64,000 nucleotides of DNA, taken from assembly GCF_900099805.1 (NCBI RefSeq), contig NZ_FNDR01000001.1, positions 620,001-684,000 of the forward strand, written 5' to 3'. Position 1 is the stretch's first letter. Every line of letters starts with the position of its first letter. The DNA comes from Variovorax sp. OV700 (GTDB lineage Bacteria; Pseudomonadota; Gammaproteobacteria; Burkholderiales; Burkholderiaceae_C). Shown here piece after piece: positions 1 to 64,000 of this stretch. The notes below the pieces were generated by a model. That model was not told where the DNA came from and searched no databases. It saw nothing but the letters and a program-made list of their open reading frames with translations. Both the position numbers and the translations under genes were made by a program.

Positions 1-1498
1 GCAGGTGATGGTCGAAGCCCGCCTTTGCGATGCGCTCCCTGTCGCCCCGCTGCCCCCAGCCAGTCAATGCGACGAGGAGGAGGCCGGCAAGCGCAGGATT
101 GGCGCGCAGCCTCATGGCCAGTTCACAGCCGTCCATGCCCGGCATGCCGATGTCCAGGATCGCGAGCCCGGGTGGCGGGCCATCGGCGATCATGCGCAAT
201 GCGGCGTCGCCGCTGTAGGCCACGCGAGTCGTTGCGCCGAGCGAGCGCAGCAGATCGCCGAGCGCATCGGCCGCATCCCGGTTGTCGTCGACGATCAGCA
301 CCGTGCCCTGCAACGATGACGGCCAGCCGCGAATGACGGGCAATGGGGCCTGGGGCACGCCCGCCTCGAGTTGCGTGAGCGGCAGGCGCACGCAGAACAT
401 TGCGCCGCGGCCGAGCCCGTCGCTTCTTGCCTCGACGCTGCCGCCATGGAGTTCGACCAGGCTCTTGACCAAGGTCAGCCCGATGCCCAGCCCGCCTTGC
501 GCCGCCTTGGAGGTGCCACTCACCTGCACGAACATCTCGAAGATCGACTTCAGCATCTCGGGTGCAATGCCAGTGCCGTTGTCCCACACTTCGACCACGG
601 CGCTGCGCCCTTCCTCGCGGAGAACGATGCGGATCTTTCCACCGGGCGCGGTGTACTTTGCGGCATTGTTGAGCAGGTTCGAAAAAACCTGCGTGAGGCG
701 AACGCCGTCGCCTCGCACCACCAGCGGCTGGCTGCACAGGTCCATGCTCAATGTGTGGCTGGAGCCTTCCAGCAAAGGCCGGCTCAGCTCGATGGCATCC
801 TTGATCACCGCTTCGAGCGCGACGGCTTCCATGCGCAGCTCGATCTTTCCGCGCGTGATGCGCGAGACCTCCATCAGGTCGTTCACGAGCCGCACCATGT
901 GCTCGATCTGCCGGCCCATGAGCTCGTAGTAGCGCAAGGCCTCCGAGTGCTCGTGCGGCTTGCGCATCAAGAGGGTCAGCGCGGTGCTCATCGGGGCGAG
1001 CGGGTTGCGCAGTTCATGCGCCAGCGTGGCAAGGAACTCGGTCTTTCGCTGGTCGGATTCGCGCAGGCCATCGAGCAGGCCGCGCAGCTGGTACTGCCGA
1101 TTGCGTGCCCGCAGCGCCGTGCGAACCGTGCTGATCAGCGACGCCACGCGCATCGGCCGTTCGATCACCGTGACGTTCGCGAGCCGGTCCATGGCCGCGG
1201 CGATGGCGGGCGAGTCGGCGCCCTGGCGGGCCAGAATGAGCACCGGCAGGTCGGACCAGGGGGGCTGCGAGCCCAGCGCTTCGGTCAACGCGGCTGCGGC
1301 CGGATCGGACAGCACTTCTTCCGCCAGCATGATGGCACCGGCACCTTCCTGGAGCCCACGCACCAGTTCGCACAGGTTTGGGCAGGTATGCACGGTGACC
1401 TGCGCACGTGCCAGCACGGCGCTCGCCATGAAAGCATCCCTGGAGGTCGCGGTGCGCAACAGGATGCGCTGCTCGACGGACGCGGGTAGCGAGCTCAC
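1..1498 (-). CDS. Hybrid sensor histidine kinase with C-terminal receiver (3' end cut by window)
   Basis: Read on the minus strand from a GTG at 1498, the frame stays open to the left edge (about 499 codons). The first ~130 residues look like a degenerate receiver or sensor region. An H-box (LAHELRNP, His near residue 161) follows, then an N-box region ending in the ATP-lid motif GGLGIGLTLVK. A true receiver domain comes last (VLIVDDN near residue 403, phospho-acceptor Asp in LDIGMPGMDG near 448), with its end outside the window. The GTG overlaps the stop of the upstream KaiC-like gene in a GTGA, so the two are probably translationally coupled. No transmembrane segment is visible, which suggests a cytoplasmic kinase that either senses an internal signal or is driven by the KaiC-like partner. 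The signal is unknown. Confidence 0.9.
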   Translation of the reverse strand, partial: MSSLPASVEQRILLRTATSRDAFMASAVLARAQVTVHTCPNLCELVRGLQEGAGAIMLAEEVLSDPAAAALTEALGSQPPWSDLPVLILARQGADSPAIAAAMDRLANVTVIERPMRVASLISTVRTALRARNRQYQLRGLLDGLRESDQRKTEFLATLAHELRNPLAPMSTALTLLMRKPHEHSEALRYYELMGRQIEHMVRLVNDLMEVSRITRGKIELRMEAVALEAVIKDAIELSRPLLEGSSHTLSMDLCSQPLVVRGDGVRLTQVFSNLLNNAAKYTAPGGKIRIVLREEGRSAVVEVWDNGTGIAPEMLKSIFEMFVQVSGTSKAAQGGLGIGLTLVKSLVELHGGSVEARSDGLGRGAMFCVRLPLTQLEAGVPQAPLPVIRGWPSSLQGTVLIVDDNRDAADALGDLLRSLGATTRVAYSGDAALRMIADGPPPGLAILDIGMPGMDGCELAMRLRANPALAGLLLVALTGWGQRGDRERIAKAGFDHHL

Positions 1499-3000
1499 GA
1501 TGCAGGCTGTACGCCGTCGATGGGAATTGGGATGGGAATGCCCGTCAGGATGCCTCTGAAATGGCGCAGCGGCTCGCCCACCCGCAGGCCCGTGGAGGTC
1601 ATGGAGAAATCGCGGATGGTCCGCTCGTGCGCACCGCCGCGCTTCTTCAGCACCGAGATCGCCTGGCGCACTTCGCCGTCGAGCTCGAAGTAGCGCAGCA
1701 GCACGACGGCGTCCGCCAGGTAGCTCGCATCCACGGGCGTCTGCATCTGCATGCCGATGAGGCCGTGCTGCGCACCCACCAGCAGCGTGGCAACGCCGGC
1801 CTGTCCGAGATAGGAAAGCAGCTCATGGAGCTGCGCGATCAGGAAGCGCTCGTCGGGCATGGCATTGAGATAGCCGTTGAGGCTGTCGATCACCACCACC
1901 GCCGCGCCCGATTCGACCACCGCCAGCCGGATCAGGTGCACGAACTCGCCCGGAGACAGCTCGGCAGGGTCGACCTGCCGCACCTTGATGCGGCCGGCTT
2001 CGATGTGCGGCGCCAGGTCCATGCCCATGCTTTCGCAACGCGTCCGCAGCGTAGTAATGCTCTCGTCGAAGATGAAGAGGGCAGCGCATTCGCCGCGCTG
2101 TGCCGCGGCCAGCGCAAACTGAACCGCGACCGTCGATTTGCCGGTGCCCGGCGCACCGACGAACAGCGTGCTCGTGCCCCGCTCGATGCCGCCGCCCAGC
2201 AAGGCATCGAGTGAATCGATACCGCTGGGAATTCGCACCTGTGTCAGGGCCGATGCATGTTCTGCCGCCACCAGGCGAGGGAATACGCGCAGTCCGCCGC
2301 GCTCGATGCGGTAGTCGTGATAGCCACCCCGAAACTGCTGGCCCCGGTATTTGGTGACGATGAGCCGGCGCCGCGCGGCGCCGTAGTCGGAGCTGATCTG
2401 CTCCAGCCGCAATACGGCGTGGGCAATGCTCTGCACCTGCAGGTCGTGCTTCATGGCGGTCATGTCGTCGAGCAACAGCACGGTGCACTGGCGGCCCGCA
2501 AAGAACTGCTTGAGCGCAAGAATCTGGCGCCTGTAGCGCAGCGAACTGCCGGCCAGGAGGCGCAGCTCGGAGAGCGAATCGAACACCACCCGCGACGGCT
2601 TGAGCACGTCCACGTCCGAAAGGATCTTCAACGTCGTCTCGCCGAGCTCGACCTCGGAGGGATGGAACATCGTGTACTGCTCGTCGGGTTCGAGCGCGGC
2701 TTCCGTCGGAAGCATCTCGCGCACTTCGATGCCACCGAGGTCCCATCCATGGGAATGCGCCACGCCGCGCAGTTCTCGTCCCGTTTCCGAAAGGGTGACG
2801 TAGAGCACCGATTCGCCCCGCTTCGCCCCTTCGATCAGGAATTGGAGCGCAATGGTGGTCTTGCCAGCGCCGGGCGTACCTTCGACGAGGTAGAGGCGGT
2901 TGGACGTGAGCCCGCCGCCAAGAACATCGTCGAGCCCCGGAACGCCCACCTGCATCAAGCTTTCCTGCATGGCCGACCCGGCCGCGCCGTCAAGTTTCAT
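1495..3000 (-). CDS. KaiC-like circadian-clock family ATPase with two RecA domains
   Basis: 501 residues with two tandem KaiC/RecA-type ATPase domains. The first has Walker A GTPGAGKTT at residues 41-49; the second has GAPGTGKST near residue 285. Each is followed by a hydrophobic Walker B strand. The start at 3000 is preferred over an in-frame ATG 18 codons upstream because GGAGGAAG precedes it at good spacing. Non-cyanobacterial KaiC homologues of this size often sit next to hybrid histidine kinases and are thought to serve signalling rather than timekeeping. The GTGA overlap with the kinase gene downstream supports that here. KaiA and KaiB are absent. The ATPase call is firm; the physiological role is unknown. 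Confidence 0.88.
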   Translation of the reverse strand: MKLDGAAGSAMQESLMQVGVPGLDDVLGGGLTSNRLYLVEGTPGAGKTTIALQFLIEGAKRGESVLYVTLSETGRELRGVAHSHGWDLGGIEVREMLPTEAALEPDEQYTMFHPSEVELGETTLKILSDVDVLKPSRVVFDSLSELRLLAGSSLRYRRQILALKQFFAGRQCTVLLLDDMTAMKHDLQVQSIAHAVLRLEQISSDYGAARRRLIVTKYRGQQFRGGYHDYRIERGGLRVFPRLVAAEHASALTQVRIPSGIDSLDALLGGGIERGTSTLFVGAPGTGKSTVAVQFALAAAQRGECAALFIFDESITTLRTRCESMGMDLAPHIEAGRIKVRQVDPAELSPGEFVHLIRLAVVESGAAVVVIDSLNGYLNAMPDERFLIAQLHELLSYLGQAGVATLLVGAQHGLIGMQMQTPVDASYLADAVVLLRYFELDGEVRQAISVLKKRGGAHERTIRDFSMTSTGLRVGEPLRHFRGILTGIPIPIPIDGVQPAS

Positions 3001-3185
3001 TTCTTCCTCCGTCGTACGGGCAGGCGATCTTTTCTGCCCTCTTCTCCCCGCCAACCGCGGCGGAAAGCGGCTCCGCAGGCCAAGCCGCCACTGCCATCCG
3101 AGGGTTCTAGCAAGGCAGCGTGGCGGCGGTTGTAGGGAATCGCCGTTCTTCGCGAGAAGACAAAGCCACTGCGCCGAGTTGCGGA

Positions 3186-3368
3186 TCAGGATTTGTCGGG
3201 CGTCTTGCGCTCGGCGTCGCCACGGTCCTCGAGCTTCTTGTTCTCGACCTTTTTCATCATTGCCTCGCCGTCGGGGTCGGTTCCGTCCGTGGGCACGGAC
3301 TCTTCCTGGGTGATTTCAGGTTCGTCGGGGGAATGTTTGGGGCGCGGCGATGGCGATGGCGTGTTCAT
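3186..3368 (-). CDS. Small acidic, proline-rich hypothetical protein
   Basis: A 60-residue reading frame, very polar and rich in Pro, Glu, Asp and Lys, with no hydrophobic segment; it is probably intrinsically disordered. AGGAG lies about 9 bases before the ATG, which supports translation. It sits alone between the KaiC-like ATPase gene and the cation exporter gene, in the same direction as both. I recognise no family. Confidence 0.6.
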   Translation of the reverse strand: MNTPSPSPRPKHSPDEPEITQEESVPTDGTDPDGEAMMKKVENKKLEDRGDAERKTPDKS

Positions 3369-3470
3369 TTGGCAATCTCCTGAGTGGCTTCCAATGGTGG
3401 TGCGGGCGCCACCGCGGACGCTCGGGCAAAGACGGATGTTGGGGTAAGCAAAGACCGACGGCCAGGCCCG

Positions 3471-4397
3471 CTAGGAAGCCTGCACCACCGCGCCCACCGG
3501 CGACTCGCTCGCCTCGATGAAGAGCCGCCTGATCATCGGAAACCGCGCGCGCACCTGCTGCTCGATCGCGGAGATGGCGTCGGCCGCATCGCCGGTGGCC
3601 GTGCCATCCTTGAAATTCACATCGACGATGACCAGGACGTCATCGGGGCCGATGTACATCGACAGCACGCGGCCGACCTCGCTGACGCTGGGCTGCTCCA
3701 TTGCCAGGCTGCGGATGGCGCGCGCGGTCTCGGGCCGAATGCCTTCGCCGATGAGAAGCCCGCGCGCCTGGCTGATCAGCAGCACCGCCACGCCCGCCAA
3801 GAGGAGCCCGATCACCACCGACGCGGCGCCGTCGAGCGCCGGCAAGTCGAGCCGGTGGCTGAAGTAGATGCCCAGCGCCGCCACGACCAGCCCCAGCAAC
3901 GCGGCCGAGTCCTCGGCCAGCACGGTGTACGTGGTGGGATCCTTGCTCTGCTCGAGTGCGCGCCAGAAAGGCGCGCCGCGCGACTGGGCGCGGAACTGCC
4001 GCAGCGCAACCAGGAAACTCGCGCCCTCGAACAGCACGGCCAGGCCCAGCACCACGTAGTTCCAGGTCGGATCCCGCATCGGCTCCGGGTGGCGGATGTG
4101 CTGGACGCCTTCGTAGAACGACACGCCGCCGCCCAGGCCGAAGATCAGCACCGCGACGATCAGGCTCCAGAAGTACAGCTCCTTGCCGTGGCCGAAGGGG
4201 TGCTCGACGGTCGGAGGGCGCCGGCTCAGGCGGATGCCCACCAGCAGCAACACGCCGTTGAAGGTGTCGACCGCCGAGTGAATACCTTCGGACAGCATGG
4301 CCGAACTGCCGGTGATGCCGGCCACCACGAACTTGGTCGCGGCAATGGCCACGTTGGCCGCAATGGCGCCGTAGATCGCAAGCTTCGACTCAGCCAT
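3471..4397 (-). CDS. Cation diffusion facilitator (CDF) family transporter
   Basis: 308 residues with the CDF architecture of about six membrane helices followed by a cytoplasmic domain. The TM2 metal motif HSAVD places His40 and Asp44 four apart, as in the family's metal site. HPFGHGKELYF follows in the next loop, a CDF hallmark. The C-terminal ~90 residues form the typical soluble domain (VDVNFKDGT, FPMIRRLFIEAS). CDF proteins export divalent cations such as Zn, Co, Fe or Mn in exchange for protons across the inner membrane. The metal cannot be told from sequence alone. The second intramembrane motif reads EDSAA instead of a clean HxxxD, which points away from the classic zinc exporters. 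Confidence 0.9.
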   Translation of the reverse strand: MAESKLAIYGAIAANVAIAATKFVVAGITGSSAMLSEGIHSAVDTFNGVLLLVGIRLSRRPPTVEHPFGHGKELYFWSLIVAVLIFGLGGGVSFYEGVQHIRHPEPMRDPTWNYVVLGLAVLFEGASFLVALRQFRAQSRGAPFWRALEQSKDPTTYTVLAEDSAALLGLVVAALGIYFSHRLDLPALDGAASVVIGLLLAGVAVLLISQARGLLIGEGIRPETARAIRSLAMEQPSVSEVGRVLSMYIGPDDVLVIVDVNFKDGTATGDAADAISAIEQQVRARFPMIRRLFIEASESPVGAVVQAS

Positions 4398-4440
4398 TCA
4401 GCGCGTGCGGCCGGAGGCCTGCTCCCTCGCGCTTCCAGCT

Positions 4441-4620
4441 TCAGGGAAGGCCAAAGTAGACGCGCAGATCGTCCTTGATGGTGCCGGCGGACGCGACGGC
4501 CATGCGCAGCCGCGCCTCGCTGACGCCGAACCACTTTGTCCAGTAGTCGACCTCTTTCAGGTCGGTGATGTCGATTCGCTCGTCGTTCTGCGGAACGCGG
4601 ATCTCCATGTCGTCCGGCAT
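4441..4620 (-). CDS. DUF3606 domain small protein
   Basis: 59 residues from the ATG at 4620, preceded by GGAG at suitable spacing. A longer in-frame start at 4707 has no such site and would add residues unlike the family. The core (DERIDI, a Trp-rich EVDYWTKWFGVS and a TIKDDLRVYFG end) matches DUF3606, short proteins with a single helix-turn-helix-like fold, widespread in Proteobacteria and of unknown function. It lies between the CDF gene and the LysR gene with no clear operon link. Confidence 0.75.
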   Translation of the reverse strand: MPDDMEIRVPQNDERIDITDLKEVDYWTKWFGVSEARLRMAVASAGTIKDDLRVYFGLP

Positions 4621-4727
4621 CGGGATCTCCAAGTGGTTGGGAGACAGCAGTTTGGCAGCCCGAAAATACCGCCGGGCCGGACGAATGCCATCGTCGATGC
4701 AGGACAATTTCTACACGCACCCTCCCG

Positions 4728-5681
4728 CTACTCCGCGCGGGCAGCTTTCGGCCTGGCATGCACCAGCTCCAGAAAATGCTCCGCGGGCTTGGTCAGCGGG
4801 CGGTCCTTGCGCACCAGGCTGCCGTAGGCCTCGAGCTTCTGGCGGATGCGGTAGTGCACGATGTGAAGCAGCCCGTGCTCGGCGTCGCGGCGCGCCATCG
4901 CCTCAGGGACCACCGCGATCATCTGCGAACGGCGGATCAGGTTGATGGTGGTCAGGATGGAGCCGGTCTCGATCAGCCCCTTGGGCAGCGTCGCGTGATG
5001 ATCGCGAAACTCGTGTTCGATCAGATCGCGCATCGGGCTGCCGGCCGGCTGCAGTATCCAGGGGTAGTCCAGCAGCATCTCGAACTCCACCTTGCGCTTG
5101 CGCGCCAGCGGATGGTCGTTGCCGACCACCACCGCAAGCCCCTCGTCCTCGATGGCCCTGAACACGCAGTCGAAGCCCGGCTGGCTGACCAGCCGGCCGA
5201 TCACCACTTCGAGAACGCCCTCGCGCAGCTGCGCCAGCAGGCGGTCGCTGGTGTCGACCGCAATCTCTACCGACAGCAGCGGAAACAGCGCCTTCAGGCC
5301 GAGCAGCGCCTCGGTCAGGTGTCCGGGCGAGGCGGCCATGATGCTGCCGACGGAGAACTTGCCAGCGCTGCCGAGCCGCAGTTCGCCGAGTTCGCGGTTC
5401 AGCGCCTCCATGCTGCCGCGAATGCTGCGGAAATAACCGGTCACGCGCTCGCCAGCCGGGTTGAGCTGCAGGCCCCGGCCGACGCGGTCGAACAGCGACT
5501 GGCCGAGCGCGCTTTCGAGTTCATGAAGCATCTTGGTGGCCGCCGGCTGCGTCAAGCCGAGCTGCCCCGCCGCGGCGCGCAGGGTGCGCCGGTCCTCAAT
5601 GGCCAGGATGAGGGCGATCTGCCGCATGCGCAGCCGGTTGAGCAGTTGGGGCGTGGTGTCCTGCTTGTCGATGGAGCCCAT
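4728..5681 (-). CDS. LysR-family regulator of the divergent acid-sugar operon
   Basis: 317 residues. The N-terminal winged helix-turn-helix covers about residues 18-76 (LRAAAGQLGLTQPAATKML recognition region) and is followed by a LysR substrate-binding domain. The HTH sequence and overall length resemble the GbpR/CbbR-like branch that controls sugar and sugar-acid genes. The start at 5681 has a strong GGAGGTGATC site seven bases upstream. It is transcribed away from the Bug-pdxA-enolase operon at 5793, the usual LysR layout, with a 12-bp palindrome in the shared intergenic region. The effector is probably the acid taken up by the neighbouring receptor (inference). Confidence 0.92.
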   Translation of the reverse strand: MGSIDKQDTTPQLLNRLRMRQIALILAIEDRRTLRAAAGQLGLTQPAATKMLHELESALGQSLFDRVGRGLQLNPAGERVTGYFRSIRGSMEALNRELGELRLGSAGKFSVGSIMAASPGHLTEALLGLKALFPLLSVEIAVDTSDRLLAQLREGVLEVVIGRLVSQPGFDCVFRAIEDEGLAVVVGNDHPLARKRKVEFEMLLDYPWILQPAGSPMRDLIEHEFRDHHATLPKGLIETGSILTTINLIRRSQMIAVVPEAMARRDAEHGLLHIVHYRIRQKLEAYGSLVRKDRPLTKPAEHFLELVHARPKAARAE

Positions 5682-5701
5682 TGTTTGATCACCTCCAGTT
5701 A

Positions 5702-5713
5702 TTGATCGATCAA
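5702..5713. promoter_or_regulatory. 12-bp perfect palindrome, candidate LysR operator
   Basis: TTGATCGATCAA lies in the 111-bp divergent region between the LysR gene and the Bug receptor gene. Further GATC-containing half-sites flank it at 5686-5690 and about 5731. Placement and dyad symmetry fit a LysR binding site, but this is unproven. Confidence 0.4.
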
Positions 5714-5792
5714 GAGCTTTCAGTTTACGAGGATCAATCGGCTGCCTACGATTGGCCCCGAGGATTTTGGAAAAACAGTCGGAGACAAGCAG

Positions 5793-6758
5793 ATGAAACG
5801 AACGCTCATGGCGGCCACGGCCGCGGGGCTGCTGGCACTTGGCGCCGGCGCCACACAGGCCCAGGACTGGCCCACTCGCCCCATCAAGATTTATGTCGGT
5901 TCGGCGCCGGGCGGCGGCACCGATGCCATGGCCCGCGCTGTGGCCGACCGGCTCGGACCGCTGCTCAAGCAACCGGTGGTGGTCGACAACCGGCCCGGCG
6001 CATCGAACACGCTCGCGGCCGACGCAACAGCCAAGTCCACCGACGGCTACACGATGGTGATGGGCGTGGTCACGGCGCATGCGATTGCGCCGCACCTGCT
6101 CAAGCTCAACTACGACAGCAACCGCGACCTGGTGCCGGTGGCTTTCGTCGGCGCGGTACCCAACGTGCTGGTGGTGAGCAACAGCCTGCCGGCCGACTCG
6201 GTGCAGGGGCTGGTCAAGCTCGCGAAGCAGGAGCCGGGCAAGCTCAACTACGCAACCAGCGGCGCGGGCAGCACGCAGCACATCGCGGCCGAGATGTTCA
6301 AGGATGCGGCCGGCGTCAACCTCGTCCACGTGCCGTACAAGGGCAGCGGCCCCGCGCTGATCGACCTCGTCGGCGGCCAGGTGCAGCTGAGCTTCGACAC
6401 CATGCCGTCGGTGATCGGGCAGATCCGGAACAACAAGGTCCGCGCGCTGGCCGTGACCACGCCAAAGCGCAACCCGCAACTGCCCAACGTGCCAACGCTG
6501 GCCGAGGCCGGCGTGCCCGGCATCGAGATGAGCGCCTGGTACGGCATCTACATGCCGGCCGCAACGCCCAAGGCGGTGCAGGACAAGGTGCACGACGCCG
6601 TGAACCAGGTGCTTGCCATGCCCGAAACCAAGACCCGCCTCGACGCCATCGGCGCCGAGATCACGCCGATGACCCAGGCGCAGTTCGCGCAATTCCATGC
6701 CGCCGAATACAAGCGCTTTGGCGAGGTCATCAAGAAGAACCACATCAAGCTGGACTAG
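5793..6758 (+). CDS. Bug/TctC-family periplasmic solute receptor
   Basis: 321 residues. A Sec signal peptide (MKRTLMAATAAGLLALG, cleavage after ATQAQ) precedes a TctC-type binding protein starting DWPTRPIKIYVG. Family hallmarks are SAPGGGTDAMAR, VVVDNRPGA near residue 65, and the HVPYKGSGPAL ligand-loop motif. GGAGA precedes the ATG. Bug proteins capture organic acids in the periplasm, usually for a TctAB-type permease; no tctA/tctB is nearby, as is common for the expanded Bug sets of Burkholderiales. It heads an operon with a PdxA-like dehydrogenase and an enolase-superfamily dehydratase, so the ligand is plausibly a sugar acid. Confidence 0.92.
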   Translation: MKRTLMAATAAGLLALGAGATQAQDWPTRPIKIYVGSAPGGGTDAMARAVADRLGPLLKQPVVVDNRPGASNTLAADATAKSTDGYTMVMGVVTAHAIAPHLLKLNYDSNRDLVPVAFVGAVPNVLVVSNSLPADSVQGLVKLAKQEPGKLNYATSGAGSTQHIAAEMFKDAAGVNLVHVPYKGSGPALIDLVGGQVQLSFDTMPSVIGQIRNNKVRALAVTTPKRNPQLPNVPTLAEAGVPGIEMSAWYGIYMPAATPKAVQDKVHDAVNQVLAMPETKTRLDAIGAEITPMTQAQFAQFHAAEYKRFGEVIKKNHIKLD

Positions 6759-6768
6759 GCATCTCTCG

Positions 6769-7818
6769 ATGAACATGCAAGCCCTCCCCGTCGTCGCCCT
6801 CACCCTGGGCGACCCCGCCGGCATCGGCGCCGAACTGATCGCGCGGCTGCTGGCCCGGCCCGACGCCACCGCGGACGCGAACATCGTGCTGATCGGCGAC
6901 CGCTGGCTGTGGGAAGACGGCCAGCGCATCGCCGGCGTCTCCGTCGGCACCGACGAGGTGAAGACACTGGCAGAAGTGCGGAGCCGCGCGAGCACGGCGC
7001 GTCCGGCCTTCCTGGCGGTGCAGAGCATCGATCCGGCGCTGGTGCAGCGCGGCCAGGCCGCTGCACCGGGCGGGCGCGCGGTGCTGAAAGTGCTCGACCA
7101 GTGCATGGACGCGACGCTGGCCGGCGAGGTCGATGCGATCTGCTTTGCGCCGCTCAACAAGCAGGCCATGAAGATCGGCGGCATGCAGCATGAAGACGAG
7201 CTGCACCACTTTGCGGAGCACCTGGGCGTGACCGGCTACTTCTGCGAGTTCAACACGCTCGGCGAGCTCTGGACCTCGCGCATCTCGTCGCACGTGCCGC
7301 TGAAGGACGTGGCTGGTTACCTGAGCGTGGAGCGCATCGAGCATGCGGCCGAACTGATCTACCGTTCGCTTCTGGCCAACGGCGTGGCCGAGCCCAAGGT
7401 CGCGATCGCGGCCTTCAATCCGCACGGCGGCGACGGCGGTGTGTGCGGGCGCGAAGAGGTCGAGATCATCGAGCCGGCGGTCAAGGCTCTGCAGGCACGC
7501 AGCTGGCCCACCGCGTCTCCTTTCCATGGCCCGTTCCCGGCGGACACCATCTTTCTGAAAGCCCAGGCCGGGGAGTACCAGGCGATCGTGACCATGTACC
7601 ACGACCAGGGCCAGATCGCGATCAAGCTGCTGGGCTTCAGCCGCGGCGTCACGGTGCAGGGCGGGCTGCCGATTCCTATCACCACGCCCGCGCACGGCAC
7701 CGCCTATGACATCGCAGGCCAGGGCAAGGCCAGCGCCGAAGCCATGTGGCAGGCGTTCCGGATTGCCAGCCGCATGGGGGCCACGCGCATTCTCGGCAAG
7801 ACCGCGACCCCGGCCTGA
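6769..7818 (+). CDS. PdxA-family 4-phospho-hydroxyacid dehydrogenase, probably catabolic
   Basis: 349 residues beginning ten bases after the Bug stop. TLGDPAGIGAELIARLL near the N-terminus, the metal-site region around AFNPHGGDGG, and a C-terminal MYHDQGQIAIK with TTPAHGTAYDIAGQGKA are PdxA signatures. PdxA itself oxidises 4-phosphohydroxy-L-threonine in vitamin B6 synthesis. Here the gene lies inside a sugar-acid operon, so it more likely resembles PdxA2, which oxidises four-carbon acid-sugar phosphates such as D-threonate or D-erythronate 4-phosphate. No DUF1537 kinase gene is adjacent, which leaves the phosphorylated substrate unexplained. A second ATG two codons in is also possible. Confidence 0.85.
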   Translation: MNMQALPVVALTLGDPAGIGAELIARLLARPDATADANIVLIGDRWLWEDGQRIAGVSVGTDEVKTLAEVRSRASTARPAFLAVQSIDPALVQRGQAAAPGGRAVLKVLDQCMDATLAGEVDAICFAPLNKQAMKIGGMQHEDELHHFAEHLGVTGYFCEFNTLGELWTSRISSHVPLKDVAGYLSVERIEHAAELIYRSLLANGVAEPKVAIAAFNPHGGDGGVCGREEVEIIEPAVKALQARSWPTASPFHGPFPADTIFLKAQAGEYQAIVTMYHDQGQIAIKLLGFSRGVTVQGGLPIPITTPAHGTAYDIAGQGKASAEAMWQAFRIASRMGATRILGKTATPA

Positions 7819-7863
7819 GCCACACATCCAACACCTACCTCCTACCTTAGAAAGATCGAGAAG

Positions 7864-9036
7864 ATGAAGATCAAATCCGTGCGCGCCCGAGTCTTCGAAT
7901 GGAAGGGCAAGACCGTTCCTCCGCAGGGCAACTTCTGCTCCAACGCAATGGACCTGCTGTACGCACCGCAGGAAACCATGAGCACCTTCCGCTTCCATTC
8001 GTGGACCGTGGTCGAGATCGAGACCGACGACGGCATCGTGGGCCTGGGCAACGTGGCGCTCGCGCCGGCCATCGCCAAGGCCATCATCGACCAGTACCTG
8101 GCGCCGCTGGTCATCGGCCAGGACCCGTGGGACTACGAGTACCTGTGGCAACGCATGTACCGCACCACGCACGCCTGGGGCCGAAAGGGCGTGACGATGG
8201 CCGCCATCTCGGCGGTCGATCTCGCGATCTGGGACATCCTGGGCAAGTCGGTCAACAAGCCGGTGTTCAAGCTGCTCGGCGGCCGCACCAAGGAAAAGAT
8301 TCCCTGCTATTACTCGAAGCTGTACCGCACTGACCTGAAGGAAATGCAGGCCGAGGCGCAGAAGTTCCTGGACCAGGGCTTCACCGCTTTCAAGATGCGC
8401 TTCGGCTACGGCCCGGCGCACCTGCAGAAGGGCGTGGCGGAAAACCTGAAGTCGGTCGAGGCGGTGCGCGAAGTCATCGGCTACGACAACGACCTGATGC
8501 TCGAGTGCTACATGGGCTGGAACGTCGAGTACGCCAAGCGCATGCTGCCCAAGCTCGAAAAATTCCAGCCGCGCTGGCTCGAGGAGCCGGTGATCGCCGA
8601 CGACATCGACGGCTATGCCGAGCTGAACCAGCTGACCAGCATTCCGATCTCGGGCGGCGAGCACGAGTTCTCGCTCTACGGATTCAAGCAGCTGCTGGAT
8701 CGCAAGGCCGTGTCGGTGGTGCAGTACGACACCAACCGCGTGGGCGGCATCACGGCGGCGCACAAGATCAACGCGCTGTGCGAGGCCTACAGCGTGCCGG
8801 TCATTCCGCATGCGGGCCAGATGCACAACTACCACCTGACGATGAGCACGCTGGCTTCGCCGATGAGCGAGTACTTCCCGATGCACGACGTCGAAGTGGG
8901 CAACGAGCTGTTCTATTACATCTTCGACGGCGAGCCGGTGGCCGAGAACGGGTTCGTGCAGCTCGACGACAACAAGCCGGGCCTGGGCCTCACGCTGAAG
9001 ACCGAGCACCTCAAGGACTTCAACATCGTCGAGTGA
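7864..9036 (+). CDS. Enolase-superfamily sugar-acid dehydratase (rhamnonate dehydratase-like)
   Basis: 390 residues of the mandelate racemase/muconate-lactonizing group. The capping domain is followed by the barrel with metal ligands in [13 protein letters not shown] and ISGGEHEF, and a catalytic His in [12 protein letters not shown]. The KMRFGYGP stretch and GEHEF spacing resemble L-rhamnonate/L-fuconate-type acid-sugar dehydratases, which remove water from an aldonic acid to give a 2-keto-3-deoxy acid. The gene is 45 bases after the PdxA-like gene and 13 bases before the uxaA-like fragment, all one operon. The fold call is firm; the substrate is inferred. Confidence 0.88.
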
Positions 9037-9049
9037 CGGTGCAACAGCC

Positions 9050-9553
9050 ATGTCCCAGCCCCGCTCCCACGCCCGCGTGATCCGGTTGCATGCCGATGAC
9101 GATGTCGTGATCTCGCTCGACCAGCTGGTCGCGGGCACGCACATCGAAAGCGAAAACGTGGCCGTGGCCGGGCTGATTCCGCCGGGCCACAAGATGGCCA
9201 CGCGCGCCATCGAGCCGGGCGCCGCGGTGCGCCGCTACGGGCAGATCATCGGCTTTGCGAGCAGGCCGATTCGCGCGGGTCAGCACGTGCACACGCACAA
9301 CCTCGCGATGGGCGATTTCACGCGTGACCATGCGCATGCGATCGATGCGCGCCCGACACTACATGCCGCCGAGCCCGCGACCTTCGAAGGCATCGTGCGC
9401 GAAGACGGCCGCCGTATACGCTGGCTTGAGGCGGATCGCGACGAGAGAGAGATCGCTCTGCGTGCCTGGAGTGGGTGTAACCAGGTTTTTCGACTGCTTT
9501 TGCTAAGCTGGCGTCCCTTCGCGGCCGATCGCCATCACTTCGCATCTTCATGA
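9050..9553 (+). pseudogene. UxaA/altronate dehydratase-like gene truncated after its SAF domain
   Basis: The first ~100 residues form the SAF domain of UxaA/GarD-type hydro-lyases (VISLDQLVAGTHIES, IPPGHKMATRAI, QHVHTHNLAMGDF). They are followed by the linker TFEGIVREDGR that normally opens the large catalytic domain. Homology stops at about 9412. The frame then runs through unrelated sequence to a stop at 9553, so some 380 expected residues are missing. The P4-type integrase gene starts 190 bases later. I infer that an insertion or associated deletion removed the rest of the gene. A stand-alone SAF-only subunit is the alternative, but the retained linker argues against it. Confidence 0.75.
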
Positions 9554-9606
9554 AAATAGCCACCTGGAATTTTCATCAAGGATTCCTTGGGAACACTCAG
9601 GAGCTT
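9550..9606 (+). pseudogene. Possible 5' scrap of an endonuclease/exonuclease/phosphatase-type gene
   Basis: An ATG at 9550 opens a 19-codon phrase starting MKIATWNFHQGF, then a stop. The MKIATWN opening is typical of the exonuclease III/EEP superfamily. Too little remains for certainty; it may be chance. It lies between the cut uxaA-like gene and the integrase, consistent with mosaic junk at an insertion boundary. Confidence 0.25.
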
Positions 9607-9619
9607 TAGCGGCAAGAAA

Positions 9620-9650
9620 ACTTGTTTTAAATCAACGATTTAACTCAAGT
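9620..9650. repeat. 31-bp imperfect palindrome upstream of the integrase
   Basis: Two 14-base arms match at 12 positions (ACTTG then TTAAATC on each side) around a three-base AAC centre. It is AT-rich in an otherwise GC-rich setting. It could be an attachment core, an excisionase or repressor site, or a weak hairpin. Confidence 0.45.
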
Positions 9651-9696
9651 ATCGCTCCTAGCCCTTCCTAGGTTGTCCGACCGAATCCAGCAAAAT

Positions 9697-9729
9697 TTCG
9701 GGTACGGCTTCGGATACGATTCGGGTACG
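9697..9729 (+). repeat. Three direct repeats of a TTCGGRTACG motif before the integrase
   Basis: Copies begin at 9697 (TTCGGGTACG), 9709 (TTCGGATACG) and 9720 (TTCGGGTACG). Spacings of 12 and 11 bases put them on nearly one face of the helix. They end 18 bases before the integrase ATG. Integrase arm-type binding sites or an autoregulatory operator are the likeliest roles. Confidence 0.5.
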
Positions 9730-9746
9730 CCACCCCGGATCTTGCG

Positions 9747-10973
9747 ATGCATACCCTGACAGTTACGCCACCCCGCTCCCCACGGACGCTCAGCGAAACG
9801 CAGCTGAAAAATGCGAAACCTCAGGCCAAGGAGCACAAACTCACCGATCCAGGCGGACTGTTTCTTGTGGTGAAACCGAATGGCGCGAAGCTCTGGCGTT
9901 ACAGATTCTGGTTGGATGAAAAAGAAGGTCTTCTTGCGCTAGGCGCCTATCCAGACACCACCTTGAAGCGGGCTCGAGAACTGCACCAAGAGGCTCGCAC
10001 CCTCGTAGCAGAGGGGATCAACCCGGTCCGCCATAGACAGGATGCCAAGTCGCAAAAAGCAAAAGCAGATGAGCACGCTCAACTGGGAACCTTCCGCGCG
10101 GTGACCGAGGCCTGGCTGTCAAAAACCGACAAGCGACTTCGGCCAGCAACCATCCGGCAGCGCAAGCGTGAAGTTGACAACGACTTGCTTCCCCAGTTTG
10201 AAAACAGACCCATTGGGAGCTTGACGCGTCTGGAATTATCGAAACTGCTGGTCAGTGTGGAGAAACGAGCGCCGGAGACCGCCCGCAACCTCCGAGCGCA
10301 CCTGGACGCCATTTTCGAGCACGCAGTCGATACCGGTCTTATCTCGGCGAATCCAACACCGCCACGCAGACTGCTTCAGGCGAGAAATCAAGTGCATCAC
10401 CTTGCACTTCCAGCCGAGCGGCTCGGCAACTTTCTCCGCGCACTGGATGCAAGTCGAGTCAAGCAAGAAACCCGCATCGCAATGCTTTTGATGCTGCAGA
10501 CTGCATGCCGAAAAGATGAAGTCATCTCCGCACGCTGGGAGGAGATCAATTTGCACAACAAGGAATGGATCATTCCGGCCTCTCGAATGAAGGGGAAGCG
10601 AGAGCATTGGGTGCCCCTTTCGAGACAAGCGATCACTCTGCTTCAAGACCTTCGCAAGTTGGTCCCAATGGAGCGTGCGCACCTCTTTCCCAACCGAGTT
10701 GACCCGCAGCGCCCAATGGCGAACCGGTCACTGAATGCCGTACTCGCTCGCCTCGGGTATCACGAAGAAAGCACCCCGCATGGCATGCGTGCCACCTTTA
10801 GTACGCACTTCAACAAAATCGGCGCGAACTCCGACGTCATCGAACTTTGCCTGGCGCATGTGCCAGCGGATAAGGTCCGCGCTGCATATAACCGCCACCC
10901 TTACCAAGAAGAAAGGCGCGCGATGCTCCAAACCTGGGCAGACCATCTTGATCTGCAACGAGCAGCGCCCTGA
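9747..10973 (+). CDS. int: P4-type tyrosine integrase with DUF4102 arm-binding domain
   Basis: 408 residues. The N-terminal arm-type DNA-binding domain (DUF4102) spans about residues 15-95 (LFLVVKPNGAKLWRYRFW). A core-binding domain follows (about 115-205), then the catalytic domain with all expected residues: Arg in TACRKDEV, His-x-x-Arg in HGMRATFST, His in LAHVPAD, and nucleophile Tyr in AAYNRH. The protein should be functional. It catalyses insertion and excision of an integrative element. Codon use is less GC-biased than in the flanking genes, which fits foreign origin. No tRNA gene is visible beside it; the 5' neighbour is a truncated uxaA-like gene. No clear ribosome site precedes the ATG at 9747. 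Confidence 0.92.
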   Translation: MHTLTVTPPRSPRTLSETQLKNAKPQAKEHKLTDPGGLFLVVKPNGAKLWRYRFWLDEKEGLLALGAYPDTTLKRARELHQEARTLVAEGINPVRHRQDAKSQKAKADEHAQLGTFRAVTEAWLSKTDKRLRPATIRQRKREVDNDLLPQFENRPIGSLTRLELSKLLVSVEKRAPETARNLRAHLDAIFEHAVDTGLISANPTPPRRLLQARNQVHHLALPAERLGNFLRALDASRVKQETRIAMLLMLQTACRKDEVISARWEEINLHNKEWIIPASRMKGKREHWVPLSRQAITLLQDLRKLVPMERAHLFPNRVDPQRPMANRSLNAVLARLGYHEESTPHGMRATFSTHFNKIGANSDVIELCLAHVPADKVRAAYNRHPYQEERRAMLQTWADHLDLQRAAP

Positions 10974-11100
10974 TCATTATTACCAGCACGATTGCAGCAC
11001 CGACATGCTGCCGCCATTGCCTGCCAGCCCGTTCCAGCGCATTCAGAAGTCGGTAAGCTCGTGCGAGAGTCGTCCGGCACGCTCGTCAGCTCAACGCCTT

Positions 11101-11487
11101 GAAAGCGCGCCAACCACAGGCGTCTTTGCCGTCTCGACAGATGGAGGCAAGGCGCACATCGGTGCCACGATTTTGAGCAACTGGGCCAAAGAAGCAGCGA
11201 GTGCCATCTCGAATTTTCAGGCCAAACGGATTCGATCTGGAGTCGAAACGCTTCTGGCTAGCGCCGGCATAAGCAGCGACATACGCGGGCGCCTTCAGTC
11301 GCATGGGATCGCGGGAGTCCAGGCCCGTCACTACGACGGCTATGATTATCTCGCCGAGAAGCGAAAGGCGCTCGATGCGCTGTACTCCCTACTCGCACAG
11401 GCGCGAAAGGACGTGACAAAGAAAACACTCAAACCTAGTGGAAAAACGCAGGTTGATCGTCGCGATCCCGTGTCGCGATCAGGCTGA
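11101..11487 (+). pseudogene. 3' remnant of a second tyrosine recombinase
   Basis: About 128 residues match only the C-terminal catalytic part of a different phage-type integrase: TDGGKAHIGATILSNWA, then KRIRSGVETLLASAGIS, and QSHGIAGVQARHYDGYDY containing the His and nucleophile Tyr. The N-terminal DNA-binding regions and the first catalytic Arg are absent, and no convincing start exists. It lies 130 bases downstream of the intact integrase in the same direction. A second, older element was probably broken here. Confidence 0.75.
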
Positions 11488-11748
11488 GCGCATCGAGCAG
11501 CGAGGTCGGCGCCTGACCAAGCACATCAATGATTCCGACCAGATCTTCCGCGTAGCAGGCAATTGGAGTCGGCGCAAAACACCCTGCCATTGCCGTCGAG
11601 TTGCGGACTGACCGCGCACCAGACGTGGGTCGCCGCGCCCTTGCGGCACCGATTACAGGTCACGGGCTAGATCGACCACCGGCCGTCCGTTCTCATCGAC
11701 CAAGCCGTTCTTTTCCAGCGTTTCCCTAGGATCTCTGAAAGAGTCGCT
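11488..11748. other. Intergenic remnant, no intact gene
   Basis: No convincing gene. On the minus strand, 11653-11745 reads as a short terminal phrase (LEKNGLVDENGRP to LARDL, then stop) with coding-like composition but no start. I could not assign it; it may be another truncated mobile-element gene. Confidence 0.4.
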
Positions 11749-12720
11749 TCACAGGTCCACCATCAGCACGTCGCCGTGTGCACGTGAACAGCACGGCAGG
11801 AACGCTTCGTTTCGGACTTTTTCCTGCGAGGTAAGAAACGAGTCACGGTGGTCCACAATGCCTTCGAGCACTGGCGTCAGGCACGATCCGCACACCCCCT
11901 GCTCGCACGAAGACGCGACCTCGATGCCGCAGCGGGTCAAGGCTTGCAGCGCGGTCTCCGCGGCAGCGACGGTGATGCGTTTGCCGCTTCGCACGGCGAT
12001 CAGCTCGAACGCGCGATCGCCACCGGACGTCGCCGCCACCGCCGCTGCCTGGAAGTACTCCTGGTGCAGCCTGCTTTCATCCCAGCCGGCGTCGCGCGCG
12101 GTGCCCAGCACATGGTCCATAAAGCCCTGAGGTCCGCACACATAGAGGTGCGCACCGGGCGGTTGCGAGGCGAGCACGGCTTCGCCGTCGAAGGCGCTCT
12201 GTGCCTCGTCGTCCGAATACAGGTGTACCGCGTGCGCGAACGGCGCGCGCTGCAGTTCGTCGGCGAAGGCCATGCGGTCTCTCGATCGCGCGCAGTAGTG
12301 CAGCGCGAAACGCGCGCCGCTCGCATGCAACGCAGCGGCCATGCTCATGAGCGGTGTGATGCCGATGCCCCCTGCAATGAGAACCGAGCAGGAACTGTCC
12401 GGCCGTAGCGGAAAATTGTTCCTCGGCGCCGAGATGCGCAATGCGCTGTCTTCCCGCAGTTGCGCATGCATCGCCTCGGACCCCCCGCGCGACGACGCGG
12501 CGCGCAGCACCGCGATGCGATAGCGCCGCGGCGCAAGGCTGGGCCCGTCGAGCAACGAGTACTGCCGCACGAAGCCGTTCGCATGAACGTCGATGTGCGC
12601 GCCGGCCTCGATAGCCGGCAGCGGCGCGGCGCCCGCCGCTTCGATCTCGAAGACGCAGATGTCCCTCGCGACCTCCGCTCGGGCGGCAATCCGCGCCTCG
12701 ATCAGCGCAACCCGCGTCAT
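11749..12720 (-). CDS. PDR/VanB-family reductase component (FMN, NADH, 2Fe-2S)
   Basis: 323 residues. A flavin-binding ferredoxin-reductase domain (FVRQYSLLDG) is followed by a nucleotide-binding domain (LIAGGIGITPLMSM, YVCGPQGFMD) and a C-terminal plant-type ferredoxin with CEQGVCGSC plus a fourth Cys near PCCSRA. This domain order is that of phthalate dioxygenase reductase and vanillate demethylase VanB, which pass electrons from NAD(P)H to a Rieske oxygenase. Its ATG overlaps the FAH gene stop (ATGA). The Rieske oxygenase gene three genes upstream is its obvious partner. Confidence 0.92.
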   Translation of the reverse strand: MTRVALIEARIAARAEVARDICVFEIEAAGAAPLPAIEAGAHIDVHANGFVRQYSLLDGPSLAPRRYRIAVLRAASSRGGSEAMHAQLREDSALRISAPRNNFPLRPDSSCSVLIAGGIGITPLMSMAAALHASGARFALHYCARSRDRMAFADELQRAPFAHAVHLYSDDEAQSAFDGEAVLASQPPGAHLYVCGPQGFMDHVLGTARDAGWDESRLHQEYFQAAAVAATSGGDRAFELIAVRSGKRITVAAAETALQALTRCGIEVASSCEQGVCGSCLTPVLEGIVDHRDSFLTSQEKVRNEAFLPCCSRAHGDVLMVDL

Positions 12721-13565
12721 TCCGCACGCACGGTGTTAGACAGCGTGCCCACGCCTTCCACCTCGACTTCCACGACGTCGCCCGCGCGCATGTACAGCGG
12801 CGGCTGGCGTTTGAAGCCCACGCCGCCGGGCGTACCGGTGACGATGACGTCGCCGGGCTCGAGCGCGGTAAAGGCCGAGATGTAGGCCACGAGGCTCGGC
12901 ATCGAGAAGATCAGCTGCTCGGTGGTCGCGTGCTGCACCGTCTCGCCGTTTAGCCGCGTGGTCAGGGCCAGCACCTGACCATCGGCTATCTCGCCGCGCG
13001 TGACCATCCACGGGCCGAAGCCACCCGTCGCAGGAAAGTTCTTACCGGGCGTCCATTGCGTGGTGTGAGCCTGCCAGTCACGTACCGATCCGTCGTTGTA
13101 CGGGGCATAGCCCGCGACGTGCGCCCATGCGTCTTCCTCCCGGATGCGCCGGCCGCCCGTGCCGATGACGATGGCGATCTCGCCCTCGTAGTCAAAGCAA
13201 GCCGACTCGGACGGCAGCACCAGAGGCTGGCCGTGACCGGCCTGCGAGGACGCCACGCGCAGGAAGATGGTCGGCTGGCCGGTCTTCTCGCGCTTGGCCT
13301 CGACGCGGTGCGCCTCATAGTTCAGGCCCACACAGAAGATGCGCGGCGCATCGGGCACGACAGGCAGCAGGCTGACGTCGCGCAGCGCGACATCCAGCCG
13401 GGCGCCCTCGGCCAGTGCCTCGATCCCGGGCAGCCCGAGTTGCGACAGCGCGCTGCGAAGGGTCGGAAACCGCCCCTGCGAAGCGGCCTGGAGATCGGCG
13501 ATACGTTCGCCGACGAGCGCGCCCCAGCGCGCCTGTCCCTGATGGGAATAGCTCAGAAGTTTCAT
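12717..13565 (-). CDS. Fumarylacetoacetate hydrolase (FAH) family protein
   Basis: 282 residues from the ATG at 13565 (MKLLSYSHQG, the usual family opening). A longer frame upstream has no support. FAH-fold signatures are FCVGLNYEAHRVE, the acidic metal site DYEGEIAIVIG, and GDVIVTGTPGGVGF near the end. Such enzymes hydrolyse C-C bonds in ring-fission products or decarboxylate/hydrate oxo acids. Position between the reductase and the Bug gene in a ring-hydroxylation operon suggests it acts late in the same aromatic pathway. Substrate not determinable. Confidence 0.88.
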   Translation of the reverse strand: MKLLSYSHQGQARWGALVGERIADLQAASQGRFPTLRSALSQLGLPGIEALAEGARLDVALRDVSLLPVVPDAPRIFCVGLNYEAHRVEAKREKTGQPTIFLRVASSQAGHGQPLVLPSESACFDYEGEIAIVIGTGGRRIREEDAWAHVAGYAPYNDGSVRDWQAHTTQWTPGKNFPATGGFGPWMVTRGEIADGQVLALTTRLNGETVQHATTEQLIFSMPSLVAYISAFTALEPGDVIVTGTPGGVGFKRQPPLYMRAGDVVEVEVEGVGTLSNTVRAE

Positions 13566-13630
13566 GGTCGGAAAGGACCCCTCTCCTCGAGGGGCGTGCG
13601 GAGGAAAAAGAAGAGAACTGCGCGGCGCGG

Positions 13631-14616
13631 CTACTCGGCGGTGATGCCGGCCGACTTGACGATCTTTCCCCACTTGTTGAACTCCGCGAGGAAATAGGTC
13701 TTGAACTGATCGGGCGTGCCACCGCGCACGCTGGCGCCCTGGGAGGCCAGGATTTCCTGCAGCTCCTTCTCCTGGAGCGCGGCATTGGTCTCGTGCGACA
13801 GTCTGTCGATGATGGGGCGCGGCGTGTTCGCGGGCGCAAGCAGGCCGAACCAGGTGCCGGCCTCGAAGTCGGCGACTCTCCAGCCTGCTGCATGGTCGGC
13901 ACCTGCGGGAACTGCGGTGACCTCTGCGTCGAGGTGATCGCGATGGCGCGAAGCTTGCCGCCCTTGACCAGCGGTGCCGAGGTGCTGAAGACGTCGAACA
14001 TTAGGTCGATCTGGCCGGCGACGAGATCGACCAGCGCTGGTCCGCTGCCCTTGTACGGCACGTGCACCATGTCCACGCCGGCGAGCATCTTGAAGTACTC
14101 GCCCGCCAGGTGGGCGGCGCTGCCGTTGCCGAACGAGCCGTAAGAGAGCTTGCCGGGTTTGCCTTTGGCCTCGGCGATCAATTCGCTGACGCTGTTGACC
14201 TTGAGCTCGGGCTTGACTACTAGCAGCAGCGGCTGCGTCGCCACCAGCGTGATCGGATAGAAGGACTTGATCGGGTCGTAGCCGAGCTTGGGATAGACGT
14301 GCGGGGTTACCGCGAGCGGGCCCGCGGCGCTGAACAGCAGCGTGTAGCCATCGGCGGGCGCCTTGGCCACGAAGTCCTGCCCCAGGGTGCCGCCCGCGCC
14401 GGGGCGGTTCTCGACCACCACCGGCTGCCCTAACCGCTCGGACAGCGACTTGGCCATCAGCCGCCCCGTCTGGTCGGTCGAGCCGCCGACCGCATAAGGA
14501 ATGATGAGCTTGATGGGCTTGCTCGGATAGGTGTCGGCGTGGGCGGTGGCGGCGCCGAGGAAGGCGCATGCGGCTAGGGCCAGGGCCGCAGGCCATCGGA
14601 ATCTCGTGGGGGTCAT
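13631..14616 (-). pseudogene. Bug/TctC-family solute receptor broken by a 2-base frameshift
   Basis: From the ATG at 14616 (AGGAGA upstream) the frame encodes a signal peptide and normal Bug sequence (YAVGGSTDQTGR, VVVENRPGAGG, HVPYKGSGPAL) up to PTMQQAG. It then shifts. The correct continuation (VADFEAGTWFGLLAP to KSAGITAE) lies in another frame and ends at 13631. The cause is an extra two bases: minus-strand GGAGAGTCGCC where GGAGTCGCC would keep frame, at about 13876-13880. Everything else looks intact, so this is a recent mutation or a sequencing error. If real, about 80 C-terminal residues are lost and uptake for this operon is impaired. Confidence 0.85.
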
Positions 14617-14657
14617 TGTTTTGTCTCCTGGATGGGTATCGAACGCGAAACGTGCAG

Positions 14658-16010
14658 CTACTTGACGATGGCTTCCATCCCCGTGCCTTCGGTGACGGTG
14701 TGGGGCGTCTTGGCCGGCACGCGGCCGACCGTGTCGCCGAAGCGCTCGAGCATCACATCCTCGAAGGGCACGCCCTCCGAGGCGAACCAGCTACCCGAAC
14801 GCAGCCGGTAGGCGTCGTGCTTCAGCGGCGCCTCGGGCTCGATGCCGCGCGCGAGCGCCTTGGCGCCCGAGAGCACCGTGCGCCGGAAACGCACTACGGC
14901 GGCATCGGAGGGCGAGAGATGCTCCCGCGTGCGGTCGCTGATACGCCCCTGGCTGTCCTGGATCATCGCGTCCTGCTCGGCAACGCCGCGCACGCCGGTG
15001 AAGCTGATGTGCTTCTGGTGTGTGCGGTCGATCAGGTACTCGTTCGAGCGATTTCGGATCGGGATGTAGTTGGCGTCGACTTCCGCGATGACGCCGTGGC
15101 CTTCCTTGAACTTCGCGACCTCTTCCTCGCCCAGCGGCCGGTCGGGGTTCCAGGCGTAGGTGTAGATCCAGCAGTTCTCGTCGTCGATCGGCACCCAGGT
15201 GTAGCCGAAGTGGGTTTCGCCGGGCAACGTTGAGGGCGTGGTGCTGTGCGAGGGCAGCGCGAACTGCGCGCTGCGCCAGTAGCGCGCGCCGCCCTCCGCG
15301 CGGCGCGCGCCGCCCACCACGAAGCCGACCTCGTGCTCGAGGATCGAGAACTGCGGCAGCGGGTCTTCGCGGATCCAGCGCAGCCGCTTTTCGTCGGCGG
15401 GCGCGTCGGGGTTTGCGTTCGACGGCACGCTCGGCGCCGGCATGTGCAGGAACGAGAAGTGCGAGGTGTCGAGCGCACCTTCGATCGACTGAGCCCAATT
15501 GCATTCCTGCAGTTTCTTGGTCACATAACGGTGCGATTCAGGCAGATCTGCGAACTCGAGCTGCGGCACTTGCGGCAGTTCTCGCTCCCAAGGCTCGGGG
15601 CCCATGTAGGCCCAGACGATCCCGCCGTGCTCGCGTGTCGGGTAGGCCTTCAGGCGCAGCGTGTCGTGGTAACTCGCGCCGGGCGGCACATTCGGCAGCT
15701 CCACGGGACGGCCCTGCAGGTCGAACTGCCAGCCATGGAACACGCACCGGATCGCGCAGTTCTCGTTGCGGCCGAAGTACAGGTCGGCGCCGCGGTGTGG
15801 ACAGCGCGAGTCAACCAAGCCGACCACGCCATCGCTGTTGCGGAAGGCGACGAGCCGTTCGCCCATGATGTTCACGCGCATCGGCGCGCCATCGGCTTCG
15901 GGCAGTTCGCGGGAAAGGGCCACCGGCTGCCAGAAGCGGCGGAAGAACTGCCCCATAGGTGTCTCGGCCCCGGTGCGGGTGAGCATGTCGTTGTCGGCTG
16001 CGCTGAGCAT
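14658..16010 (-). CDS. Rieske 2Fe-2S aromatic-ring-hydroxylating oxygenase, phthalate 4,5-dioxygenase-like
   Basis: 450 residues from the ATG at 16010, with AAAGGAGA about nine bases upstream. The Rieske domain carries CPHRGADLYFG and CVFHGWQFD, giving the two Cys and two His cluster ligands at about residues 70-95. The catalytic domain has the mononuclear iron motif DTSHFSFLH. Length and the MLTRTGAETPMGQFFRRFW opening place it with phthalate 4,5-dioxygenase-type oxygenases (a single alpha subunit fed by a PDR-type reductase). It hydroxylates or demethylates an aromatic acid; the exact substrate cannot be read from sequence. The reductase is encoded in the same operon at 11749. Confidence 0.9.
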   Translation of the reverse strand: MLSAADNDMLTRTGAETPMGQFFRRFWQPVALSRELPEADGAPMRVNIMGERLVAFRNSDGVVGLVDSRCPHRGADLYFGRNENCAIRCVFHGWQFDLQGRPVELPNVPPGASYHDTLRLKAYPTREHGGIVWAYMGPEPWERELPQVPQLEFADLPESHRYVTKKLQECNWAQSIEGALDTSHFSFLHMPAPSVPSNANPDAPADEKRLRWIREDPLPQFSILEHEVGFVVGGARRAEGGARYWRSAQFALPSHSTTPSTLPGETHFGYTWVPIDDENCWIYTYAWNPDRPLGEEEVAKFKEGHGVIAEVDANYIPIRNRSNEYLIDRTHQKHISFTGVRGVAEQDAMIQDSQGRISDRTREHLSPSDAAVVRFRRTVLSGAKALARGIEPEAPLKHDAYRLRSGSWFASEGVPFEDVMLERFGDTVGRVPAKTPHTVTEGTGMEAIVK

Positions 16011-16023
16011 CTTCGGGTCTCCT

Positions 16024-16923
16024 TTAATTCGTTGTTGCAGCGGTTTTCGTTGCAGCGGTTTTCGTTGCAGCGGTGTTCTCCGCGGCCGCATCACGGCGCG
16101 CACGCGGATCGCGGATGCCATGGCCCGCGGCCCACGCCAACGTGTCCAGCGTGTGGCCCGACGGCGCGTACTCGCAGCCGATCCAGCCCTTCCAGTCCAT
16201 TTGCTCGATGAGTTCGAACAGGTAGGGAAAGCGGATCTCGCCTGTGCCCGGCTCGTTGCGGCCCGGCACGCTGCCGACCTGGATATGGCCGATGTACGGC
16301 CACACCGCCTTCAACCGTTCGGCGATGGCGCCTTGCTCCATCTGGATGTGGAAAGTGTCGAAGCACAGCTTCACGTTGTCACGGCCCAGCGCCTGGACCA
16401 CCTCCACGCCTTCTTCGATGCGGTGGTACAGAAAGTCGGGAAAGCGCGCGCGGCAGCAGGGCTCGAGGATCAGCGTCAGCCCGGCCATACGAGCCTGGTC
16501 GGCAGCCCAGCCGATGTTGTCCTTGAAGAGGTCCATGCAGCGAGCCCGGTCCATGCCAGGGGCAATGTTGCCGGGCATCACGTGGATCATCGGCCCACCG
16601 ACCTGCGAGGCGTACTCGATGGCGGTGTGAATGCTCTGCCTGAATTTCTGCTCGGCGCCCGGCAGCGCCGCATACCCACGCTCACCGGCGTCCCAGTCGA
16701 AAGGCGAGAGGATCTGCACCAGCTGCAGGCCGTTGGCATCGAGCCGCGCCGCGATCTCGCGCGCCGGGTACTCGTAGGGGAAGGCCACCTCCACGCCCTG
16801 GAAGCCCGCCCTGGCAGCGGCTTCGTAGCGTTCGAGCATGGGGTATTCGGTGAAGAGCCACCGTAGGTTCGGATCGAATCGGAGCATCGTGTCTACGTAC
16901 GTTTGTTTGCGGATGAAGGGCAT
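16024..16923 (-). CDS. Sugar-phosphate isomerase/epimerase-like TIM barrel, hydroxypyruvate isomerase type
   Basis: 299 residues in the AP-endonuclease-2-like barrel family. The stretches GVEVAFPYEYPA, HVMPGNIAPG, LILEPCC, CFDTFHIQMEQG and GWIGCEYAP give the usual metal-binding Glu/Asp/His set. Best comparison is hydroxypyruvate isomerase (Hyi/OtnI-like). It is first in the Rieske oxygenase operon, 13 bases before the oxygenase gene. Its C-terminal tail is an extra low-complexity TAATK repeat encoded by a 15-bp tandem repeat. The start may instead be the Met 12 codons later (MLRFDPNLRW), nearer the family's usual beginning; neither has a clear ribosome site. Its role with an aromatic oxygenase is unclear. 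Confidence 0.8.
   Translation of the reverse strand: MPFIRKQTYVDTMLRFDPNLRWLFTEYPMLERYEAAARAGFQGVEVAFPYEYPAREIAARLDANGLQLVQILSPFDWDAGERGYAALPGAEQKFRQSIHTAIEYASQVGGPMIHVMPGNIAPGMDRARCMDLFKDNIGWAADQARMAGLTLILEPCCRARFPDFLYHRIEEGVEVVQALGRDNVKLCFDTFHIQMEQGAIAERLKAVWPYIGHIQVGSVPGRNEPGTGEIRFPYLFELIEQMDWKGWIGCEYAPSGHTLDTLAWAAGHGIRDPRARRDAAAENTAATKTAATKTAATTN
16034..16078 (-). repeat. 15-bp tandem repeat, about three copies, inside a gene end
   Basis: GTTGCAGCGGTTTTC occurs at 16034-16048 and 16049-16063 with a slightly altered third copy at 16064-16078. On the coding strand it gives TAATK pentapeptide repeats at the C-terminus of the isomerase-like protein. Copy-number change would keep frame. Confidence 0.9.
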
Positions 16924-16942
16924 CGTAGGTAGCCAGCATTGC

Positions 16943-16985
16943 TAAGACAAGCTAGACTTTTTTATGTCGAAGTGAGCTTGTCTTA
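16943..16985. promoter_or_regulatory. 11-bp perfect inverted repeat overlapping the LysR start codon
   Basis: TAAGACAAGCT at 16943-16953 is repeated inverted as AGCTTGTCTTA at 16975-16985, separated by 21 bases. It sits in the 61-bp divergent region between the oxygenase operon and its LysR gene, and the right arm ends on the A of the LysR ATG. Autorepression together with control of the operon is the likely function. Confidence 0.55.
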
Positions 16986-17899
16986 TGAATATCGGAAACG
17001 TCACCTTTCGCCAATTGCGCGCCTTCGTCGCCATCGCCGATGCCGGAAGCTTCGCGGCAGCGGCCGGCCGGCTGCACCTCACGCCCTCGGCGCTGAGCCT
17101 GCTGATTCGCGATCTCGAACGGAACATGGGCGTGCGCCTGTTCGATCGGACCACGCGCTCCACGGCGCTCTCGCTGGCGGGCAGCGAGTTCTATCCGCTC
17201 GCGCGGCAGGTACTCGACGACCTCTCGCGCGCGCTGGAGAGCACGCAGGACCTGGAGCAGAAGAAGCGCGGCACAGTGCGCATCGCATGCACGCCCCTGT
17301 ACGCCGCGACCACGCTGCCCGAGATGATCCATCGCTACCGCCGCCGGTACCCGGCCATCGCTGTTTACGTGCTTGACTCGCTCAACCAGCAGGCCACCGC
17401 GCGGGTGGTGAGCGGCGAGGCCGACCTGGGCATCGCACCGCAACGCCAGACGCCGCCGGAGCTGACACAGCAGAGCCTGATGCGTGACCGCATGCGCCTG
17501 GTGTGCCGCCCCGACCACCCGCTCGCCGCGCGCAGCCGCGTGAGCTGGGCCCAGGCACTACAGCATCCTTTCGTGAGTCTCACGCCCGATTTCACGAACC
17601 GCCTGCAGGCCGACCTCTTCAAGCACTCGGCCTCGCTCGCGCTGCACCCGGCGCACGAGGTCTCGTTCATCACGACCGCGCTCGGCATGGTGAGGGGCGG
17701 CTTCGGTATCACAGCCCAACCGAGCCAAGTCCTGCCGTTACTCGAGTCCTTTGGCCTTGTCTCGCGGCCGCTTCTGTCGCCGACCGTCGATCGGCACCTG
17801 TCGCTCTTCTGTCCGCGCGCGCGAGCCCTGTCGCCCGCAGCAGAAAGCTTCAGGGACTTTCTGATCGGAGAGTTATTGGAGTCCGACGACGGCCAGTGA
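16985..17899 (+). CDS. LysR-family regulator of the Rieske oxygenase operon
   Basis: 304 residues. The winged HTH is at residues 5-63 (FAAAAGRLHLTPSALSLLI) and a substrate-binding domain follows (residues ~90-295). It is divergent from the isomerase-oxygenase operon, so it very probably regulates it. No ribosome site precedes the ATG at 16985; instead an inverted-repeat arm runs into the start codon, so the message may be leaderless or poorly translated. The CysB-like effector pocket should bind the aromatic substrate or an intermediate (inference). Confidence 0.9.
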   Translation: MNIGNVTFRQLRAFVAIADAGSFAAAAGRLHLTPSALSLLIRDLERNMGVRLFDRTTRSTALSLAGSEFYPLARQVLDDLSRALESTQDLEQKKRGTVRIACTPLYAATTLPEMIHRYRRRYPAIAVYVLDSLNQQATARVVSGEADLGIAPQRQTPPELTQQSLMRDRMRLVCRPDHPLAARSRVSWAQALQHPFVSLTPDFTNRLQADLFKHSASLALHPAHEVSFITTALGMVRGGFGITAQPSQVLPLLESFGLVSRPLLSPTVDRHLSLFCPRARALSPAAESFRDFLIGELLESDDGQ

Positions 17900-18119
17900 A
17901 GGGGCAAGAATGCTCAGGGAAAGCTCTCGAGTTCTCCTCCCGACGCGCCGGAAAAAAGTACAGCATCAAAGCGACAAAGCGAAACTCGACAAAGTTGCCT
18001 CGATCACCATGAATGAGGTTTCCGGGGTCGCGCGAAAACCGAGAACGGGAACGGAAGCATCTCAATGTTCGTACCTCACAAGATCGCGGCCTTCAGCGGC
18101 GACATGGCGCGATGATCTC
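17900..18119. other. Intergenic, no gene recognised
   Basis: About 220 bases between the LysR stop and the IS66 wreckage. Short open frames here have no family resemblance or ribosome sites. Confidence 0.4.
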
Positions 18120-18830
18120 CTGCCCGATGACCAAATCACGCCGGCCTGACCGACGATCTGGCAAGGCAGTCCGAGTACCAGCGCATCGAACTGCGGCCAG
18201 CTCAGTGTCAGCGTTCCGTTGATATTTTTGGGCCAGGTGAACTTGCCGCTGTTCAACCGCCTTGCCAACCATCCGCGGGTTGGCGAAGAGGTAGACATGG
18301 TGCGGGCGTGCAGGGCCGAACACCAACACAACTCGGGCCAGAGCAGCCTCTGTGCCAGCACGCAGGTCCAGCGGTTGCACCGCCATCCCAGATGGACTCG
18401 GCGCGGATCACAACGCAAGATCTCGCGAAGCCAGGCGGCGCTCGCCGCTGCGGCCGCTTGACGGCCACTTCACGACCACTGTGGTCGCGCCGCGCTTGAG
18501 TTCGATCCGGATGTCAGGTGCTACCGGCGAAGGCGTCGCACCGAGATGCACGGGCACGAGCGCCGCCTTGGCGTGATCCCGCGGCAGGTCCACAGTCGTC
18601 TCGCCGGAGTCGGCGCTGGGCAACCGTTGACCGCCTTGCTCGATCCATCGGCGCAACAGGTTCGCATTGATTCCATTGGCCGATGCCACTGAGGCGATCG
18701 ACGCGACGGACCGAGAGCAGGCGGCGACCAAGTTTGCCTTGAACTCCTCGGTTTGACGACACCTAAGCTCGTTCAATAGGTACGCGACACACAGCGTGTC
18801 CTTACCTTGAGCCCGCGGCCGGAGCGCCAC
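18120..18830 (-). mobile_element. Decayed IS66-family element (tnpA and tnpB remnants)
   Basis: Minus strand. At 18480-18780 is an IS66 accessory TnpA remnant (EEFKANLVAACS, ANGINANLLRRWIEQ, IRIELKRGATTVVV). Its C-terminal AASAAWLREILR is found only after a frame change near 18455. TnpB-like sequence follows at 18130-18400 (VQPLDLRAGTEAALARVV and PHHVYLFANPR in one frame, ARRLNSGKFTWP and FDALVLGLP in another), broken by an internal deletion. The large DDE transposase TnpC is absent, so the element cannot move by itself. No terminal inverted repeats were confirmed. Confidence 0.75.
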
Positions 18831-18902
18831 TTACGCATGAGATCGGCGTCAGCCCATGCGCGATGGCAACCTGGAGATCGCGAGGCAAGTTGCACTCGGT
18901 AC

Positions 18903-19691
18903 CTAACGCACTTCGTTAATGTAGACGTGGTCCTTGGTTAACGCACGTCGCACGCCCACGATAGTTGGAACGTTGGACTGATCGAATGCAACTTCCTCGA
19001 TCATCATGATGGCGGCAGGTGTCTGTATACCAAGAAGCCTAGCATCGTCAGCCGAGGCGAGTTCGGCACTGAGTTCTTCTCTCACTGCCGAAATTTTAAT
19101 CCCGTACCGCTCGACAAGATAGGTGTAGACGAGTTGAGGAACGTCTTCGTTCTTGAGGGGAAAATCCGGCACGCGTTCAGCCGCCAGAATGAAAGTGTCG
19201 AGCATTACCGGCTGTGCGTTCACCAAGCGAAGTCGCTCGAGTCGAATAACGTCCGCGCCGGCGTCCAGTCCAAGCTTTTCCTGCACCACGGAGTTCGCCT
19301 TTTCACGCACTACAGCAAGCACCCGAGCTTCGGAATGGACCAGCGAGCCGTCTCGTCTGTGCAGTCGGAAGTACTTAAAGAAGTACCTCAGTCCTCGGTG
19401 TGCAGTGCGCCCGGTAACGACAGTTCCCGTCTTGCGTCGACGGCTCAACAGCCCCTCTGCTGCGAGATCAAGCAGAGCGCGCCTCACTGTTCCGACTGCG
19501 ACACCCATGGTGTTGGCCAGCGAGATCTCGCTGGGCAACACATGACCTGGCGGCCAAGCCCCCAGGTCGATGGCCTCGGAAATCTGGCGCTTGACGACTT
19601 CGTGCAGCGGCGAACTCGACAGTTCAGTGATGCGCTGCACAGGCGAGTTGTCGCCTGCTGCCTGCGCGGATGGTTCTTCGACTTCGAGCAT
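18903..19691 (-). CDS. GntR-family regulator, HutC/UTRA type
   Basis: 262 residues. The winged HTH covers about residues 28-95 (VLPSEISLANTMGVAVGTVRRAL) and a UTRA effector domain follows (VIRLERLRLVNAQPVMLDTF, VREELSAELAS). HutC-type regulators usually repress a catabolic operon until its substrate binds the UTRA domain. The gene lies 78 bases downstream of the oxoprolinase gene on the same strand, so it is probably the local repressor of the oxoprolinase-M20-ABC transporter operon. Confidence 0.9.
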   Translation of the reverse strand: MLEVEEPSAQAAGDNSPVQRITELSSSPLHEVVKRQISEAIDLGAWPPGHVLPSEISLANTMGVAVGTVRRALLDLAAEGLLSRRRKTGTVVTGRTAHRGLRYFFKYFRLHRRDGSLVHSEARVLAVVREKANSVVQEKLGLDAGADVIRLERLRLVNAQPVMLDTFILAAERVPDFPLKNEDVPQLVYTYLVERYGIKISAVREELSAELASADDARLLGIQTPAAIMMIEEVAFDQSNVPTIVGVRRALTKDHVYINEVR

Positions 19692-19769
19692 CTGTTCCCG
19701 TCCCGTGGCTCAACTGTAATGTTTATATTTTGCCAGGAATAGGTCGCACGTTTGTGCTCGGTCGATGGC

Positions 19770-22700
19770 CTAGTCGCCTACGGGGGGGCCGAATCCGCCG
19801 CCGCCGGGCGTCTGGATCTCGAAGACGTCGCCCGGGTGCATTTCGGCCTGGCCGATGTGGTCCAGCACCTCGACTGTTCCGTCCACTCGAAACACTCGGT
19901 TTAATCCAGTTCTTCCCGTCTCTCCACCGCCTGCTCCGAAGGAGCCTTGCCTGCGTCCGTTTGACAAGATGCTTGCGGTCATCGGCTCCAAGAACTTGAT
20001 TCGCCGCACGCCGCCGTTTCCACCGAACCAACGCCCTCTTCCACCCGAGTTCGCAAGGATCTCGAAGCTTTGCAAGCGCACGGGGAAGCGAAATTCTAGG
20101 ATCTCTGGGTCGGTCAGGCGCGAGTTGGTCATATTGGATTGAACAACGCTCGTTCCGTTGAAACCGTCCACCAGGACGCCATCCTTGTCCAGGATGCCGC
20201 CAGCGCCCGAGCCGCCGGCAATAGTCTCGTAGTACTGATAGGTGCTGTTGCCAAAGGTGAAGTTGTTCATCGTGCACTGGCTTCCCGCAGTCGTGCCCAA
20301 CGCGCCATACAACGCATTTGTGATGCAGGTAGAGGTTTCGACGTTGCCAGCAACGACTGACGCCGGGTACACCGGGTTGAGCATGGATCCCTCTGGCACG
20401 ATCACCTTCAACGGCTTCATGCAGCCGGCATTGAGAGGGATGTCGTCGCCGACGAGCGATCTGAACACATACAACACCGCTGCCATGCACACCGCACGCG
20501 GCGCGTTGAAGTTATTCGATTGCTGACCGGACGTGCCGGTGAAATCGATGACAGCATTTCGGGCTGCGATGTCGACGTCGATTCGTACCTGGATTTGCGC
20601 GCCGTTGTCCAGCGGGAGTGTGAACGTCCCACCCCTTAGCTTGCTGATGACACGTCGCACAGCTTCTTCGGTATTGTCCTGTACGTGACGCATATACGCC
20701 TCAACGACATTGAGCCCGAACTGATCGACCATCTTCTCTAGTTCGCGCATACCCTTCAGATTGGCGGCGATCTGGGCGTGGATGTCGGCAATATTCTGCT
20801 GTGGATTTCGGCTGGGATACTTGCCGCTCTTCAGCAAGTCGATGAGTTCGGCCTCACGGAACACGCCGCCCGAGACCAGTTTGAAGTTGTCGATGCGAAC
20901 GCCTTCTTCGTCAATCGATTTCGAGAACGGGGGCATCGATCCTGGCGTCGTGCCGCCGATGTCGGCATGGTGACCACGGGATCCAACGAAAAATGAAGGC
21001 GCGGAGCGATCCTCATTCAGATATACGGGCGTGATGACCGTGACATCGGGAAGGTGCGTGCCGCCGTGATACGGATCGTTGAGGGCGTAGACGTCGCCCG
21101 GCGCCATGTGCCCTGCATTCTTCCGGATGATTGTCTTGATGCTCTCGCCCATCGAGCCGAGATGAACCGGCATATGCGGCGCATTGGCGATGAGATTGCC
21201 CTGCGCGTCGAACAGCGCACACGAGAAGTCCAGTCGCTCCTTGATGTTGACGGAGTACGCTGTATTTTGCAGTTGGAGACCCATCTGCTCTGCGATGTTC
21301 ATGAAGAGATTGTTGAAGACCTCCAGCAAGACCGGATCCACCCTGGTGCCCAGTGCGTACGTCACCTTTCTTGGTAGGCGCCGTTCCATCTCGATGTGAT
21401 CGAGCGCGGTGATCCTTGCTTCCCATCCGGGCTCCACCACCGTCGTCGCGTTCTTCTCCGCAACTATGGCCGGTCCGCCAATCACATCGCCCGGCCGCAT
21501 GTCCTCGCGCAGGATCAATGCTGCCTGGTGCCACTCACCGCTCGAGAAGACACGAATCGTATTCCTGCGAGGCGTCTCTCTCACGGCGTTAAGCGGACGC
21601 GCCTCCTCATGGGCTTCATCATCTGTCACGACGGCTTCAACCGACACGGCTTCGACGATGAGACCTTTACCTTCCATCAGAAACGAGAAACGCTGCCGAT
21701 AGGCGTGCTCGAAAGCAGATCGGACCTCGGCGATACCGCCGGCCGGCACAACCAGTGCCGAGTCACTTCCTTCGTAGCGCACGTGGATGCGCGGGCGAAG
21801 AACCGTGGCGCCCCCGGGCACCTGTTGGCGCACGAACTCCGAACGCGCCGCCTCTGCGAGCGCATCCAATTTGTCGTTGATCTCCGCCAGCGAAGATTCC
21901 GCGAGAGGCAGTTCCACGGCTTGCTCGCGCATGACACTCTGGTCGGCCAGTCCCATTCCATAGGCCGAGAGTACGCCAGCCATCGGATGCACGAACACTT
22001 TGCTCATGCCCAGGGCGTCTGCCACGAGACACGCATGCTGCCCACCGGCACCGCCGAAGCACTGCAACGTATAGCGCGTCACATCGTAGCCGCGCGCCAC
22101 CGAGATTTTCTTGATCGCGTTTGCCATCTGCTGCACGGCGATCTCGATGAATCCCTCGGCAACCGACTCGGGCGTACGGCCTGTTTGGGTGGCCAATGCT
22201 TCGAACCTGGACTTGACTGCATCCAGGCTCAAAGGCTCGTTGGCGTCTGGGCCAAAGAGCTTGGGAAAGTAGTCCGGCTGGATCTTCCCGAGCATGACGT
22301 TGGCATCGGTCACGGCAAGTGGACCTCCGCGGCGGTAGCTTGCCGGGCCCGGATTGGCTCCGGCGCTTTCCGGGCCGACACGGAATCGCGAACCGTCAAA
22401 CTCGAGGATGGATCCGCCGCCGGCTGCCACGGTATGGATGCTCATCATCGGCGCTCGCATCCGGACGCCCGCGACCTGAGTCTCGAACTCGCGCTCGAAC
22501 TCGCCGGCGTAATGTGAGACGTCGGTCGATGTGCCGCCCATGTCGAATCCGATCACCTTCTCATGGTTGGCCAGCGCGGCTGTACGCGCCATCCCAACGA
22601 TTCCGCCGGCTGGGCCGGACAGAATGGCGTCCTTACCTTGGAATGAGTGAGCGTCGGTCAGGCCGCCCGAGGATTGCATGAAGAAAAGTTTGACGCCTGG

Positions 22701-23426
22701 CATCTCACTAGCCACTTGGTCGACGTAGCGCCGCAGAATCGGGGAAAGATACGCGTCCACCACGGTGGTGTCACCGCGGCTCACGAACTTCATCATCGGA
22801 CTGGTTTCGTGAGATGCGCTGATCTGCGTAAAGCCAGACGCCTCGGCCAGCCGCTTGGCTGCCATCTCGTGTGCGGTGAAACGGTAGCCATGCATGAACA
22901 CAATTGCGACGCTTCGCAGGCCCGCGGCATGTGCTTGCAGGAGCTCGGCGCGTAAGGCGGCTTCATCCAATGCTTTGACTATCTCGCCGCGCGCGCCGAC
23001 GCGCTCGTCGGCCTCGATGACGCGGCTGTACAGCAGCTCCGGCATGACGATGTGACGATCGAACAGGCGGGGGCGATTCTGGTACGCGATCCGCAACGCA
23101 TCTCGGAATCCTCGGGTGGTTACCAGCAGCGTTGGCTCACCCTTGCGCTCCAGCAATGCGTTCGTTGCCACCGTCGTGCCCATCTTCACGCACTCGACCT
23201 GGTCGGGGGTTACTGGCACGCCAGCTGTCAGGCCCAGCAGATGCCGGATCCCAGCCACCGCCGCATCACGGTACTGCTCAGGGTTCTCCGACAGCAATTT
23301 GTGTGTGACAAGCGAACCGTCCGGACGTTTGGCGACAATGTCTGTAAAGGTGCCTCCACGGTCAATCCAGAACTGCCATTTTTTGGTCGAGGCTCCGCGT
23401 TGAAGATCATTTGTCGGTGTAGTCAT
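19770..23426 (-). CDS. Fused 5-oxoprolinase/hydantoinase (HyuA-HyuB domains)
   Basis: 1218 residues from the ATG at 23426; an open extension further upstream is not coding. The N-terminal half is a HyuA ATP-using domain (DRGGTFTDI at residues 22-30; [12 protein letters not shown] near 300). The C-terminal half, from about residue 715, is a HyuB domain ([32 protein letters not shown] at the end). This fused size matches eukaryotic-type OPLAH and bacterial one-chain oxoprolinases, which open 5-oxoproline to glutamate using ATP. Related enzymes open hydantoins. It lies 23 bases after the M20 gene. Context (peptide-type importer, amidohydrolase) fits assimilation of a lactam, hydantoin or N-acyl amino acid; the exact substrate is open. 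Confidence 0.92.
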
Positions 23427-23449
23427 CGTGATCGATCGGAAATGGTGAG

Positions 23450-24667
23450 TTACTCGGTTCCGCAGATCTCGAGGATTGCGATCATGTAGATTCGGATCAT
23501 GTCCAGGTAATCGGCAATGTCGACGCGTTCGTCGGGCATCGTGTTGTAGCGGCCGCCGGGACCGCAAACCACGCCTTCCATTCCGGCTGCCGCATACAAA
23601 TGACCCGCGTCCGTTCCGAAGAACCCAGCGGGCTTGATGGCGCCAGTCGGTTGTTCCGTGCCGCGCACTTTCCTGAATGCCGCGTTGACGACCTTGACGA
23701 TGCGAGAGTTCTTGTCGACCTCGAAGGGCGGCATGGTCGGGCGCCCCGTGTGCTTCTCGGCGAAGACGGTGGCTTTCAGACCATGATGCTCTTGCTCGAG
23801 CGTGTCCAGCAATCGCCGCAGGTCGCCCAAGGCATCGGCTTCGGTCTGGCCCGGTGCGTAGCGACACACGCCACGCAAGCGAACAAAGTCCGACACCTGC
23901 GGCGGACGCCATCCGTGCAGGTCCCTGCCTAGTGCGCCATTGACGATGCCGACGTGGCCGCGGTTGATCGATCGATGCTCCTCGCTCTTTGCGTTGCTGA
24001 AGGTCATGGCATTGATTCGCGGGATCAATGCGCACGCTGCCGCAATGGCATCAACTGCTTCTTCACGCTTGGACAGATGGCGAGTGACACCTGTCAACTC
24101 GATCGTGTACGACAGCGAGGCTGCGTGCATCGTTACCGCGGACAGGTCGGTCGGCTCGCTGTTGATGAAGTAGTCTGCACGTACGCCCTGCTGAATGGCC
24201 GCCAGTGTCCCGACGCCCCCCTGAAGCTCGCCGACCACGAAGGTGAGCACGACGTCGCCCTTGACCCTGACGCCGGCGTCGATCAATGTCTTCACCGCGC
24301 AGAAGTACGCAGCATCACCGGCCTTCATGTTCGACACACCGATGCCATAGATGAACTTGTCGTCCACCGTGCCGGCCCATGGGTCGACCGTCCACCCCTC
24401 CGAGACGGGGTTCGTGTCGAGATGGCCGTTGAACAGCAGGCTCTTTCCGCCGCCGGTGCCCTTCCAGGTGCCGATTGCGTTCACGCGGGTTTCGTTGACG
24501 GGGGTCAGAGCCGCCTCGAGGCCGAGGGAGCGCATCTGCTCGACCATGTATTGCGCCAGCACGCGCTCGTCATCGGTTTCTGGATAGCTTTTGTGCTGCA
24601 CCATCCTGGCGAGAAACTCGAGGGCAGCGGACTCGTCAACACGGTCCAGCAACTGATCAACGTTCAT
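23450..24667 (-). CDS. M20-family metallohydrolase (ArgE/DapE/carboxypeptidase G2-like)
   Basis: 405 residues. Metal-ligand motifs are [21 protein letters not shown] and SEPTDL, with FFGTDAGH toward the C-terminus. The catalytic motif, usually EE followed by GG, reads GELQGG, so the second Glu (a metal ligand in carboxypeptidase G2) is replaced by Leu. Activity may use altered metal chemistry. Family members cleave N-acyl or N-carbamoyl groups or dipeptides. The ATG overlaps the stop of the ABC ATPase gene (ATGA), and the oxoprolinase gene follows, so an amide opened by one enzyme may be hydrolysed by the other. Confidence 0.85.
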
Positions 24668-26316
24668 GGGGCAACTTCCAATTCAGGAGCAAGGCTGGCG
24701 TAGTCGCCAACCGGAGTGGGTACGGCGTCGAGCAAGGAGCGCGTGTAGGCATGCCGCGATGGAGAATCCACCTCGGCGGTTTCGAGGAGGTCGACCAGGT
24801 CGCCCCGATACATGACGGCGATGCGATGGGCAATCTGGCGCACGAGGTTCAGGTCATGCGTAATGAACAGGTAGGCGGTGCCGAACTGCTTTTGCAACTC
24901 GATGAGAAGCTCAACCACCGACGCCTGCACGGAAACGTCGAGCGCCGAGGTAATCTCGTCGCAAATAACCAGTTTGGGACGTGACGCGAATGCGCGGGCA
25001 ATTGCGACCCGTTGCTTCTCACCGCCCGAGAGCTGATGCGGGAAGCGGTTCATGTACTCACGCGGCAGGCGTACCTGTTCCAGGAGGTCGCCGATGATCT
25101 GCGTGTATTGGCCTGACGGGGTGTCGGTGTACAACTTCAACGGTCGCGACAGGATGTCTCGCACGCGTTGGCGCGGATTGAGCGAGGCGTCGGGGTGCTG
25201 GAAGATCATCTGCACATCCCGCCGGTAGAGCTTCCCCATGTCCTTCGCGCCGCTAATCTGTTTGCCTGCGAAGAAGAGCTGGCCCTCGAAAGGATTGAGG
25301 CCGGTCAGGGCCTTGGCCAGCGTCGACTTGCCGGAACCGGACTCACCCACCACGCCGAGAATCTCACCGGGCTTGACCGCAATGCTGATGGCACGGTTGC
25401 CGACGACGCTGGCTTTGCGCTTGCCGAGCAACCTGGCGAATGCCGAGACGCCGCCATAGGTCACGCTCAGCGCTTTGGCTTCGACCAACGCTTGGCCGCC
25501 GGTCTTTGGGGGGGCGCCAACGAGGCGGTGATCGGGCCGAGGCACGGCGCCGATCAGCCGCTTCGTATAGGGATCGGCTGGATGGGTGAACACCTGTTCC
25601 ACGTCGCCTTGCTCGACGATGACGCCCTTGTGGATCACTGCCACCCGGTCGGCCACCTGGGAGACCAGTGCAAGGTCGTGCGAGATGTACAGTGAGGCAA
25701 CGTGCGTTTCGGCCTGGAGCTCGGCGAAAAGATCAAGGATCTGCCTTCCAGTGATGACATCCAATGCGGTGGTCGGCTCGTCGAAGATGATGCATTCCGG
25801 CCTGCACGCGAAGGCTGTGGCGATCACGACGCGCTGCTTTTCTCCACCGGACGCTTCGTGTGGGTAACGGCGCATCATCCCCGTCGGGTCCTTGAGGCCG
25901 ACGCGGTCGAGCATGGCAATGCCCTCCATGGCTGCCTGCTTGCGGGTCAGGTTGCGATGCCGGACCAACACTTCCGTCAGCTGCTCCCCGAGCGACAGGG
26001 TTGGATTCAGAGAGGTACTCGGATCCTGGAACACCATGCTGATGCGGCGCCCGCGAATGGAATCGATTTGCTTCGGAGTGACCTTCAATAGGTCTTCGCC
26101 GACCAGCTTGATGCTCCCGCTTGTCTCGATGGCGTTACCCGCGAGGTAGCGCATGATCGACCAGGCGAGCGAAGTCTTCCCGGAGCCGGACTCGCCAACG
26201 AGGCCGAGCACTTCGCCGCGATCGATCGTTAGGTTGAGATTGGCCAGTGCATGGAAGCGACCGTTCGGCGTCGCATAGTCGAGCGAGTAGTCTTTGACTT
26301 CAAGGACGTGATCCAT
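24664..26316 (-). CDS. Dpp/Opp-type ABC transporter, fused double ATP-binding protein
   Basis: 550 residues with two complete nucleotide-binding domains in one chain (DppD-DppF fusion). Domain 1 has Walker A GESGSGKTS near residue 40, signature ASGGEKQR, and FDEPTTALD. Domain 2 has GESGSGKST near 330, signature LSGGEKQR, and Walker B region ICDEITSALD. Each ends with the oligopeptide-type C-terminal cap (HPADPYTKRLIGAVP; SRHAYTRSLLDAVP). It energises the permeases encoded at 26325 and 27214. Confidence 0.95.
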   Translation of the reverse strand: MDHVLEVKDYSLDYATPNGRFHALANLNLTIDRGEVLGLVGESGSGKTSLAWSIMRYLAGNAIETSGSIKLVGEDLLKVTPKQIDSIRGRRISMVFQDPSTSLNPTLSLGEQLTEVLVRHRNLTRKQAAMEGIAMLDRVGLKDPTGMMRRYPHEASGGEKQRVVIATAFACRPECIIFDEPTTALDVITGRQILDLFAELQAETHVASLYISHDLALVSQVADRVAVIHKGVIVEQGDVEQVFTHPADPYTKRLIGAVPRPDHRLVGAPPKTGGQALVEAKALSVTYGGVSAFARLLGKRKASVVGNRAISIAVKPGEILGVVGESGSGKSTLAKALTGLNPFEGQLFFAGKQISGAKDMGKLYRRDVQMIFQHPDASLNPRQRVRDILSRPLKLYTDTPSGQYTQIIGDLLEQVRLPREYMNRFPHQLSGGEKQRVAIARAFASRPKLVICDEITSALDVSVQASVVELLIELQKQFGTAYLFITHDLNLVRQIAHRIAVMYRGDLVDLLETAEVDSPSRHAYTRSLLDAVPTPVGDYASLAPELEVAP

Positions 26317-26324
26317 GATAGGCC

Positions 26325-27221
26325 TCAGGTTTTGGGGTTGAGGGCATCACGAAGACCGTCGCCCAGAAGGTTGAAGCCGATGGCGACCATCGCCACGGCG
26401 GCGCTCGGCCAGAGGATCATCCAAGGGCTCAAGTGCATGAACTTGCGAGCCTCGGCGGCCATCAGGCCCCACTCGGACGCGGGAGGTTGTGCGCCTAAGC
26501 CGAGGAAGCTCAACGTCGCGAAAAGCATGACCGCGAAGGCCACGCGGATCGTCATCTCGACAACGACGGGCGCCACCACGTTCGGCAGCATCTCACGCAG
26601 GACGACGTACAGGCTTGATTCGCCGCGTGCGATTGCGGCACTGACGAAGTCCTGCTTGCGGATCGCCAGCGCCACGGAGCGGGTGATGCGGGTCATGCTC
26701 GGCACGAACGCGATGGCAATGGCCAGCACCGCATTGATCTCGCCCTTGCCCATCAGGTTGACGATGAGCAGCGCGAACAGCAGGCTCGGAATGGCCATGA
26801 CAGCGTCGATCGTACGCATCACGATCTCGTCGAATCGACCGCCGAGGAAGGCGCACAAGGTTCCGATGAAGGCGCCGATCAAGCTGCCGATGGCAGTGGC
26901 CATGAACGCCAAAACGACCGTGGAGCGAGCGCCGTAGAGAATCCGGCTCAGCAAATCCCGTCCGTACTGGTCGGTGCCTAGCCAGTTTGCTGCGCTGGGT
27001 CCCTTGTAACGCGACAGCGGTGCCATGTCGTCGGGACTGTGAGGCGCCAGATAAGGGCCGAACAGCACCATCACCATGACGAGCCCGATGATCAGCATCC
27101 CCAGCTTGCCTTGCGGCGAGCGCATGAGGCGCGCGAAGAAATGGTTGGATCCGAGCTTTCCCGCCGAAGAAGACGCGACGCTGGGCTTTTCGCTCTGGAG
27201 CGGTGTGGCAATATCACTCAT
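26325..27221 (-). CDS. Dpp/Opp-type ABC transporter permease (DppC-like)
   Basis: 298 residues with an N-terminal OppC-type membrane segment, the periplasmic loop LGTDQYGRDLLSRILYG, and the EAA-type ATPase-coupling motif (ARGESSLYVVLREMLPN). About six membrane helices. It overlaps the DppB-like gene by eight bases and is eight bases before the ATPase gene. Confidence 0.93.
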   Translation of the reverse strand: MSDIATPLQSEKPSVASSSAGKLGSNHFFARLMRSPQGKLGMLIIGLVMVMVLFGPYLAPHSPDDMAPLSRYKGPSAANWLGTDQYGRDLLSRILYGARSTVVLAFMATAIGSLIGAFIGTLCAFLGGRFDEIVMRTIDAVMAIPSLLFALLIVNLMGKGEINAVLAIAIAFVPSMTRITRSVALAIRKQDFVSAAIARGESSLYVVLREMLPNVVAPVVVEMTIRVAFAVMLFATLSFLGLGAQPPASEWGLMAAEARKFMHLSPWMILWPSAAVAMVAIGFNLLGDGLRDALNPKT

Positions 27222-28161
27222 ACTGAATCCTCTTGTCGAGCGCCGCGTAGGCCATATCAGCGACGAAGTTCACGACGCAATAGGTCGCGGCCATGATGAG
27301 GGCACCGGCCTGAATGGCGGGCAGATCACGGTTCTGGATGGCAACGATCAGTTGGCGTCCGATGCCTGGGAGGGCAAAGATTTCTTCAACGACGATGACA
27401 CCACCTAGGAGGTAGCCCACATCAAGGGCAACGATCGTGATCGTGGGTAGAAGCGAGTTGCGCAAGCCGTGCTTGAAGAGGACCGCATGTTTCGACAGGC
27501 CCTTGAGACGGGCCGACCGGATGTAGTCCATGTGCAGCACATCAACCAGCTCGGAGCGGACCATCCGCGACACGTGCGCAATCAAGATAACCGAGACCGT
27601 GATCACAGGCAGCGCCAGATGCCGAAGTCCGCCGGAAAAGCTCTCCGAAAGCGGGATGTAGCCGGTCGCGGGAAGGATCTGCCAGAAGTCGGCGAAGACC
27701 AGCACCAGCAGCGTCGCCGTCACGAACTCTGGAAGCGACACGCCGACGTACGACACGACGCTCACAAGTACGTCGGCAATCTTGCCGCGGCGCACGGCCG
27801 CGATAATGCCCAGCGGGACGGCGATCATCAGCATGAAGCTGATCGACAGGAAGGCCAGGGTCAGCGAACGCCCCAACGCCTCCATCATCACCGGAGCGAC
27901 GGCTTGTCCGGTGCGCATCGACTCGCCGAAGTCACCGCGGATCGCTCCGGTGAACCAATGCAGGTATTGCTGCCAAAGCGGGGCATCGAGACCCAACTGA
28001 TCTCGCAACGCCTGCAGCGCATCGGGTGTGGCGTTTTCACCCAGCATCATCACCGCAGGATCGGCGGGCAACACCTGCGTAATGACGAAGACAAGGATCG
28101 ACACGACGAGGAGCGTGTAGACGCTCAGTCCGATCCGTTTGAGGAAGTAGCTTAGCGACAT
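27214..28161 (-). CDS. Dpp/Opp-type ABC transporter permease (DppB-like)
   Basis: 315 residues. The opening (YFLKRIGLSVYTLLVVSILVF) and following GLDAPLWQQYLHW are standard for DppB permeases. The coupling loop reads YIRSARLKGLSKHAVLFKH. About six membrane helices. It pairs with the DppC-like permease and lies 24 bases after the binding-protein gene. Confidence 0.93.
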   Translation of the reverse strand: MSLSYFLKRIGLSVYTLLVVSILVFVITQVLPADPAVMMLGENATPDALQALRDQLGLDAPLWQQYLHWFTGAIRGDFGESMRTGQAVAPVMMEALGRSLTLAFLSISFMLMIAVPLGIIAAVRRGKIADVLVSVVSYVGVSLPEFVTATLLVLVFADFWQILPATGYIPLSESFSGGLRHLALPVITVSVILIAHVSRMVRSELVDVLHMDYIRSARLKGLSKHAVLFKHGLRNSLLPTITIVALDVGYLLGGVIVVEEIFALPGIGRQLIVAIQNRDLPAIQAGALIMAATYCVVNFVADMAYAALDKRIQYE

Positions 28162-28185
28162 GGTTGCTCCAAGCGAGGGCGCGCT

Positions 28186-29751
28186 TTAGGCGCGCTTCGG
28201 GGCGCCGTCGCCCAGCGAAACGTAGTCCAGACGGTAGACCAAGCCACGCGGGTTGACCTGGTAGCCTTCGACATAGCTGCGCTTGGCGCGAAGCAGATCG
28301 AAGTACACCGGAATGATGGAAGGCACTTCCTCCGTCATGAGTCTTTGCGCTTCGGCGTACAGCTCGGTGCGCTTCTTCGTGTCCGCCGTCGCGCGTGCGT
28401 CGGCCACCAGCTTGTCGAAGATCGCGTTGTTCCAGTGCGTCTCGTTCCAGGAAGCATTCGACGTGTACAACAGAGAGAAGATCGAATCGACGGTCGGCTG
28501 CATGTTGTAGAAGCCGACGTAGAAGTTGCCCTTCTTCCAGACCTGTTCCAGATAAGTGGCATGCGGCATCGTCTGCACATTGATGTTGAATCCAGCAGGC
28601 TTGGCCATTTCTCGAAGGGCAACGGCCATTTGCGTGCGGATCGACGGATTGTCGGAAGCGATCAGTGTGACGGTGAGGCCCTTGTCGTGGCCCGCTTCTG
28701 CCAGCAGCTTCTTCGCCTGCGCAATGTCCCGCTTGCGCTGCGGCAGTTCCCTGTAGAAGGGGTAGGAGGCACTAACGGGGTTGTCGTTCGCAACGGTGCC
28801 GTAGCCTTCGCCGACGAAATCCACCATCGCGGGGCGGTCGACGGTCAATGCAAGCGCCTGGCGGACCCGCACGTCGTTGAATGGCTTCTGGTTGCAGCCG
28901 AGATTGATGTTGCAGAACACGCCCGACGGCAGCTTCAGGGCGTTCACACCAGATGCAGCCTTTAAACGCGCGAACTCAGCGGGCTGCACCAGCGCCATCA
29001 GATCGGTATCGCCAGCGATCAGTGCGGAACCCTCGGCTGTCGCGTCTGGATATACCCGGACTTCAATGCGATCGAGGTAGGGGCGCGCCTTGTCGTAGTA
29101 AGCCTCGTTGCGCGCGACAACAACTATGCGCTCCGGCTCAAAGGTCACGAGCTTGAAGGGCCCGGTGCCGATGGCTTCGCGATTGAGTCTGCCCAAGCCT
29201 TTCTGCAGCACGGACGCCGGAACGATCTTGGCGCTCGGGAATGCCAGTGCGACGGGCAGATCCGCGTAGGGCGACGACAGGACGAACACCACGGTGCCCT
29301 TGTCAGGAGCGCTCACGCTCGCGATCGGGCCGATGTTCTGGCGACCCGGCGAGGCCGTCTTTGCGTCCAGGATGGCTTGGAAGCTTGCGACAACATCAGC
29401 AGACGTGCATGCCGAGCCGTCATGGAAAGCTAGTCCAGGGCGCAGCTTGAAGGTCCATTGGGTCAGATCGGGAGAACTGGTCCAGGACTGGGCGAGATCG
29501 GCCTCGGGGGCCATCGTCGGGCCAATCCGGGTGAGCCCTGAGTACAAGAGTTCGGCAACCAGGTACTCCGGCGTCACGCGCGCCACCAAGGGGTTCAGCT
29601 TGTTGACAGCCTGGTTGATGCTGACGCGCAGCGTGCCGCCGCGTTTTTGCGGGCCGGCAGCAAAGGCCGATGACATGGGAAGAGACAGCACAGCCAACGA
29701 GGCGGCGGCCCCGAAGAAATCGCGACGGTTCGCAGCAACAAGGGTGTTCAT
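28186..29751 (-). CDS. Dpp/Opp-type ABC transporter substrate-binding protein
   Basis: 521 residues from the ATG at 29751. The N-terminus has a twin-arginine-like signal (NRRDFFGAAASLAVLSLP) with cleavage near AFAAG. The mature protein is an SBP family 5 protein (GTLRVSINQAVNKLNPL, WTFKLRPGLAFHDGS, FKLVTFEP). First gene of the importer operon. Family members bind di- or oligopeptides, opines or glutathione; given the oxoprolinase downstream, a glutathione- or pyroglutamyl-like ligand is conceivable (inference). Confidence 0.92.
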   Translation of the reverse strand: MNTLVAANRRDFFGAAASLAVLSLPMSSAFAAGPQKRGGTLRVSINQAVNKLNPLVARVTPEYLVAELLYSGLTRIGPTMAPEADLAQSWTSSPDLTQWTFKLRPGLAFHDGSACTSADVVASFQAILDAKTASPGRQNIGPIASVSAPDKGTVVFVLSSPYADLPVALAFPSAKIVPASVLQKGLGRLNREAIGTGPFKLVTFEPERIVVVARNEAYYDKARPYLDRIEVRVYPDATAEGSALIAGDTDLMALVQPAEFARLKAASGVNALKLPSGVFCNINLGCNQKPFNDVRVRQALALTVDRPAMVDFVGEGYGTVANDNPVSASYPFYRELPQRKRDIAQAKKLLAEAGHDKGLTVTLIASDNPSIRTQMAVALREMAKPAGFNINVQTMPHATYLEQVWKKGNFYVGFYNMQPTVDSIFSLLYTSNASWNETHWNNAIFDKLVADARATADTKKRTELYAEAQRLMTEEVPSIIPVYFDLLRAKRSYVEGYQVNPRGLVYRLDYVSLGDGAPKRA

Positions 29752-30297
29752 GTGGAATCGCTCAGTGGGTAGTTGCCCTCGGGAAGCGGAGTGCAAATGC
29801 GCTGGCAAACGGAGGTATCCGTCTCGCCATATGTATTACTATAAAGTTTATTGTTTTCTGCAGTAGAGGGAAAACAGCGTCTTGACAGATTGACTTTTTT
29901 CACATAGGCAACGAGATGCACTCCCTTCTTGGACGGCGCACTGCAACCACGTGGGCGACTAGGCGATGGGCATTTCGGTCTGCCACGCACGGCTGCGTCT
30001 CCCTCCAGAACCCACACTGAGGGGTAGCGGCAGATCGCGTCGGTTCTTGACGAAGCGTGGCCACGCCACCACCCCACGGGGCACTAGGGTGTTGCTGCGA
30101 AGGGCCGCGAGATTGACGGGGTCAATCACCGCCTGCGCAATGTGTTCTACCTACTGCTCCGGAGTCGGCCGCCAAGCGGGACGCAACCAATACATTGAGC
30201 ATGACGTTCACGCTTTACGCGCGCTCACCGGCCCGCAACGAACCTTATTGAGTAGAAAAAGAAGTTGCCTCACTATCGCCAGTCGACGTCACAGCGC
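29752..30297. other. Intergenic region upstream of the ABC importer operon
   Basis: 546 bases between two minus-strand genes. It includes an AT-rich patch at about 29830-29900 that probably contains the importer promoter (minus-strand TATAGT-like sequence near 29840). Short open frames on both strands lack family resemblance. The part 30000-30290 may hold decayed coding sequence that I could not identify. Confidence 0.4.
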
Positions 30298-31227
30298 CTA
30301 GGACCAATGAGCAGCCTGGAGGACCTCAAGCAGTACGCGTCGCACTTCTGCGATGGCTGCATCGCGCAGTGCATCGGTTCGCCACCCGACTTCCACCGCG
30401 TAGCGCGGCATAGTCAACGGACAGGCAAACATCTGCAGTCCCGTTCGCGCCGCGATCGCCGAGGCGGCATGTTTGGGGATCGTCGCGATGGCGTCGCTGC
30501 CAAACAGAAGGTGAGGAAGCGCGGCGAAGTGCGTCGTCGAGGCGACCACGCGGCGCGGTCGCCCGATGGCCGCAAGCACCTCGTCCACCACGCCGATGAA
30601 GCCGCCGGAGGAAATGAGCAAGTGGTCTCTGCGGACGTACTCCGGCAAGGTCAGTCCTCGTGTGGACGGTGCATACGCAGGATCCATAAGGCACGCGTAG
30701 AGGCCCTGGCCAATCGCCTCGTGGCCAAGCAGACGCGAGGATAGGCCGCCCGACACCACGGCGACGTCGGCGAGCCGCGCTTGCAGCATGTTGCCCACCA
30801 CCAGGCTGTGCGTCTGGCGGAACGCCAACCGCAATCCGGGTGCCCGGGCCGCCACCGCATCGATGAACAGCCGTCCGAACGCAACCTCGAAGTCGTCTGA
30901 CAAGCCGACAACGATCGAGCGGCCGTGGAAGTCATTGCCACCGCTGCGGCTCATGGACAAGCTCTGGCGACACTTGTTGAGCCCCTCGCTGATCAGAGGT
31001 TTGAGCTCTTGCGCCCTTAGCGTCGGCACCAGCCCGCGGCCGGTGCGAGTAAAGAGTTGATCGCCATAGGTCTTGCGCAGCCGTGCAAGGGCCGCGCTCA
31101 CAGCCGATTGAGTCAGCCCCAATCTCACCCCCGCTCGCGTAGCGCCGCCCTCTTCGTACAGGGCTTCGAAGACCTTCAGAATGTTCAGATCAACAGCGCT
31201 GATATCAATCATGGTCATATCAATCAC
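30298..31227 (-). CDS. LysR-family regulator, NodD-like
   Basis: 309 residues. HTH at about residues 28-58 (ATRAGVRLGLTQSAVSAAL) followed by an effector domain of the NodD/NahR-like branch (SIVVGLSDDFEVAFGRLF, PEYVRRDHLLISSGG). It diverges from the nitrilase gene at 31300, so it probably controls the nitrilase-amidotransferase pair. Its beginning contains a duplicated start phrase (Met-Ile-Asp twice, five codons apart), so the second ATG at 31212 could be the true start. Confidence 0.88.
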   Translation of the reverse strand: MIDMTMIDISAVDLNILKVFEALYEEGGATRAGVRLGLTQSAVSAALARLRKTYGDQLFTRTGRGLVPTLRAQELKPLISEGLNKCRQSLSMSRSGGNDFHGRSIVVGLSDDFEVAFGRLFIDAVAARAPGLRLAFRQTHSLVVGNMLQARLADVAVVSGGLSSRLLGHEAIGQGLYACLMDPAYAPSTRGLTLPEYVRRDHLLISSGGFIGVVDEVLAAIGRPRRVVASTTHFAALPHLLFGSDAIATIPKHAASAIAARTGLQMFACPLTMPRYAVEVGWRTDALRDAAIAEVRRVLLEVLQAAHWS

Positions 31228-31249
31228 AAACAGAACGGTGTTGATTGAT
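31204..31249. promoter_or_regulatory. Three copies of ATCAATCA around the LysR start
   Basis: ATCAATCA occurs at 31204-31211 and 31219-31226, and inverted as TGATTGAT at 31242-31249. The first two overlap the duplicated LysR start codons. The cluster may be an operator shared by the divergent genes. Confidence 0.35.
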
Positions 31250-31299
31250 TTTGCCGTGGATTCAATACTCGCAATATTCCTTCACACCTTCGATCTCCC

Positions 31300-32220
31300 A
31301 TGGCCAAAACCAAAGTAGCCGCGCTTCAAGTCGGTGCTCTTCCCACTGGCAAAAAAGCGACCCTGGACCTCGTGCTGGGTTTCGAGGAAAAGATCATTGA
31401 ATCCGGCGCGTCCGTGGTGGTGATGCCAGAAGCACTGCTGGGGGGCTACCCGAAGGGCGAGATCTTCGGCACGCGCCTAGGCTATCGGCTTCCGGAGGGG
31501 CGTGAGGCCTATGGCCGCTACTACTCCAATGCCATCGACGTTCCCGGGCCGGAAACAGATGCGCTCGCGGATCTCTCGCGCCGGGCAAAGGCGAGTCTGG
31601 TGGTCGGCGTGATCGAGCGCGGCGGCAACACCCTCTATTGCTCCGCCCTGTTCTTCGAGCCTGAGAGCGGGCTGATGGCCAAGCATCGCAAGCTGATGCC
31701 GACCGGCACCGAACGCCTGATTTGGGGCCAAGGCGACGGCTCAACGCTTCCGATCGTTGATTCAGCCGCAGGTCGCCTGGGTGCAGCCATCTGTTGGGAG
31801 AACCACATGCCGCTGCTGCGGACAGCGATGTATGCGAAGGGGGTGCAGATCTGGTGTGCACCGACGGTGGACGAGCGCGATGTCTGGCAATGTTCCATGC
31901 GCCACATCGCGCACGAGGGACGCTCCTTCGTGATCAGTGCGTGTCAAGTGCAGCAGTCCCCGTCCCAGCTTGGAATCGAGGTGCCGAATTGGGAGCCATC
32001 CCGCCCCCTGATTCGCGGAGGCAGCCTGATCGTCGGACCGTACGGCGATGTGTTGGCTGGTCCCCTCTTCAACGAGGTCGGGCTGGTCGTGGCCGAGATC
32101 GATACCGAGGAACTAGTGCGCGCGCGCTACGACTTCGACGTGGTGGGGCACTACGCACGACCGGACGTTTTCACATTGAGCGTGGACACGAGGCAGAAGC
32201 GCCCAGTCGAATTCAACTGA
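31300..32220 (+). CDS. Nitrilase-superfamily carbon-nitrogen hydrolase
   Basis: 306 residues. The Glu-Lys-Cys triad is visible: Glu in [12 protein letters not shown], Lys in [12 protein letters not shown], and Cys in [14 protein letters not shown]. The last (C-W-E-N with the following PLLR) is typical of true nitrilases rather than amidases. It should convert a nitrile to an acid plus ammonia in the cytoplasm. A glutamine amidotransferase gene starts 11 bases downstream and a LysR gene diverges upstream. No obvious ribosome site precedes the ATG. Confidence 0.9.
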
Positions 32221-32230
32221 GCCTGCGGCA

Positions 32231-32971
32231 ATGAGCGCACAGTTGCCGATGTTGATCGTCCAGATGGGACGCCCGCCGCACGACGTGAGTGAAGTGCTAG
32301 GCGAACAACCGGACTGGTTTCTCGCCGCGCTCGCTCCCGCGAACCTCGACGTGCTGGTGGTGCGCCCGCACATGGGCGAGCCGTTGCCGCAACCGGGCAG
32401 CTTTGCTGGCGCGGTCGTTACTGGCTCATGGCACATGGTGACCGATCTCCATGACTGGAGTGAACGCACGGCCGAGTGGATCCGCCAGCTGGTTGCTGCG
32501 GATGTGCCACTGCTCGGCGTCTGCTACGGACATCAGCTCATGGCCCACGCCCTTGGCGGGCTTGTGGGCTACCACCCGCGAGGTCGGGAACTGGGCCTCC
32601 AGACCATCCGACTGTTGCAGGAGAGCATCAACGACCCCCTCCTGGCACACATCCCCGGCGAGTTTCCGGCGCTACTGACGCACGCACAGACGGTCCTGGT
32701 CAAACCACCCGGCGCTGTGGTCCTAGGTGCCTCGGACCATGACGAAAATCAGATTCTTCGCTACGGCCCGAATGCCTTTTCCATTCAGTTTCATCCGGAG
32801 TTCACGCCGGCGATCATGTCGGTGTGCATCCAGCGACGCAGAACCATCCTCGAACAAGAAGGCGCAGGCGTCGAACGGCTGCTCCTTAACCTTGCGCCTA
32901 CGCCCGATGCTCACGCGATTCTCATGAAGTTCGCCACCACAGCCGCACAGGTGTCGGCTGACTTTCGGTAA
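32231..32971 (+). CDS. Class-I glutamine amidotransferase-like protein
   Basis: 246 residues. The triad is present: Cys in GVCYGHQLMAHALGG near residue 98, and His-x-Glu in IQFHPEFTP near 194. This is the GuaA/PuuD-type amidotransferase domain without a synthetase domain. It could hydrolyse glutamine or a gamma-glutamyl compound. Next to a nitrilase, it may act on an amide or gamma-glutamyl intermediate from nitrile breakdown (inference). Confidence 0.85.
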   Translation: MSAQLPMLIVQMGRPPHDVSEVLGEQPDWFLAALAPANLDVLVVRPHMGEPLPQPGSFAGAVVTGSWHMVTDLHDWSERTAEWIRQLVAADVPLLGVCYGHQLMAHALGGLVGYHPRGRELGLQTIRLLQESINDPLLAHIPGEFPALLTHAQTVLVKPPGAVVLGASDHDENQILRYGPNAFSIQFHPEFTPAIMSVCIQRRRTILEQEGAGVERLLLNLAPTPDAHAILMKFATTAAQVSADFR

Positions 32972-33328
32972 CCGAGGCGAACTCCAGCGCGCGGGATCCA
33001 TCAGGTGCGCGATAGCCGTTGTGGACGTCCTTATCCTTATCGATGCAACAACGAATGCCTATGATCCAGCCCCCCTCTTTCATCGGAATCAGCTCTGAGC
33101 AATTGGAAATACACCCGTCGTAAGACTTCGGAGGGTGGTACCGGAGGGCAGTGCATCTGTATACGTGAAGTTGGAGTACTTCAATCCAACTAGTTCATAC
33201 GAAGATCGCATGGCGAAGACGATGGCCGCAACGGCGTCAACCTCTTGATCATCGGGCCGCTGGGCGGCGATCACACGTATCCTTGACGGACGGCAACTCA
33301 ACGTTTTAGGGCGCCACTAGGGCATGCG
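32972..33328. other. Non-coding or decayed stretch
   Basis: 357 bases with no convincing gene. A 70-codon minus-strand frame at 33089-33301 has plausible composition but no ribosome site and no recognised family. Confidence 0.4.
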
Positions 33329-33730
33329 TCACTTGGACTGCAGCTGTGCTCCGACGAACGCCAGCAGGTAGCGCTCGGGTCGATCAACGCAGAACCTTGT
33401 GATCATCTGCTCGATGAAGTCTGGCGGCACGCCCTCGGTGAACTTCATCGTCGCCGTCAGCCGCTGCAAGCAGATTTCCTGGACGTCTTCAGAGATCGTT
33501 GGCAAGGCGTGCCCGCAGTGCTTCGTGGCCTGGAAGGCGACCAGCAGAACGTGGATCGGCACCTCAAGCTGCAGCATGTCGACCCCGTAGCGAGGGAACA
33601 CGAGGATGGAGGCCAGCAGGTTCGGCTGCTGGACGTAGATTTCGTCAGCCAGCTCAACCTTCTGTTGCGCGCTCATGCGGTCGAGGTCGATGTTCGCCCG
33701 GACCATCACGGCCTGCGTGAGCAAGGTCAT
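33329..33730 (-). CDS. Conserved-looking hypothetical protein
   Basis: About 133 residues from the Met at 33730 (MTLLTQAVMVRANIDL); an upstream in-frame start at 33808 adds a low-complexity leader. The sequence is regular, soluble and helical with a well-formed hydrophobic pattern (LASILVFPRYGVDMLQLEVP), so it is probably a real protein. I recognise no function. It lies tail-away from an AraC remnant in a decayed patch between two catabolic clusters. Confidence 0.55.
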   Translation of the reverse strand: MTLLTQAVMVRANIDLDRMSAQQKVELADEIYVQQPNLLASILVFPRYGVDMLQLEVPIHVLLVAFQATKHCGHALPTISEDVQEICLQRLTATMKFTEGVPPDFIEQMITRFCVDRPERYLLAFVGAQLQSK

Positions 33731-33786
33731 CGAATGCAATCGCGCAGCCCCATACACAGCGGCGCCACCCACAGCCGGTGCGTTAG

Positions 33787-34215
33787 CCGTTGGCGGACGC
33801 TCTGGCATCGCTCCTGCTGAACCAGAATGCCCACAACCAGCAGTCGGCGCTCGACGCAGGTGCGACCTGCACGGCCTCGCCGCGGATTGTCAGGCAGGCC
33901 GAGGAGCTCATGCTGCGGCGGCTGTGAGCCCACGTTTCGGTGAACGACCTTTGCATCGAATGCGGCGTGTCTCGCCGCACGCTGTTCGCCGCCTTTCAGT
34001 CTTGCCACGGTGTAGGTCCGATGACGTGGCTGCGAGAACGGCGGTTGGAAGCGGCGCGGGGCGCGCTGTAAAAGCCGAGCCGCGGCGGAATTCGCGTGGC
34101 CGACATCGCTCTCGAGTACGGCTTCACCCATGTCGGCGACTTTGCCGGGGCGCATCGCCGGCAATTTGGCGAGGCGCCATCACAGACGTTGAGGCGCGGC
34201 TGGGCATACGCCTGA
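33787..34215 (+). pseudogene. AraC-family regulator remnant with two in-frame stops
   Basis: One frame reads as the end of a ligand-binding domain (ADALASLLLNQNAHN), a linker (PRIVRQAEELMLRRL) and both AraC helix-turn-helix units ([47 protein letters not shown]). It is interrupted by TGA at 33925-33927 and TAA at 34069-34071. The N-terminal half is missing and no start codon fits. It is a dead regulator gene. Confidence 0.8.
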
Positions 34216-34350
34216 GACTCCAGCCTGCCATAGCTTTTCGGCATCACGGCCCTGCGCGAATGGTATTTGCCGCGCGGATGACGCGAGCCTAACCTTCCGG
34301 TCATTCGAAACGGAGGTCCTACGTGACTGTTTTCAAGATCGAGAGATGCC

Positions 34351-34830
34351 ATGGCACTTGACATAGCCGGTGAGTACGTCGTTCCGGCCTCCCGGGCGAC
34401 CGTGTATTCCGCGATGAACGATCCCGCGATCCTGAAGCAGTGCATCCCAGGCTGCGAAGAGATCGAGGAGAGATCCGACGGCGAATTCGCCGCGATTGTG
34501 CGTTTCGAGTTCGGACCGCTGAAGGCGCGATTCAGGGGCAAGGTCCGCCTCTTCGATCGAGATCCGCCCAATGGCTATCGACTGGTCGGCGAGGGCGAGG
34601 GAGGCGTTGCAGGCTTTGCCAAGAGTTCAGCCGTCGTGGCCCTGGAAGACACCCCGACCGGGACAAAGTTGACCTACCAGCTCGAAGCGAATGTCGGCGG
34701 CAAGATCGCTCAGCTCGGGCAACGCTTGCTCATGTCGACGACTAAAAAGATGGCCGATCAGTTCTTCCAGAATCTGGTGGCGGCGTTGACTGAACCGGTT
34801 CGTACAGAGCTGGAAGCGAAGCCGCAATGA
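34351..34830 (+). CDS. CoxG-like SRPBCC protein of a molybdenum hydroxylase cluster
   Basis: 159 residues, SRPBCC/START-like fold. EYVVPASRATVYSAMNDP and LKQCIPGCEEIEE at the N-terminus are hallmarks of the carbon monoxide dehydrogenase subunit G family, and the amphipathic C-terminal helix is also typical. CoxG-like proteins accompany molybdenum hydroxylases and are thought to help recruit or mature them. The hydroxylase subunits are encoded 3-7 kb away on the other strand. It overlaps the SDR gene start by four bases (ATGA), so the two are coupled. Confidence 0.88.
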   Translation: MALDIAGEYVVPASRATVYSAMNDPAILKQCIPGCEEIEERSDGEFAAIVRFEFGPLKARFRGKVRLFDRDPPNGYRLVGEGEGGVAGFAKSSAVVALEDTPTGTKLTYQLEANVGGKIAQLGQRLLMSTTKKMADQFFQNLVAALTEPVRTELEAKPQ

Positions 34831-35606
34831 AATCCGAAGAGCCACTGATTCCCCAGCTTCCTTCGTTCGATTTGCACGGCAAACGCGCGCTTGTCACGGG
34901 CGCCGGGCGTGGAATCGGATTCGCGGCCGCTTTCACGTTGGCCGCGGCCGGCGCCCACGTGGTGCTGGCAGCGCGGACCCGCGCTGAGATCGAAGCCGCC
35001 GCATTGAGGATCCGGGAGCTCGGCCACCGAGCGGACACGCTCACAGTGGATGTCGCCGATCTGGAGGTCATGGCCAAGGCAATGTCGGAAGCCGAGCCGT
35101 TCAACATCTTGGTGAACAACGCCGGGACCAATCGGCCGGCGGCTGTGCTCGATGTCGAGCCGGCTGACTTCGACACGGTCTTCAACCTGAACGTCCGCGC
35201 GGCCTTCTTCGTGGCCCAGGCGTTCGCCAAAAGGCTGGTCAACCTGGGTCGACCGGGTTCCATCATCAACATGTCGTCGCAGATGGGACATGTCGGGGCC
35301 GCAAGGCGTGCGGTGTATTGCGCGTCCAAGCACGCGGTCGAAGGATTCACTAAAGCGATGGCGATCGAACTTGGACCTCACGGCATACGCGTCAACTCCC
35401 TCGCCGCCACCTTCATCGAAACTCCGATGACCCGACCGTTCCTGGCCAATGAGGACTTCAAGTCCGAAGTGCTGCAGAAGATCAAGCTAGGAAGGCTCGG
35501 ACAGGTGACTGATCTGACGGGCGGGATACTGTTCCTCGCTTCAGACGCATCCAGCCTGATGACGGGAAGTTCACTCGTCATCGATGGCGGCTGGACCGCG
35601 GATTAA
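34827..35606 (+). CDS. Short-chain dehydrogenase/reductase (SDR)
   Basis: 259 residues, classical SDR. Cofactor motif TGAGRGIG near residue 25, NNAG, catalytic Ser in NMSSQMG, and YCASK with the active Tyr and Lys. The C-terminal DGGWTAD end is typical of FabG-like enzymes. It probably oxidises or reduces a hydroxy/keto intermediate of the pathway that also uses the molybdenum hydroxylase. Start overlaps the coxG-like gene. Confidence 0.9.
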   Translation: MKSEEPLIPQLPSFDLHGKRALVTGAGRGIGFAAAFTLAAAGAHVVLAARTRAEIEAAALRIRELGHRADTLTVDVADLEVMAKAMSEAEPFNILVNNAGTNRPAAVLDVEPADFDTVFNLNVRAAFFVAQAFAKRLVNLGRPGSIINMSSQMGHVGAARRAVYCASKHAVEGFTKAMAIELGPHGIRVNSLAATFIETPMTRPFLANEDFKSEVLQKIKLGRLGQVTDLTGGILFLASDASSLMTGSSLVIDGGWTAD

Positions 35607-35744
35607 AGTTTTCGGGTTGCAGCACAGCGGCGCCCATCGCCTATGTCCGAAGGCGCCGAACCAAGCATGCAAAGCGGTACACGCATTGTCGAGTATTCTG
35701 CGGCTGGCAAAGTCCTCGCATCGCCTACCCGCTCCCAACTCGAC

Positions 35745-36665
35745 ATGAATCTGCGGCAGCTCCAATACTTCCTCCAAATCGCGGAGTTGCGCAGCTTCAC
35801 ACGCGCCTCGCAGGTGCTGCACATCGCGCAGCCGGCGCTGTCGCGCCAAATTCGTGGCCTGGAGGAGGACATCGGCGCGCCCCTCTTCAACCGGACGACC
35901 CATGGGATCACGCTGACCGAGCAAGGCCGGGCGCTGGTGGACCGCGGAAGTGCGCTGCTGCAACAGTTCAAGCGCCTGCGCGACGAGGTGGCAACCCCAG
36001 GGATACCGCAGGGCGATCTGGCGGTAGGGATGCCTCCGGCGCTGCGCGAAATGCTGACGCGCCCCCTGCTGGCGGCCTACTGCCGCGCGCACCCGAACGT
36101 CAACCTGCACATCCACGAAGGAATCAGCATCGACCTCGCCAGCCTCGTGCAGCGAAACAGGCTGGATTGTGCTGTTCTCGTCGATCTCGGCGACCTGCCA
36201 GGCTTCGCGAAGATTCCACTTGCAAGGGAACAGTTGTTCCTTGTCGGCCCACGCGGGGAGAAGCTGGATGTTCGCAAGGCGGTTCCGTTGAAGATGGCTG
36301 CGGGCAAGCCGCTGATCCTCACGAACCGGTTGAACAATTTCCGACTCGCGATCGAGGATGCACTGGCGAAGCAGGATCTGCCTCCGACCATCGTGTGCGA
36401 CAGCAATTCCACCAGCATGATTGTGGACCTCGTGACGGATGGTCTCGGCTTCAGCATCCTACCTTCCTCCGCCATCGATGCCGCACTGCGTGCGCGCAAG
36501 CTTTCAGCGGCGCCGATCGAGGAACTGTCCATCAATTGGGCCGTCGTTTATCCCTTGAATGCCGACCTGACAGCGGCCGGTTCCGCCTTCACGAATCTGC
36601 TGTACGAACTCGCGAAGGAACGGATCGCGAGCGGCGCGTGGCCCAGCGCCGAACTCCTGCGTTAG
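35745..36665 (+). CDS. LysR-family regulator, CatR/CbbR-like
   Basis: 306 residues from the ATG at 35745 (MNLRQLQYFLQIAELRSF). An open extension to 35643 is rejected because LysR proteins begin at this motif. HTH region TRASQVLHIAQPALSRQIRGL, then a substrate-binding domain. It follows the SDR gene by 138 bases. It may regulate the coxG-SDR genes, the hydroxylase operon, or both. Confidence 0.88.
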   Translation: MNLRQLQYFLQIAELRSFTRASQVLHIAQPALSRQIRGLEEDIGAPLFNRTTHGITLTEQGRALVDRGSALLQQFKRLRDEVATPGIPQGDLAVGMPPALREMLTRPLLAAYCRAHPNVNLHIHEGISIDLASLVQRNRLDCAVLVDLGDLPGFAKIPLAREQLFLVGPRGEKLDVRKAVPLKMAAGKPLILTNRLNNFRLAIEDALAKQDLPPTIVCDSNSTSMIVDLVTDGLGFSILPSSAIDAALRARKLSAAPIEELSINWAVVYPLNADLTAAGSAFTNLLYELAKERIASGAWPSAELLR

Positions 36666-36880
36666 GGCAGCAGCTCTCCATCGGTTGGGGGGCAGTGAGG
36701 ACGAATTGGTGTCCTGCAGAGACAGACAGCGATCTCCGGATTCCCAGAGGGAGAAGCGCTTTGCCTAGACGTCCTGGATCTTGGCCAGCTTACCGACCTA
36801 GGTTCGCCTAGCAGCGTCCGTCCTCGAAGGCAAAATGCGCGACCAGCGTGCGGGCGCGAATCGCATCGAAAGGATCGCGT
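36666..36880. other. Intergenic, nothing recognised
   Basis: About 215 bases at the convergent end of the LysR gene and the small minus-strand gene. No feature could be supported. Confidence 0.4.
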
Positions 36881-37093
36881 TCAATGGAGCGTCAGCGGGC
36901 GAACGACGGGAGGCGAGAACTCGCAACCCACCATTGCCCGAGCAAAGAAGTAGTCATTCCGTGCGGACTCGCTGGCACGGTCCAGATCGAGGCGACCGTT
37001 CTGGTCGCAGGGGAAAGCGAAGTCTCGGCCGGATTTGATTAGGGACTCGAAGCGCACTTCATACTCGCTTCGCTCTTGTGTCATCTGCAACAT
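36881..37093 (-). CDS. Small conserved-looking hypothetical protein
   Basis: 70 residues with a good AAGGAGG site five to six bases before the ATG at 37093. The core (YEVRFESLIKSGRDFAFPC, RASESARNDYFFARAMVG) resembles a small uncharacterised protein I have seen in other Burkholderiales genomes. No domain of known function is recognised. It is the last gene of the minus-strand group that contains the YciI-like and hydroxylase genes, 18 bases after the YciI-like stop. Confidence 0.65.
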   Translation of the reverse strand: MLQMTQERSEYEVRFESLIKSGRDFAFPCDQNGRLDLDRASESARNDYFFARAMVGCEFSPPVVRPLTLH

Positions 37094-37111
37094 ATCGGCC
37101 TCCTTGGTCGC

Positions 37112-37438
37112 CTACTGTTGTCGGTTTGCCTGGAGCCCACGGTTATCCGTCTTTTTGATGAAGCCTTCCACGGACACAGACTCCCAGACACCTGCCCTGT
37201 GATACGGGTCGGCTTCGATGAAGGCCCTGGCGGCGCCCATGTCGGCCGCCTCGACCAGGTACGCACTGCCTGTCACTGTCACAGCGTCCTGGGCGACCAG
37301 AGGACCGGAAATGAGAATCTCGGCGGCCTTCCCGGTCTCGGCAAGGTAGCCCTGGTGCGCCTGGAAGTTTCGCCTGCGCAGCTCAGGCCCTCCAGGCTGG
37401 TCGATGCAGCGAATCAGGAAATGCATACCCATCCTCAT
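37112..37438 (-). CDS. YciI-like protein
   Basis: About 108 residues from the ATG at 37438 (GAAGG six bases upstream); a GTG at 37453 and later ATGs are alternatives. MHFLIRCIDQPGG, HQGYLAETGKAAEILISGP and FIEADPYHRAGVWESVSVEGF match the YciI dimeric ferredoxin-like fold, with a conserved His (in FQAHQGYL) and Asp (in EADP) at the proposed active site. YciI-like proteins accompany catabolic enzymes and may act as small lyases or dehalogenase-like hydrolases. It directly follows the hydroxylase large-subunit gene. Confidence 0.82.
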   Translation of the reverse strand: MRMGMHFLIRCIDQPGGPELRRRNFQAHQGYLAETGKAAEILISGPLVAQDAVTVTGSAYLVEAADMGAARAFIEADPYHRAGVWESVSVEGFIKKTDNRGLQANRQQ

Positions 37439-37453
37439 GTATTGCCTTCGCAC

Positions 37454-39835
37454 TCAGCGGGCCCTAGCTGCCTCGTTCTTCGCATCGATCGCTGCAAGGA
37501 TGCGTTCGGCGGTCATCGGCATGTGCGTCATTCGCACGCCAATGGCATCGAAGATGGCATTGCCGATCGCCGGCGCAGTGGGCGCGATCGTGGCTTCGCA
37601 AAACCCCTTGGCTTGGAAGGGGCCGTCCGGCTGAGGAATTTCGACGATATGCGTCGACACTCCTGCATTGGGGGGGGCGTCCTTGGCCGTGGGGAACCTG
37701 TAGCTTTCGAGGTCTGCATTGCGGATCGCTCCCGACTCCAGCTGCAGCTCCTCGTATAGCGCGCCACCCAGTCCCATCGTCAACGCGGCATGCATCTGTC
37801 CTTCGCATGACATGGGATTGATCGCGCGGCCGACGTCATTAGCGATAGCGATCCTCTCGAGCCGCACCTGGCCCGTCTCGATGTTCACGGCGACTTCCAC
37901 TGCTTGCGCTGCTCTCGTGCAGAACGAAAAGATTCTTCTCAAGCCGTCGTCACCGCATTTGCCGGTTTCAGGATCCACCTTGCTGGCGGAAACGTAGAAG
38001 GTTGCCTTTCCAAGCAGTTCACCACCAGTGGGCAGGAAAGAGCCGGTGAAGTACGGTGTCCGGAACAGGTCCTTCACACGTACGAATCGCTCGGGTTCGC
38101 CCTTGACAAACACCTTCATGTCAGCCAACTCCAGGTCACCGGCGTCGGCCTCAAGCACCGGCGCGGCCAGCTTGAAGACCTGCAGCTTCACGTCGTCGCA
38201 CGCCATCAGCACCGCATTGCCGCCTGCAAAGGTCAATCGGCTCGAACCGGAGAGCTGGTCGTAGGGGGTGACCCAAGTGTCGATCTGCGCCGTTCGCACA
38301 CGGGCCGGGTCCACCTGCAGCGCCTCCGCAGCCAATTGGATGAACGTCGTGCTGCTCCCCTGACCCATGTTCCCTGCGCTGTGCCGGATCTCCACCGTCT
38401 CGTCGTTGTGAATTTTCACGAACGCAGTGGATGCGGACGGCGCGATGCTGTCCTTATTGGCGATCGCCAGCCCGCGGCCTCTGCGCCATGGCCCATCTTT
38501 CCTGACGAAATCGGAGCCCCAGCCAATCGCCGTGGTGATCTCGCGGATCAGTTCTTCGCCGGCCACGGAGTGTTGGTTTTCCCCCGCCGTATTTATTTCT
38601 CCTTCGACAAGCACGTTCTTCAACCTGATCGCAACGGGATCTATGCCAATCGCATGCGCCAGTTCGTCCATGTGCGACTCGAGGGCCCAGTGGATCTGCG
38701 TGTTGCCGAAACCTCGGTATGCGACGCCTGGCGGCTGGTTCGTATAGACAACATAGTTGTCTAGCTTGAAGTTCGGGAAGCGATACGAGCCAAGCGGCCC
38801 GTAGCTAGCCTGCCGGGTGACCAGGAAACCGTGCTGCGCGTAGGCGCCCCCATTCACCAGGACGAACATTTCGCAGGAAACGATCGCGCCATCCTTCTTG
38901 ACGCCCGTCTTGAGCTTGATCTCGAAAGGATGCTGCACACCCGCCCAGCAGAGCGACTCCTCCTGCGTGTACTCGATCTTGATGGGCCTGTGCCCTGCCG
39001 CCTTCGAAAGCACGGCGCAAAGCCCTTCGGACTTCATCTCGATTTTGCCGCCGAAGCCGCCGCCGACGTACTTGGGAATAATGACGCGGATCTTCGAGTG
39101 GGGCAGGTCGAGCGCTTCGCTGATCTGGTTGAGGAGACAGTACGCAGCCTGGGAAGAAGACCAGACAGTCACGTTTCCGTCACCGTCCCACAGCGAGACA
39201 GAGTTGTGACGCTCCATCGGCGCATGGGCAATCATCGCGTTTGTATAGGTGCTCTCTACAATCCTGTCGGCCTGCTCGAAACCTACCGTCACGTCGCCGC
39301 TCCGTATCCTGTAATACCCGAAGGCGTTGGGATGGTCCGGGTTGTATTGCTCGGGCCCGATCGGCACGCGCCGGTAGCCGGCCTGCTCCTCGTGAATGAT
39401 GGTCGGCGGGTCGCTGCGAAACGCCTCGTGTACGTCGAAGACGGCCGGCAAGTCCTCGTACTCGATCTCGATCAGATCGCATGCCTCTTCGGCGATTGCT
39501 TCACTCTCTGCCGCAACCGCGACAACAGGCTCGCCGATGTAGCGGACTTTCGTCCTGGCCAGGAGTGGCTCGTCGTAGCAGCCGAATCCGAACAGCGTCT
39601 GCGGGCAGTCCGTATCGACGATGACGGCATGGACTCCGGCGAGCGCCTTGGCCTTGCTCGTGTCGACGCGGACCAGCTTCGCGTGGGGCCGGGTGCTGCG
39701 TTTGATCTTCGCCCACAGCATCCGCGGCATTTCCAAGTCCATCGCGAACTTGCCGGACCCGGTAACTTTCCCGATGCCCTCTTCTCGCTGGATGTTTTTT
39801 CCGATCGCAATGGTTTCCATGACCTTACCCCGCAT
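37454..39835 (-). CDS. Molybdopterin-binding large subunit of an xanthine dehydrogenase-family hydroxylase
   Basis: About 793 residues. The start at 39835 gives a TGATG overlap with the iron-sulfur subunit gene; an ATG five codons later (39820, GGTAAGG upstream) is also good. Cofactor and substrate motifs are GGGFGGKIEMKSEG, GVAYRGFGNTQ, and the active-site Glu in QAKGFCEATIAPT. The loop reads AYRGFG rather than the CO dehydrogenase AYxCSFR signature, so this is not a form-I CO dehydrogenase. It belongs with aldehyde oxidases and N-heterocycle or aromatic hydroxylases that insert water-derived oxygen. It forms a three-subunit enzyme with the next two genes. Confidence 0.93.
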   Translation of the reverse strand: MRGKVMETIAIGKNIQREEGIGKVTGSGKFAMDLEMPRMLWAKIKRSTRPHAKLVRVDTSKAKALAGVHAVIVDTDCPQTLFGFGCYDEPLLARTKVRYIGEPVVAVAAESEAIAEEACDLIEIEYEDLPAVFDVHEAFRSDPPTIIHEEQAGYRRVPIGPEQYNPDHPNAFGYYRIRSGDVTVGFEQADRIVESTYTNAMIAHAPMERHNSVSLWDGDGNVTVWSSSQAAYCLLNQISEALDLPHSKIRVIIPKYVGGGFGGKIEMKSEGLCAVLSKAAGHRPIKIEYTQEESLCWAGVQHPFEIKLKTGVKKDGAIVSCEMFVLVNGGAYAQHGFLVTRQASYGPLGSYRFPNFKLDNYVVYTNQPPGVAYRGFGNTQIHWALESHMDELAHAIGIDPVAIRLKNVLVEGEINTAGENQHSVAGEELIREITTAIGWGSDFVRKDGPWRRGRGLAIANKDSIAPSASTAFVKIHNDETVEIRHSAGNMGQGSSTTFIQLAAEALQVDPARVRTAQIDTWVTPYDQLSGSSRLTFAGGNAVLMACDDVKLQVFKLAAPVLEADAGDLELADMKVFVKGEPERFVRVKDLFRTPYFTGSFLPTGGELLGKATFYVSASKVDPETGKCGDDGLRRIFSFCTRAAQAVEVAVNIETGQVRLERIAIANDVGRAINPMSCEGQMHAALTMGLGGALYEELQLESGAIRNADLESYRFPTAKDAPPNAGVSTHIVEIPQPDGPFQAKGFCEATIAPTAPAIGNAIFDAIGVRMTHMPMTAERILAAIDAKNEAARAR

Positions 39836-40329
39836 CACTGAGATTGAGCGAGAGGGTTGGATCCCCGCGCAGTCGCCGCCGCAGCCTGGATGGCCTCGAC
39901 GATCTTGACGTAGCCGGTGCACCGACAAAGGTTGCCGCGTATCGCGTCGCGAATCTCCGCCTCTGAAGGATTCGGATTGGCGGCGAGCAGTGCCTTGGCG
40001 GTCATGATCATCCCCGGGGTGCACCATCCACACTGGAAAGCTCCATGCTCGAGGAAGGCCTGCTGCAGCGGATGCAGGTTCTGCGCATTGCCGATGCCTT
40101 CGATCGTCTCGACCGAATGGTTTCCCACCTGCATGGCGAGCACGAGACAGCTGCGGACCGGCATGCCGTTCACGAGCACGGTGCAGGCCCCGCAGATTCC
40201 CTCGCCGCAGGTTTCCTTGGTCCCGGTCATCCCGAGATCGAGGCGCAGCATGTCCTTCAGGAGCGTGTTCGGTTCCACGTCCCGCCGACAGGTCTTGCCG
40301 TTCAGTTCAAATTCGAGATTCCGGCTCAT
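39835..40329 (-). CDS. 2Fe-2S small subunit of the molybdenum hydroxylase
   Basis: 164 residues. The N-terminal plant-type cluster motif CGEGICGACTVLVNG plus RSC and the C-terminal CGWCTPG with CRCTG supply the eight Cys for two [2Fe-2S] clusters. Matches CoxS/CutS subunits. It lies nine bases after the FAD subunit gene and overlaps the large-subunit gene by one base. Confidence 0.95.
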   Translation of the reverse strand: MSRNLEFELNGKTCRRDVEPNTLLKDMLRLDLGMTGTKETCGEGICGACTVLVNGMPVRSCLVLAMQVGNHSVETIEGIGNAQNLHPLQQAFLEHGAFQCGWCTPGMIMTAKALLAANPNPSEAEIRDAIRGNLCRCTGYVKIVEAIQAAAATARGSNPLAQSQ

Positions 40330-40338
40330 TCTTGTCTC

Positions 40339-41208
40339 CTAGACCGCTGCCCGCTGGGCAGCTAACTTGATCGCGTCCCTGACGTAAACGCCGACCAACC
40401 TTCTTCTGTACTCCGCTGACCCGAACACGTCGCTGTCCGGCGATGCGTCTTCTTGTGCAGCGGATGCTGCGGCCGCAACGGTTGCTTCATCCAGCGACAT
40501 TCCGAGCAGAGCCCGCTCCGCACCGAGAGCGCGAATGGCTGTTTCCGCGGACCCCGCGAGCGCAATCCGCGCGTTCACACACCGGCCCCGTTCCATCACG
40601 AGCACCACCGCCGCAGAAACTAGGGGCGTTTCCATGGCTGCGCGACCCGTGTGCGCGAGGTAGGCCATCCCGCAGCCGCGAGGCGGCTTCGGCACCTGGA
40701 TTTCGCTGACGACTTCCGCCGCCTGAAGATCCGTCCAGAGGTGACCCTTGAAAAACTGGTCGAGCGGCACAGTCCGCGTTCCGGAGGGGCCAATGATGGA
40801 CATTCGCGCCTCCAGCGCGAGCAGCGCGGGAGCCGGGTCGCTGGCTGCATGTCCCACGCACAGGTTGCCCACCAAGGTTCCCCAGTTCCTGACCGCGCTC
40901 GCCGACACCTCGCGCTCAGCATCAGCAAGCACAGGGTATTCACGCTGGACTGCTTGGCTCTCCAAAACTTGGGTGTGGGTGGCGAGCGCGCCGATGTGCA
41001 GCCCCCAATCATCCATGCGCACGTAATCCAAGCCCGGGATCGACTTCAGGTCGATCAGGCAGGTCGGCTCGATGACACGGTACTTCATCATGCGTACGAT
41101 GGATTGGCCGCCCGCCAGGAGCTTCCCGCCATCCGGGTGCGCTTCCAAGGCGGCGCATGCCTCCTGGAGGCTCCGCGGAGCGATGTAGTCGAACTTTGGC
41201 AAGGCCAT
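40339..41208 (-). CDS. FAD-binding medium subunit of the molybdenum hydroxylase
   Basis: 289 residues, CoxM/CutM-like. FAD motifs LLAGGQSIVRMMKYR near residue 30 and GTLVGNLCVGHAASD near 110 are present, followed by the C-terminal CO-dehydrogenase flavoprotein domain. It takes electrons from the iron-sulfur subunit to an external acceptor. The alpha/beta hydrolase gene ends on its other side. Confidence 0.93.
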   Translation of the reverse strand: MALPKFDYIAPRSLQEACAALEAHPDGGKLLAGGQSIVRMMKYRVIEPTCLIDLKSIPGLDYVRMDDWGLHIGALATHTQVLESQAVQREYPVLADAEREVSASAVRNWGTLVGNLCVGHAASDPAPALLALEARMSIIGPSGTRTVPLDQFFKGHLWTDLQAAEVVSEIQVPKPPRGCGMAYLAHTGRAAMETPLVSAAVVLVMERGRCVNARIALAGSAETAIRALGAERALLGMSLDEATVAAAASAAQEDASPDSDVFGSAEYRRRLVGVYVRDAIKLAAQRAAV

Positions 41209-41218
41209 GGGATACCCC

Positions 41219-42178
41219 TCAGGCAGTGACTGGTGCGCGGCCCGAATCGACGATCCGCTCCGCTTCCACGCCGGGCCTCGCTGGCTTCAGGTGTGCGTCG
41301 AACCAAGCCACTGATTCACGCATCACGATCTCGAAGACCTTCGGATCGACGAACTGGTACACGTCATAGTGATCCGCGCCCGGAATGGTGACGAGCCGCT
41401 TGGGCTCCTGCGCCTTGGCGAAGAGCGCATACGACTCCTCGACGGGCACGAGGCCGTCCCGCTCGCTGTGAATGAACAGGATCGGCCGAGGCGAAATCTG
41501 ATGCACGACGGCCTCGGGCTTGTGCGTGAGGGTCGCCTCGGCGTTCTCCAGCGGATACCCACCGGTGTATGTCTCGGCAGCCTTGACTTTTTCTGTGATT
41601 ACCGCGCGCGAGTGCGGATCGCCAGGCATCAGTTCCGTCACGTCCACGCGCTCCGAATTTCCCGTCACCACGCGCTGCTTCCTGTCCTCTTCCAGCCTGT
41701 CCAGGAACTTCAGCCATTGCCAGTGCCCACGGAGGCTCTTCATCCAACGCTCGCCGTCGCCGACCGGCACGACCGAGACGACGCACCGGACACGGTCATC
41801 TTCTGCGGCTGCGCAGATGACGTTACCGCCCCCGAAGGACGTTCCGTAGAGCGCGATACGCCGCGGATCAACGCTTGCAAGCGTACCGACGAAGGTCACT
41901 GCGTTCCGAATGTCTTCCACCTGCTCCCGTGGGATGAGGCGTGCTCTGGTGCCTTCACTCGCGCCGAAGCCGCGATGATCGAACACGAATGCGACATAGC
42001 CATTTTCGGCAAGTCGCTCGGGCACCGGAAGGAGATAGACATCTTTCATGCCCGTGTAGCCGTGGCAGCCGACAACGGTCGGACGGCGTTCACCGGGCTT
42101 GAGGTCGTCCGGCTCATACAGCAGGCCGCTGAGTCGCACGCCATCGCTGTAGAAAGTCAGCTTAGTGATCTTTGCCAT
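41219..42178 (-). CDS. Alpha/beta hydrolase (X-Pro dipeptidyl-peptidase/acetyl-xylan-esterase-like)
   Basis: 319 residues from the ATG at 42178. Nucleophile elbow GTSFGGGN (Ser near residue 110), an acidic residue in HSERDGLVPVEES and a His in PGADHYDVY complete the triad. VVGCHGYTGMKDVYL and FDHRGFGASEG are typical of this group. It heads the molybdenum hydroxylase operon (10 bases upstream of the FAD subunit gene) and probably hydrolyses an ester, amide or ring-opened product of the same pathway. Confidence 0.87.
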   Translation of the reverse strand: MAKITKLTFYSDGVRLSGLLYEPDDLKPGERRPTVVGCHGYTGMKDVYLLPVPERLAENGYVAFVFDHRGFGASEGTRARLIPREQVEDIRNAVTFVGTLASVDPRRIALYGTSFGGGNVICAAAEDDRVRCVVSVVPVGDGERWMKSLRGHWQWLKFLDRLEEDRKQRVVTGNSERVDVTELMPGDPHSRAVITEKVKAAETYTGGYPLENAEATLTHKPEAVVHQISPRPILFIHSERDGLVPVEESYALFAKAQEPKRLVTIPGADHYDVYQFVDPKVFEIVMRESVAWFDAHLKPARPGVEAERIVDSGRAPVTA

Positions 42179-42429
42179 TTGTTCACCCACATCATCGTTA
42201 AAAGGTGAACGGAGTGTGGGCCGATGCATCCGTCTAAGCCAATACCATTTTTCTTCGCGTCCATGCCGGCGCGCTATGTGGCTTTCAGCTGTTCATCTCG
42301 GACTACGAGTAAACCCGCCCCGTGCAGCCAGCATGGCCCCATGCCGCAACCATATTAGACGAGGCGAGGGAAGGCGAATAGCGTTCGGGACCTTGCACAA
42401 CCACCTGAACCGCCCGAAGGAGATATACC
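42179..42429. other. Divergent intergenic region (hydroxylase operon / Bug operon)
   Basis: 251 bases that must carry promoters for both directions. No clear operator was seen. A strong ribosome site (AAGGAG, 42417-42422) precedes the Bug gene at its right end. Confidence 0.45.
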
Positions 42430-43401
42430 TTGAAACGCCCCTCACACTTACGGCATTCGTTGCTCATCGCCGCCTCCCTGCTGGCTCCCGCAGCATGGGC
42501 AGAGGCGGACTATCCCTCACGTGCTATCCGAGTGATCGTGCCCCTGCCCGGGGGCTCGTCCCCGGACGTGATCGCCCGCCTCTGGGCTGACGGTCTGGGC
42601 CGTCGATTAGGCCAGCCCGTGGTGATCGACAACCGGCCCGGGGCCGCCACCATCGTCGGTGCGCAGGCTGCGGCCACCGCACCCGCGGATGGCTACACCC
42701 TCTTCTACACAGTGGGCAGCACGACGTCCCTCAATCCCTTCGTCTATTCGGCATCGCGATTGCCTTACAAGACGGAAGACTTCGTGGGCGTGGTGCGGAC
42801 CGTCTCGGTCCCGTATGTGCTGGTGGTCTCGGCCAACTCGCCCATCAGGTCCACCGCGGAGCTGATCGCCTCGGCGAAAAAGAACGGCGACAAGATGAAC
42901 TACGCAAGCTATGGCATGGGGCAGACAACGCACGTGCTGATGACGCGTTTTCTTAACGCCTCGGGCGCCACGATGACCCATGTTCCGTACAAGGACGGTG
43001 GCATCACCGACATCATTTCCGGCGTGGTGAACGCGTCGTTCGAACCGAGCACCACAGCGATCCCGCAAATTGCAGGAGGGAAATTGCGCGGCTTGGCGGT
43101 GACCGGAGCAAAGCGCTTGGCCACGCTACCGGACGTTCCCACGGTCTCCGAGACCATTCCTGGCTTTGTAGCGGACTCCTGGCAGGGAGTTCTGGTGCGC
43201 AAAGGCACACCCGCAGCAGTCGTGCAGAAGATCGCCGCGGCCTCGCAGGAGATTTTGGGCTCGGAGGAGTTCCGCACCAAAGCGCGCGATCTCGGCCTGC
43301 AAGCCGTCCAAGGCACTCCAGCCGAGTTTCAGAACTTCATCAGTGAGGACGCTCGAGCCTGGGAGAAAGTAGTGAAAGACAACAACATCCGCGCGGAATA
43401 A
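42430..43401 (+). CDS. Bug/TctC-family periplasmic solute receptor (TTG start)
   Basis: 323 residues. TTG is the best start: AAGGAG at 42417-42422 lies seven bases before it, and the signal peptide (HSLLIAASLLAPAAWAEA) follows at once. Bug features are PLPGGSSPDVIAR, VVIDNRPGA and THVPYKDGG. First gene of a plus-strand operon with a cyclase-family hydrolase and a HisD homologue, so it probably delivers their substrate. Confidence 0.9.
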   Translation: MKRPSHLRHSLLIAASLLAPAAWAEADYPSRAIRVIVPLPGGSSPDVIARLWADGLGRRLGQPVVIDNRPGAATIVGAQAAATAPADGYTLFYTVGSTTSLNPFVYSASRLPYKTEDFVGVVRTVSVPYVLVVSANSPIRSTAELIASAKKNGDKMNYASYGMGQTTHVLMTRFLNASGATMTHVPYKDGGITDIISGVVNASFEPSTTAIPQIAGGKLRGLAVTGAKRLATLPDVPTVSETIPGFVADSWQGVLVRKGTPAAVVQKIAAASQEILGSEEFRTKARDLGLQAVQGTPAEFQNFISEDARAWEKVVKDNNIRAE

Positions 43402-43411
43402 GGAGCCAACC

Positions 43412-44380
43412 ATGACCAAACGATTCGACGAAAACAAGTTCAAGATGTCCCACTTGCGAGACGTTGCCGAGCGATGCAGTAACTGGGGCCGCTGGGGTCC
43501 GGATGATGAGATGGGCACACTCAATTTCGTTGGTCCCAACGAGATCATTGCTGCGTCCGGGCTCGTGAAGCGGGGCCGTGTTTTCTCGCTTGGACTGAAC
43601 TTCGACAGAAACGGTCCTCAAAAAGGGCTTTGGGGCAATCGCCACAACCCGATCCACACCATGCTCGCCACCGGGACCGATGCGGTTGCGGGCAACCAGG
43701 ACGCGGGCGGGCTGCGCTACGCAGACGATGCCGTCTCCATGCCGCTGCAATGCGGCACCCAGTGGGACGCCTTGGGTCACATCTTCTATGACGACAAGAT
43801 GTGGAATGGGTACGACGCCAGGCTGGTCGACACCAACGGCGCCCAGAAGAACGGCATCGAAAAGGTGAAGGACCGCATGGTCGGCCGAGGCGTACTGCTA
43901 GACGTCGCACGCCACTTGGGCCGTAGCTCGCTGGACGACGGAGAGGCGATCACGAGCGCCGACTTGGACGCGGCAGCAAAGACGCAGGGGGTCGAGATCC
44001 GGCGAGGCGACTTCGTCATCGTGAGGACCGGACACATGGAGCGATGCCTGGAAGGCAGCGAATGGGGTGGCTACGCAGGTGGTTCCGCTCCCGGGCTCGC
44101 TTTCGAGACTGCGGAGTGGATCCACAAGAAGGAAATCGCCGCCATCTGCACCGATACTTGGGGTTGCGAGGTGCGACCGAACGAGACCGACGAGTGCACG
44201 CAACCCTGGCATTGGGTTGTGATCCCAAAGATCGGCATCTCCATGGGCGAGATTTTTTTCCTCAAGGACCTCGCTGCAGATTGCGCGACCGACGGTGTCT
44301 ACGAGTTCATGTTCGTTGCTCCACCGCTTCCGATCACCCGCGCGGTTGGATCCCCCATCAACCCCATGGCCATCAAGTAA
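43412..44380 (+). CDS. Cyclase-family metal hydrolase (kynurenine formamidase-like)
   Basis: 322 residues. The family metal motif appears as [15 protein letters not shown]; compared with the usual HxGTHxDxPxH, the first and second His are Gln here, while Asp and the last His remain. This variant occurs in a larger ~320-residue subgroup associated with catabolic operons. Other landmarks are [13 protein letters not shown] near residue 28, VRTGHME, and [12 protein letters not shown]. It probably hydrolyses an amide or lactone. It begins 10 bases after the Bug stop. Active-site chemistry is uncertain because of the Gln replacements. Confidence 0.85.
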
Positions 44381-44462
44381 CCCGCCGCTTACGCCCGTGC
44401 GCCGAGACGCGGCGCACGGCTGTGCCGATGCAAGTCTTCCTCACCTTCTTCGAAGCCAAACC

Positions 44463-45746
44463 ATGATTCATCACATCAAAAGGGGCAAGGCGCCCCAAGC
44501 AAAACTGCAAGCCAACGCGCTGGTCCAGACCACGGTTCAGGCGATTCTTTCTGACATCGAGCAACGAGGCGAAAGCGCAGTTCGCGAATACTCCGAGAAG
44601 TTCGACAAATGGAGTCCGGAGGCCTTCCGCCTGAGCAAAGCCCAGATCGACTCGGCCATCGACTCGCTGTCGTCCCAAGCTCGAAAGGACATCGAATTCG
44701 CGCAGACCCAGATTCGTCGCTTTGCGCAGATTCAGCTGTCAACGCTGCGGGATGTCGAAGTTGAAACATTGCCAGGCGTCGTGCTGGGGCACCGCAACAT
44801 TCCCATGAAGTCTGTCGGCTGCTACATCCCCGGCGGCAAGTATCCGCTGATCGCGTCAGCTCACATGAGTGTGCTGACCGCCAAGGTGGCGGGTGTCGAT
44901 CGCGTCATTGCCTGTGCGCCACCGTTCGACGGAAAGCCTTCCCCCGAGATCGTGGCAGCCATGGCGCTGGCCGGGGCGGACGAGATCTATGCGTTGGGAG
45001 GCGTCCAGGCAATCGCTGCAATGGCCCTCGGAACCGAGAGCATCGCGCCGGTAGACATGATCGTCGGACCCGGCAATGCCTTCGTTGCCGAGGCCAAGCG
45101 CCAATTGTTCGGGCGGGTCGGCATCGATCTGCTTGCCGGTCCGACCGAGACCATGGTCATCTGCGATGACAGCGTGGACGCCGAATTGGTGGCGGTCGAT
45201 CTTCTCGGGCAAGCCGAGCACGGCCCCACTTCGCCGGCCGTATGCATAACGACGAGCCGAAGCATCGCGGAGCAACTTCCGGCTGCCATTGAAAGCGTTC
45301 TTTCCCGATTGGAAACGCGCGCCGTGGCGGCCCAGTCATGGACCGACTACGGTGAAATCATCCTATGTGACTCGGACGAAGAGATGCTGCAGGAGTCGGA
45401 GCGGATCGCATCCGAGCACGTGCAGGTGATGACCAGAAACCCCGACTGGTTCTTGCAGAACATGCGCAGCTATGGCGCATTGTTCCTCGGCCACCGCACC
45501 AACGTCTCTTATGGCGACAAGGTGATCGGCACCAATCACACCTTGCCTACCATGGGAGCCGGCCGGTACACCGGCGGTCTCTGGGCAGGCAAGTTCATCA
45601 AGACGCACACCTACCAGCGTGTTCTAACTGACGAAGCTTCGGTGATGGTGGGTGAGTATTGTTCCCGTCTGTGTGCCCTTGAGCACATGGCTGGTCATAA
45701 GGAGCAAGCGGACATTCGCGTCCGCCGGTTCGCAGCAAATACTTGA
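44463..45746 (+). CDS. Histidinol dehydrogenase homologue, probably catabolic (HpsN-like)
   Basis: 427 residues from the ATG at 44463. Zinc ligands of HisD are conserved: Gln and His in LLGQAEHGP, Asp in [14 protein letters not shown], and His in MAGHKEQAD. The general-base region around GTNHTLPT is also kept. A biosynthetic HisD would sit in a his operon; here it lies with a Bug receptor and a cyclase-family hydrolase, so it is more likely a catabolic alcohol dehydrogenase such as sulfopropanediol dehydrogenase HpsN, which oxidises a primary alcohol to a carboxylate in two NAD steps. The substrate is unknown. Confidence 0.85.
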
Positions 45747-45824
45747 AGAGAGGCGCAGGCGGCCCACGCGGATTGTCGGTAGACGGGGCCGCGTGCCCAA
45801 CGGCCGCCCGCCGACGAACGCGCC

Positions 45825-46448
45825 TCAGCGGCCGTAGAGTGAAGTGAACGACGCTTTGCCCAGCACCTTGTTGCCTAGCGCTTTGTTCAGCGCGAAGCCG
45901 TGGAGCGCCGGGGTGCCGGTCTTCGGAATCCCAGCCGCTTCGTACAGGTCATCCACGGCGAGCGCATACACCGTGAAGACGTAGCGATGCGGCTTGTCGC
46001 CCACCGGCGGACAAGGGCCGCCATAGTTGCCGTTCGCACCGGCAGCGCCTGTGTCTTGATAGTCGTTCATCCCTCCTGTGGCGCCAGCCGGCAGGCTGGA
46101 GGCAGCATTGCCAGCCCCCTGCGGGAGCTGCGTCGCTGACGCGGGTATGTTGTAGATCGCCCAGTGCCAGAAGCCACTACCGGTGGGAGCGTCAGGATCG
46201 TACATTTGAAGCGCGAACGATTTGGTGCCGGCCGGCGCGCTCTTCCATACTAGGGCCGGAGAAATGTTCTCACCCTTACAGCCGAAGCCGTTCAGCACGA
46301 ACTTGTTGGCAATCCTCCCACCCTTGGCAATGTCGGGGCTGGAGAGGCTGAATTTGTCGCTTGCCTGTGCGAAGACTGGAGACAGCATCAGAACAGAAAC
46401 GCTGGCGAGGAGCAGCGCCTTGGGCGAAAAACGGCGTTGGATATTCAT
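45825..46448 (-). CDS. YbhB/YbcL-family PEBP (Raf-kinase-inhibitor-like) exported protein
   Basis: 207 residues from the ATG at 46448, with AAAGGAAA upstream. A signal peptide (ALLLASVSVLMLSPVFAQA) is followed by the phosphatidylethanolamine-binding-protein fold: NISPALVWKSAP, QMYDPDAPTGSGFWHW (ligand-site Asp-Pro-Asp-Ala-Pro), and GPCPPVGDKPHRY. The role of bacterial members is poorly known. It is convergent with the HisD homologue and lies 100 bases after the Bug gene stop. Confidence 0.9.
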   Translation of the reverse strand: MNIQRRFSPKALLLASVSVLMLSPVFAQASDKFSLSSPDIAKGGRIANKFVLNGFGCKGENISPALVWKSAPAGTKSFALQMYDPDAPTGSGFWHWAIYNIPASATQLPQGAGNAASSLPAGATGGMNDYQDTGAAGANGNYGGPCPPVGDKPHRYVFTVYALAVDDLYEAAGIPKTGTPALHGFALNKALGNKVLGKASFTSLYGR

Positions 46449-46548
46449 CGGTTTCCTTTTGGGGGTTGAGAAGAGTTGATCCGACTCGCACTGTGCGATG
46501 TGTGAAGTGAGCGAGCAGCGCTCGAATTGAGGTAGAGACTCATGGCGG

Positions 46549-47556
46549 TCATTCGACCTTTCCGATCCGCTGGACAACCTTCGCCATGGCCTGAGCGTCC
46601 TTTGCGACAAATGCAGTGAACTCCGGGGTGTCGAGGTACTGCATGTAGGTACCAGCTGCCTCCAGGGATCGGGCCGCACGCACGTCGCTAGCAGCAAATT
46701 TAGCCGCCTCCCGAAGTTTGGTCGCAATGGCAGTCGGTGTCGAAGCAGGAGCAAACAGACCCGTCCATTGCAGGTAGGTCACTGGAACTCCTGATTTTTT
46801 CAGGCTGGGCACTTCCGGAAGTGTCGGGATCGTCCCCTCACCCCAATGCGCGAGTGCTCGAAGCTTTCCGGCCTGGATATGGCCCGCGACCGTCGAAGGC
46901 CCCGTGGCCAAGGCATCCACCTGACCTCCGAGGAGCGCCACAACGGCAGGAGCTGCACCGGTAAACGGAACATGCAACATCGAGGTTTTGGCCGCGGCAT
47001 TCAGCTGTTCGAACGGGACATGCATCGTCCCGTAGTTGCCCGATGATCCAAAGGTGTGCTCACCCGGTCTTGCACGCAGCGCTGCTGCGAACTGCTCGAA
47101 ATTTTTCCAGGGGCTGTCAGCCTTGACCACGAGAACTACCGGGTCCGCTGTGAAGCGAGCAATGGGCTCGAGTTGAGCGAGTTCGAACATGGGCCGACGC
47201 TGACGGATGGCATCCGCTTCGGGCAACACGACGACAGAGGAAAGCGCCATGAGCACGGTGTAGCCGTCAGGCTTCGCCTTGGCGACCTGCGACATGCCGA
47301 TGCCTCCCCCGGCACCTGCCTTGTTCTCGACAATGACAGGCTGCTTCAGGTAGCGACCCATGGCTTCCGCCACGGGTCGCGCAGCAATATCAGCTGCGCC
47401 ACCTGGCGGGAATGGCACGACCATGGTGATCGGTTTCGACGGATATGCGTCTTGTGCCGAGGCCGGCGCATGGAAAAACACTGTTGCAGTGGCCAAGCCG
47501 ATCAACACCCGGCGCTTCTTCAACCCGCGGGTCGGGCACAGGTTTATCTCAGTCAT
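46549..47556 (-). CDS. Bug/TctC-family periplasmic solute receptor
   Basis: 335 residues. A longer than usual N-terminus (signal KKRRVLIGLATATVFFHAPA, cleavage near ASAQD) precedes PFPPGGAADIAAR, VIVENKAGAGG and LHVPFTGAAPAV. Its ATG overlaps the stop of the FAH gene at 47553 (ATGA), so the two form an operon controlled by the divergent GntR gene. The ligand is likely the acid processed by that FAH protein or a precursor. Confidence 0.9.
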   Translation of the reverse strand: MTEINLCPTRGLKKRRVLIGLATATVFFHAPASAQDAYPSKPITMVVPFPPGGAADIAARPVAEAMGRYLKQPVIVENKAGAGGGIGMSQVAKAKPDGYTVLMALSSVVVLPEADAIRQRRPMFELAQLEPIARFTADPVVLVVKADSPWKNFEQFAAALRARPGEHTFGSSGNYGTMHVPFEQLNAAAKTSMLHVPFTGAAPAVVALLGGQVDALATGPSTVAGHIQAGKLRALAHWGEGTIPTLPEVPSLKKSGVPVTYLQWTGLFAPASTPTAIATKLREAAKFAASDVRAARSLEAAGTYMQYLDTPEFTAFVAKDAQAMAKVVQRIGKVE

Positions 47557-48434
47557 CGGGTGCGGACGCGATTGTTCAGTTCGCCCAGCCCCGTGACTGC
47601 GACACGGACGAGGTCGCCGTGCTGCAAGAACTTGGGTGGCGAATGGCCGATTCCGACGCCAACGGGCGTGCCTGTTGCGATAAGGTCGCCGGGCAGAAGC
47701 GTCATTGCCTTCGACAGAGTCGAGATCAAGTTCGGCACGTCGAAGATCAGGTCTGTGAGCATGCCGACCTGGCGCAGTTCACCATTCACCCAGGTCTGCA
47801 CTTTGAGCGATGGGATGGGGGCTTCGTCCTCCGTGGTAATCCACGGGCCGACGGGGCAGAACGTATCGAGCGACTTCCCGAGGAACCACTGCGCGTGGTT
47901 CTTTTGCAGATCGCGCGCTGTCACATCGTTGAGGGCGACGAATCCGAAGACTTTCGCAAGGGCATCCGCCGGAGACACATTGCGGCACTCGGCACCGATC
48001 ACCACGCCGATCTCGCCCTCATAGTCGACTGACGAGGTGTGTGCCGGGTCAAAGACGATGTCATCGGAAGGCCCTGCGAGCGAGGTTGTCGCTTTGGTGA
48101 AGATCTGAGGGAAAGCAGGCACCGCGGCAGCGCCGCTTGTAGCGTTGAAGCCGCTCGCATCGAACTCGGCCGCGTGCTCGGTGTAGTTCTTGCCTACCGC
48201 GAAGATGTTCCGCACAGGCGCGGAGATCGGCGAGAGAAACGTGACTTCGGAAAAATCAGCCTTCCCGACCGTCAGTTCTTCAAGTTCTGCTGCTCTGATG
48301 CGACGCTCGATAACGGCCTGAACCGGGTTCAGATGGCTCGAGAAACTGCCGCCAATGAACCTGACGGTCGCGTTGGCCTCATCGACCAACACCATGCGCA
48401 CCCGCCCGAGATGAGAAACACGTCCGATCTTCAT
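47553..48434 (-). CDS. FAH-family hydrolase
   Basis: 293 residues from the ATG at 48434. FAH features: NIFAVGKNYTEHAAEF, acidic metal site VDYEGEIGVVIG, LNDVTARDLQ, and GDLIATGTPVGVGIG. Family chemistry is hydrolysis or hydration of oxo acids from ring fission or sugar-acid breakdown. It is transcribed away from a GntR gene with a matched inverted repeat between them, and is followed by a Bug receptor gene. Confidence 0.88.
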   Translation of the reverse strand: MKIGRVSHLGRVRMVLVDEANATVRFIGGSFSSHLNPVQAVIERRIRAAELEELTVGKADFSEVTFLSPISAPVRNIFAVGKNYTEHAAEFDASGFNATSGAAAVPAFPQIFTKATTSLAGPSDDIVFDPAHTSSVDYEGEIGVVIGAECRNVSPADALAKVFGFVALNDVTARDLQKNHAQWFLGKSLDTFCPVGPWITTEDEAPIPSLKVQTWVNGELRQVGMLTDLIFDVPNLISTLSKAMTLLPGDLIATGTPVGVGIGHSPPKFLQHGDLVRVAVTGLGELNNRVRTR

Positions 48435-48453
48435 TTTGCTCCAATTGGGTTTC

Positions 48454-48570
48454 AGATCAAACCAATATGACCCGATTGGGCGAGTATGCGTCAAATTGGG
48501 CGCATGCTTATGGTTATTTCGAGGCTTACCCTTGAAATCCTCTGTCGATTGGTTGCAATTGGTTTGATCT
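48454..48570. promoter_or_regulatory. 13-bp inverted repeat flanking a divergent promoter region
   Basis: AGATCAAACCAAT at 48454-48466 is repeated inverted as ATTGGTTTGATCT at 48558-48570. Between them are two ATTGGGCG copies, at about 48475 and 48495. The pair lies between the FAH-Bug operon and its GntR gene, a layout suggesting GntR operators at two sites about 100 bases apart, possibly with looping. Confidence 0.55.
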
Positions 48571-48609
48571 GGTCGCCCAGTTTTTGACCGCTTGATATGA
48601 TCTGAAGCG

Positions 48610-49320
48610 ATGGAGAACCAAACGATGGACAGCGCCGCGGTACTGAGAGATGCAATCCTGGGCAAGCTCAAGTCCGGCGAATGGCCTCGCGGGCACAGGA
48701 TCGATACCGAGCGCCATCTCAGCGAATCATTCGGCATCGGCCGCTCGACGGTTCGGCGCGTTCTGGCGCAATTCAAGGCAGCCGGCCTCATCACTCAAAC
48801 GGTCGGCAGCGGCACTTTCGTCAGCGACCGGCTTGATCCGGCTAAGTTGAGCAGAGGCGAGTCCTCCGAGCCGGGCACAGCGCTCGCGATCGGTTCGGGT
48901 TCAATCAGCCCGGCAGAGCTCATGGACGCTCGGCTCGCCATCGAGCCGAGCATCGTGGAGCTGATCATCCGGAACGCCTCGCAGAACGACTTTTCAAAGA
49001 TGGCCCATTGCTGCGACAAGGCCGAGGCCGCGCACAGCCTGGAAGAGTTCGAGAAATGGGACGGTGAGCTGCACGAAACCATTGCGCTCGCCGCTCACAA
49101 CTCGCTGGTCATCAACATATTTCAATTGATCAAACAGGCGCGAGCCCAGGACGATTGGGGTGCACTCAAGCGCCACAGTCTTTCGCAAGAGCGGCGCCTG
49201 TCCTATCAGATCGAACACCGCCAGATTGTGAGCGCGCTGACCGATCGGGATCTGGTGCGTGCAACGGCGCACACTCGAGACCACCTTCTTCACGTACGAC
49301 GCAATCTGCTTGGCCCCTGA
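48610..49320 (+). CDS. GntR-family regulator, FadR subfamily (FCD domain)
   Basis: 236 residues. Winged HTH at about residues 8-72 (LSESFGIGRSTVRRVLAQF) and an all-helical FCD effector domain (ELMDARLAIEPSIVELI; EFEKWDGELHETIALAAHNS, with the Asp and His metal-site residues; later His in TAHTRDHLLHV). Such regulators are usually repressors released by an organic acid. It diverges from the FAH-Bug operon. Confidence 0.92.
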   Translation: MENQTMDSAAVLRDAILGKLKSGEWPRGHRIDTERHLSESFGIGRSTVRRVLAQFKAAGLITQTVGSGTFVSDRLDPAKLSRGESSEPGTALAIGSGSISPAELMDARLAIEPSIVELIIRNASQNDFSKMAHCCDKAEAAHSLEEFEKWDGELHETIALAAHNSLVINIFQLIKQARAQDDWGALKRHSLSQERRLSYQIEHRQIVSALTDRDLVRATAHTRDHLLHVRRNLLGP

Positions 49321-49339
49321 ACGAGGCCCATTCAGTCCT

Positions 49340-49921
49340 GATTAAGCGGATTCCATTCTGCGCGCGGTACATCCCGCGTTGCGCGTCGAACTCACGCTGA
49401 CCGATCGGGTGCTCGACCTGACTGCATGGGGCGCAGATTGCTGGGTTTGCGTGGGCGAGGTGCGCGATCCTGGATTGGTGAGCCGCAAGCTCGGCACGAT
49501 GGAACGTGTGCTGATCGCCGCGCCCGAATTGCTCAAGAAGCTGGGGCCCGTCAGCATCGCGCCTTTCGCAGTTGCCCTGCGTCGGGCTCGCGCCCTACGT
49601 GACCGGCAAGTGCGCATGCTGGATCGATCGGGCCGCTCCCGCATGGAGATGCTCGACACGCCGATCCAGACCGACAGCCTGTTGTCGAGCTACCGCGCGA
49701 TCCTCAATGGAGCCGGTATCGGCGCGGCGGCCCCCTGGATGTGCCAGGAAGACCTCAAGACCGGTCGGGTGCAGCGGGTGCTGGCGAACTGGTGGCTCGA
49801 ACCGATCGCCCTTCATGCCGCCCTGCCTCCGGGCATCTACAGGCCAGCGCGCGTCACTGCATTCATCGACGCCCTAAAGACGAGGATGTTTGCCCTCTCG
49901 GGCTTCGAGCAGTCAAGCTAG
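49340..49921 (+). pseudogene. LysR-family regulator lacking its DNA-binding domain
   Basis: The frame starts abruptly within a LysR effector domain (HPALRVELTLTDRVLDL, VSRKLGTMERVLIAAPELL) and runs to a normal C-terminus at 49921. No HTH precedes it: the GntR stop is at 49320. Without a DNA-binding domain it cannot act as a normal regulator, so it is a 5'-deleted remnant. Confidence 0.75.
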
Positions 49922-49961
49922 GCTTAGGTCTCGCATCAGTTGAGAGAGTCGTGTTGCTGCG

Positions 49962-50828
49962 TCAATCTGCCACGGATCCTCTCTTGCGGGCAGTAGCGGG
50001 CCTCTGCACAGAGGCGAGATTCGTCGCCGCAATCGAAGATTTCCGCGTCGGTGGAGCCTGCTGTTCGCGTTGTCGAATCGCTTCGAGATAGTTGTAGACC
50101 GTGTACCTTGAGAGCCCCAGTGCCTTGGCGGCTCGTGGAACGCTGCCTTTCACGATGAACAACCCACGGCGCAGCATCTCCTCGACAGCCTTGCTCTTCT
50201 CGTCCTTGGTCATCAGCAGCACGGGCTTCGCGAGGTTTTGAACTGCGGATTCAATAATCTCCGCCATCAGGGCGTCCATGTCAGCAGATTCGGCATGTGT
50301 TTCTCCGTTCACCTTCACATTCGACGGTCCATCGATAGCCCTGCCAACCCATGCGTGCACCAGTTTGAGCATCTGGAGATCGACGTTGGCACAAAGTGCC
50401 GCCAAGGGTGTTCCGGACTCGGAACGAAAGATGACGGTTGCTGATTTGAGAGGGGTGCCAGCTGGACTGACTGTGGGATAGACGCCGACCATTGCGTGCC
50501 CCTCATCGGAGGCCTCAGTCGTAGTAGCAAACGCTGCGGTAAAGGCATGATCGTCTTTCGGGCCGCTCAGGATAGGGCTTCCAACCGATCTACCCGAGAC
50601 CTGTCCGTTGGCGATGGCGACTACGGAAGCATCTGGATGTGTGAGGTCATGGAGCACCAGTTCCGTATTGGGCGGCAGTATTTGCTCCATCAGATCAACG
50701 ACGGGACGCAGGATTGACATCATCCGGTCCCGCTCGATTGCCAGTTGACTGCGCTCAAGCCGATGTCGCCCACCTGGCGCGGCGGCTAGCGGGATGGCAG
50801 CGGAGTCGCGAAGCTTGCGTGAGGACAT
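49962..50828 (-). CDS. YheO/DauR-like regulator (PAS-like domain plus HTH)
   Basis: 288 residues. A YheO-type PAS-like domain spans about 35-155 (PVVDLMEQILPPNTELVLHD, CANVDLQMLK). A C-terminal DauR-type helix-turn-helix is near 205-250 (GSVPRAAKALGLSRYTVYNYL). DauR represses D-arginine catabolism, and relatives regulate amino-acid genes. The gene diverges from the exported PLP enzyme-RidA pair at 51002 with a palindrome between, so it probably regulates that pair. The effector is likely an amino acid or its product (inference). Confidence 0.88.
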   Translation of the reverse strand: MSSRKLRDSAAIPLAAAPGGRHRLERSQLAIERDRMMSILRPVVDLMEQILPPNTELVLHDLTHPDASVVAIANGQVSGRSVGSPILSGPKDDHAFTAAFATTTEASDEGHAMVGVYPTVSPAGTPLKSATVIFRSESGTPLAALCANVDLQMLKLVHAWVGRAIDGPSNVKVNGETHAESADMDALMAEIIESAVQNLAKPVLLMTKDEKSKAVEEMLRRGLFIVKGSVPRAAKALGLSRYTVYNYLEAIRQREQQAPPTRKSSIAATNLASVQRPATARKRGSVAD

Positions 50829-50876
50829 GTAAGTAGGTGTCTCCGGGGATTGAGGGGGTTAGTCCTAGGCGAACAC

Positions 50877-50893
50877 TTCAACATAGTGTTGAA
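50877..50893. promoter_or_regulatory. 17-bp palindrome between the DauR-like and PLP-enzyme genes
   Basis: TTCAACATAGTGTTGAA has seven-base perfect arms around TAG. More half-sites (GTTGAAC near 50907, TTCAACT near 50968) lie in the same 173-bp divergent region. This is a strong candidate operator for the DauR-like regulator. Confidence 0.6.
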
Positions 50894-51001
50894 CAATACA
50901 CAGTGAGTTGAACAGGCGTCGCTCTTGCAGGCTGCGATGACTATAGGCCAGCAGTTCGCCCTGGAATTCAACTCTTTGTTGGCCTATTGACAAGGAGTTT
51001 A

Positions 51002-52321
51002 ATGAAAATGAACGAAGTTGAATCCCAGGTTCTGCCTGAGGCCTCTCGTCGCCGCTGGCTCAAGTCCATCGGCGGTGCATCGATCGCTGGCTTGCTCGGA
51101 GGCCAGCTCACGGGATGCGGCGGAAGCTCAGGGGGCGCACCCATCTCGCCGGCATCTGCGGCTGAACCGCAGACGCCCGCAGACGCATCGAGCCTTCCGG
51201 CGAAGGCACTATTTCCCGGAGTAGCAGACCGTGTCTACCTCAATGGAGCGGCGGACCATCCATGGAACCAGTACGCCACGGACGCCTTGAAGGGCTACGC
51301 TCAATCCAAGCTTTCCCTTGTCGGCGGAGGCGCCACCGCGACAGCGAAGTTCGCCGCGCTCATCAACGCCGACGCCGACGAGGTCACCTATGTCCCAAGC
51401 ACTTCAATGGGTGAATACCTCGTCACCAAGTCGCTTGGCCTGCCGGCCAGTGGCGGCCGAGTTGTGACTGACGCCTTGCATTTTGTAGGCTCGTTCTACA
51501 TGTACGAGCAATACCGTCTGCAAGGCCTGGACGTCGTGACGGTTCCAATGAATGCCGACTATCGGATCCCGCTCAGCGCTCTCGATGCTGCAATTTCTCC
51601 CGGAACCAAGCTGGTCGCCATCTCGCACGTGTCTCTCTACAACGGATTCACGCACGATTTGAAGGCGGTCTGTGACCTGGCGCACTCTCGGGGGGCCCTC
51701 GTCTATGTCGACTTGATCCAGTCGGCGGGCGCCATTCCCGTGGATGTCAAAGCTGCCGGCGTGGATTTTGCGGCATGCGGAACCTATAAGTGGCTCATGG
51801 GAGACTTTGGGTTTGCATTCCTCTATGTGCGCAAGAGCCTTCTCTCGCAGCTCCAACGTCCTTGGTATGGCTATCGCCAAACGCGAAACTTCGCGGCGCC
51901 GATCTTGCACGTCTACCCGCTGGACGCTCCCGGCAGTGTTCCGTATGAAAGTGCGCAGATCAACTCGGTCGCAGGCTACTTTGCGGGTTCGTTCCCCGCT
52001 TCGTCCGTGGAAGCAGCTTGCGCAGCATCCATTGATTGGATTCAAAGCATCGGGGTAGAAAAGATCCAGGCTTACCGCAAGCCCATGACCGATGCGCTGC
52101 AGGCTGGCTTGCGCGCGAGAGGTTTTCAGGTGGTGACGCCTCCAGAAACTGTTTCGCCAATCGTTACGTTTTCCTATGCGAACGCTTCGCAACTGTCCAG
52201 TCGGTTGTCGCCTGCAAAGGTCGAAATCACTTTACGGGCCAACCACGCGCGCATTTCGCCATCGGTCTACAACGACATCAGCGACATCGACAAGTTTCTC
52301 GCTGCCATCGGAACCCCCTGA
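51002..52321 (+). CDS. Exported PLP-dependent class-V aminotransferase-fold lipoprotein
   Basis: 439 residues. AAGGAG at 50992 precedes the ATGs at 51002 and 51008. The N-terminus has a twin-arginine motif (SRRRWLKSIGG) and a lipobox LTGC with Cys39, followed by a flexible Ser/Ala/Pro linker to about residue 70. The rest is a class-V PLP fold: cofactor-binding Asp in VYVDLIQSAG (Asp237), Schiff-base Lys in CGTYKWLMG (Lys263), and a C-terminal RANHARISPSVYND substrate region. Relatives are cysteine desulfurases/selenocysteine lyases and isopenicillin-N epimerase-like enzymes. Tat export fits a protein folded with PLP in the cytoplasm and then anchored in the envelope. A RidA lipoprotein gene follows six bases later. 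Substrate and reaction are unknown. Confidence 0.88.
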   Translation: MKMNEVESQVLPEASRRRWLKSIGGASIAGLLGGQLTGCGGSSGGAPISPASAAEPQTPADASSLPAKALFPGVADRVYLNGAADHPWNQYATDALKGYAQSKLSLVGGGATATAKFAALINADADEVTYVPSTSMGEYLVTKSLGLPASGGRVVTDALHFVGSFYMYEQYRLQGLDVVTVPMNADYRIPLSALDAAISPGTKLVAISHVSLYNGFTHDLKAVCDLAHSRGALVYVDLIQSAGAIPVDVKAAGVDFAACGTYKWLMGDFGFAFLYVRKSLLSQLQRPWYGYRQTRNFAAPILHVYPLDAPGSVPYESAQINSVAGYFAGSFPASSVEAACAASIDWIQSIGVEKIQAYRKPMTDALQAGLRARGFQVVTPPETVSPIVTFSYANASQLSSRLSPAKVEITLRANHARISPSVYNDISDIDKFLAAIGTP

Positions 52322-52326
52322 ATCCA

Positions 52327-52806
52327 ATGAGCTCCACCCTCCACGCATCCAAACCGTCCCTTGCCCGTCTTTTTGGCATGAGCGCATTCGCACTCGCCCT
52401 TGCAGTGAGTGCGGGATGCACCACCACCCCCAAGTACCTGAACTCGGGAAAGATCTTGCCTACCACTCTTCCTTTTTCGGAGGCGGTCCTAGTCGGCGGC
52501 ACGCTGTACCTGTCCGGCCAGATCGGAAATATTCCTGGCAGCCTCAAGCTGCCGCCCGGTGGCATCAAAGCAGAATCCAAGCAGGTTCTCGACAACATCA
52601 GGACCTCGCTGGAGGCGCACGGCTACTCGTTGGACGATGTGGTCAAGTGCACGGCGATGCTTGCCGACATGAGCGAGTGGACTGCATTCAACGATGTCTA
52701 CAAGACGTACTTCAAGGATGGGAAGTTTCCTGCTCGAAGTGCGTTCGGTGCCACGTCCCTGGCTTTCAACGCGCGAGTGGAACTGGAGTGCATCGCCGCG
52801 AAGTAG
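52327..52806 (+). CDS. RidA-family imine deaminase-like lipoprotein
   Basis: 159 residues. A signal peptide with lipobox VSAGC (Cys31) precedes a full Rid domain: FSEAVLVGGTLYLSGQIG, the trimer-core strands, the substrate carboxylate-binding Arg137 in FPARSAFG, and VELECIA at the end with the conserved Glu. Cytoplasmic RidA hydrolyses reactive enamines/imines released by PLP enzymes. Here the domain carries an export signal and sits five bases after an exported PLP enzyme gene, so it may do the same job in the envelope. The catalytic Arg is present, so activity is plausible. Confidence 0.88.
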   Translation: MSSTLHASKPSLARLFGMSAFALALAVSAGCTTTPKYLNSGKILPTTLPFSEAVLVGGTLYLSGQIGNIPGSLKLPPGGIKAESKQVLDNIRTSLEAHGYSLDDVVKCTAMLADMSEWTAFNDVYKTYFKDGKFPARSAFGATSLAFNARVELECIAAK

Positions 52807-53094
52807 CAGGGGCTTCGCGGGCTGCAGAAATATGACCAGTCCGTACTGGTCGCGTTGGCGATAGCAAACGCCATGTCGTTCTTTCTCGAAGAAAAAGCGG
52901 TGCGAGCGGTCCGAAGGTCTCTTCGCATGCCAGCGTAATCTGTCAGGTGGAATGGGCTACAACGGCAGGTTCGAGACAAAGCACAACGCAGGAACGCGGA
53001 AAAGTCACGGCGCCAATCCTGCCCGAGCGCCCGACCCTAAGTACCGGAGCCGCGACTCTCGCCCGGCGTGAATCGGGCTGAGGGACTTCGTCTC
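52807..53094. other. Intergenic, no gene
   Basis: About 290 bases between the RidA-like gene and the LivK-like remnant. No supported feature. Confidence 0.4.
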
Positions 53095-53400
53095 GAAATA
53101 ACGAAAGCGCACCACCGCGGTCTGCTCGCGCTTCGCTTTTCTGAAGGTCTAGAGGGGCCAATGCGCCGTTCTTCAAGTCTCCCCCTTCGTCAAACGAAAT
53201 GTTTCCCGTGACACCCTTGTATCCTTGTGTCTTCGCACGTGTTGGAAGGTAGACGTTCGGATCGGCCGACCCCCTTGACCCTCGCATCGACCATCACATG
53301 ACTGCGTCATATGAGTAAAGTGCAACGAAGACTTCAGAACCGGCACCGAACTTTTTCCAAACTGCTTCCCTGAACTTTTCACCACCGATGAGCGGTTGCG
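53095..53400 (-). pseudogene. 3' remnant of a LivK-like branched-chain amino acid binding protein
   Basis: The minus strand encodes the end of a periplasmic binding protein: FREAVWKKFGAG, ALYSYDAVM, an in-frame TGA, then SADPNVYLPTRAKTQGYKG and VTGNISFDEGGDLKNGAL. This is the classic LivJ/LivK C-terminus. The upstream ~300 residues are absent, and the TGA plus local indels near 53290 disrupt it. Confidence 0.7.
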
Positions 53401-53438
53401 CACGCGCCCCCAAAGGTGAGGCGAGTAGCCAGGCCGCT

Positions 53439-54293
53439 TTACCGGGCTACGCGGACAGACATCGCGCCGATCCCCTGCACCGAGGCGTTCAGCACATCCC
53501 CTGCGGCCACCGGTCCGACACCGGCCGGTGTCCCCGTCATGATCACGTCCCCTGGATGCAGCGTGTAGATGGCAGACGCATATTCGATCAGTCGCTGGAC
53601 GTCGAAGATCAGGTACTTCGTGTTCGATGACTGCTTGACCTCACCGTTGACGCGGATGCTGAGATCGAGATCGTTCGGATCGAGAATTTCGTCTTTGGTC
53701 ACCATCCAGGGCCCCAGCACGCAGAAAGTGTCGGGCGATTTGCGGAAGGTCGGAAATTCGGGTCCGCGCACCGTCATGTCGAGCCCGATGCAGTACCCCA
53801 GAACGTAGTCGAGTGCCACGGCCCGGGAAACGCGCTTTGCTGTTCTACCGATGATGACAGCCAGTTCCACCTCGTGGTCGGTACGCCGGTCCGGGAAGGG
53901 AATCTGGATCTCCTGGCTGCAGCCGATGAGGGAACTGTTGGCCTTGAGGAACAACCCGAACTTGTCGAGTTCCGTGTACGTCTTGCCGTGGTTGATCTCG
54001 TTATCGGCGTTCGCTTCATCGATGTGATCCTTGTAATTGATGGGTGCGCCGATGATCTTTCCGGGGTTGGCCACCGGGGACAGCAACTGCACTTGTTCCA
54101 GAGGCGTGGGCGCCCCGGTGGCCGCGATCTGCTCAATCCGCTCACGCGCGGCTTCGAAATTCTGGATCAGCCAGTCCGCCGGCGGATAGGGCCAGGAGGC
54201 CTTCGGAATGTGCGAGAAAGCAGGCGTGACGTCGACGACGCCGGTTCCGGTAATCACGCCGATGCGATGATTGTCAAAGAGGCAGAGCTTCAT
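53439..54293 (-). CDS. FAH-family hydrolase of the gentisate pathway
   Basis: 284 residues. FAH signatures: GKIIGAPINYKDHIDEA, DHEVELAVIIG (metal Glu and Asp), and GDVIMTGTPAGVGPV. As last gene of the salicylate/gentisate operon, 27 bases after the gentisate dioxygenase gene, it is expected to cleave maleylpyruvate or fumarylpyruvate to pyruvate and maleate or fumarate. No maleylpyruvate isomerase gene is present, so direct maleylpyruvate hydrolysis is possible. Confidence 0.87.
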   Translation of the reverse strand: MKLCLFDNHRIGVITGTGVVDVTPAFSHIPKASWPYPPADWLIQNFEAARERIEQIAATGAPTPLEQVQLLSPVANPGKIIGAPINYKDHIDEANADNEINHGKTYTELDKFGLFLKANSSLIGCSQEIQIPFPDRRTDHEVELAVIIGRTAKRVSRAVALDYVLGYCIGLDMTVRGPEFPTFRKSPDTFCVLGPWMVTKDEILDPNDLDLSIRVNGEVKQSSNTKYLIFDVQRLIEYASAIYTLHPGDVIMTGTPAGVGPVAAGDVLNASVQGIGAMSVRVAR

Positions 54294-54320
54294 CTTGTTG
54301 ATTCCAGTAGTTGCAGCAGG

Positions 54321-55358
54321 TCAGCTTCGGGCTTCGCGCAAGAGGCCCAGCTTTTCGTGAACAGGCCGGTCCGAATAGCTGAAAAGTACCGTGTCCCGGC
54401 GGGCGGCCACGGTCCATTCGCTCCAGCCCGGGACCACCGCCACATCGTTGGGGCCGATGCGAAGGGCTTCGCATCCCTTCACGCATATTTCCGCTTCTCC
54501 CTCCAGACCGACCAACACTGTGCTGTCCGTCGACCTGTAGGGCCGCGTCGCGAATCCGCCCGGGTAGTAGCGCAGCACCGCACCGATCGTCGGCATCGCC
54601 CAACCCCCGGTGGTCGGATTGACGTACCGCAGGCAGACGCCCAGATGGGGGTCGGGGTCGGCAGTGCGTGCCTGCACCTCAATGGCCTCTCGCGCACGCA
54701 CATACGGGTAGCAGAACATCGGCGACGTCAGCCCGCGCTGCACATGATCGATTGGCAATAGGCCCGAGCCGAAACGCGCCGCGCTCTCGCCTGCTCCGCG
54801 GCTGGTGGTCTGAACCTTGTGCGAGAACTCCTCGCGGAACCCTGCCCGCAAGAACGTGACCAGCGGAACATCGAGCCCGTCCAGCCACACCACCGGTTCG
54901 CCCCCGTCATGACCATGGTCATGCCATGTCCAGTGCGGCGTGATGATGAAGTCTCCGCGGTTCATCGGCGTCTTTTCTCCATCGACCGCGGTGTACGCGC
55001 CAGAGCCATGCAGCACGAACCGCAATGCCGATTGTGTGTGCCGGTGCGCCGGGGCTGTCTCGCCAGGCAGGATCAGCTGCAGCCCGGCGTAGAGCGTATC
55101 GGTCACCTGGGATTTGCCGGGCAGGCCAGGGTTCTCGAGGACCAGCACCCGGCGCTCGGCCTCTTCGGCGGTGATCAATTCGCCGGCCCGAAGCAGCTGG
55201 GGGTACACCTCGTCCCAAGACCACATGCAAGCCCGAGCCGCGGGGACCGGCTGCGCCGGAACCAGGCCCTTGAGTACGCTCCACAGCGGCGCCAGGTTCA
55301 GCGGCTGCAGTTGCTCGTAGTAGCGCTCACGCGCCAAGTCTTCCGTACTGTCGGTCAT
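54321..55358 (-). CDS. Gentisate 1,2-dioxygenase-like cupin enzyme
   Basis: 345 residues with two cupin domains. The N-terminal cupin has the iron-ligand His in APAHRHTQSALRFVLHG and a third ligand in PHWTWHDHGHDG, as in gentisate 1,2-dioxygenases; WSWDEVYPQLLRAGELI is a family phrase near residue 47. It opens the gentisate ring with O2 to maleylpyruvate. The chosen ATG (GGGAGAG upstream) overlaps the monooxygenase stop in TGATG; an ATG one codon earlier is possible. Confidence 0.92.
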   Translation of the reverse strand: MTDSTEDLARERYYEQLQPLNLAPLWSVLKGLVPAQPVPAARACMWSWDEVYPQLLRAGELITAEEAERRVLVLENPGLPGKSQVTDTLYAGLQLILPGETAPAHRHTQSALRFVLHGSGAYTAVDGEKTPMNRGDFIITPHWTWHDHGHDGGEPVVWLDGLDVPLVTFLRAGFREEFSHKVQTTSRGAGESAARFGSGLLPIDHVQRGLTSPMFCYPYVRAREAIEVQARTADPDPHLGVCLRYVNPTTGGWAMPTIGAVLRYYPGGFATRPYRSTDSTVLVGLEGEAEICVKGCEALRIGPNDVAVVPGWSEWTVAARRDTVLFSYSDRPVHEKLGLLREARS

Positions 55359-56518
55359 CATGACTCTCCCGTGGTCCGCTCGGCAGCGGCGGCGCTCCGC
55401 CACGCCTCATAGCCATCGACGAAGCGCGGAGACATGGCTCGCAAGCGCTCGGGATCGATCCGTCCCGACCGGCCGATGTAGGACATCGCAAACTCCCACG
55501 CAGGCTGATTCAGGTGCTCGGCGAAATGGTCGTACCAGGTGGCGCTGCGCGTGGCGGCGCCAGCCAGCTTGTCCACGATCGGCTTCCTCTGTTCAACGAA
55601 CTCACCCAGTGCGTCGTCCACGCTGTCAGGGTGTCCGGCGAGCGCATGGACGAGCGCCTGCACATCCTCCAGCGCGAGGCGCGTTCCAGATCCGATCGAA
55701 AAATGCGCGGTACGCAATGCGTCGCCAAGCAGCACGTGCTTGCCGACCACCCACTTCTGGTTGCTGATGACCGGGAAGCGGCGCCACAACGATCTGTTGG
55801 TCACCAGCTGGGCGCCTTCCAACTCCTCGGAGAACAAGCCTTCGCAATAGCGCCTCGACTGCTCCTCGCTCATCCGTTCGAAGCCGACGCGCTCGAAGGT
55901 CTGTGCGTCCACTTCCACCAGGAAGGTGCTCATCGAAGGCGCGTAGCGGTAATGGTGCGCATTGAAGCTTCCCTGCGACAGTTGCTTGAACGTTTGGGTC
56001 AGGTAGTCGAACGGCCGGTTGGCGCCGAACCACGCGAACCGGTTCTCCAGCAACGTCACTTGCGTGCCGAATTGCGGCTCGAACGTTCTGCGCACGAGGG
56101 AGTTCACGCCATCCGCACCGATCACGAGATCCGCTTCGCCGAGCTCCGCGAGGTCATGGACGACGCGGCTGTCGATCAGGGTGGCTCCAACGGACAGCGC
56201 CCGTTCGCGCAGGATGTCCAGCAGATGCAACCGCCCGATGGCCGTGAATCCGACGCCATCGACGCGAATACGCTGGCCATGGACGCGCAGTTCGATGTCG
56301 CTCCACCTCTCGAGCCCGGCCGTGATGAGCGACAGCGTTTCCTCGTCGCCTGCGGCCAGAAACTCCAGCGCGCGGTCCGAGAACACTACGCCAAAGCCGA
56401 ACGTTGTGTGGGCGTGGTTCTGCTCGAACACCGTCACTTCGGCGCCCGGCACCTCGCGCCGGATGCGGTAGGCGGCATAGAGACCTGCCGGCCCCCCGCC
56501 AAGAATCTTGACTTTCAT
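55358..56518 (-). CDS. FAD monooxygenase, salicylyl-CoA 5-hydroxylase-like
   Basis: 386 residues from the ATG at 56518 (AAGGAG upstream). Flavoprotein motifs: GGGPAGLYAAYRIRR at the N-terminus, GADGVNSLVRR near residue 150, and VLLGDALRTAHFSIGSGTRL near 280. The last, with its AHFSIGSGT phrase, is characteristic of salicylyl-CoA and 2-aminobenzoyl-CoA monooxygenases rather than free-salicylate hydroxylases. Together with the ligase and thioesterase genes next to it, the likely reaction is salicylyl-CoA to gentisyl-CoA. It has only the single hydroxylase domain, unlike the bifunctional aminobenzoyl-CoA type. Confidence 0.88.
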   Translation of the reverse strand: MKVKILGGGPAGLYAAYRIRREVPGAEVTVFEQNHAHTTFGFGVVFSDRALEFLAAGDEETLSLITAGLERWSDIELRVHGQRIRVDGVGFTAIGRLHLLDILRERALSVGATLIDSRVVHDLAELGEADLVIGADGVNSLVRRTFEPQFGTQVTLLENRFAWFGANRPFDYLTQTFKQLSQGSFNAHHYRYAPSMSTFLVEVDAQTFERVGFERMSEEQSRRYCEGLFSEELEGAQLVTNRSLWRRFPVISNQKWVVGKHVLLGDALRTAHFSIGSGTRLALEDVQALVHALAGHPDSVDDALGEFVEQRKPIVDKLAGAATRSATWYDHFAEHLNQPAWEFAMSYIGRSGRIDPERLRAMSPRFVDGYEAWRSAAAAERTTGES

Positions 56519-56543
56519 TTCTTGATGCTCCTTGCGATGGTGC

Positions 56544-56966
56544 TCAAAGGCCTTGCTGCAGAAGTGCCCGCACTTCGTCGGGGATCGGCGTCGCACGCAG
56601 TCCACGTGGATCGCCGTGCGGATGTTCGGCCCACACGCGTGTCTCCTCCGCTTCCATGAGCAGTTCCGGTCCGCGCAGAAAGCAGTGCCGGAAAGCCAGA
56701 GACTTGCCGCCGAGCCGGGTCACTTCGATCCGGTGCGTGACCATTTCATGCAAGGCTGGTGCGCTGATGAACTTCATGGCAAGGGCGAGGACCGGCAAGC
56801 CGCCGAGCGCCGTGTCGCCGCGCGGACCGTTGGGGTCGACACCCAGCTGGAGGAACATTTCGTTCAGGCCCTCTACCATCCAGCGCGCATAGTGAGGAAA
56901 GAAAATGATCCCCCCGGGGTCGCACTCGCTCCAGTGCAATCGGCGTTCATAGGTGTACTCGTACAT
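56544..56966 (-). CDS. Hotdog-fold acyl-CoA thioesterase (4HBT type)
   Basis: 140 residues. The 4-hydroxybenzoyl-CoA thioesterase motif WSECDPGGIIFFPHYARW near residue 12 supplies the catalytic Asp. It should release gentisate from gentisyl-CoA in this operon. It lies six bases after the ligase gene. Confidence 0.9.
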   Translation of the reverse strand: MYEYTYERRLHWSECDPGGIIFFPHYARWMVEGLNEMFLQLGVDPNGPRGDTALGGLPVLALAMKFISAPALHEMVTHRIEVTRLGGKSLAFRHCFLRGPELLMEAEETRVWAEHPHGDPRGLRATPIPDEVRALLQQGL

Positions 56967-56972
56967 GGTCTA

Positions 56973-58637
56973 TCACTGCGCGGGAGGTTGGGACGAGAGT
57001 TTGGTGGCGATCCACTGACGCATCTGTTGGCGATCCAGCTTCCCGACGCGCGTGACGGGGAAGGTTGCGACGGCTTCGATCCGCTCCGGACACTTGTATT
57101 TCGCAAGCCCTTGCGAGACAAGAAAGGTCGCCAGCTCCTGCACGGTGGGAAGGCTCGTTCCGTCGCGCGGAACCAGGTAGGCACACGCCTTCTCGCCGTA
57201 GACCGGGTCGGGCATCGCGACGACCTTGCCATCCATGATCTGCGGATGCCGCCCGAGCAGTAGTTCGATGTCCTCCGTGCCGAACTTCTCTCCGCCGCGG
57301 TTGATGTTGTCTCGCATCCGGCCTTCGAAGTAATAGACCGTCCGCGAACCCTCCAGGCCCGCGCGCACCATGTCGGCAGTCCGGAAGAAGCCGTCGGATG
57401 TCATGCTCGCGGCGGTGATGTTCGACGCTGCGTAGTAGCCGCGCAGCGACGAGGGCCCTCGGAAGCAGAGTTCGCCCGTCTGGCCGAACGGCACCTCGCG
57501 TTCCGTCCCGGGCTCGAGCAGGCGAATTTCGTCGTGTGCCCAGCACACCGTGCCGATGGAACCGTGGCGCACGGTGGCGCCCTCATCCGGTGTGCCGCAG
57601 AGCACCAATCCCTCTGTGATTCCGTACATGTTGGTCGCGGGGCGGCCGGTGCCTTTCTCTATCGGCTCGGCACCGATCAGCGTCAGCGTGAGTTGCAGCG
57701 ACGAGAGGTCGTGGCGTGCGGCGTCCGCGTAGCCGGCGATTGCCGGCGCATGCGGGCCGATGGTGAATGCGTGTTGAACGCGCTCGCGCTCGACGGACGC
57801 GAAAAAGCGGGCCACATCCCAGCGCGGCATCAACACCGTGGTGGCCCCGTACAGCACGCAGCGCAGCACCGAGAACATCATCCCCGCGTTGTGCAACATC
57901 GAGAGGGCCCAGATGCCCACGTCGCCATCCGCGCAGCCGAAGTGATCGCACCAGGCCTTGGCGTGCGCGAGGTACTCGCCGTGATGGCGCGGGATGACTT
58001 TGGGCACGCCCGTCGAACCACCCGAGAGTTGAAACGTCGCGACGTCGCAGCAGTTCCACTGTTCCTGGAAGCCGACGCCCGGGCGATGGGCCTCCAGATC
58101 CTCGAGCGCAATGCCCGGCGCTTCCGGCCGACCGCCGGCGACGACCAAATGCTCGATCGCGTGCGCGGCCGACATTTCCTGCGCGAACGCGACCTGGTCG
58201 AAGTTCGGCGCAACGTCGGCTTGCACAAAGAAGGCGCGCGGCCTGGTCGCCTGCGCCAGCGCAGAGATTTCGACCGACCGGTACTGCTGGATGGTGCAGA
58301 CCGGCAGCACGCCGGCCTTGAAGCACCCGAACAGCGCAAGTGCCGTGTCGATTCCGGTTCCCATCTGGAAGATCGCCCGGTCACCGGGCTGCAGGCCGAG
58401 CTCACGCAAGCCGGCGGCGATCCGGCCGCTTCGGTCGTCCAGTTCTGCGAAGGTGATGCGAAGGTCTTCGCAGATGTACGCCACTCGATGCGGATGAAGT
58501 CCTGCCACCTCGGCAAGCGCCTGGCCGACGGTTCTGCGCTGCCATGCGCCGGCCTCCAGATAGCGCAGTGCCTGCTCAGGCGGCGTGTAGACCACGCCAT
58601 CCAGCTGGAGGCGCGAACGGGATTCGATACCGCTCAT
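56973..58637 (-). CDS. Aryl acid-activating AMP ligase, probable salicylate-CoA ligase
   Basis: 554 residues from the ATG at 58637, which overlaps the TRAP permease stop (ATGA). ANL adenylating enzyme: P-loop QLSGGSTGVPKVIP near residue 195, NMYGITEGLV near 330, RTADMVR, and C-terminal core lysine in VGKLDRQQ. Closest type is 2,3-dihydroxybenzoate/salicylate-AMP ligase (EntE-like opening with YLEAGAW and GLQPGDRAIFQMG). With a CoA-dependent monooxygenase and thioesterase in the operon, it presumably makes salicylyl-CoA or the adenylate from which it forms. Confidence 0.9.
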   Translation of the reverse strand: MSGIESRSRLQLDGVVYTPPEQALRYLEAGAWQRRTVGQALAEVAGLHPHRVAYICEDLRITFAELDDRSGRIAAGLRELGLQPGDRAIFQMGTGIDTALALFGCFKAGVLPVCTIQQYRSVEISALAQATRPRAFFVQADVAPNFDQVAFAQEMSAAHAIEHLVVAGGRPEAPGIALEDLEAHRPGVGFQEQWNCCDVATFQLSGGSTGVPKVIPRHHGEYLAHAKAWCDHFGCADGDVGIWALSMLHNAGMMFSVLRCVLYGATTVLMPRWDVARFFASVERERVQHAFTIGPHAPAIAGYADAARHDLSSLQLTLTLIGAEPIEKGTGRPATNMYGITEGLVLCGTPDEGATVRHGSIGTVCWAHDEIRLLEPGTEREVPFGQTGELCFRGPSSLRGYYAASNITAASMTSDGFFRTADMVRAGLEGSRTVYYFEGRMRDNINRGGEKFGTEDIELLLGRHPQIMDGKVVAMPDPVYGEKACAYLVPRDGTSLPTVQELATFLVSQGLAKYKCPERIEAVATFPVTRVGKLDRQQMRQWIATKLSSQPPAQ

Positions 58638-59950
58638 TTGATGGTTCCTGGCAGCCAGGTGGCGAGTGGCGGGAAGAAGAACACGGCCACGAGCACAATG
58701 AAGCTCATGACCACATAGGGCGCGACCGCACGGAAGATGTGGGCCATCGTCACCGTAGGCGGTGCAACGCCCTTCATCGTCATCAGCAGCAGTCCGTGCG
58801 GCGGCAGCAGCAGGCCCATCTGCATGCAAATCAGGAACATGATTCCGAACCAGATCGGATCGATCCCCAGTCTCTGCACGATGGGCATGAAGATCGGGAT
58901 GGTGATCAGCATCATGCTCACCTGATCCACAAAGATCCCGAGGAAGATCAGGATCAGCATCATTCCGGCAACGATGGCCATCGGCCCGAGCCCGCTACCG
59001 GTGATCACCTCGACGATGCCATTGGAGGCGCCGGAGAACGAGAGTATCTGAGCGAAGGTGGTAGCGCCCATGATGATCAATAGGATCATTCCGGAGATCG
59101 CGATGGTGCCCCTCAGTGACTGCATCAGCGCCCTGAGCGACAGCGCGCGGTAGGCCATGGCAATCGCCAGGGTCGCGACAACACCGAGCGCGGCGCTCTC
59201 GGTCGGCGTCGACCAACCAGCCACCATGGCGCCCACCACCACGCCGAAGATGGAGAGCAGCGGCAGGACGTACTGGAAGAGTGGCCTGAAGCGCTCCCAG
59301 CCGTGGAAGCTCTCGAAGTCGGTCGGAGGGGCAAGGGACGGATTCATAGTGCACCGGATCACGATCCAAAGTACGAAACCAGTCGACAGCAGCAAGCCGG
59401 GACCGATGCCGCCAATAAGCAGCCCGGAGATCGAGATGTTCGCCAGGCTTCCAAGCAGCACCGTCAGCGCACTCGGAGGAATCAGCATGTCAACCGCGCC
59501 GATCGCCATGATCGGACCCGTGGCCATCGTGGGGTGGTAACCCCGTGCCAGCATGACGGGCACCATCAGAGAGCCCAGCATTGCAGTGGTCGCGATGGTC
59601 GATCCCGAGATGGCGGAAAAGACCGTCCCTGCGACGACCGCCACGACCGCCAGGCGGCCGGGCAAGCGCGTGATCAGGCGCTCTACGCCTTCGATCACCT
59701 TCACAGCCAGGCCCGTATGGAACAGGATCTCGCCCATCAGGATGAAAAGTGGAATAGGCGTCAGCGAGAACGAGCTCACCGCGACGAAGCCGTTGCGCAC
59801 GATCTGCCCGAGGCCCGCTTCGTTGCCCAGGTACAGCCAGGCGCCGACCAGGTTCGTCACGAGGAAGGCGAATGCCACGGGAATGCCGACGAAGAGCAGC
59901 ACCGTCGAGCCGCCCAGCAGCAGCAGGGCCGGAAAGATCCAGTCGCTCAT
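58634..59950 (-). CDS. dctM: TRAP transporter large permease (DctM)
   Basis: 438 residues with about twelve membrane helices (FPALLLLGGSTVLLFVGIPV start; GSTIATTAMLGSLMVPVML; ILIFLGIFVDQVSMMLIT). The DctM family imports organic acids with sodium using a periplasmic receptor. It overlaps both neighbours by four bases, so it is co-translated with DctQ and the ligase. Confidence 0.95.
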   Translation of the reverse strand: MSDWIFPALLLLGGSTVLLFVGIPVAFAFLVTNLVGAWLYLGNEAGLGQIVRNGFVAVSSFSLTPIPLFILMGEILFHTGLAVKVIEGVERLITRLPGRLAVVAVVAGTVFSAISGSTIATTAMLGSLMVPVMLARGYHPTMATGPIMAIGAVDMLIPPSALTVLLGSLANISISGLLIGGIGPGLLLSTGFVLWIVIRCTMNPSLAPPTDFESFHGWERFRPLFQYVLPLLSIFGVVVGAMVAGWSTPTESAALGVVATLAIAMAYRALSLRALMQSLRGTIAISGMILLIIMGATTFAQILSFSGASNGIVEVITGSGLGPMAIVAGMMLILIFLGIFVDQVSMMLITIPIFMPIVQRLGIDPIWFGIMFLICMQMGLLLPPHGLLLMTMKGVAPPTVTMAHIFRAVAPYVVMSFIVLVAVFFFPPLATWLPGTIK

Positions 59951-60483
59951 GCCGCCGACACCGCGTCAGAACGCGGCTCCACAGGACCATGGGCGAGCCG
60001 CCACATACGGAACGCGAACTCGATGGCCAACAGCGCGAAGGCAATCGGCATGCCGGCAAGCAGCCACCACTCCGGCACCACCAGACTGCGGGTCTGCATG
60101 GCGCCGGCTGCATAGCTCTTGCCGACCATGATCCAGCCCATCCAGGCCAGTGCCGCACATGCCGCCAGGCCCGCGGCGTCGGACACCCACTCGCAGGCCC
60201 AGGCAACCTGCCGGGGAACCGCCCGCAGCAGGATGTCCACCCGGATGTGCTGTCCCGCCCGCAACAGCGCCGGTGCAGCCAGCAAAGTGCAGAAGTACAG
60301 GCCGTATTCCGAGATGTCGTTTGCGGCCGTCAAGCCGCGCGGCAAGCCCGGAACCGCGACGTTGCGCAGCAGGACATCGGCGGCAATGGAGCCGACGATC
60401 ACCAGCAGCACGATGCAGGCCAGTGTCATCATGAAGGAATAGATGCGACCAAAGGCCGCTTGCAGGCGCGTCATGCCAGTCAC
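59947..60483 (-). CDS. dctQ: TRAP transporter small permease (DctQ)
   Basis: 178 residues, four membrane helices, DctQ motif AANDISEYGLYFCTLLAAP near residue 55. It overlaps the DctP gene stop and the DctM gene start by four bases each. It forms the membrane complex with DctM. Confidence 0.93.
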   Translation of the reverse strand: MTGMTRLQAAFGRIYSFMMTLACIVLLVIVGSIAADVLLRNVAVPGLPRGLTAANDISEYGLYFCTLLAAPALLRAGQHIRVDILLRAVPRQVAWACEWVSDAAGLAACAALAWMGWIMVGKSYAAGAMQTRSLVVPEWWLLAGMPIAFALLAIEFAFRMWRLAHGPVEPRSDAVSAA

Positions 60484-61451
60484 TTCGCCGTGGACAGGAG
60501 GGCGCGAAGCTTCGGGCCGTGGACGGGGCTCTGCTTGATCAGGTCGGTCCAGCCGGCCTCATAGACCTTGTCGAGGTACTTGGAGGTCTCTGCGGGGCTG
60601 AAAGTGACGGACTGGATGCCCGAGCTGTTCTGCTTGCGCTTCTCGTCTTCTCCTTCCTTGCGCCAGTAACCAGAGTTCGCCTCGACTTCCATCGCCATTT
60701 TCTGGATGAAGTCGCGTTGCTGCGGGTTGAGGCTCTTCCACTTGTCGAGATTCATCACGATCGAAACGTCGGCGTCGTAGAAGCCCGGATCGACCCGGTA
60801 CTTGGTCATCCCCGCCAGGTTCAGGTCGAACACGCCGCCAACGGACCACCCATAGCCGTCGATGACGTTGCGCTCCAGGGCGGTGTAGATCTCGCCGGGC
60901 GGTACGTTGATGGGGTTGCCGTTCAGGGCCTGTAGTGCGGGCCGAATCGCCGGCGACACGCGGATCTTCTGTCCGGTGAAATCGAGCTTCTCCGGCTTCT
61001 TCGTCAGGAAGATATGAAACGGGTAACCCTCCACCATTCGGGCGAGGTACTGCATGTTGCCCTTCTCGTTCCAGACCTTGTTGATGTAGTCGACGGCGCC
61101 GTTCTTGCGCTGCTCGGCGATCGGGATCTGCGCCATCTTCAACGTGTCCGCCTCCGGAAACACGTTGGTGTAGAAGGCGCCGGGGCTCAGAGCGATGTCG
61201 ACCACGCCGCTCTTGACGGCGTTGCCGATCTCGAAGGTCGGCACGGCGCGCGGGCCACCAACGAAGTTGATCTTCACCAGCCCCTTGCCCTGGGCGTTGA
61301 CCCGCTCGCTCCACTTGATGATCTCCTGCGACCAAGCCGTGTTTTCGGGGAATGCAGTCGCCAGGCGCAGTTGCGCCTCCTGTGCGGTTGCCGCCAAAGC
61401 AGTCGTACCGAGCAAGGTCGCGAGCGCGAGGTAATTCAGGTTGCGGATCAT
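60480..61451 (-). CDS. dctP: TRAP transporter periplasmic receptor (DctP)
   Basis: 323 residues. Signal peptide (ALATLLGTTALAATAQ), then a DctP fold: LRLATAFPENTAWSQEI, FTGQKIRVSPAIRPALQAL and TALERNVIDGYGW (the conserved ligand-binding Arg sits in the KIRV region). The ligand is probably salicylate or a related aromatic acid because the catabolic genes are co-transcribed. Confidence 0.93.
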   Translation of the reverse strand: MIRNLNYLALATLLGTTALAATAQEAQLRLATAFPENTAWSQEIIKWSERVNAQGKGLVKINFVGGPRAVPTFEIGNAVKSGVVDIALSPGAFYTNVFPEADTLKMAQIPIAEQRKNGAVDYINKVWNEKGNMQYLARMVEGYPFHIFLTKKPEKLDFTGQKIRVSPAIRPALQALNGNPINVPPGEIYTALERNVIDGYGWSVGGVFDLNLAGMTKYRVDPGFYDADVSIVMNLDKWKSLNPQQRDFIQKMAMEVEANSGYWRKEGEDEKRKQNSSGIQSVTFSPAETSKYLDKVYEAGWTDLIKQSPVHGPKLRALLSTAK

Positions 61452-61484
61452 CGGTTTGTCTCCTGTTGTGGTGGAACGATGCGG

Positions 61485-64000
61485 TCAGGCCGCGAGGGGA
61501 ACGGATTGAATGGGAATCGTGCGTGGCCGACGAAGCTGGACCAGCAGTGCATCGGCGCGTTGCCTGACGTCGGCGACGGCGGCCGACTTGACGCTCTCGT
61601 ACCCGCGAATGTCCATCGGCAAAGCCAGCAGCTGCGCCACAAGCACCGTATTGCCCGAGTCGAGGAGCGCAAGCCCATCGCGCAACAGGGTTTCGTACCA
61701 GTCGATCAGCGCACGCTCTTCGCGACGCGACGCCATTCGGCCAAAAGGGTCGGCGGCGGTGCCACGCAGCACCTTGAACCGTGCCAAGGCAACCAGGACC
61801 GGGCGCACCCACGGGCCGACACGCACCTTGCCCTTGAGCCCGAGCAGCCTCGCGAATGGCGGCTGCAGGTTGTAGGAAAGCCGCACCGGCCCCGAGAACA
61901 TGGCACCGACGCGCTGTTCGAATCCGGTTCTCGTGAGGAGCCTGGCCACCTCGTACTCGTCCTTGTAGGCCATGAGTTTGTGCAGGCCGTCGGCAACAGC
62001 CGCGGTCACGGCAAATGAGGATCCCGCTCCATTGGCCGAGGATTCGGCGCGAGCCGAAGCGGCCACCTGCTCGAGATATCGCAGCGCATACTTTGCATCC
62101 TGGTAGTCGGCCAGGTCTCGGGCGCGCAACGAGACGTGCTCGCGCAGCTTCACCGGCAACTTGGCCAGCAGCAGTTCGAAAGACGCGAGTGCCACGGTCT
62201 TGTCGCCAGTGCGCAAAGCCTCCGCGCGGTCGGCGAGCGGCCGGGGCTGCAAAGTCCCGAGCTGTGCGACCTGCTCCGGCGCGTGCACCCACAGGCGGCC
62301 CGCCCGGAAAGCCTGGGTGTTCGCCTCGACCTGGGTGCCGTTGAGGGCAATCGCGGCCTCGATCCGATCCGCCGGGATGGGCAGCCACCCCGCCTGGTAC
62401 GCGGCGCCGATGGCCACCATATTGGTCATCATGAAGTCACCGAACAGGACCTCGGCAATCCGCCGTGCGTCGAGTGTCACCCTGCCCTCCTCGCGAGCGG
62501 CTCTGGCGACGGTCTCGACCAGCTCATCGATCGGCAACGACTTGCGCGAGTCGCGCACCACGTCACCGTTGGGAAACACGCCCGAGTTGATCACGGCGCG
62601 AGTCCGTCCCGCATCGCAGCACTTCAAGTTATTCGCGTCAACCGCCGCCAACAGGTCGAGCGCGAGGTAGAGATCGGCCTTGCCTATTCCGACCTTGTTG
62701 GTGTGCGAAGGCGCATCCGCCGGAGCGAGGATCAGGCTGGACAGAACCGCGCCCCACTTCTGCGAGGCCCCGGTTTGATCGTAGGTCTTGACCTGCAGGC
62801 CTTCCATCGCCGCCGCTTGTGCAAGGATCGCACTGGCCGTCAGCACGCCGGAGCCGCCGAGACCCGGCATGTAGACGTGATACGGCGCCACCAGCCGCGC
62901 GACCTCGACCTCCGGTAAAGCCTCGGCCTGGATCGTTGGCCGCGCGGGCTTGCGCACCCCCGTGCCGGGGGAGACTTCCACGGTGACGAACGAAGGGCAC
63001 TCGCCTCCAAGGCAGGCCCTGTCCTGATTGCAGGTGGACTGGTGGATTTGCGTCTTCAGGCCGAACTCCGTCGGCACTTTCTGCAGCGACATGCAGTTCG
63101 CCTTGGCTCCGCAGTCGCCGCAGTTTTCGCACACCTCCTCGTTGACCACAGTGAACAACGTCGGCGCCGGCTCCAGCCCGCGTTTCTGGCGGCGGCGCCG
63201 CTCGTTGGCACAAGCCCCGTCGTAGATCACGATGGTGACGCCGGGCACTTGCGACAACTCCGCCATCGTGGCCTCGAGCTCCGACGGCGTGCGGTGCACA
63301 AGCCCTGTCGGCAGACGCACCGCCGCATATTGCTCTTTTTCCTTGCTCACCAGTACGACGCGCGCGGCCCCGTCCTGAAGCAAGCGGCCGGCAAGGTCAG
63401 CGATGGCGGTCGCACCAACTGCTTGCTGGCCGCCCGTGTTGGCCAGCACTCCGTTGATCAGCAGCTTGAAGGTGATGTTCGCGCCGGTGGTGATCGCGAA
63501 CCGGATGTTCTGGTAGCTCGAATGAGCCAGCGCGCCATCGCCGACGTTCTGCACGATGTGCGGGCGGCTGGTGTATTGCGCGAGTCCAAGCCAGGGCAAC
63601 CCTTCGCCTCCCAGCTGCGTCGTGCCTTCGACGCGCTTTTGCGGGTCTTCCATCAATGCAGCAAACAGGTGGCAGCCTGGTGCTCCCCACGCCACCTGCC
63701 CCGGCGCAAGCAACGTCGACACGTTGTGCGGGCAGCCCGAGCAGTAGTTGGGCGCGCGTGCGGGCAGGCTGGCAGCGCGGTTTGCGGTCTTTTGCGTGAG
63801 GTAGCGCACGCGCTGCAGGCCCCGTTGCGGCAGCTCGAAGTGATGCTGGAGCACGCGCGCAAGCCGCTCGGCGACCATGTCGCTGGTCATGCCACCCTGC
63901 ACGGGGAACAGCCGGTCGCCCTGCGAATCCTGCTTGCCGACCAGTTCGCGAACGCTCGTGCCGACGATGCCGACGGCCACCTGCCGCTCCAGAAAGTCGC
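61485..64000 (-). CDS. Fused indolepyruvate:ferredoxin oxidoreductase-family protein (5' end outside window)
   Basis: About 838 residues visible; the frame runs past the right edge. Shown are the end of the TPP-pyrimidine region, CSGCPHNVST, the TPP-pyrophosphate motif GDGALAHSSYQN with a following Asn, a 4Fe-4S ferredoxin motif (CENCGDCGAKANC, CNQDRACLGGEC), then the gamma domain GLGGSGVLTASAILAQ and a C-terminal extension. These proteins convert 2-oxo acids plus CoA to acyl-CoA, CO2 and reduced ferredoxin. It is 33 bases before the TRAP receptor gene in the same operon as an aromatic-CoA pathway, so it may generate an aryl-CoA that joins that pathway (inference). Confidence 0.92.
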   Translation of the reverse strand, partial: DFLERQVAVGIVGTSVRELVGKQDSQGDRLFPVQGGMTSDMVAERLARVLQHHFELPQRGLQRVRYLTQKTANRAASLPARAPNYCSGCPHNVSTLLAPGQVAWGAPGCHLFAALMEDPQKRVEGTTQLGGEGLPWLGLAQYTSRPHIVQNVGDGALAHSSYQNIRFAITTGANITFKLLINGVLANTGGQQAVGATAIADLAGRLLQDGAARVVLVSKEKEQYAAVRLPTGLVHRTPSELEATMAELSQVPGVTIVIYDGACANERRRRQKRGLEPAPTLFTVVNEEVCENCGDCGAKANCMSLQKVPTEFGLKTQIHQSTCNQDRACLGGECPSFVTVEVSPGTGVRKPARPTIQAEALPEVEVARLVAPYHVYMPGLGGSGVLTASAILAQAAAMEGLQVKTYDQTGASQKWGAVLSSLILAPADAPSHTNKVGIGKADLYLALDLLAAVDANNLKCCDAGRTRAVINSGVFPNGDVVRDSRKSLPIDELVETVARAAREEGRVTLDARRIAEVLFGDFMMTNMVAIGAAYQAGWLPIPADRIEAAIALNGTQVEANTQAFRAGRLWVHAPEQVAQLGTLQPRPLADRAEALRTGDKTVALASFELLLAKLPVKLREHVSLRARDLADYQDAKYALRYLEQVAASARAESSANGAGSSFAVTAAVADGLHKLMAYKDEYEVARLLTRTGFEQRVGAMFSGPVRLSYNLQPPFARLLGLKGKVRVGPWVRPVLVALARFKVLRGTAADPFGRMASRREERALIDWYETLLRDGLALLDSGNTVLVAQLLALPMDIRGYESVKSAAVADVRQRADALLVQLRRPRTIPIQSVPLAA

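Follow-up and report, generated by a model that had tools for sequence, protein, structure and literature searches.

A predicted exported PLP enzyme encoded next to a predicted RidA lipoprotein in Variovorax, and the recurrence of RidA linkage among related loci

The window that we analyzed, a 64,000-nucleotide stretch of the Variovorax sp. OV700 genome, holds a gene for a class V PLP enzyme, a RidA gene directly behind it, and a regulator gene that runs in the opposite direction (Table 1). The enzyme matched Aminotran_5 (PF00266; E 5e-36, 124.8 bits against a gathering threshold of 21.5), which places it among the fold type I PLP enzymes, and its neighbor matched Ribonuc_L-PSP (PF01042; E 8e-29, 100.5 bits against a cut-off of 27.3), which assigns it to the Rid family. 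The best start for the enzyme is ATG 51002, with AAGGAG at 50992 resembling a ribosome site, and RidA starts at ATG 52327, 5 bases after the TGA of the enzyme. At the motif level both proteins present the bacterial lipoprotein pattern of a lipobox cysteine behind a hydrophobic stretch, in agreement with a first-pass annotation that had described a class V enzyme with a twin-arginine motif and lipobox followed directly by a RidA homologue with a lipobox of its own. The same annotation had placed the pair opposite a DauR-like gene across a palindromic operator; a gene with PAS_6 (85.1 bits) and HTH_22 (68.4 bits) domains, each over its cut-off, and a perfect palindrome are indeed present, and the palindrome presumably serves as the operator. 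The name DauR is taken over from that annotation; no NCBIfam model matched the protein. On either side of these genes lie a remnant of a LysR-type regulator (49346-49921, + strand) that retains the substrate-binding domain only, its DNA-binding start being gone, and genes for a fumarylacetoacetase-type hydrolase and a gentisate 1,2-dioxygenase (53439-55403, - strand), an adjoining aromatic degradation cluster that is apparently unrelated.

Table 1 Features of the gene pair and of the region upstream of it
Feature	Position in window	Strand	Remarks
DauR-like regulator (YheO-like PAS + HTH_22), divergent	49962..50828	-	conserved in two other Variovorax loci
Palindrome TTCAACA-TAG-TGTTGAA	50877..50893	.	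probable operator, to which the DauR-like protein would bind
Extra half-site TTGAACA	50908..50914	.	intergenic sequence
Second palindrome, imperfect, TTCAACTCTTTGTTG	50967..50981	.	near enzyme start; TTCAAC retained in three aligned Variovorax sequences
Class V PLP enzyme, 439 aa	51002..52321	+	predicted Tat-exported lipoprotein, SRRRWLKS + LTGC39; PLP lysine K263
RidA homologue, 159 aa	52327..52806	+	predicted lipoprotein, lipobox SAGC31; Arg137 at the position of goat RidA Arg107 in the alignment

A search of the window for TTCAACA-N3-TGTTGAA with up to two mismatches gave 2 matches against 0.14 expected, namely the perfect copy and a site at 35100 with one mismatch, and in the 6.48 Mb of the genome itself this is the sole perfect copy, with two further sites that carry one mismatch. 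At E 1e-30 the enzyme was found in 3 of 61 genomes (its own, 36 of the genus and 24 of the order). All three are Variovorax genomes; in each the palindrome and a divergent DauR-like gene accompany the enzyme, as does a RidA with lipobox, and the lipobox cysteine is retained in both relatives. In the 14 to 16 kb retrieved at each of the two other loci, the only frames of 100 aa or more that matched the window at E 1e-20 were those of the three genes and their shadow frames. A shared trio and palindrome amid differing flanks indicate that the unit of regulator, operator, enzyme and RidA persists in different surroundings, so that the arrangement noted in the window is conserved across three genomes. 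With up to four candidates scored per genome, the enzyme was detected at E 1e-40 in its own genome only among 399 genomes of the order, and at E 1e-60 in 4 of 398 genomes of the phylum, its own counted. The DauR-like gene was present only in the Variovorax loci among 82 loci scanned.

A scan of named genomes returned 233 relatives of the enzyme, from which the best 80 were fetched; these come from three phyla (Pseudomonadota, Bacteroidota and Acidobacteriota) and, being the best of 233, represent the closest relatives rather than an even sample. Export signals in the window proteins and in the relatives were assigned from motifs. A scripted Tat test that required a hydrophobic stretch after a twin-arginine motif, applied to the 80 fetched enzymes and L030, was passed by 78 of 81 N-termini, compared with 42 of 1620 shuffled N-termini and 96 of 645 other ORFs of the same loci, the latter control using a generous choice of start and possibly including truly exported ORFs or non-genes. 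The exceptions are L098, where TRK replaces RR, and L109 (DRRACLK), both read by eye, together with L101, which is not judgeable because its frame extends far upstream. The lipobox was matched by script in 8 of the 81 enzymes (L030, L034, L044, L072, L077, L083, L106 and L107), and by their N-terminal sequences the remaining enzymes look like soluble Tat substrates.

Four residues of the enzyme (K263, D237, H160 and R417) were invariant in all 45 aligned sequences, and K263 and D237 correspond to the PLP lysine and its partner aspartate. The predicted structure (mean pLDDT 88) has a SufS-like fold with Z up to 40.7, and the cystine lyase C-DES is close (Z 39.1); the enzyme thus resembles SufS/CsdA and C-DES in fold (Z 39 to 41) and in the lysine and aspartate of the PLP site. 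It differs from SufS in its export signal, in the absence of the catalytic-cysteine stretch from the profile alignment, and in a score of 97.2 bits on the curated SufS model, for which the cut-off is 475.1. An identity as cysteine desulfurase was discarded, since the protein lacks the cysteine loop and its scores lie far under the cut-off. The SufS fold and the PLP residues, taken with the lack of that loop, point to a PLP enzyme of SufS fold other than a cysteine desulfurase; desulfurase chemistry is unlikely.

For the RidA homologue, UK114/RidA structures were the top fold matches, with Capra hircus RidA (8qom_B) superposing at an rmsd of 1.4 and 42% identity. Arg137 aligns with goat Arg107, which we take to be the catalytic arginine, and both Arg137 and Glu152 were invariant in all 18 aligned sequences. 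The predicted fold and the aligned arginine suggest a likeness to the RidA imine/enamine deaminases; on the curated model for the RidA detoxifying hydrolase (TIGR00004) the protein scored 101 bits, a near miss of the cut-off of 106.25. Unlike the usual RidA, it has an N-terminal signal with a lipobox, and its neighbor is an exported-looking enzyme. The main text of a survey of the Rid family (PMC4433059) is free of the terms periplasm, signal peptide, secreted, exported and lipoprotein.

Whether RidA is linked to the enzyme in other genomes, a check that the first-pass annotation had proposed, was assessed by a profile scan for neighbors in the 80 loci. RidA occurred near the enzyme in 20 of these best 80 of 233, against an expectation of 0.24, obtained by scaling 23 matches in 20 genomes, whose rounded sizes sum to 97.7 Mb, to the 1.0 Mb examined; this expectation is perhaps too low because those 20 genomes were chosen for their RidA-free enzyme loci, and its background was taken with a profile and a threshold that differ from those of the locus scan. 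A match of only 31 bits in L098 was dropped, which reduced the loci with any RidA match from 21 to 20. RidA lies directly behind the enzyme in 11 of the linked loci, forms the end of an amidohydrolase fusion protein in 6, and lies farther off on the upstream side in 3 (at ∼3.3 kb in L054 and L064, at ∼4.4 kb in L056). Well-supported branches of the enzyme tree force at least seven gains or losses of the link, which therefore recurs in separate lineages. It is no rule, however: in 60 of the 80 loci a clearly related RidA is absent from the neighborhood, so the matched pair that had been envisaged is not an obligatory one. Among 20 genomes with RidA-free enzyme loci, 9 had none of this RidA type at E 1e-20, and 5 had an exported-looking RidA elsewhere.

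Of the 20 linked RidAs, 18 have a signal, on their own or through the protein to which they are fused. The exceptions are those of L035 and L036, where the enzyme does have one; these two RidAs could be cytoplasmic, or could be exported by riding on the folded Tat partner. The claim that both partners are exported is accordingly borne out, at the level of predicted signals, for nearly all enzymes and most linked RidAs, but not for the RidAs of these two loci. It seems highly improbable that the signals reflect wrong start calls and that both Variovorax proteins are cytoplasmic. Such an explanation could draw on the two signal-free RidAs and on the motif-based nature of the export predictions, but the signals recur over diverged N-termini in the enzymes and RidA neighbors alike, and the ribosome-site-like AAGGAG stands ahead of ATG 51002.

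The recurrence of the link also bears on an alternative in which the enzyme would work as a conventional transaminase of the periplasm and release no free imine, with RidA present by linkage or for another source of imines. A precedent exists in PtaA, a Tat-exported periplasmic transaminase (PMC6206403), and the many relatives' loci without a clearly related RidA fit this explanation. We nevertheless consider it distinctly unlikely, given the repeated gain or loss of the RidA link and its excess over expectation; in addition, the supply of keto-acid acceptors in the periplasm would probably be doubtful.

The genes around the relatives suggest a setting. S10 carboxypeptidases were present in 55 of the 80 enzyme loci, AsnC regulators in 50, TonB receptors in 48, ornithine cyclodeaminase-type proteins in 42, class I/II aminotransferases in 33, and amidohydrolases in 24 (6 of them RidA-fused). 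By eye, signals were found in 5 of 5 carboxypeptidases, 7 of 7 amidohydrolases and 0 of 1 cyclodeaminase examined; the aminotransferase matched arginine-cyclising enzymes below the cut-off. This context looks like outer-membrane uptake and periplasmic peptide breakdown, with amino acids processed in the periplasm and the cytoplasm alike, and the exported carboxypeptidases and TonB receptors around most relatives suggest peptide or amino-acid catabolism in the envelope. Nothing was found in favor of the cell-wall turnover raised in the first-pass annotation; the gene context points instead to scavenging of peptides and amino acids. In the open-licence literature we found no publication on the cluster of S10, TonB, cyclodeaminase, AsnC and aminotransferase genes around the enzyme (L034-L113).

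Hydrolysis of dehydropeptides yields enamines. RidA might accordingly serve the hydrolases, with exported carboxypeptidases or amidohydrolases cutting dehydroamino-acid or similar peptides to enamines and the PLP enzyme performing a separate step of the pathway. Consistent with this idea, S10 carboxypeptidases are the commonest neighbors found, the exported amidohydrolase-RidA fusion occurs in 6 of the 80 enzyme loci, and the same fusion is found away from the enzyme in two sampled genomes of the same class (L162 and L163), with an M19 dipeptidase beside the former. No hydrolase, however, is among the genes common to the three Variovorax loci, which are those for the regulator, the PLP enzyme and RidA, and we judge this alternative to be unlikely.

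A search of 398 genomes of the phylum with a RidA profile gave, after the window's own gene, 20 best matches above 124 bits (L118 to L137). A signal start, alone or by way of a parent protein, was present in 17 of these (L119, L121 and L131 lack it) and in none of the next nine RidAs fetched (L138 to L146). On a RidA tree in which 40 of 70 rows are exported, the label changed 5 times compared with 22.8 for shuffled labels; the tree has few columns and many unresolved forks, and the labels of the window protein, L030, L034, L123 and L125 were set by reading their N-termini. None of the 20 RidAs of this branch was near the PLP enzyme family within the 13 to 14 kb fetched (roughly 5 to 8 kb on each side). 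The one class V gene that did turn up close to a RidA, in L161, is an ordinary SufS with the stretch RAGHHCAQ and no signal, and was not counted as a pair. The location of the branch RidAs away from the enzyme implies that exported RidA is wider than the PLP pairing.

The 17 signal-bearing branch RidAs include two fusions to amidohydrolases and two to family 3 solute-binding proteins. In the latter arrangement (L165:5953-7155 and L168:6519-7712), the RidA domain is C-terminal on a signal-bearing binding protein, and the L165 fusion scores on lysine/arginine/ornithine-binding models under their cut-offs. Together with the ornithine cyclodeaminase and the aminotransferase match, this lysine/arginine-type fusion is suggestive of basic amino acids. 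We think it slightly less than evenly probable that bacteria possess a separate branch of exported Rid proteins which handles periplasmic enamines or imines and has been recruited repeatedly, by operon linkage or by fusion, to exported amino-acid proteins (amidohydrolases, lysine/arginine-type binding proteins and the class V PLP family with its Tat signals), the Variovorax pair being a small regulated form. An exported RidA could conversely be an envelope holdase chaperone or stress protein rather than an imine hydrolase: N-chlorinated RidA of Escherichia coli turns into a chaperone (PMC4284807), and the 20 sampled RidAs of this mostly exported branch sit away from the PLP family. The invariance of Arg137 and Glu152 argues against that role, as do the recurrent links to amino-acid or peptide enzymes and an amino-acid binding protein, which makes it very unlikely in our estimation.

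RidA is recognized as a cytoplasmic repair protein that removes PLP-derived enamines. An enamine or imine formed in the periplasm would lie beyond the reach of a cytoplasmic RidA, a difficulty that an exported RidA would solve. For the Variovorax pair we put at about an even chance a role as a regulated envelope module of amino-acid or peptide catabolism, in which an enamine or imine is released and then cleared by RidA. The class V enzyme would fold in the cytoplasm with PLP loaded, be exported by Tat and be anchored as a lipoprotein. Its periplasmic substrate would be a short peptide or a free amino acid, from which β-elimination, or an oxygen-dependent reaction such as is proposed for PvdN, would yield a free enamine or imine. 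The RidA lipoprotein would hydrolyze this product, giving ammonia and a keto acid, and would thereby protect envelope proteins, the PLP enzyme among them. A related amino acid would be sensed by the DauR-like protein, which would control the pair via TTCAACA-N3-TGTTGAA; through this operator the inducer, and by extension the substrate, could be traced directly.

Periplasmic PLP enzymes are described from pyoverdine tailoring in Pseudomonas, where PvdN and PtaA are exported by Tat in the folded state with PLP bound (PMC6206403), and for PvdN, of fold type I, a reaction with oxygen has been proposed (PMC7497351). These enzymes and the Variovorax enzyme have a twin-arginine signal in common at the motif level; PvdN was not among the matches listed for the enzyme in the sequence and structure comparisons, which is uninformative either way. 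The Variovorax enzyme is unlike PvdN and PtaA in its lipobox, in the RidA gene behind it and in the divergent DauR-like gene, and the fetched loci of most relatives differ from theirs in having carboxypeptidase and TonB receptor genes. Rid proteins of catabolic gene clusters include OngD, a RidA family member associated with the oxidation of chitin, and Rid6, from a nicotine cluster (PMC9537276, PMC7688666); OngD is treated among the cytoplasmic steps, and no export is reported for either protein in the available passages of these two papers. The first-pass view that no such system has been described is therefore too broad for the enzyme, since Tat-exported periplasmic PLP enzymes are already known, as is RidA separately; for the exported pair we recognized no paper among the open-licence publications listed, and what is new is the partnership with an exported RidA. 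Should RidA clean-up operate in the envelope as well, that compartment would also host PLP lyase or oxidase chemistry beyond the pyoverdine cases. A sizeable family of exported enzymes (233 relatives in one scan) with no assigned reaction would thereby gain a testable class of product, and a likely function could be assigned to exported Rid proteins.

Several other arrangements were observed. A more distant class V relative, L150 of genome G621 (E 9e-61), is without a signal, as is L121, the RidA of this branch that the same genome encodes on another contig, and the two are a possible cytoplasmic counterpart. In a sister locus (L152), RidA lies beside sarcosine-oxidase-type genes. The exported amidohydrolases with a RidA domain fused at the end include L162:6833-8461, L163:6414-8054 and L052:1666-4236; an M19 dipeptidase gene adjoins the L162 fusion and a GH20 hexosaminidase gene the L163 fusion. 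In Mucilaginibacter (L184:1489-2367, - strand; L189:1003-1881, + strand), a signal-like start and a SnoaL-like domain precede a C-terminal RidA domain. Signal-like RidAs away from the enzyme were also seen at L028:5432-5908, L029:5028-5516 and L011:1477-1938, in G001 (Variovorax) and G059 (from the order). In Nitrospirillum (L080, L082 and L090), the genes for the enzyme, RidA, S10 and S9 proteins and an amidohydrolase form a compact run on one strand.
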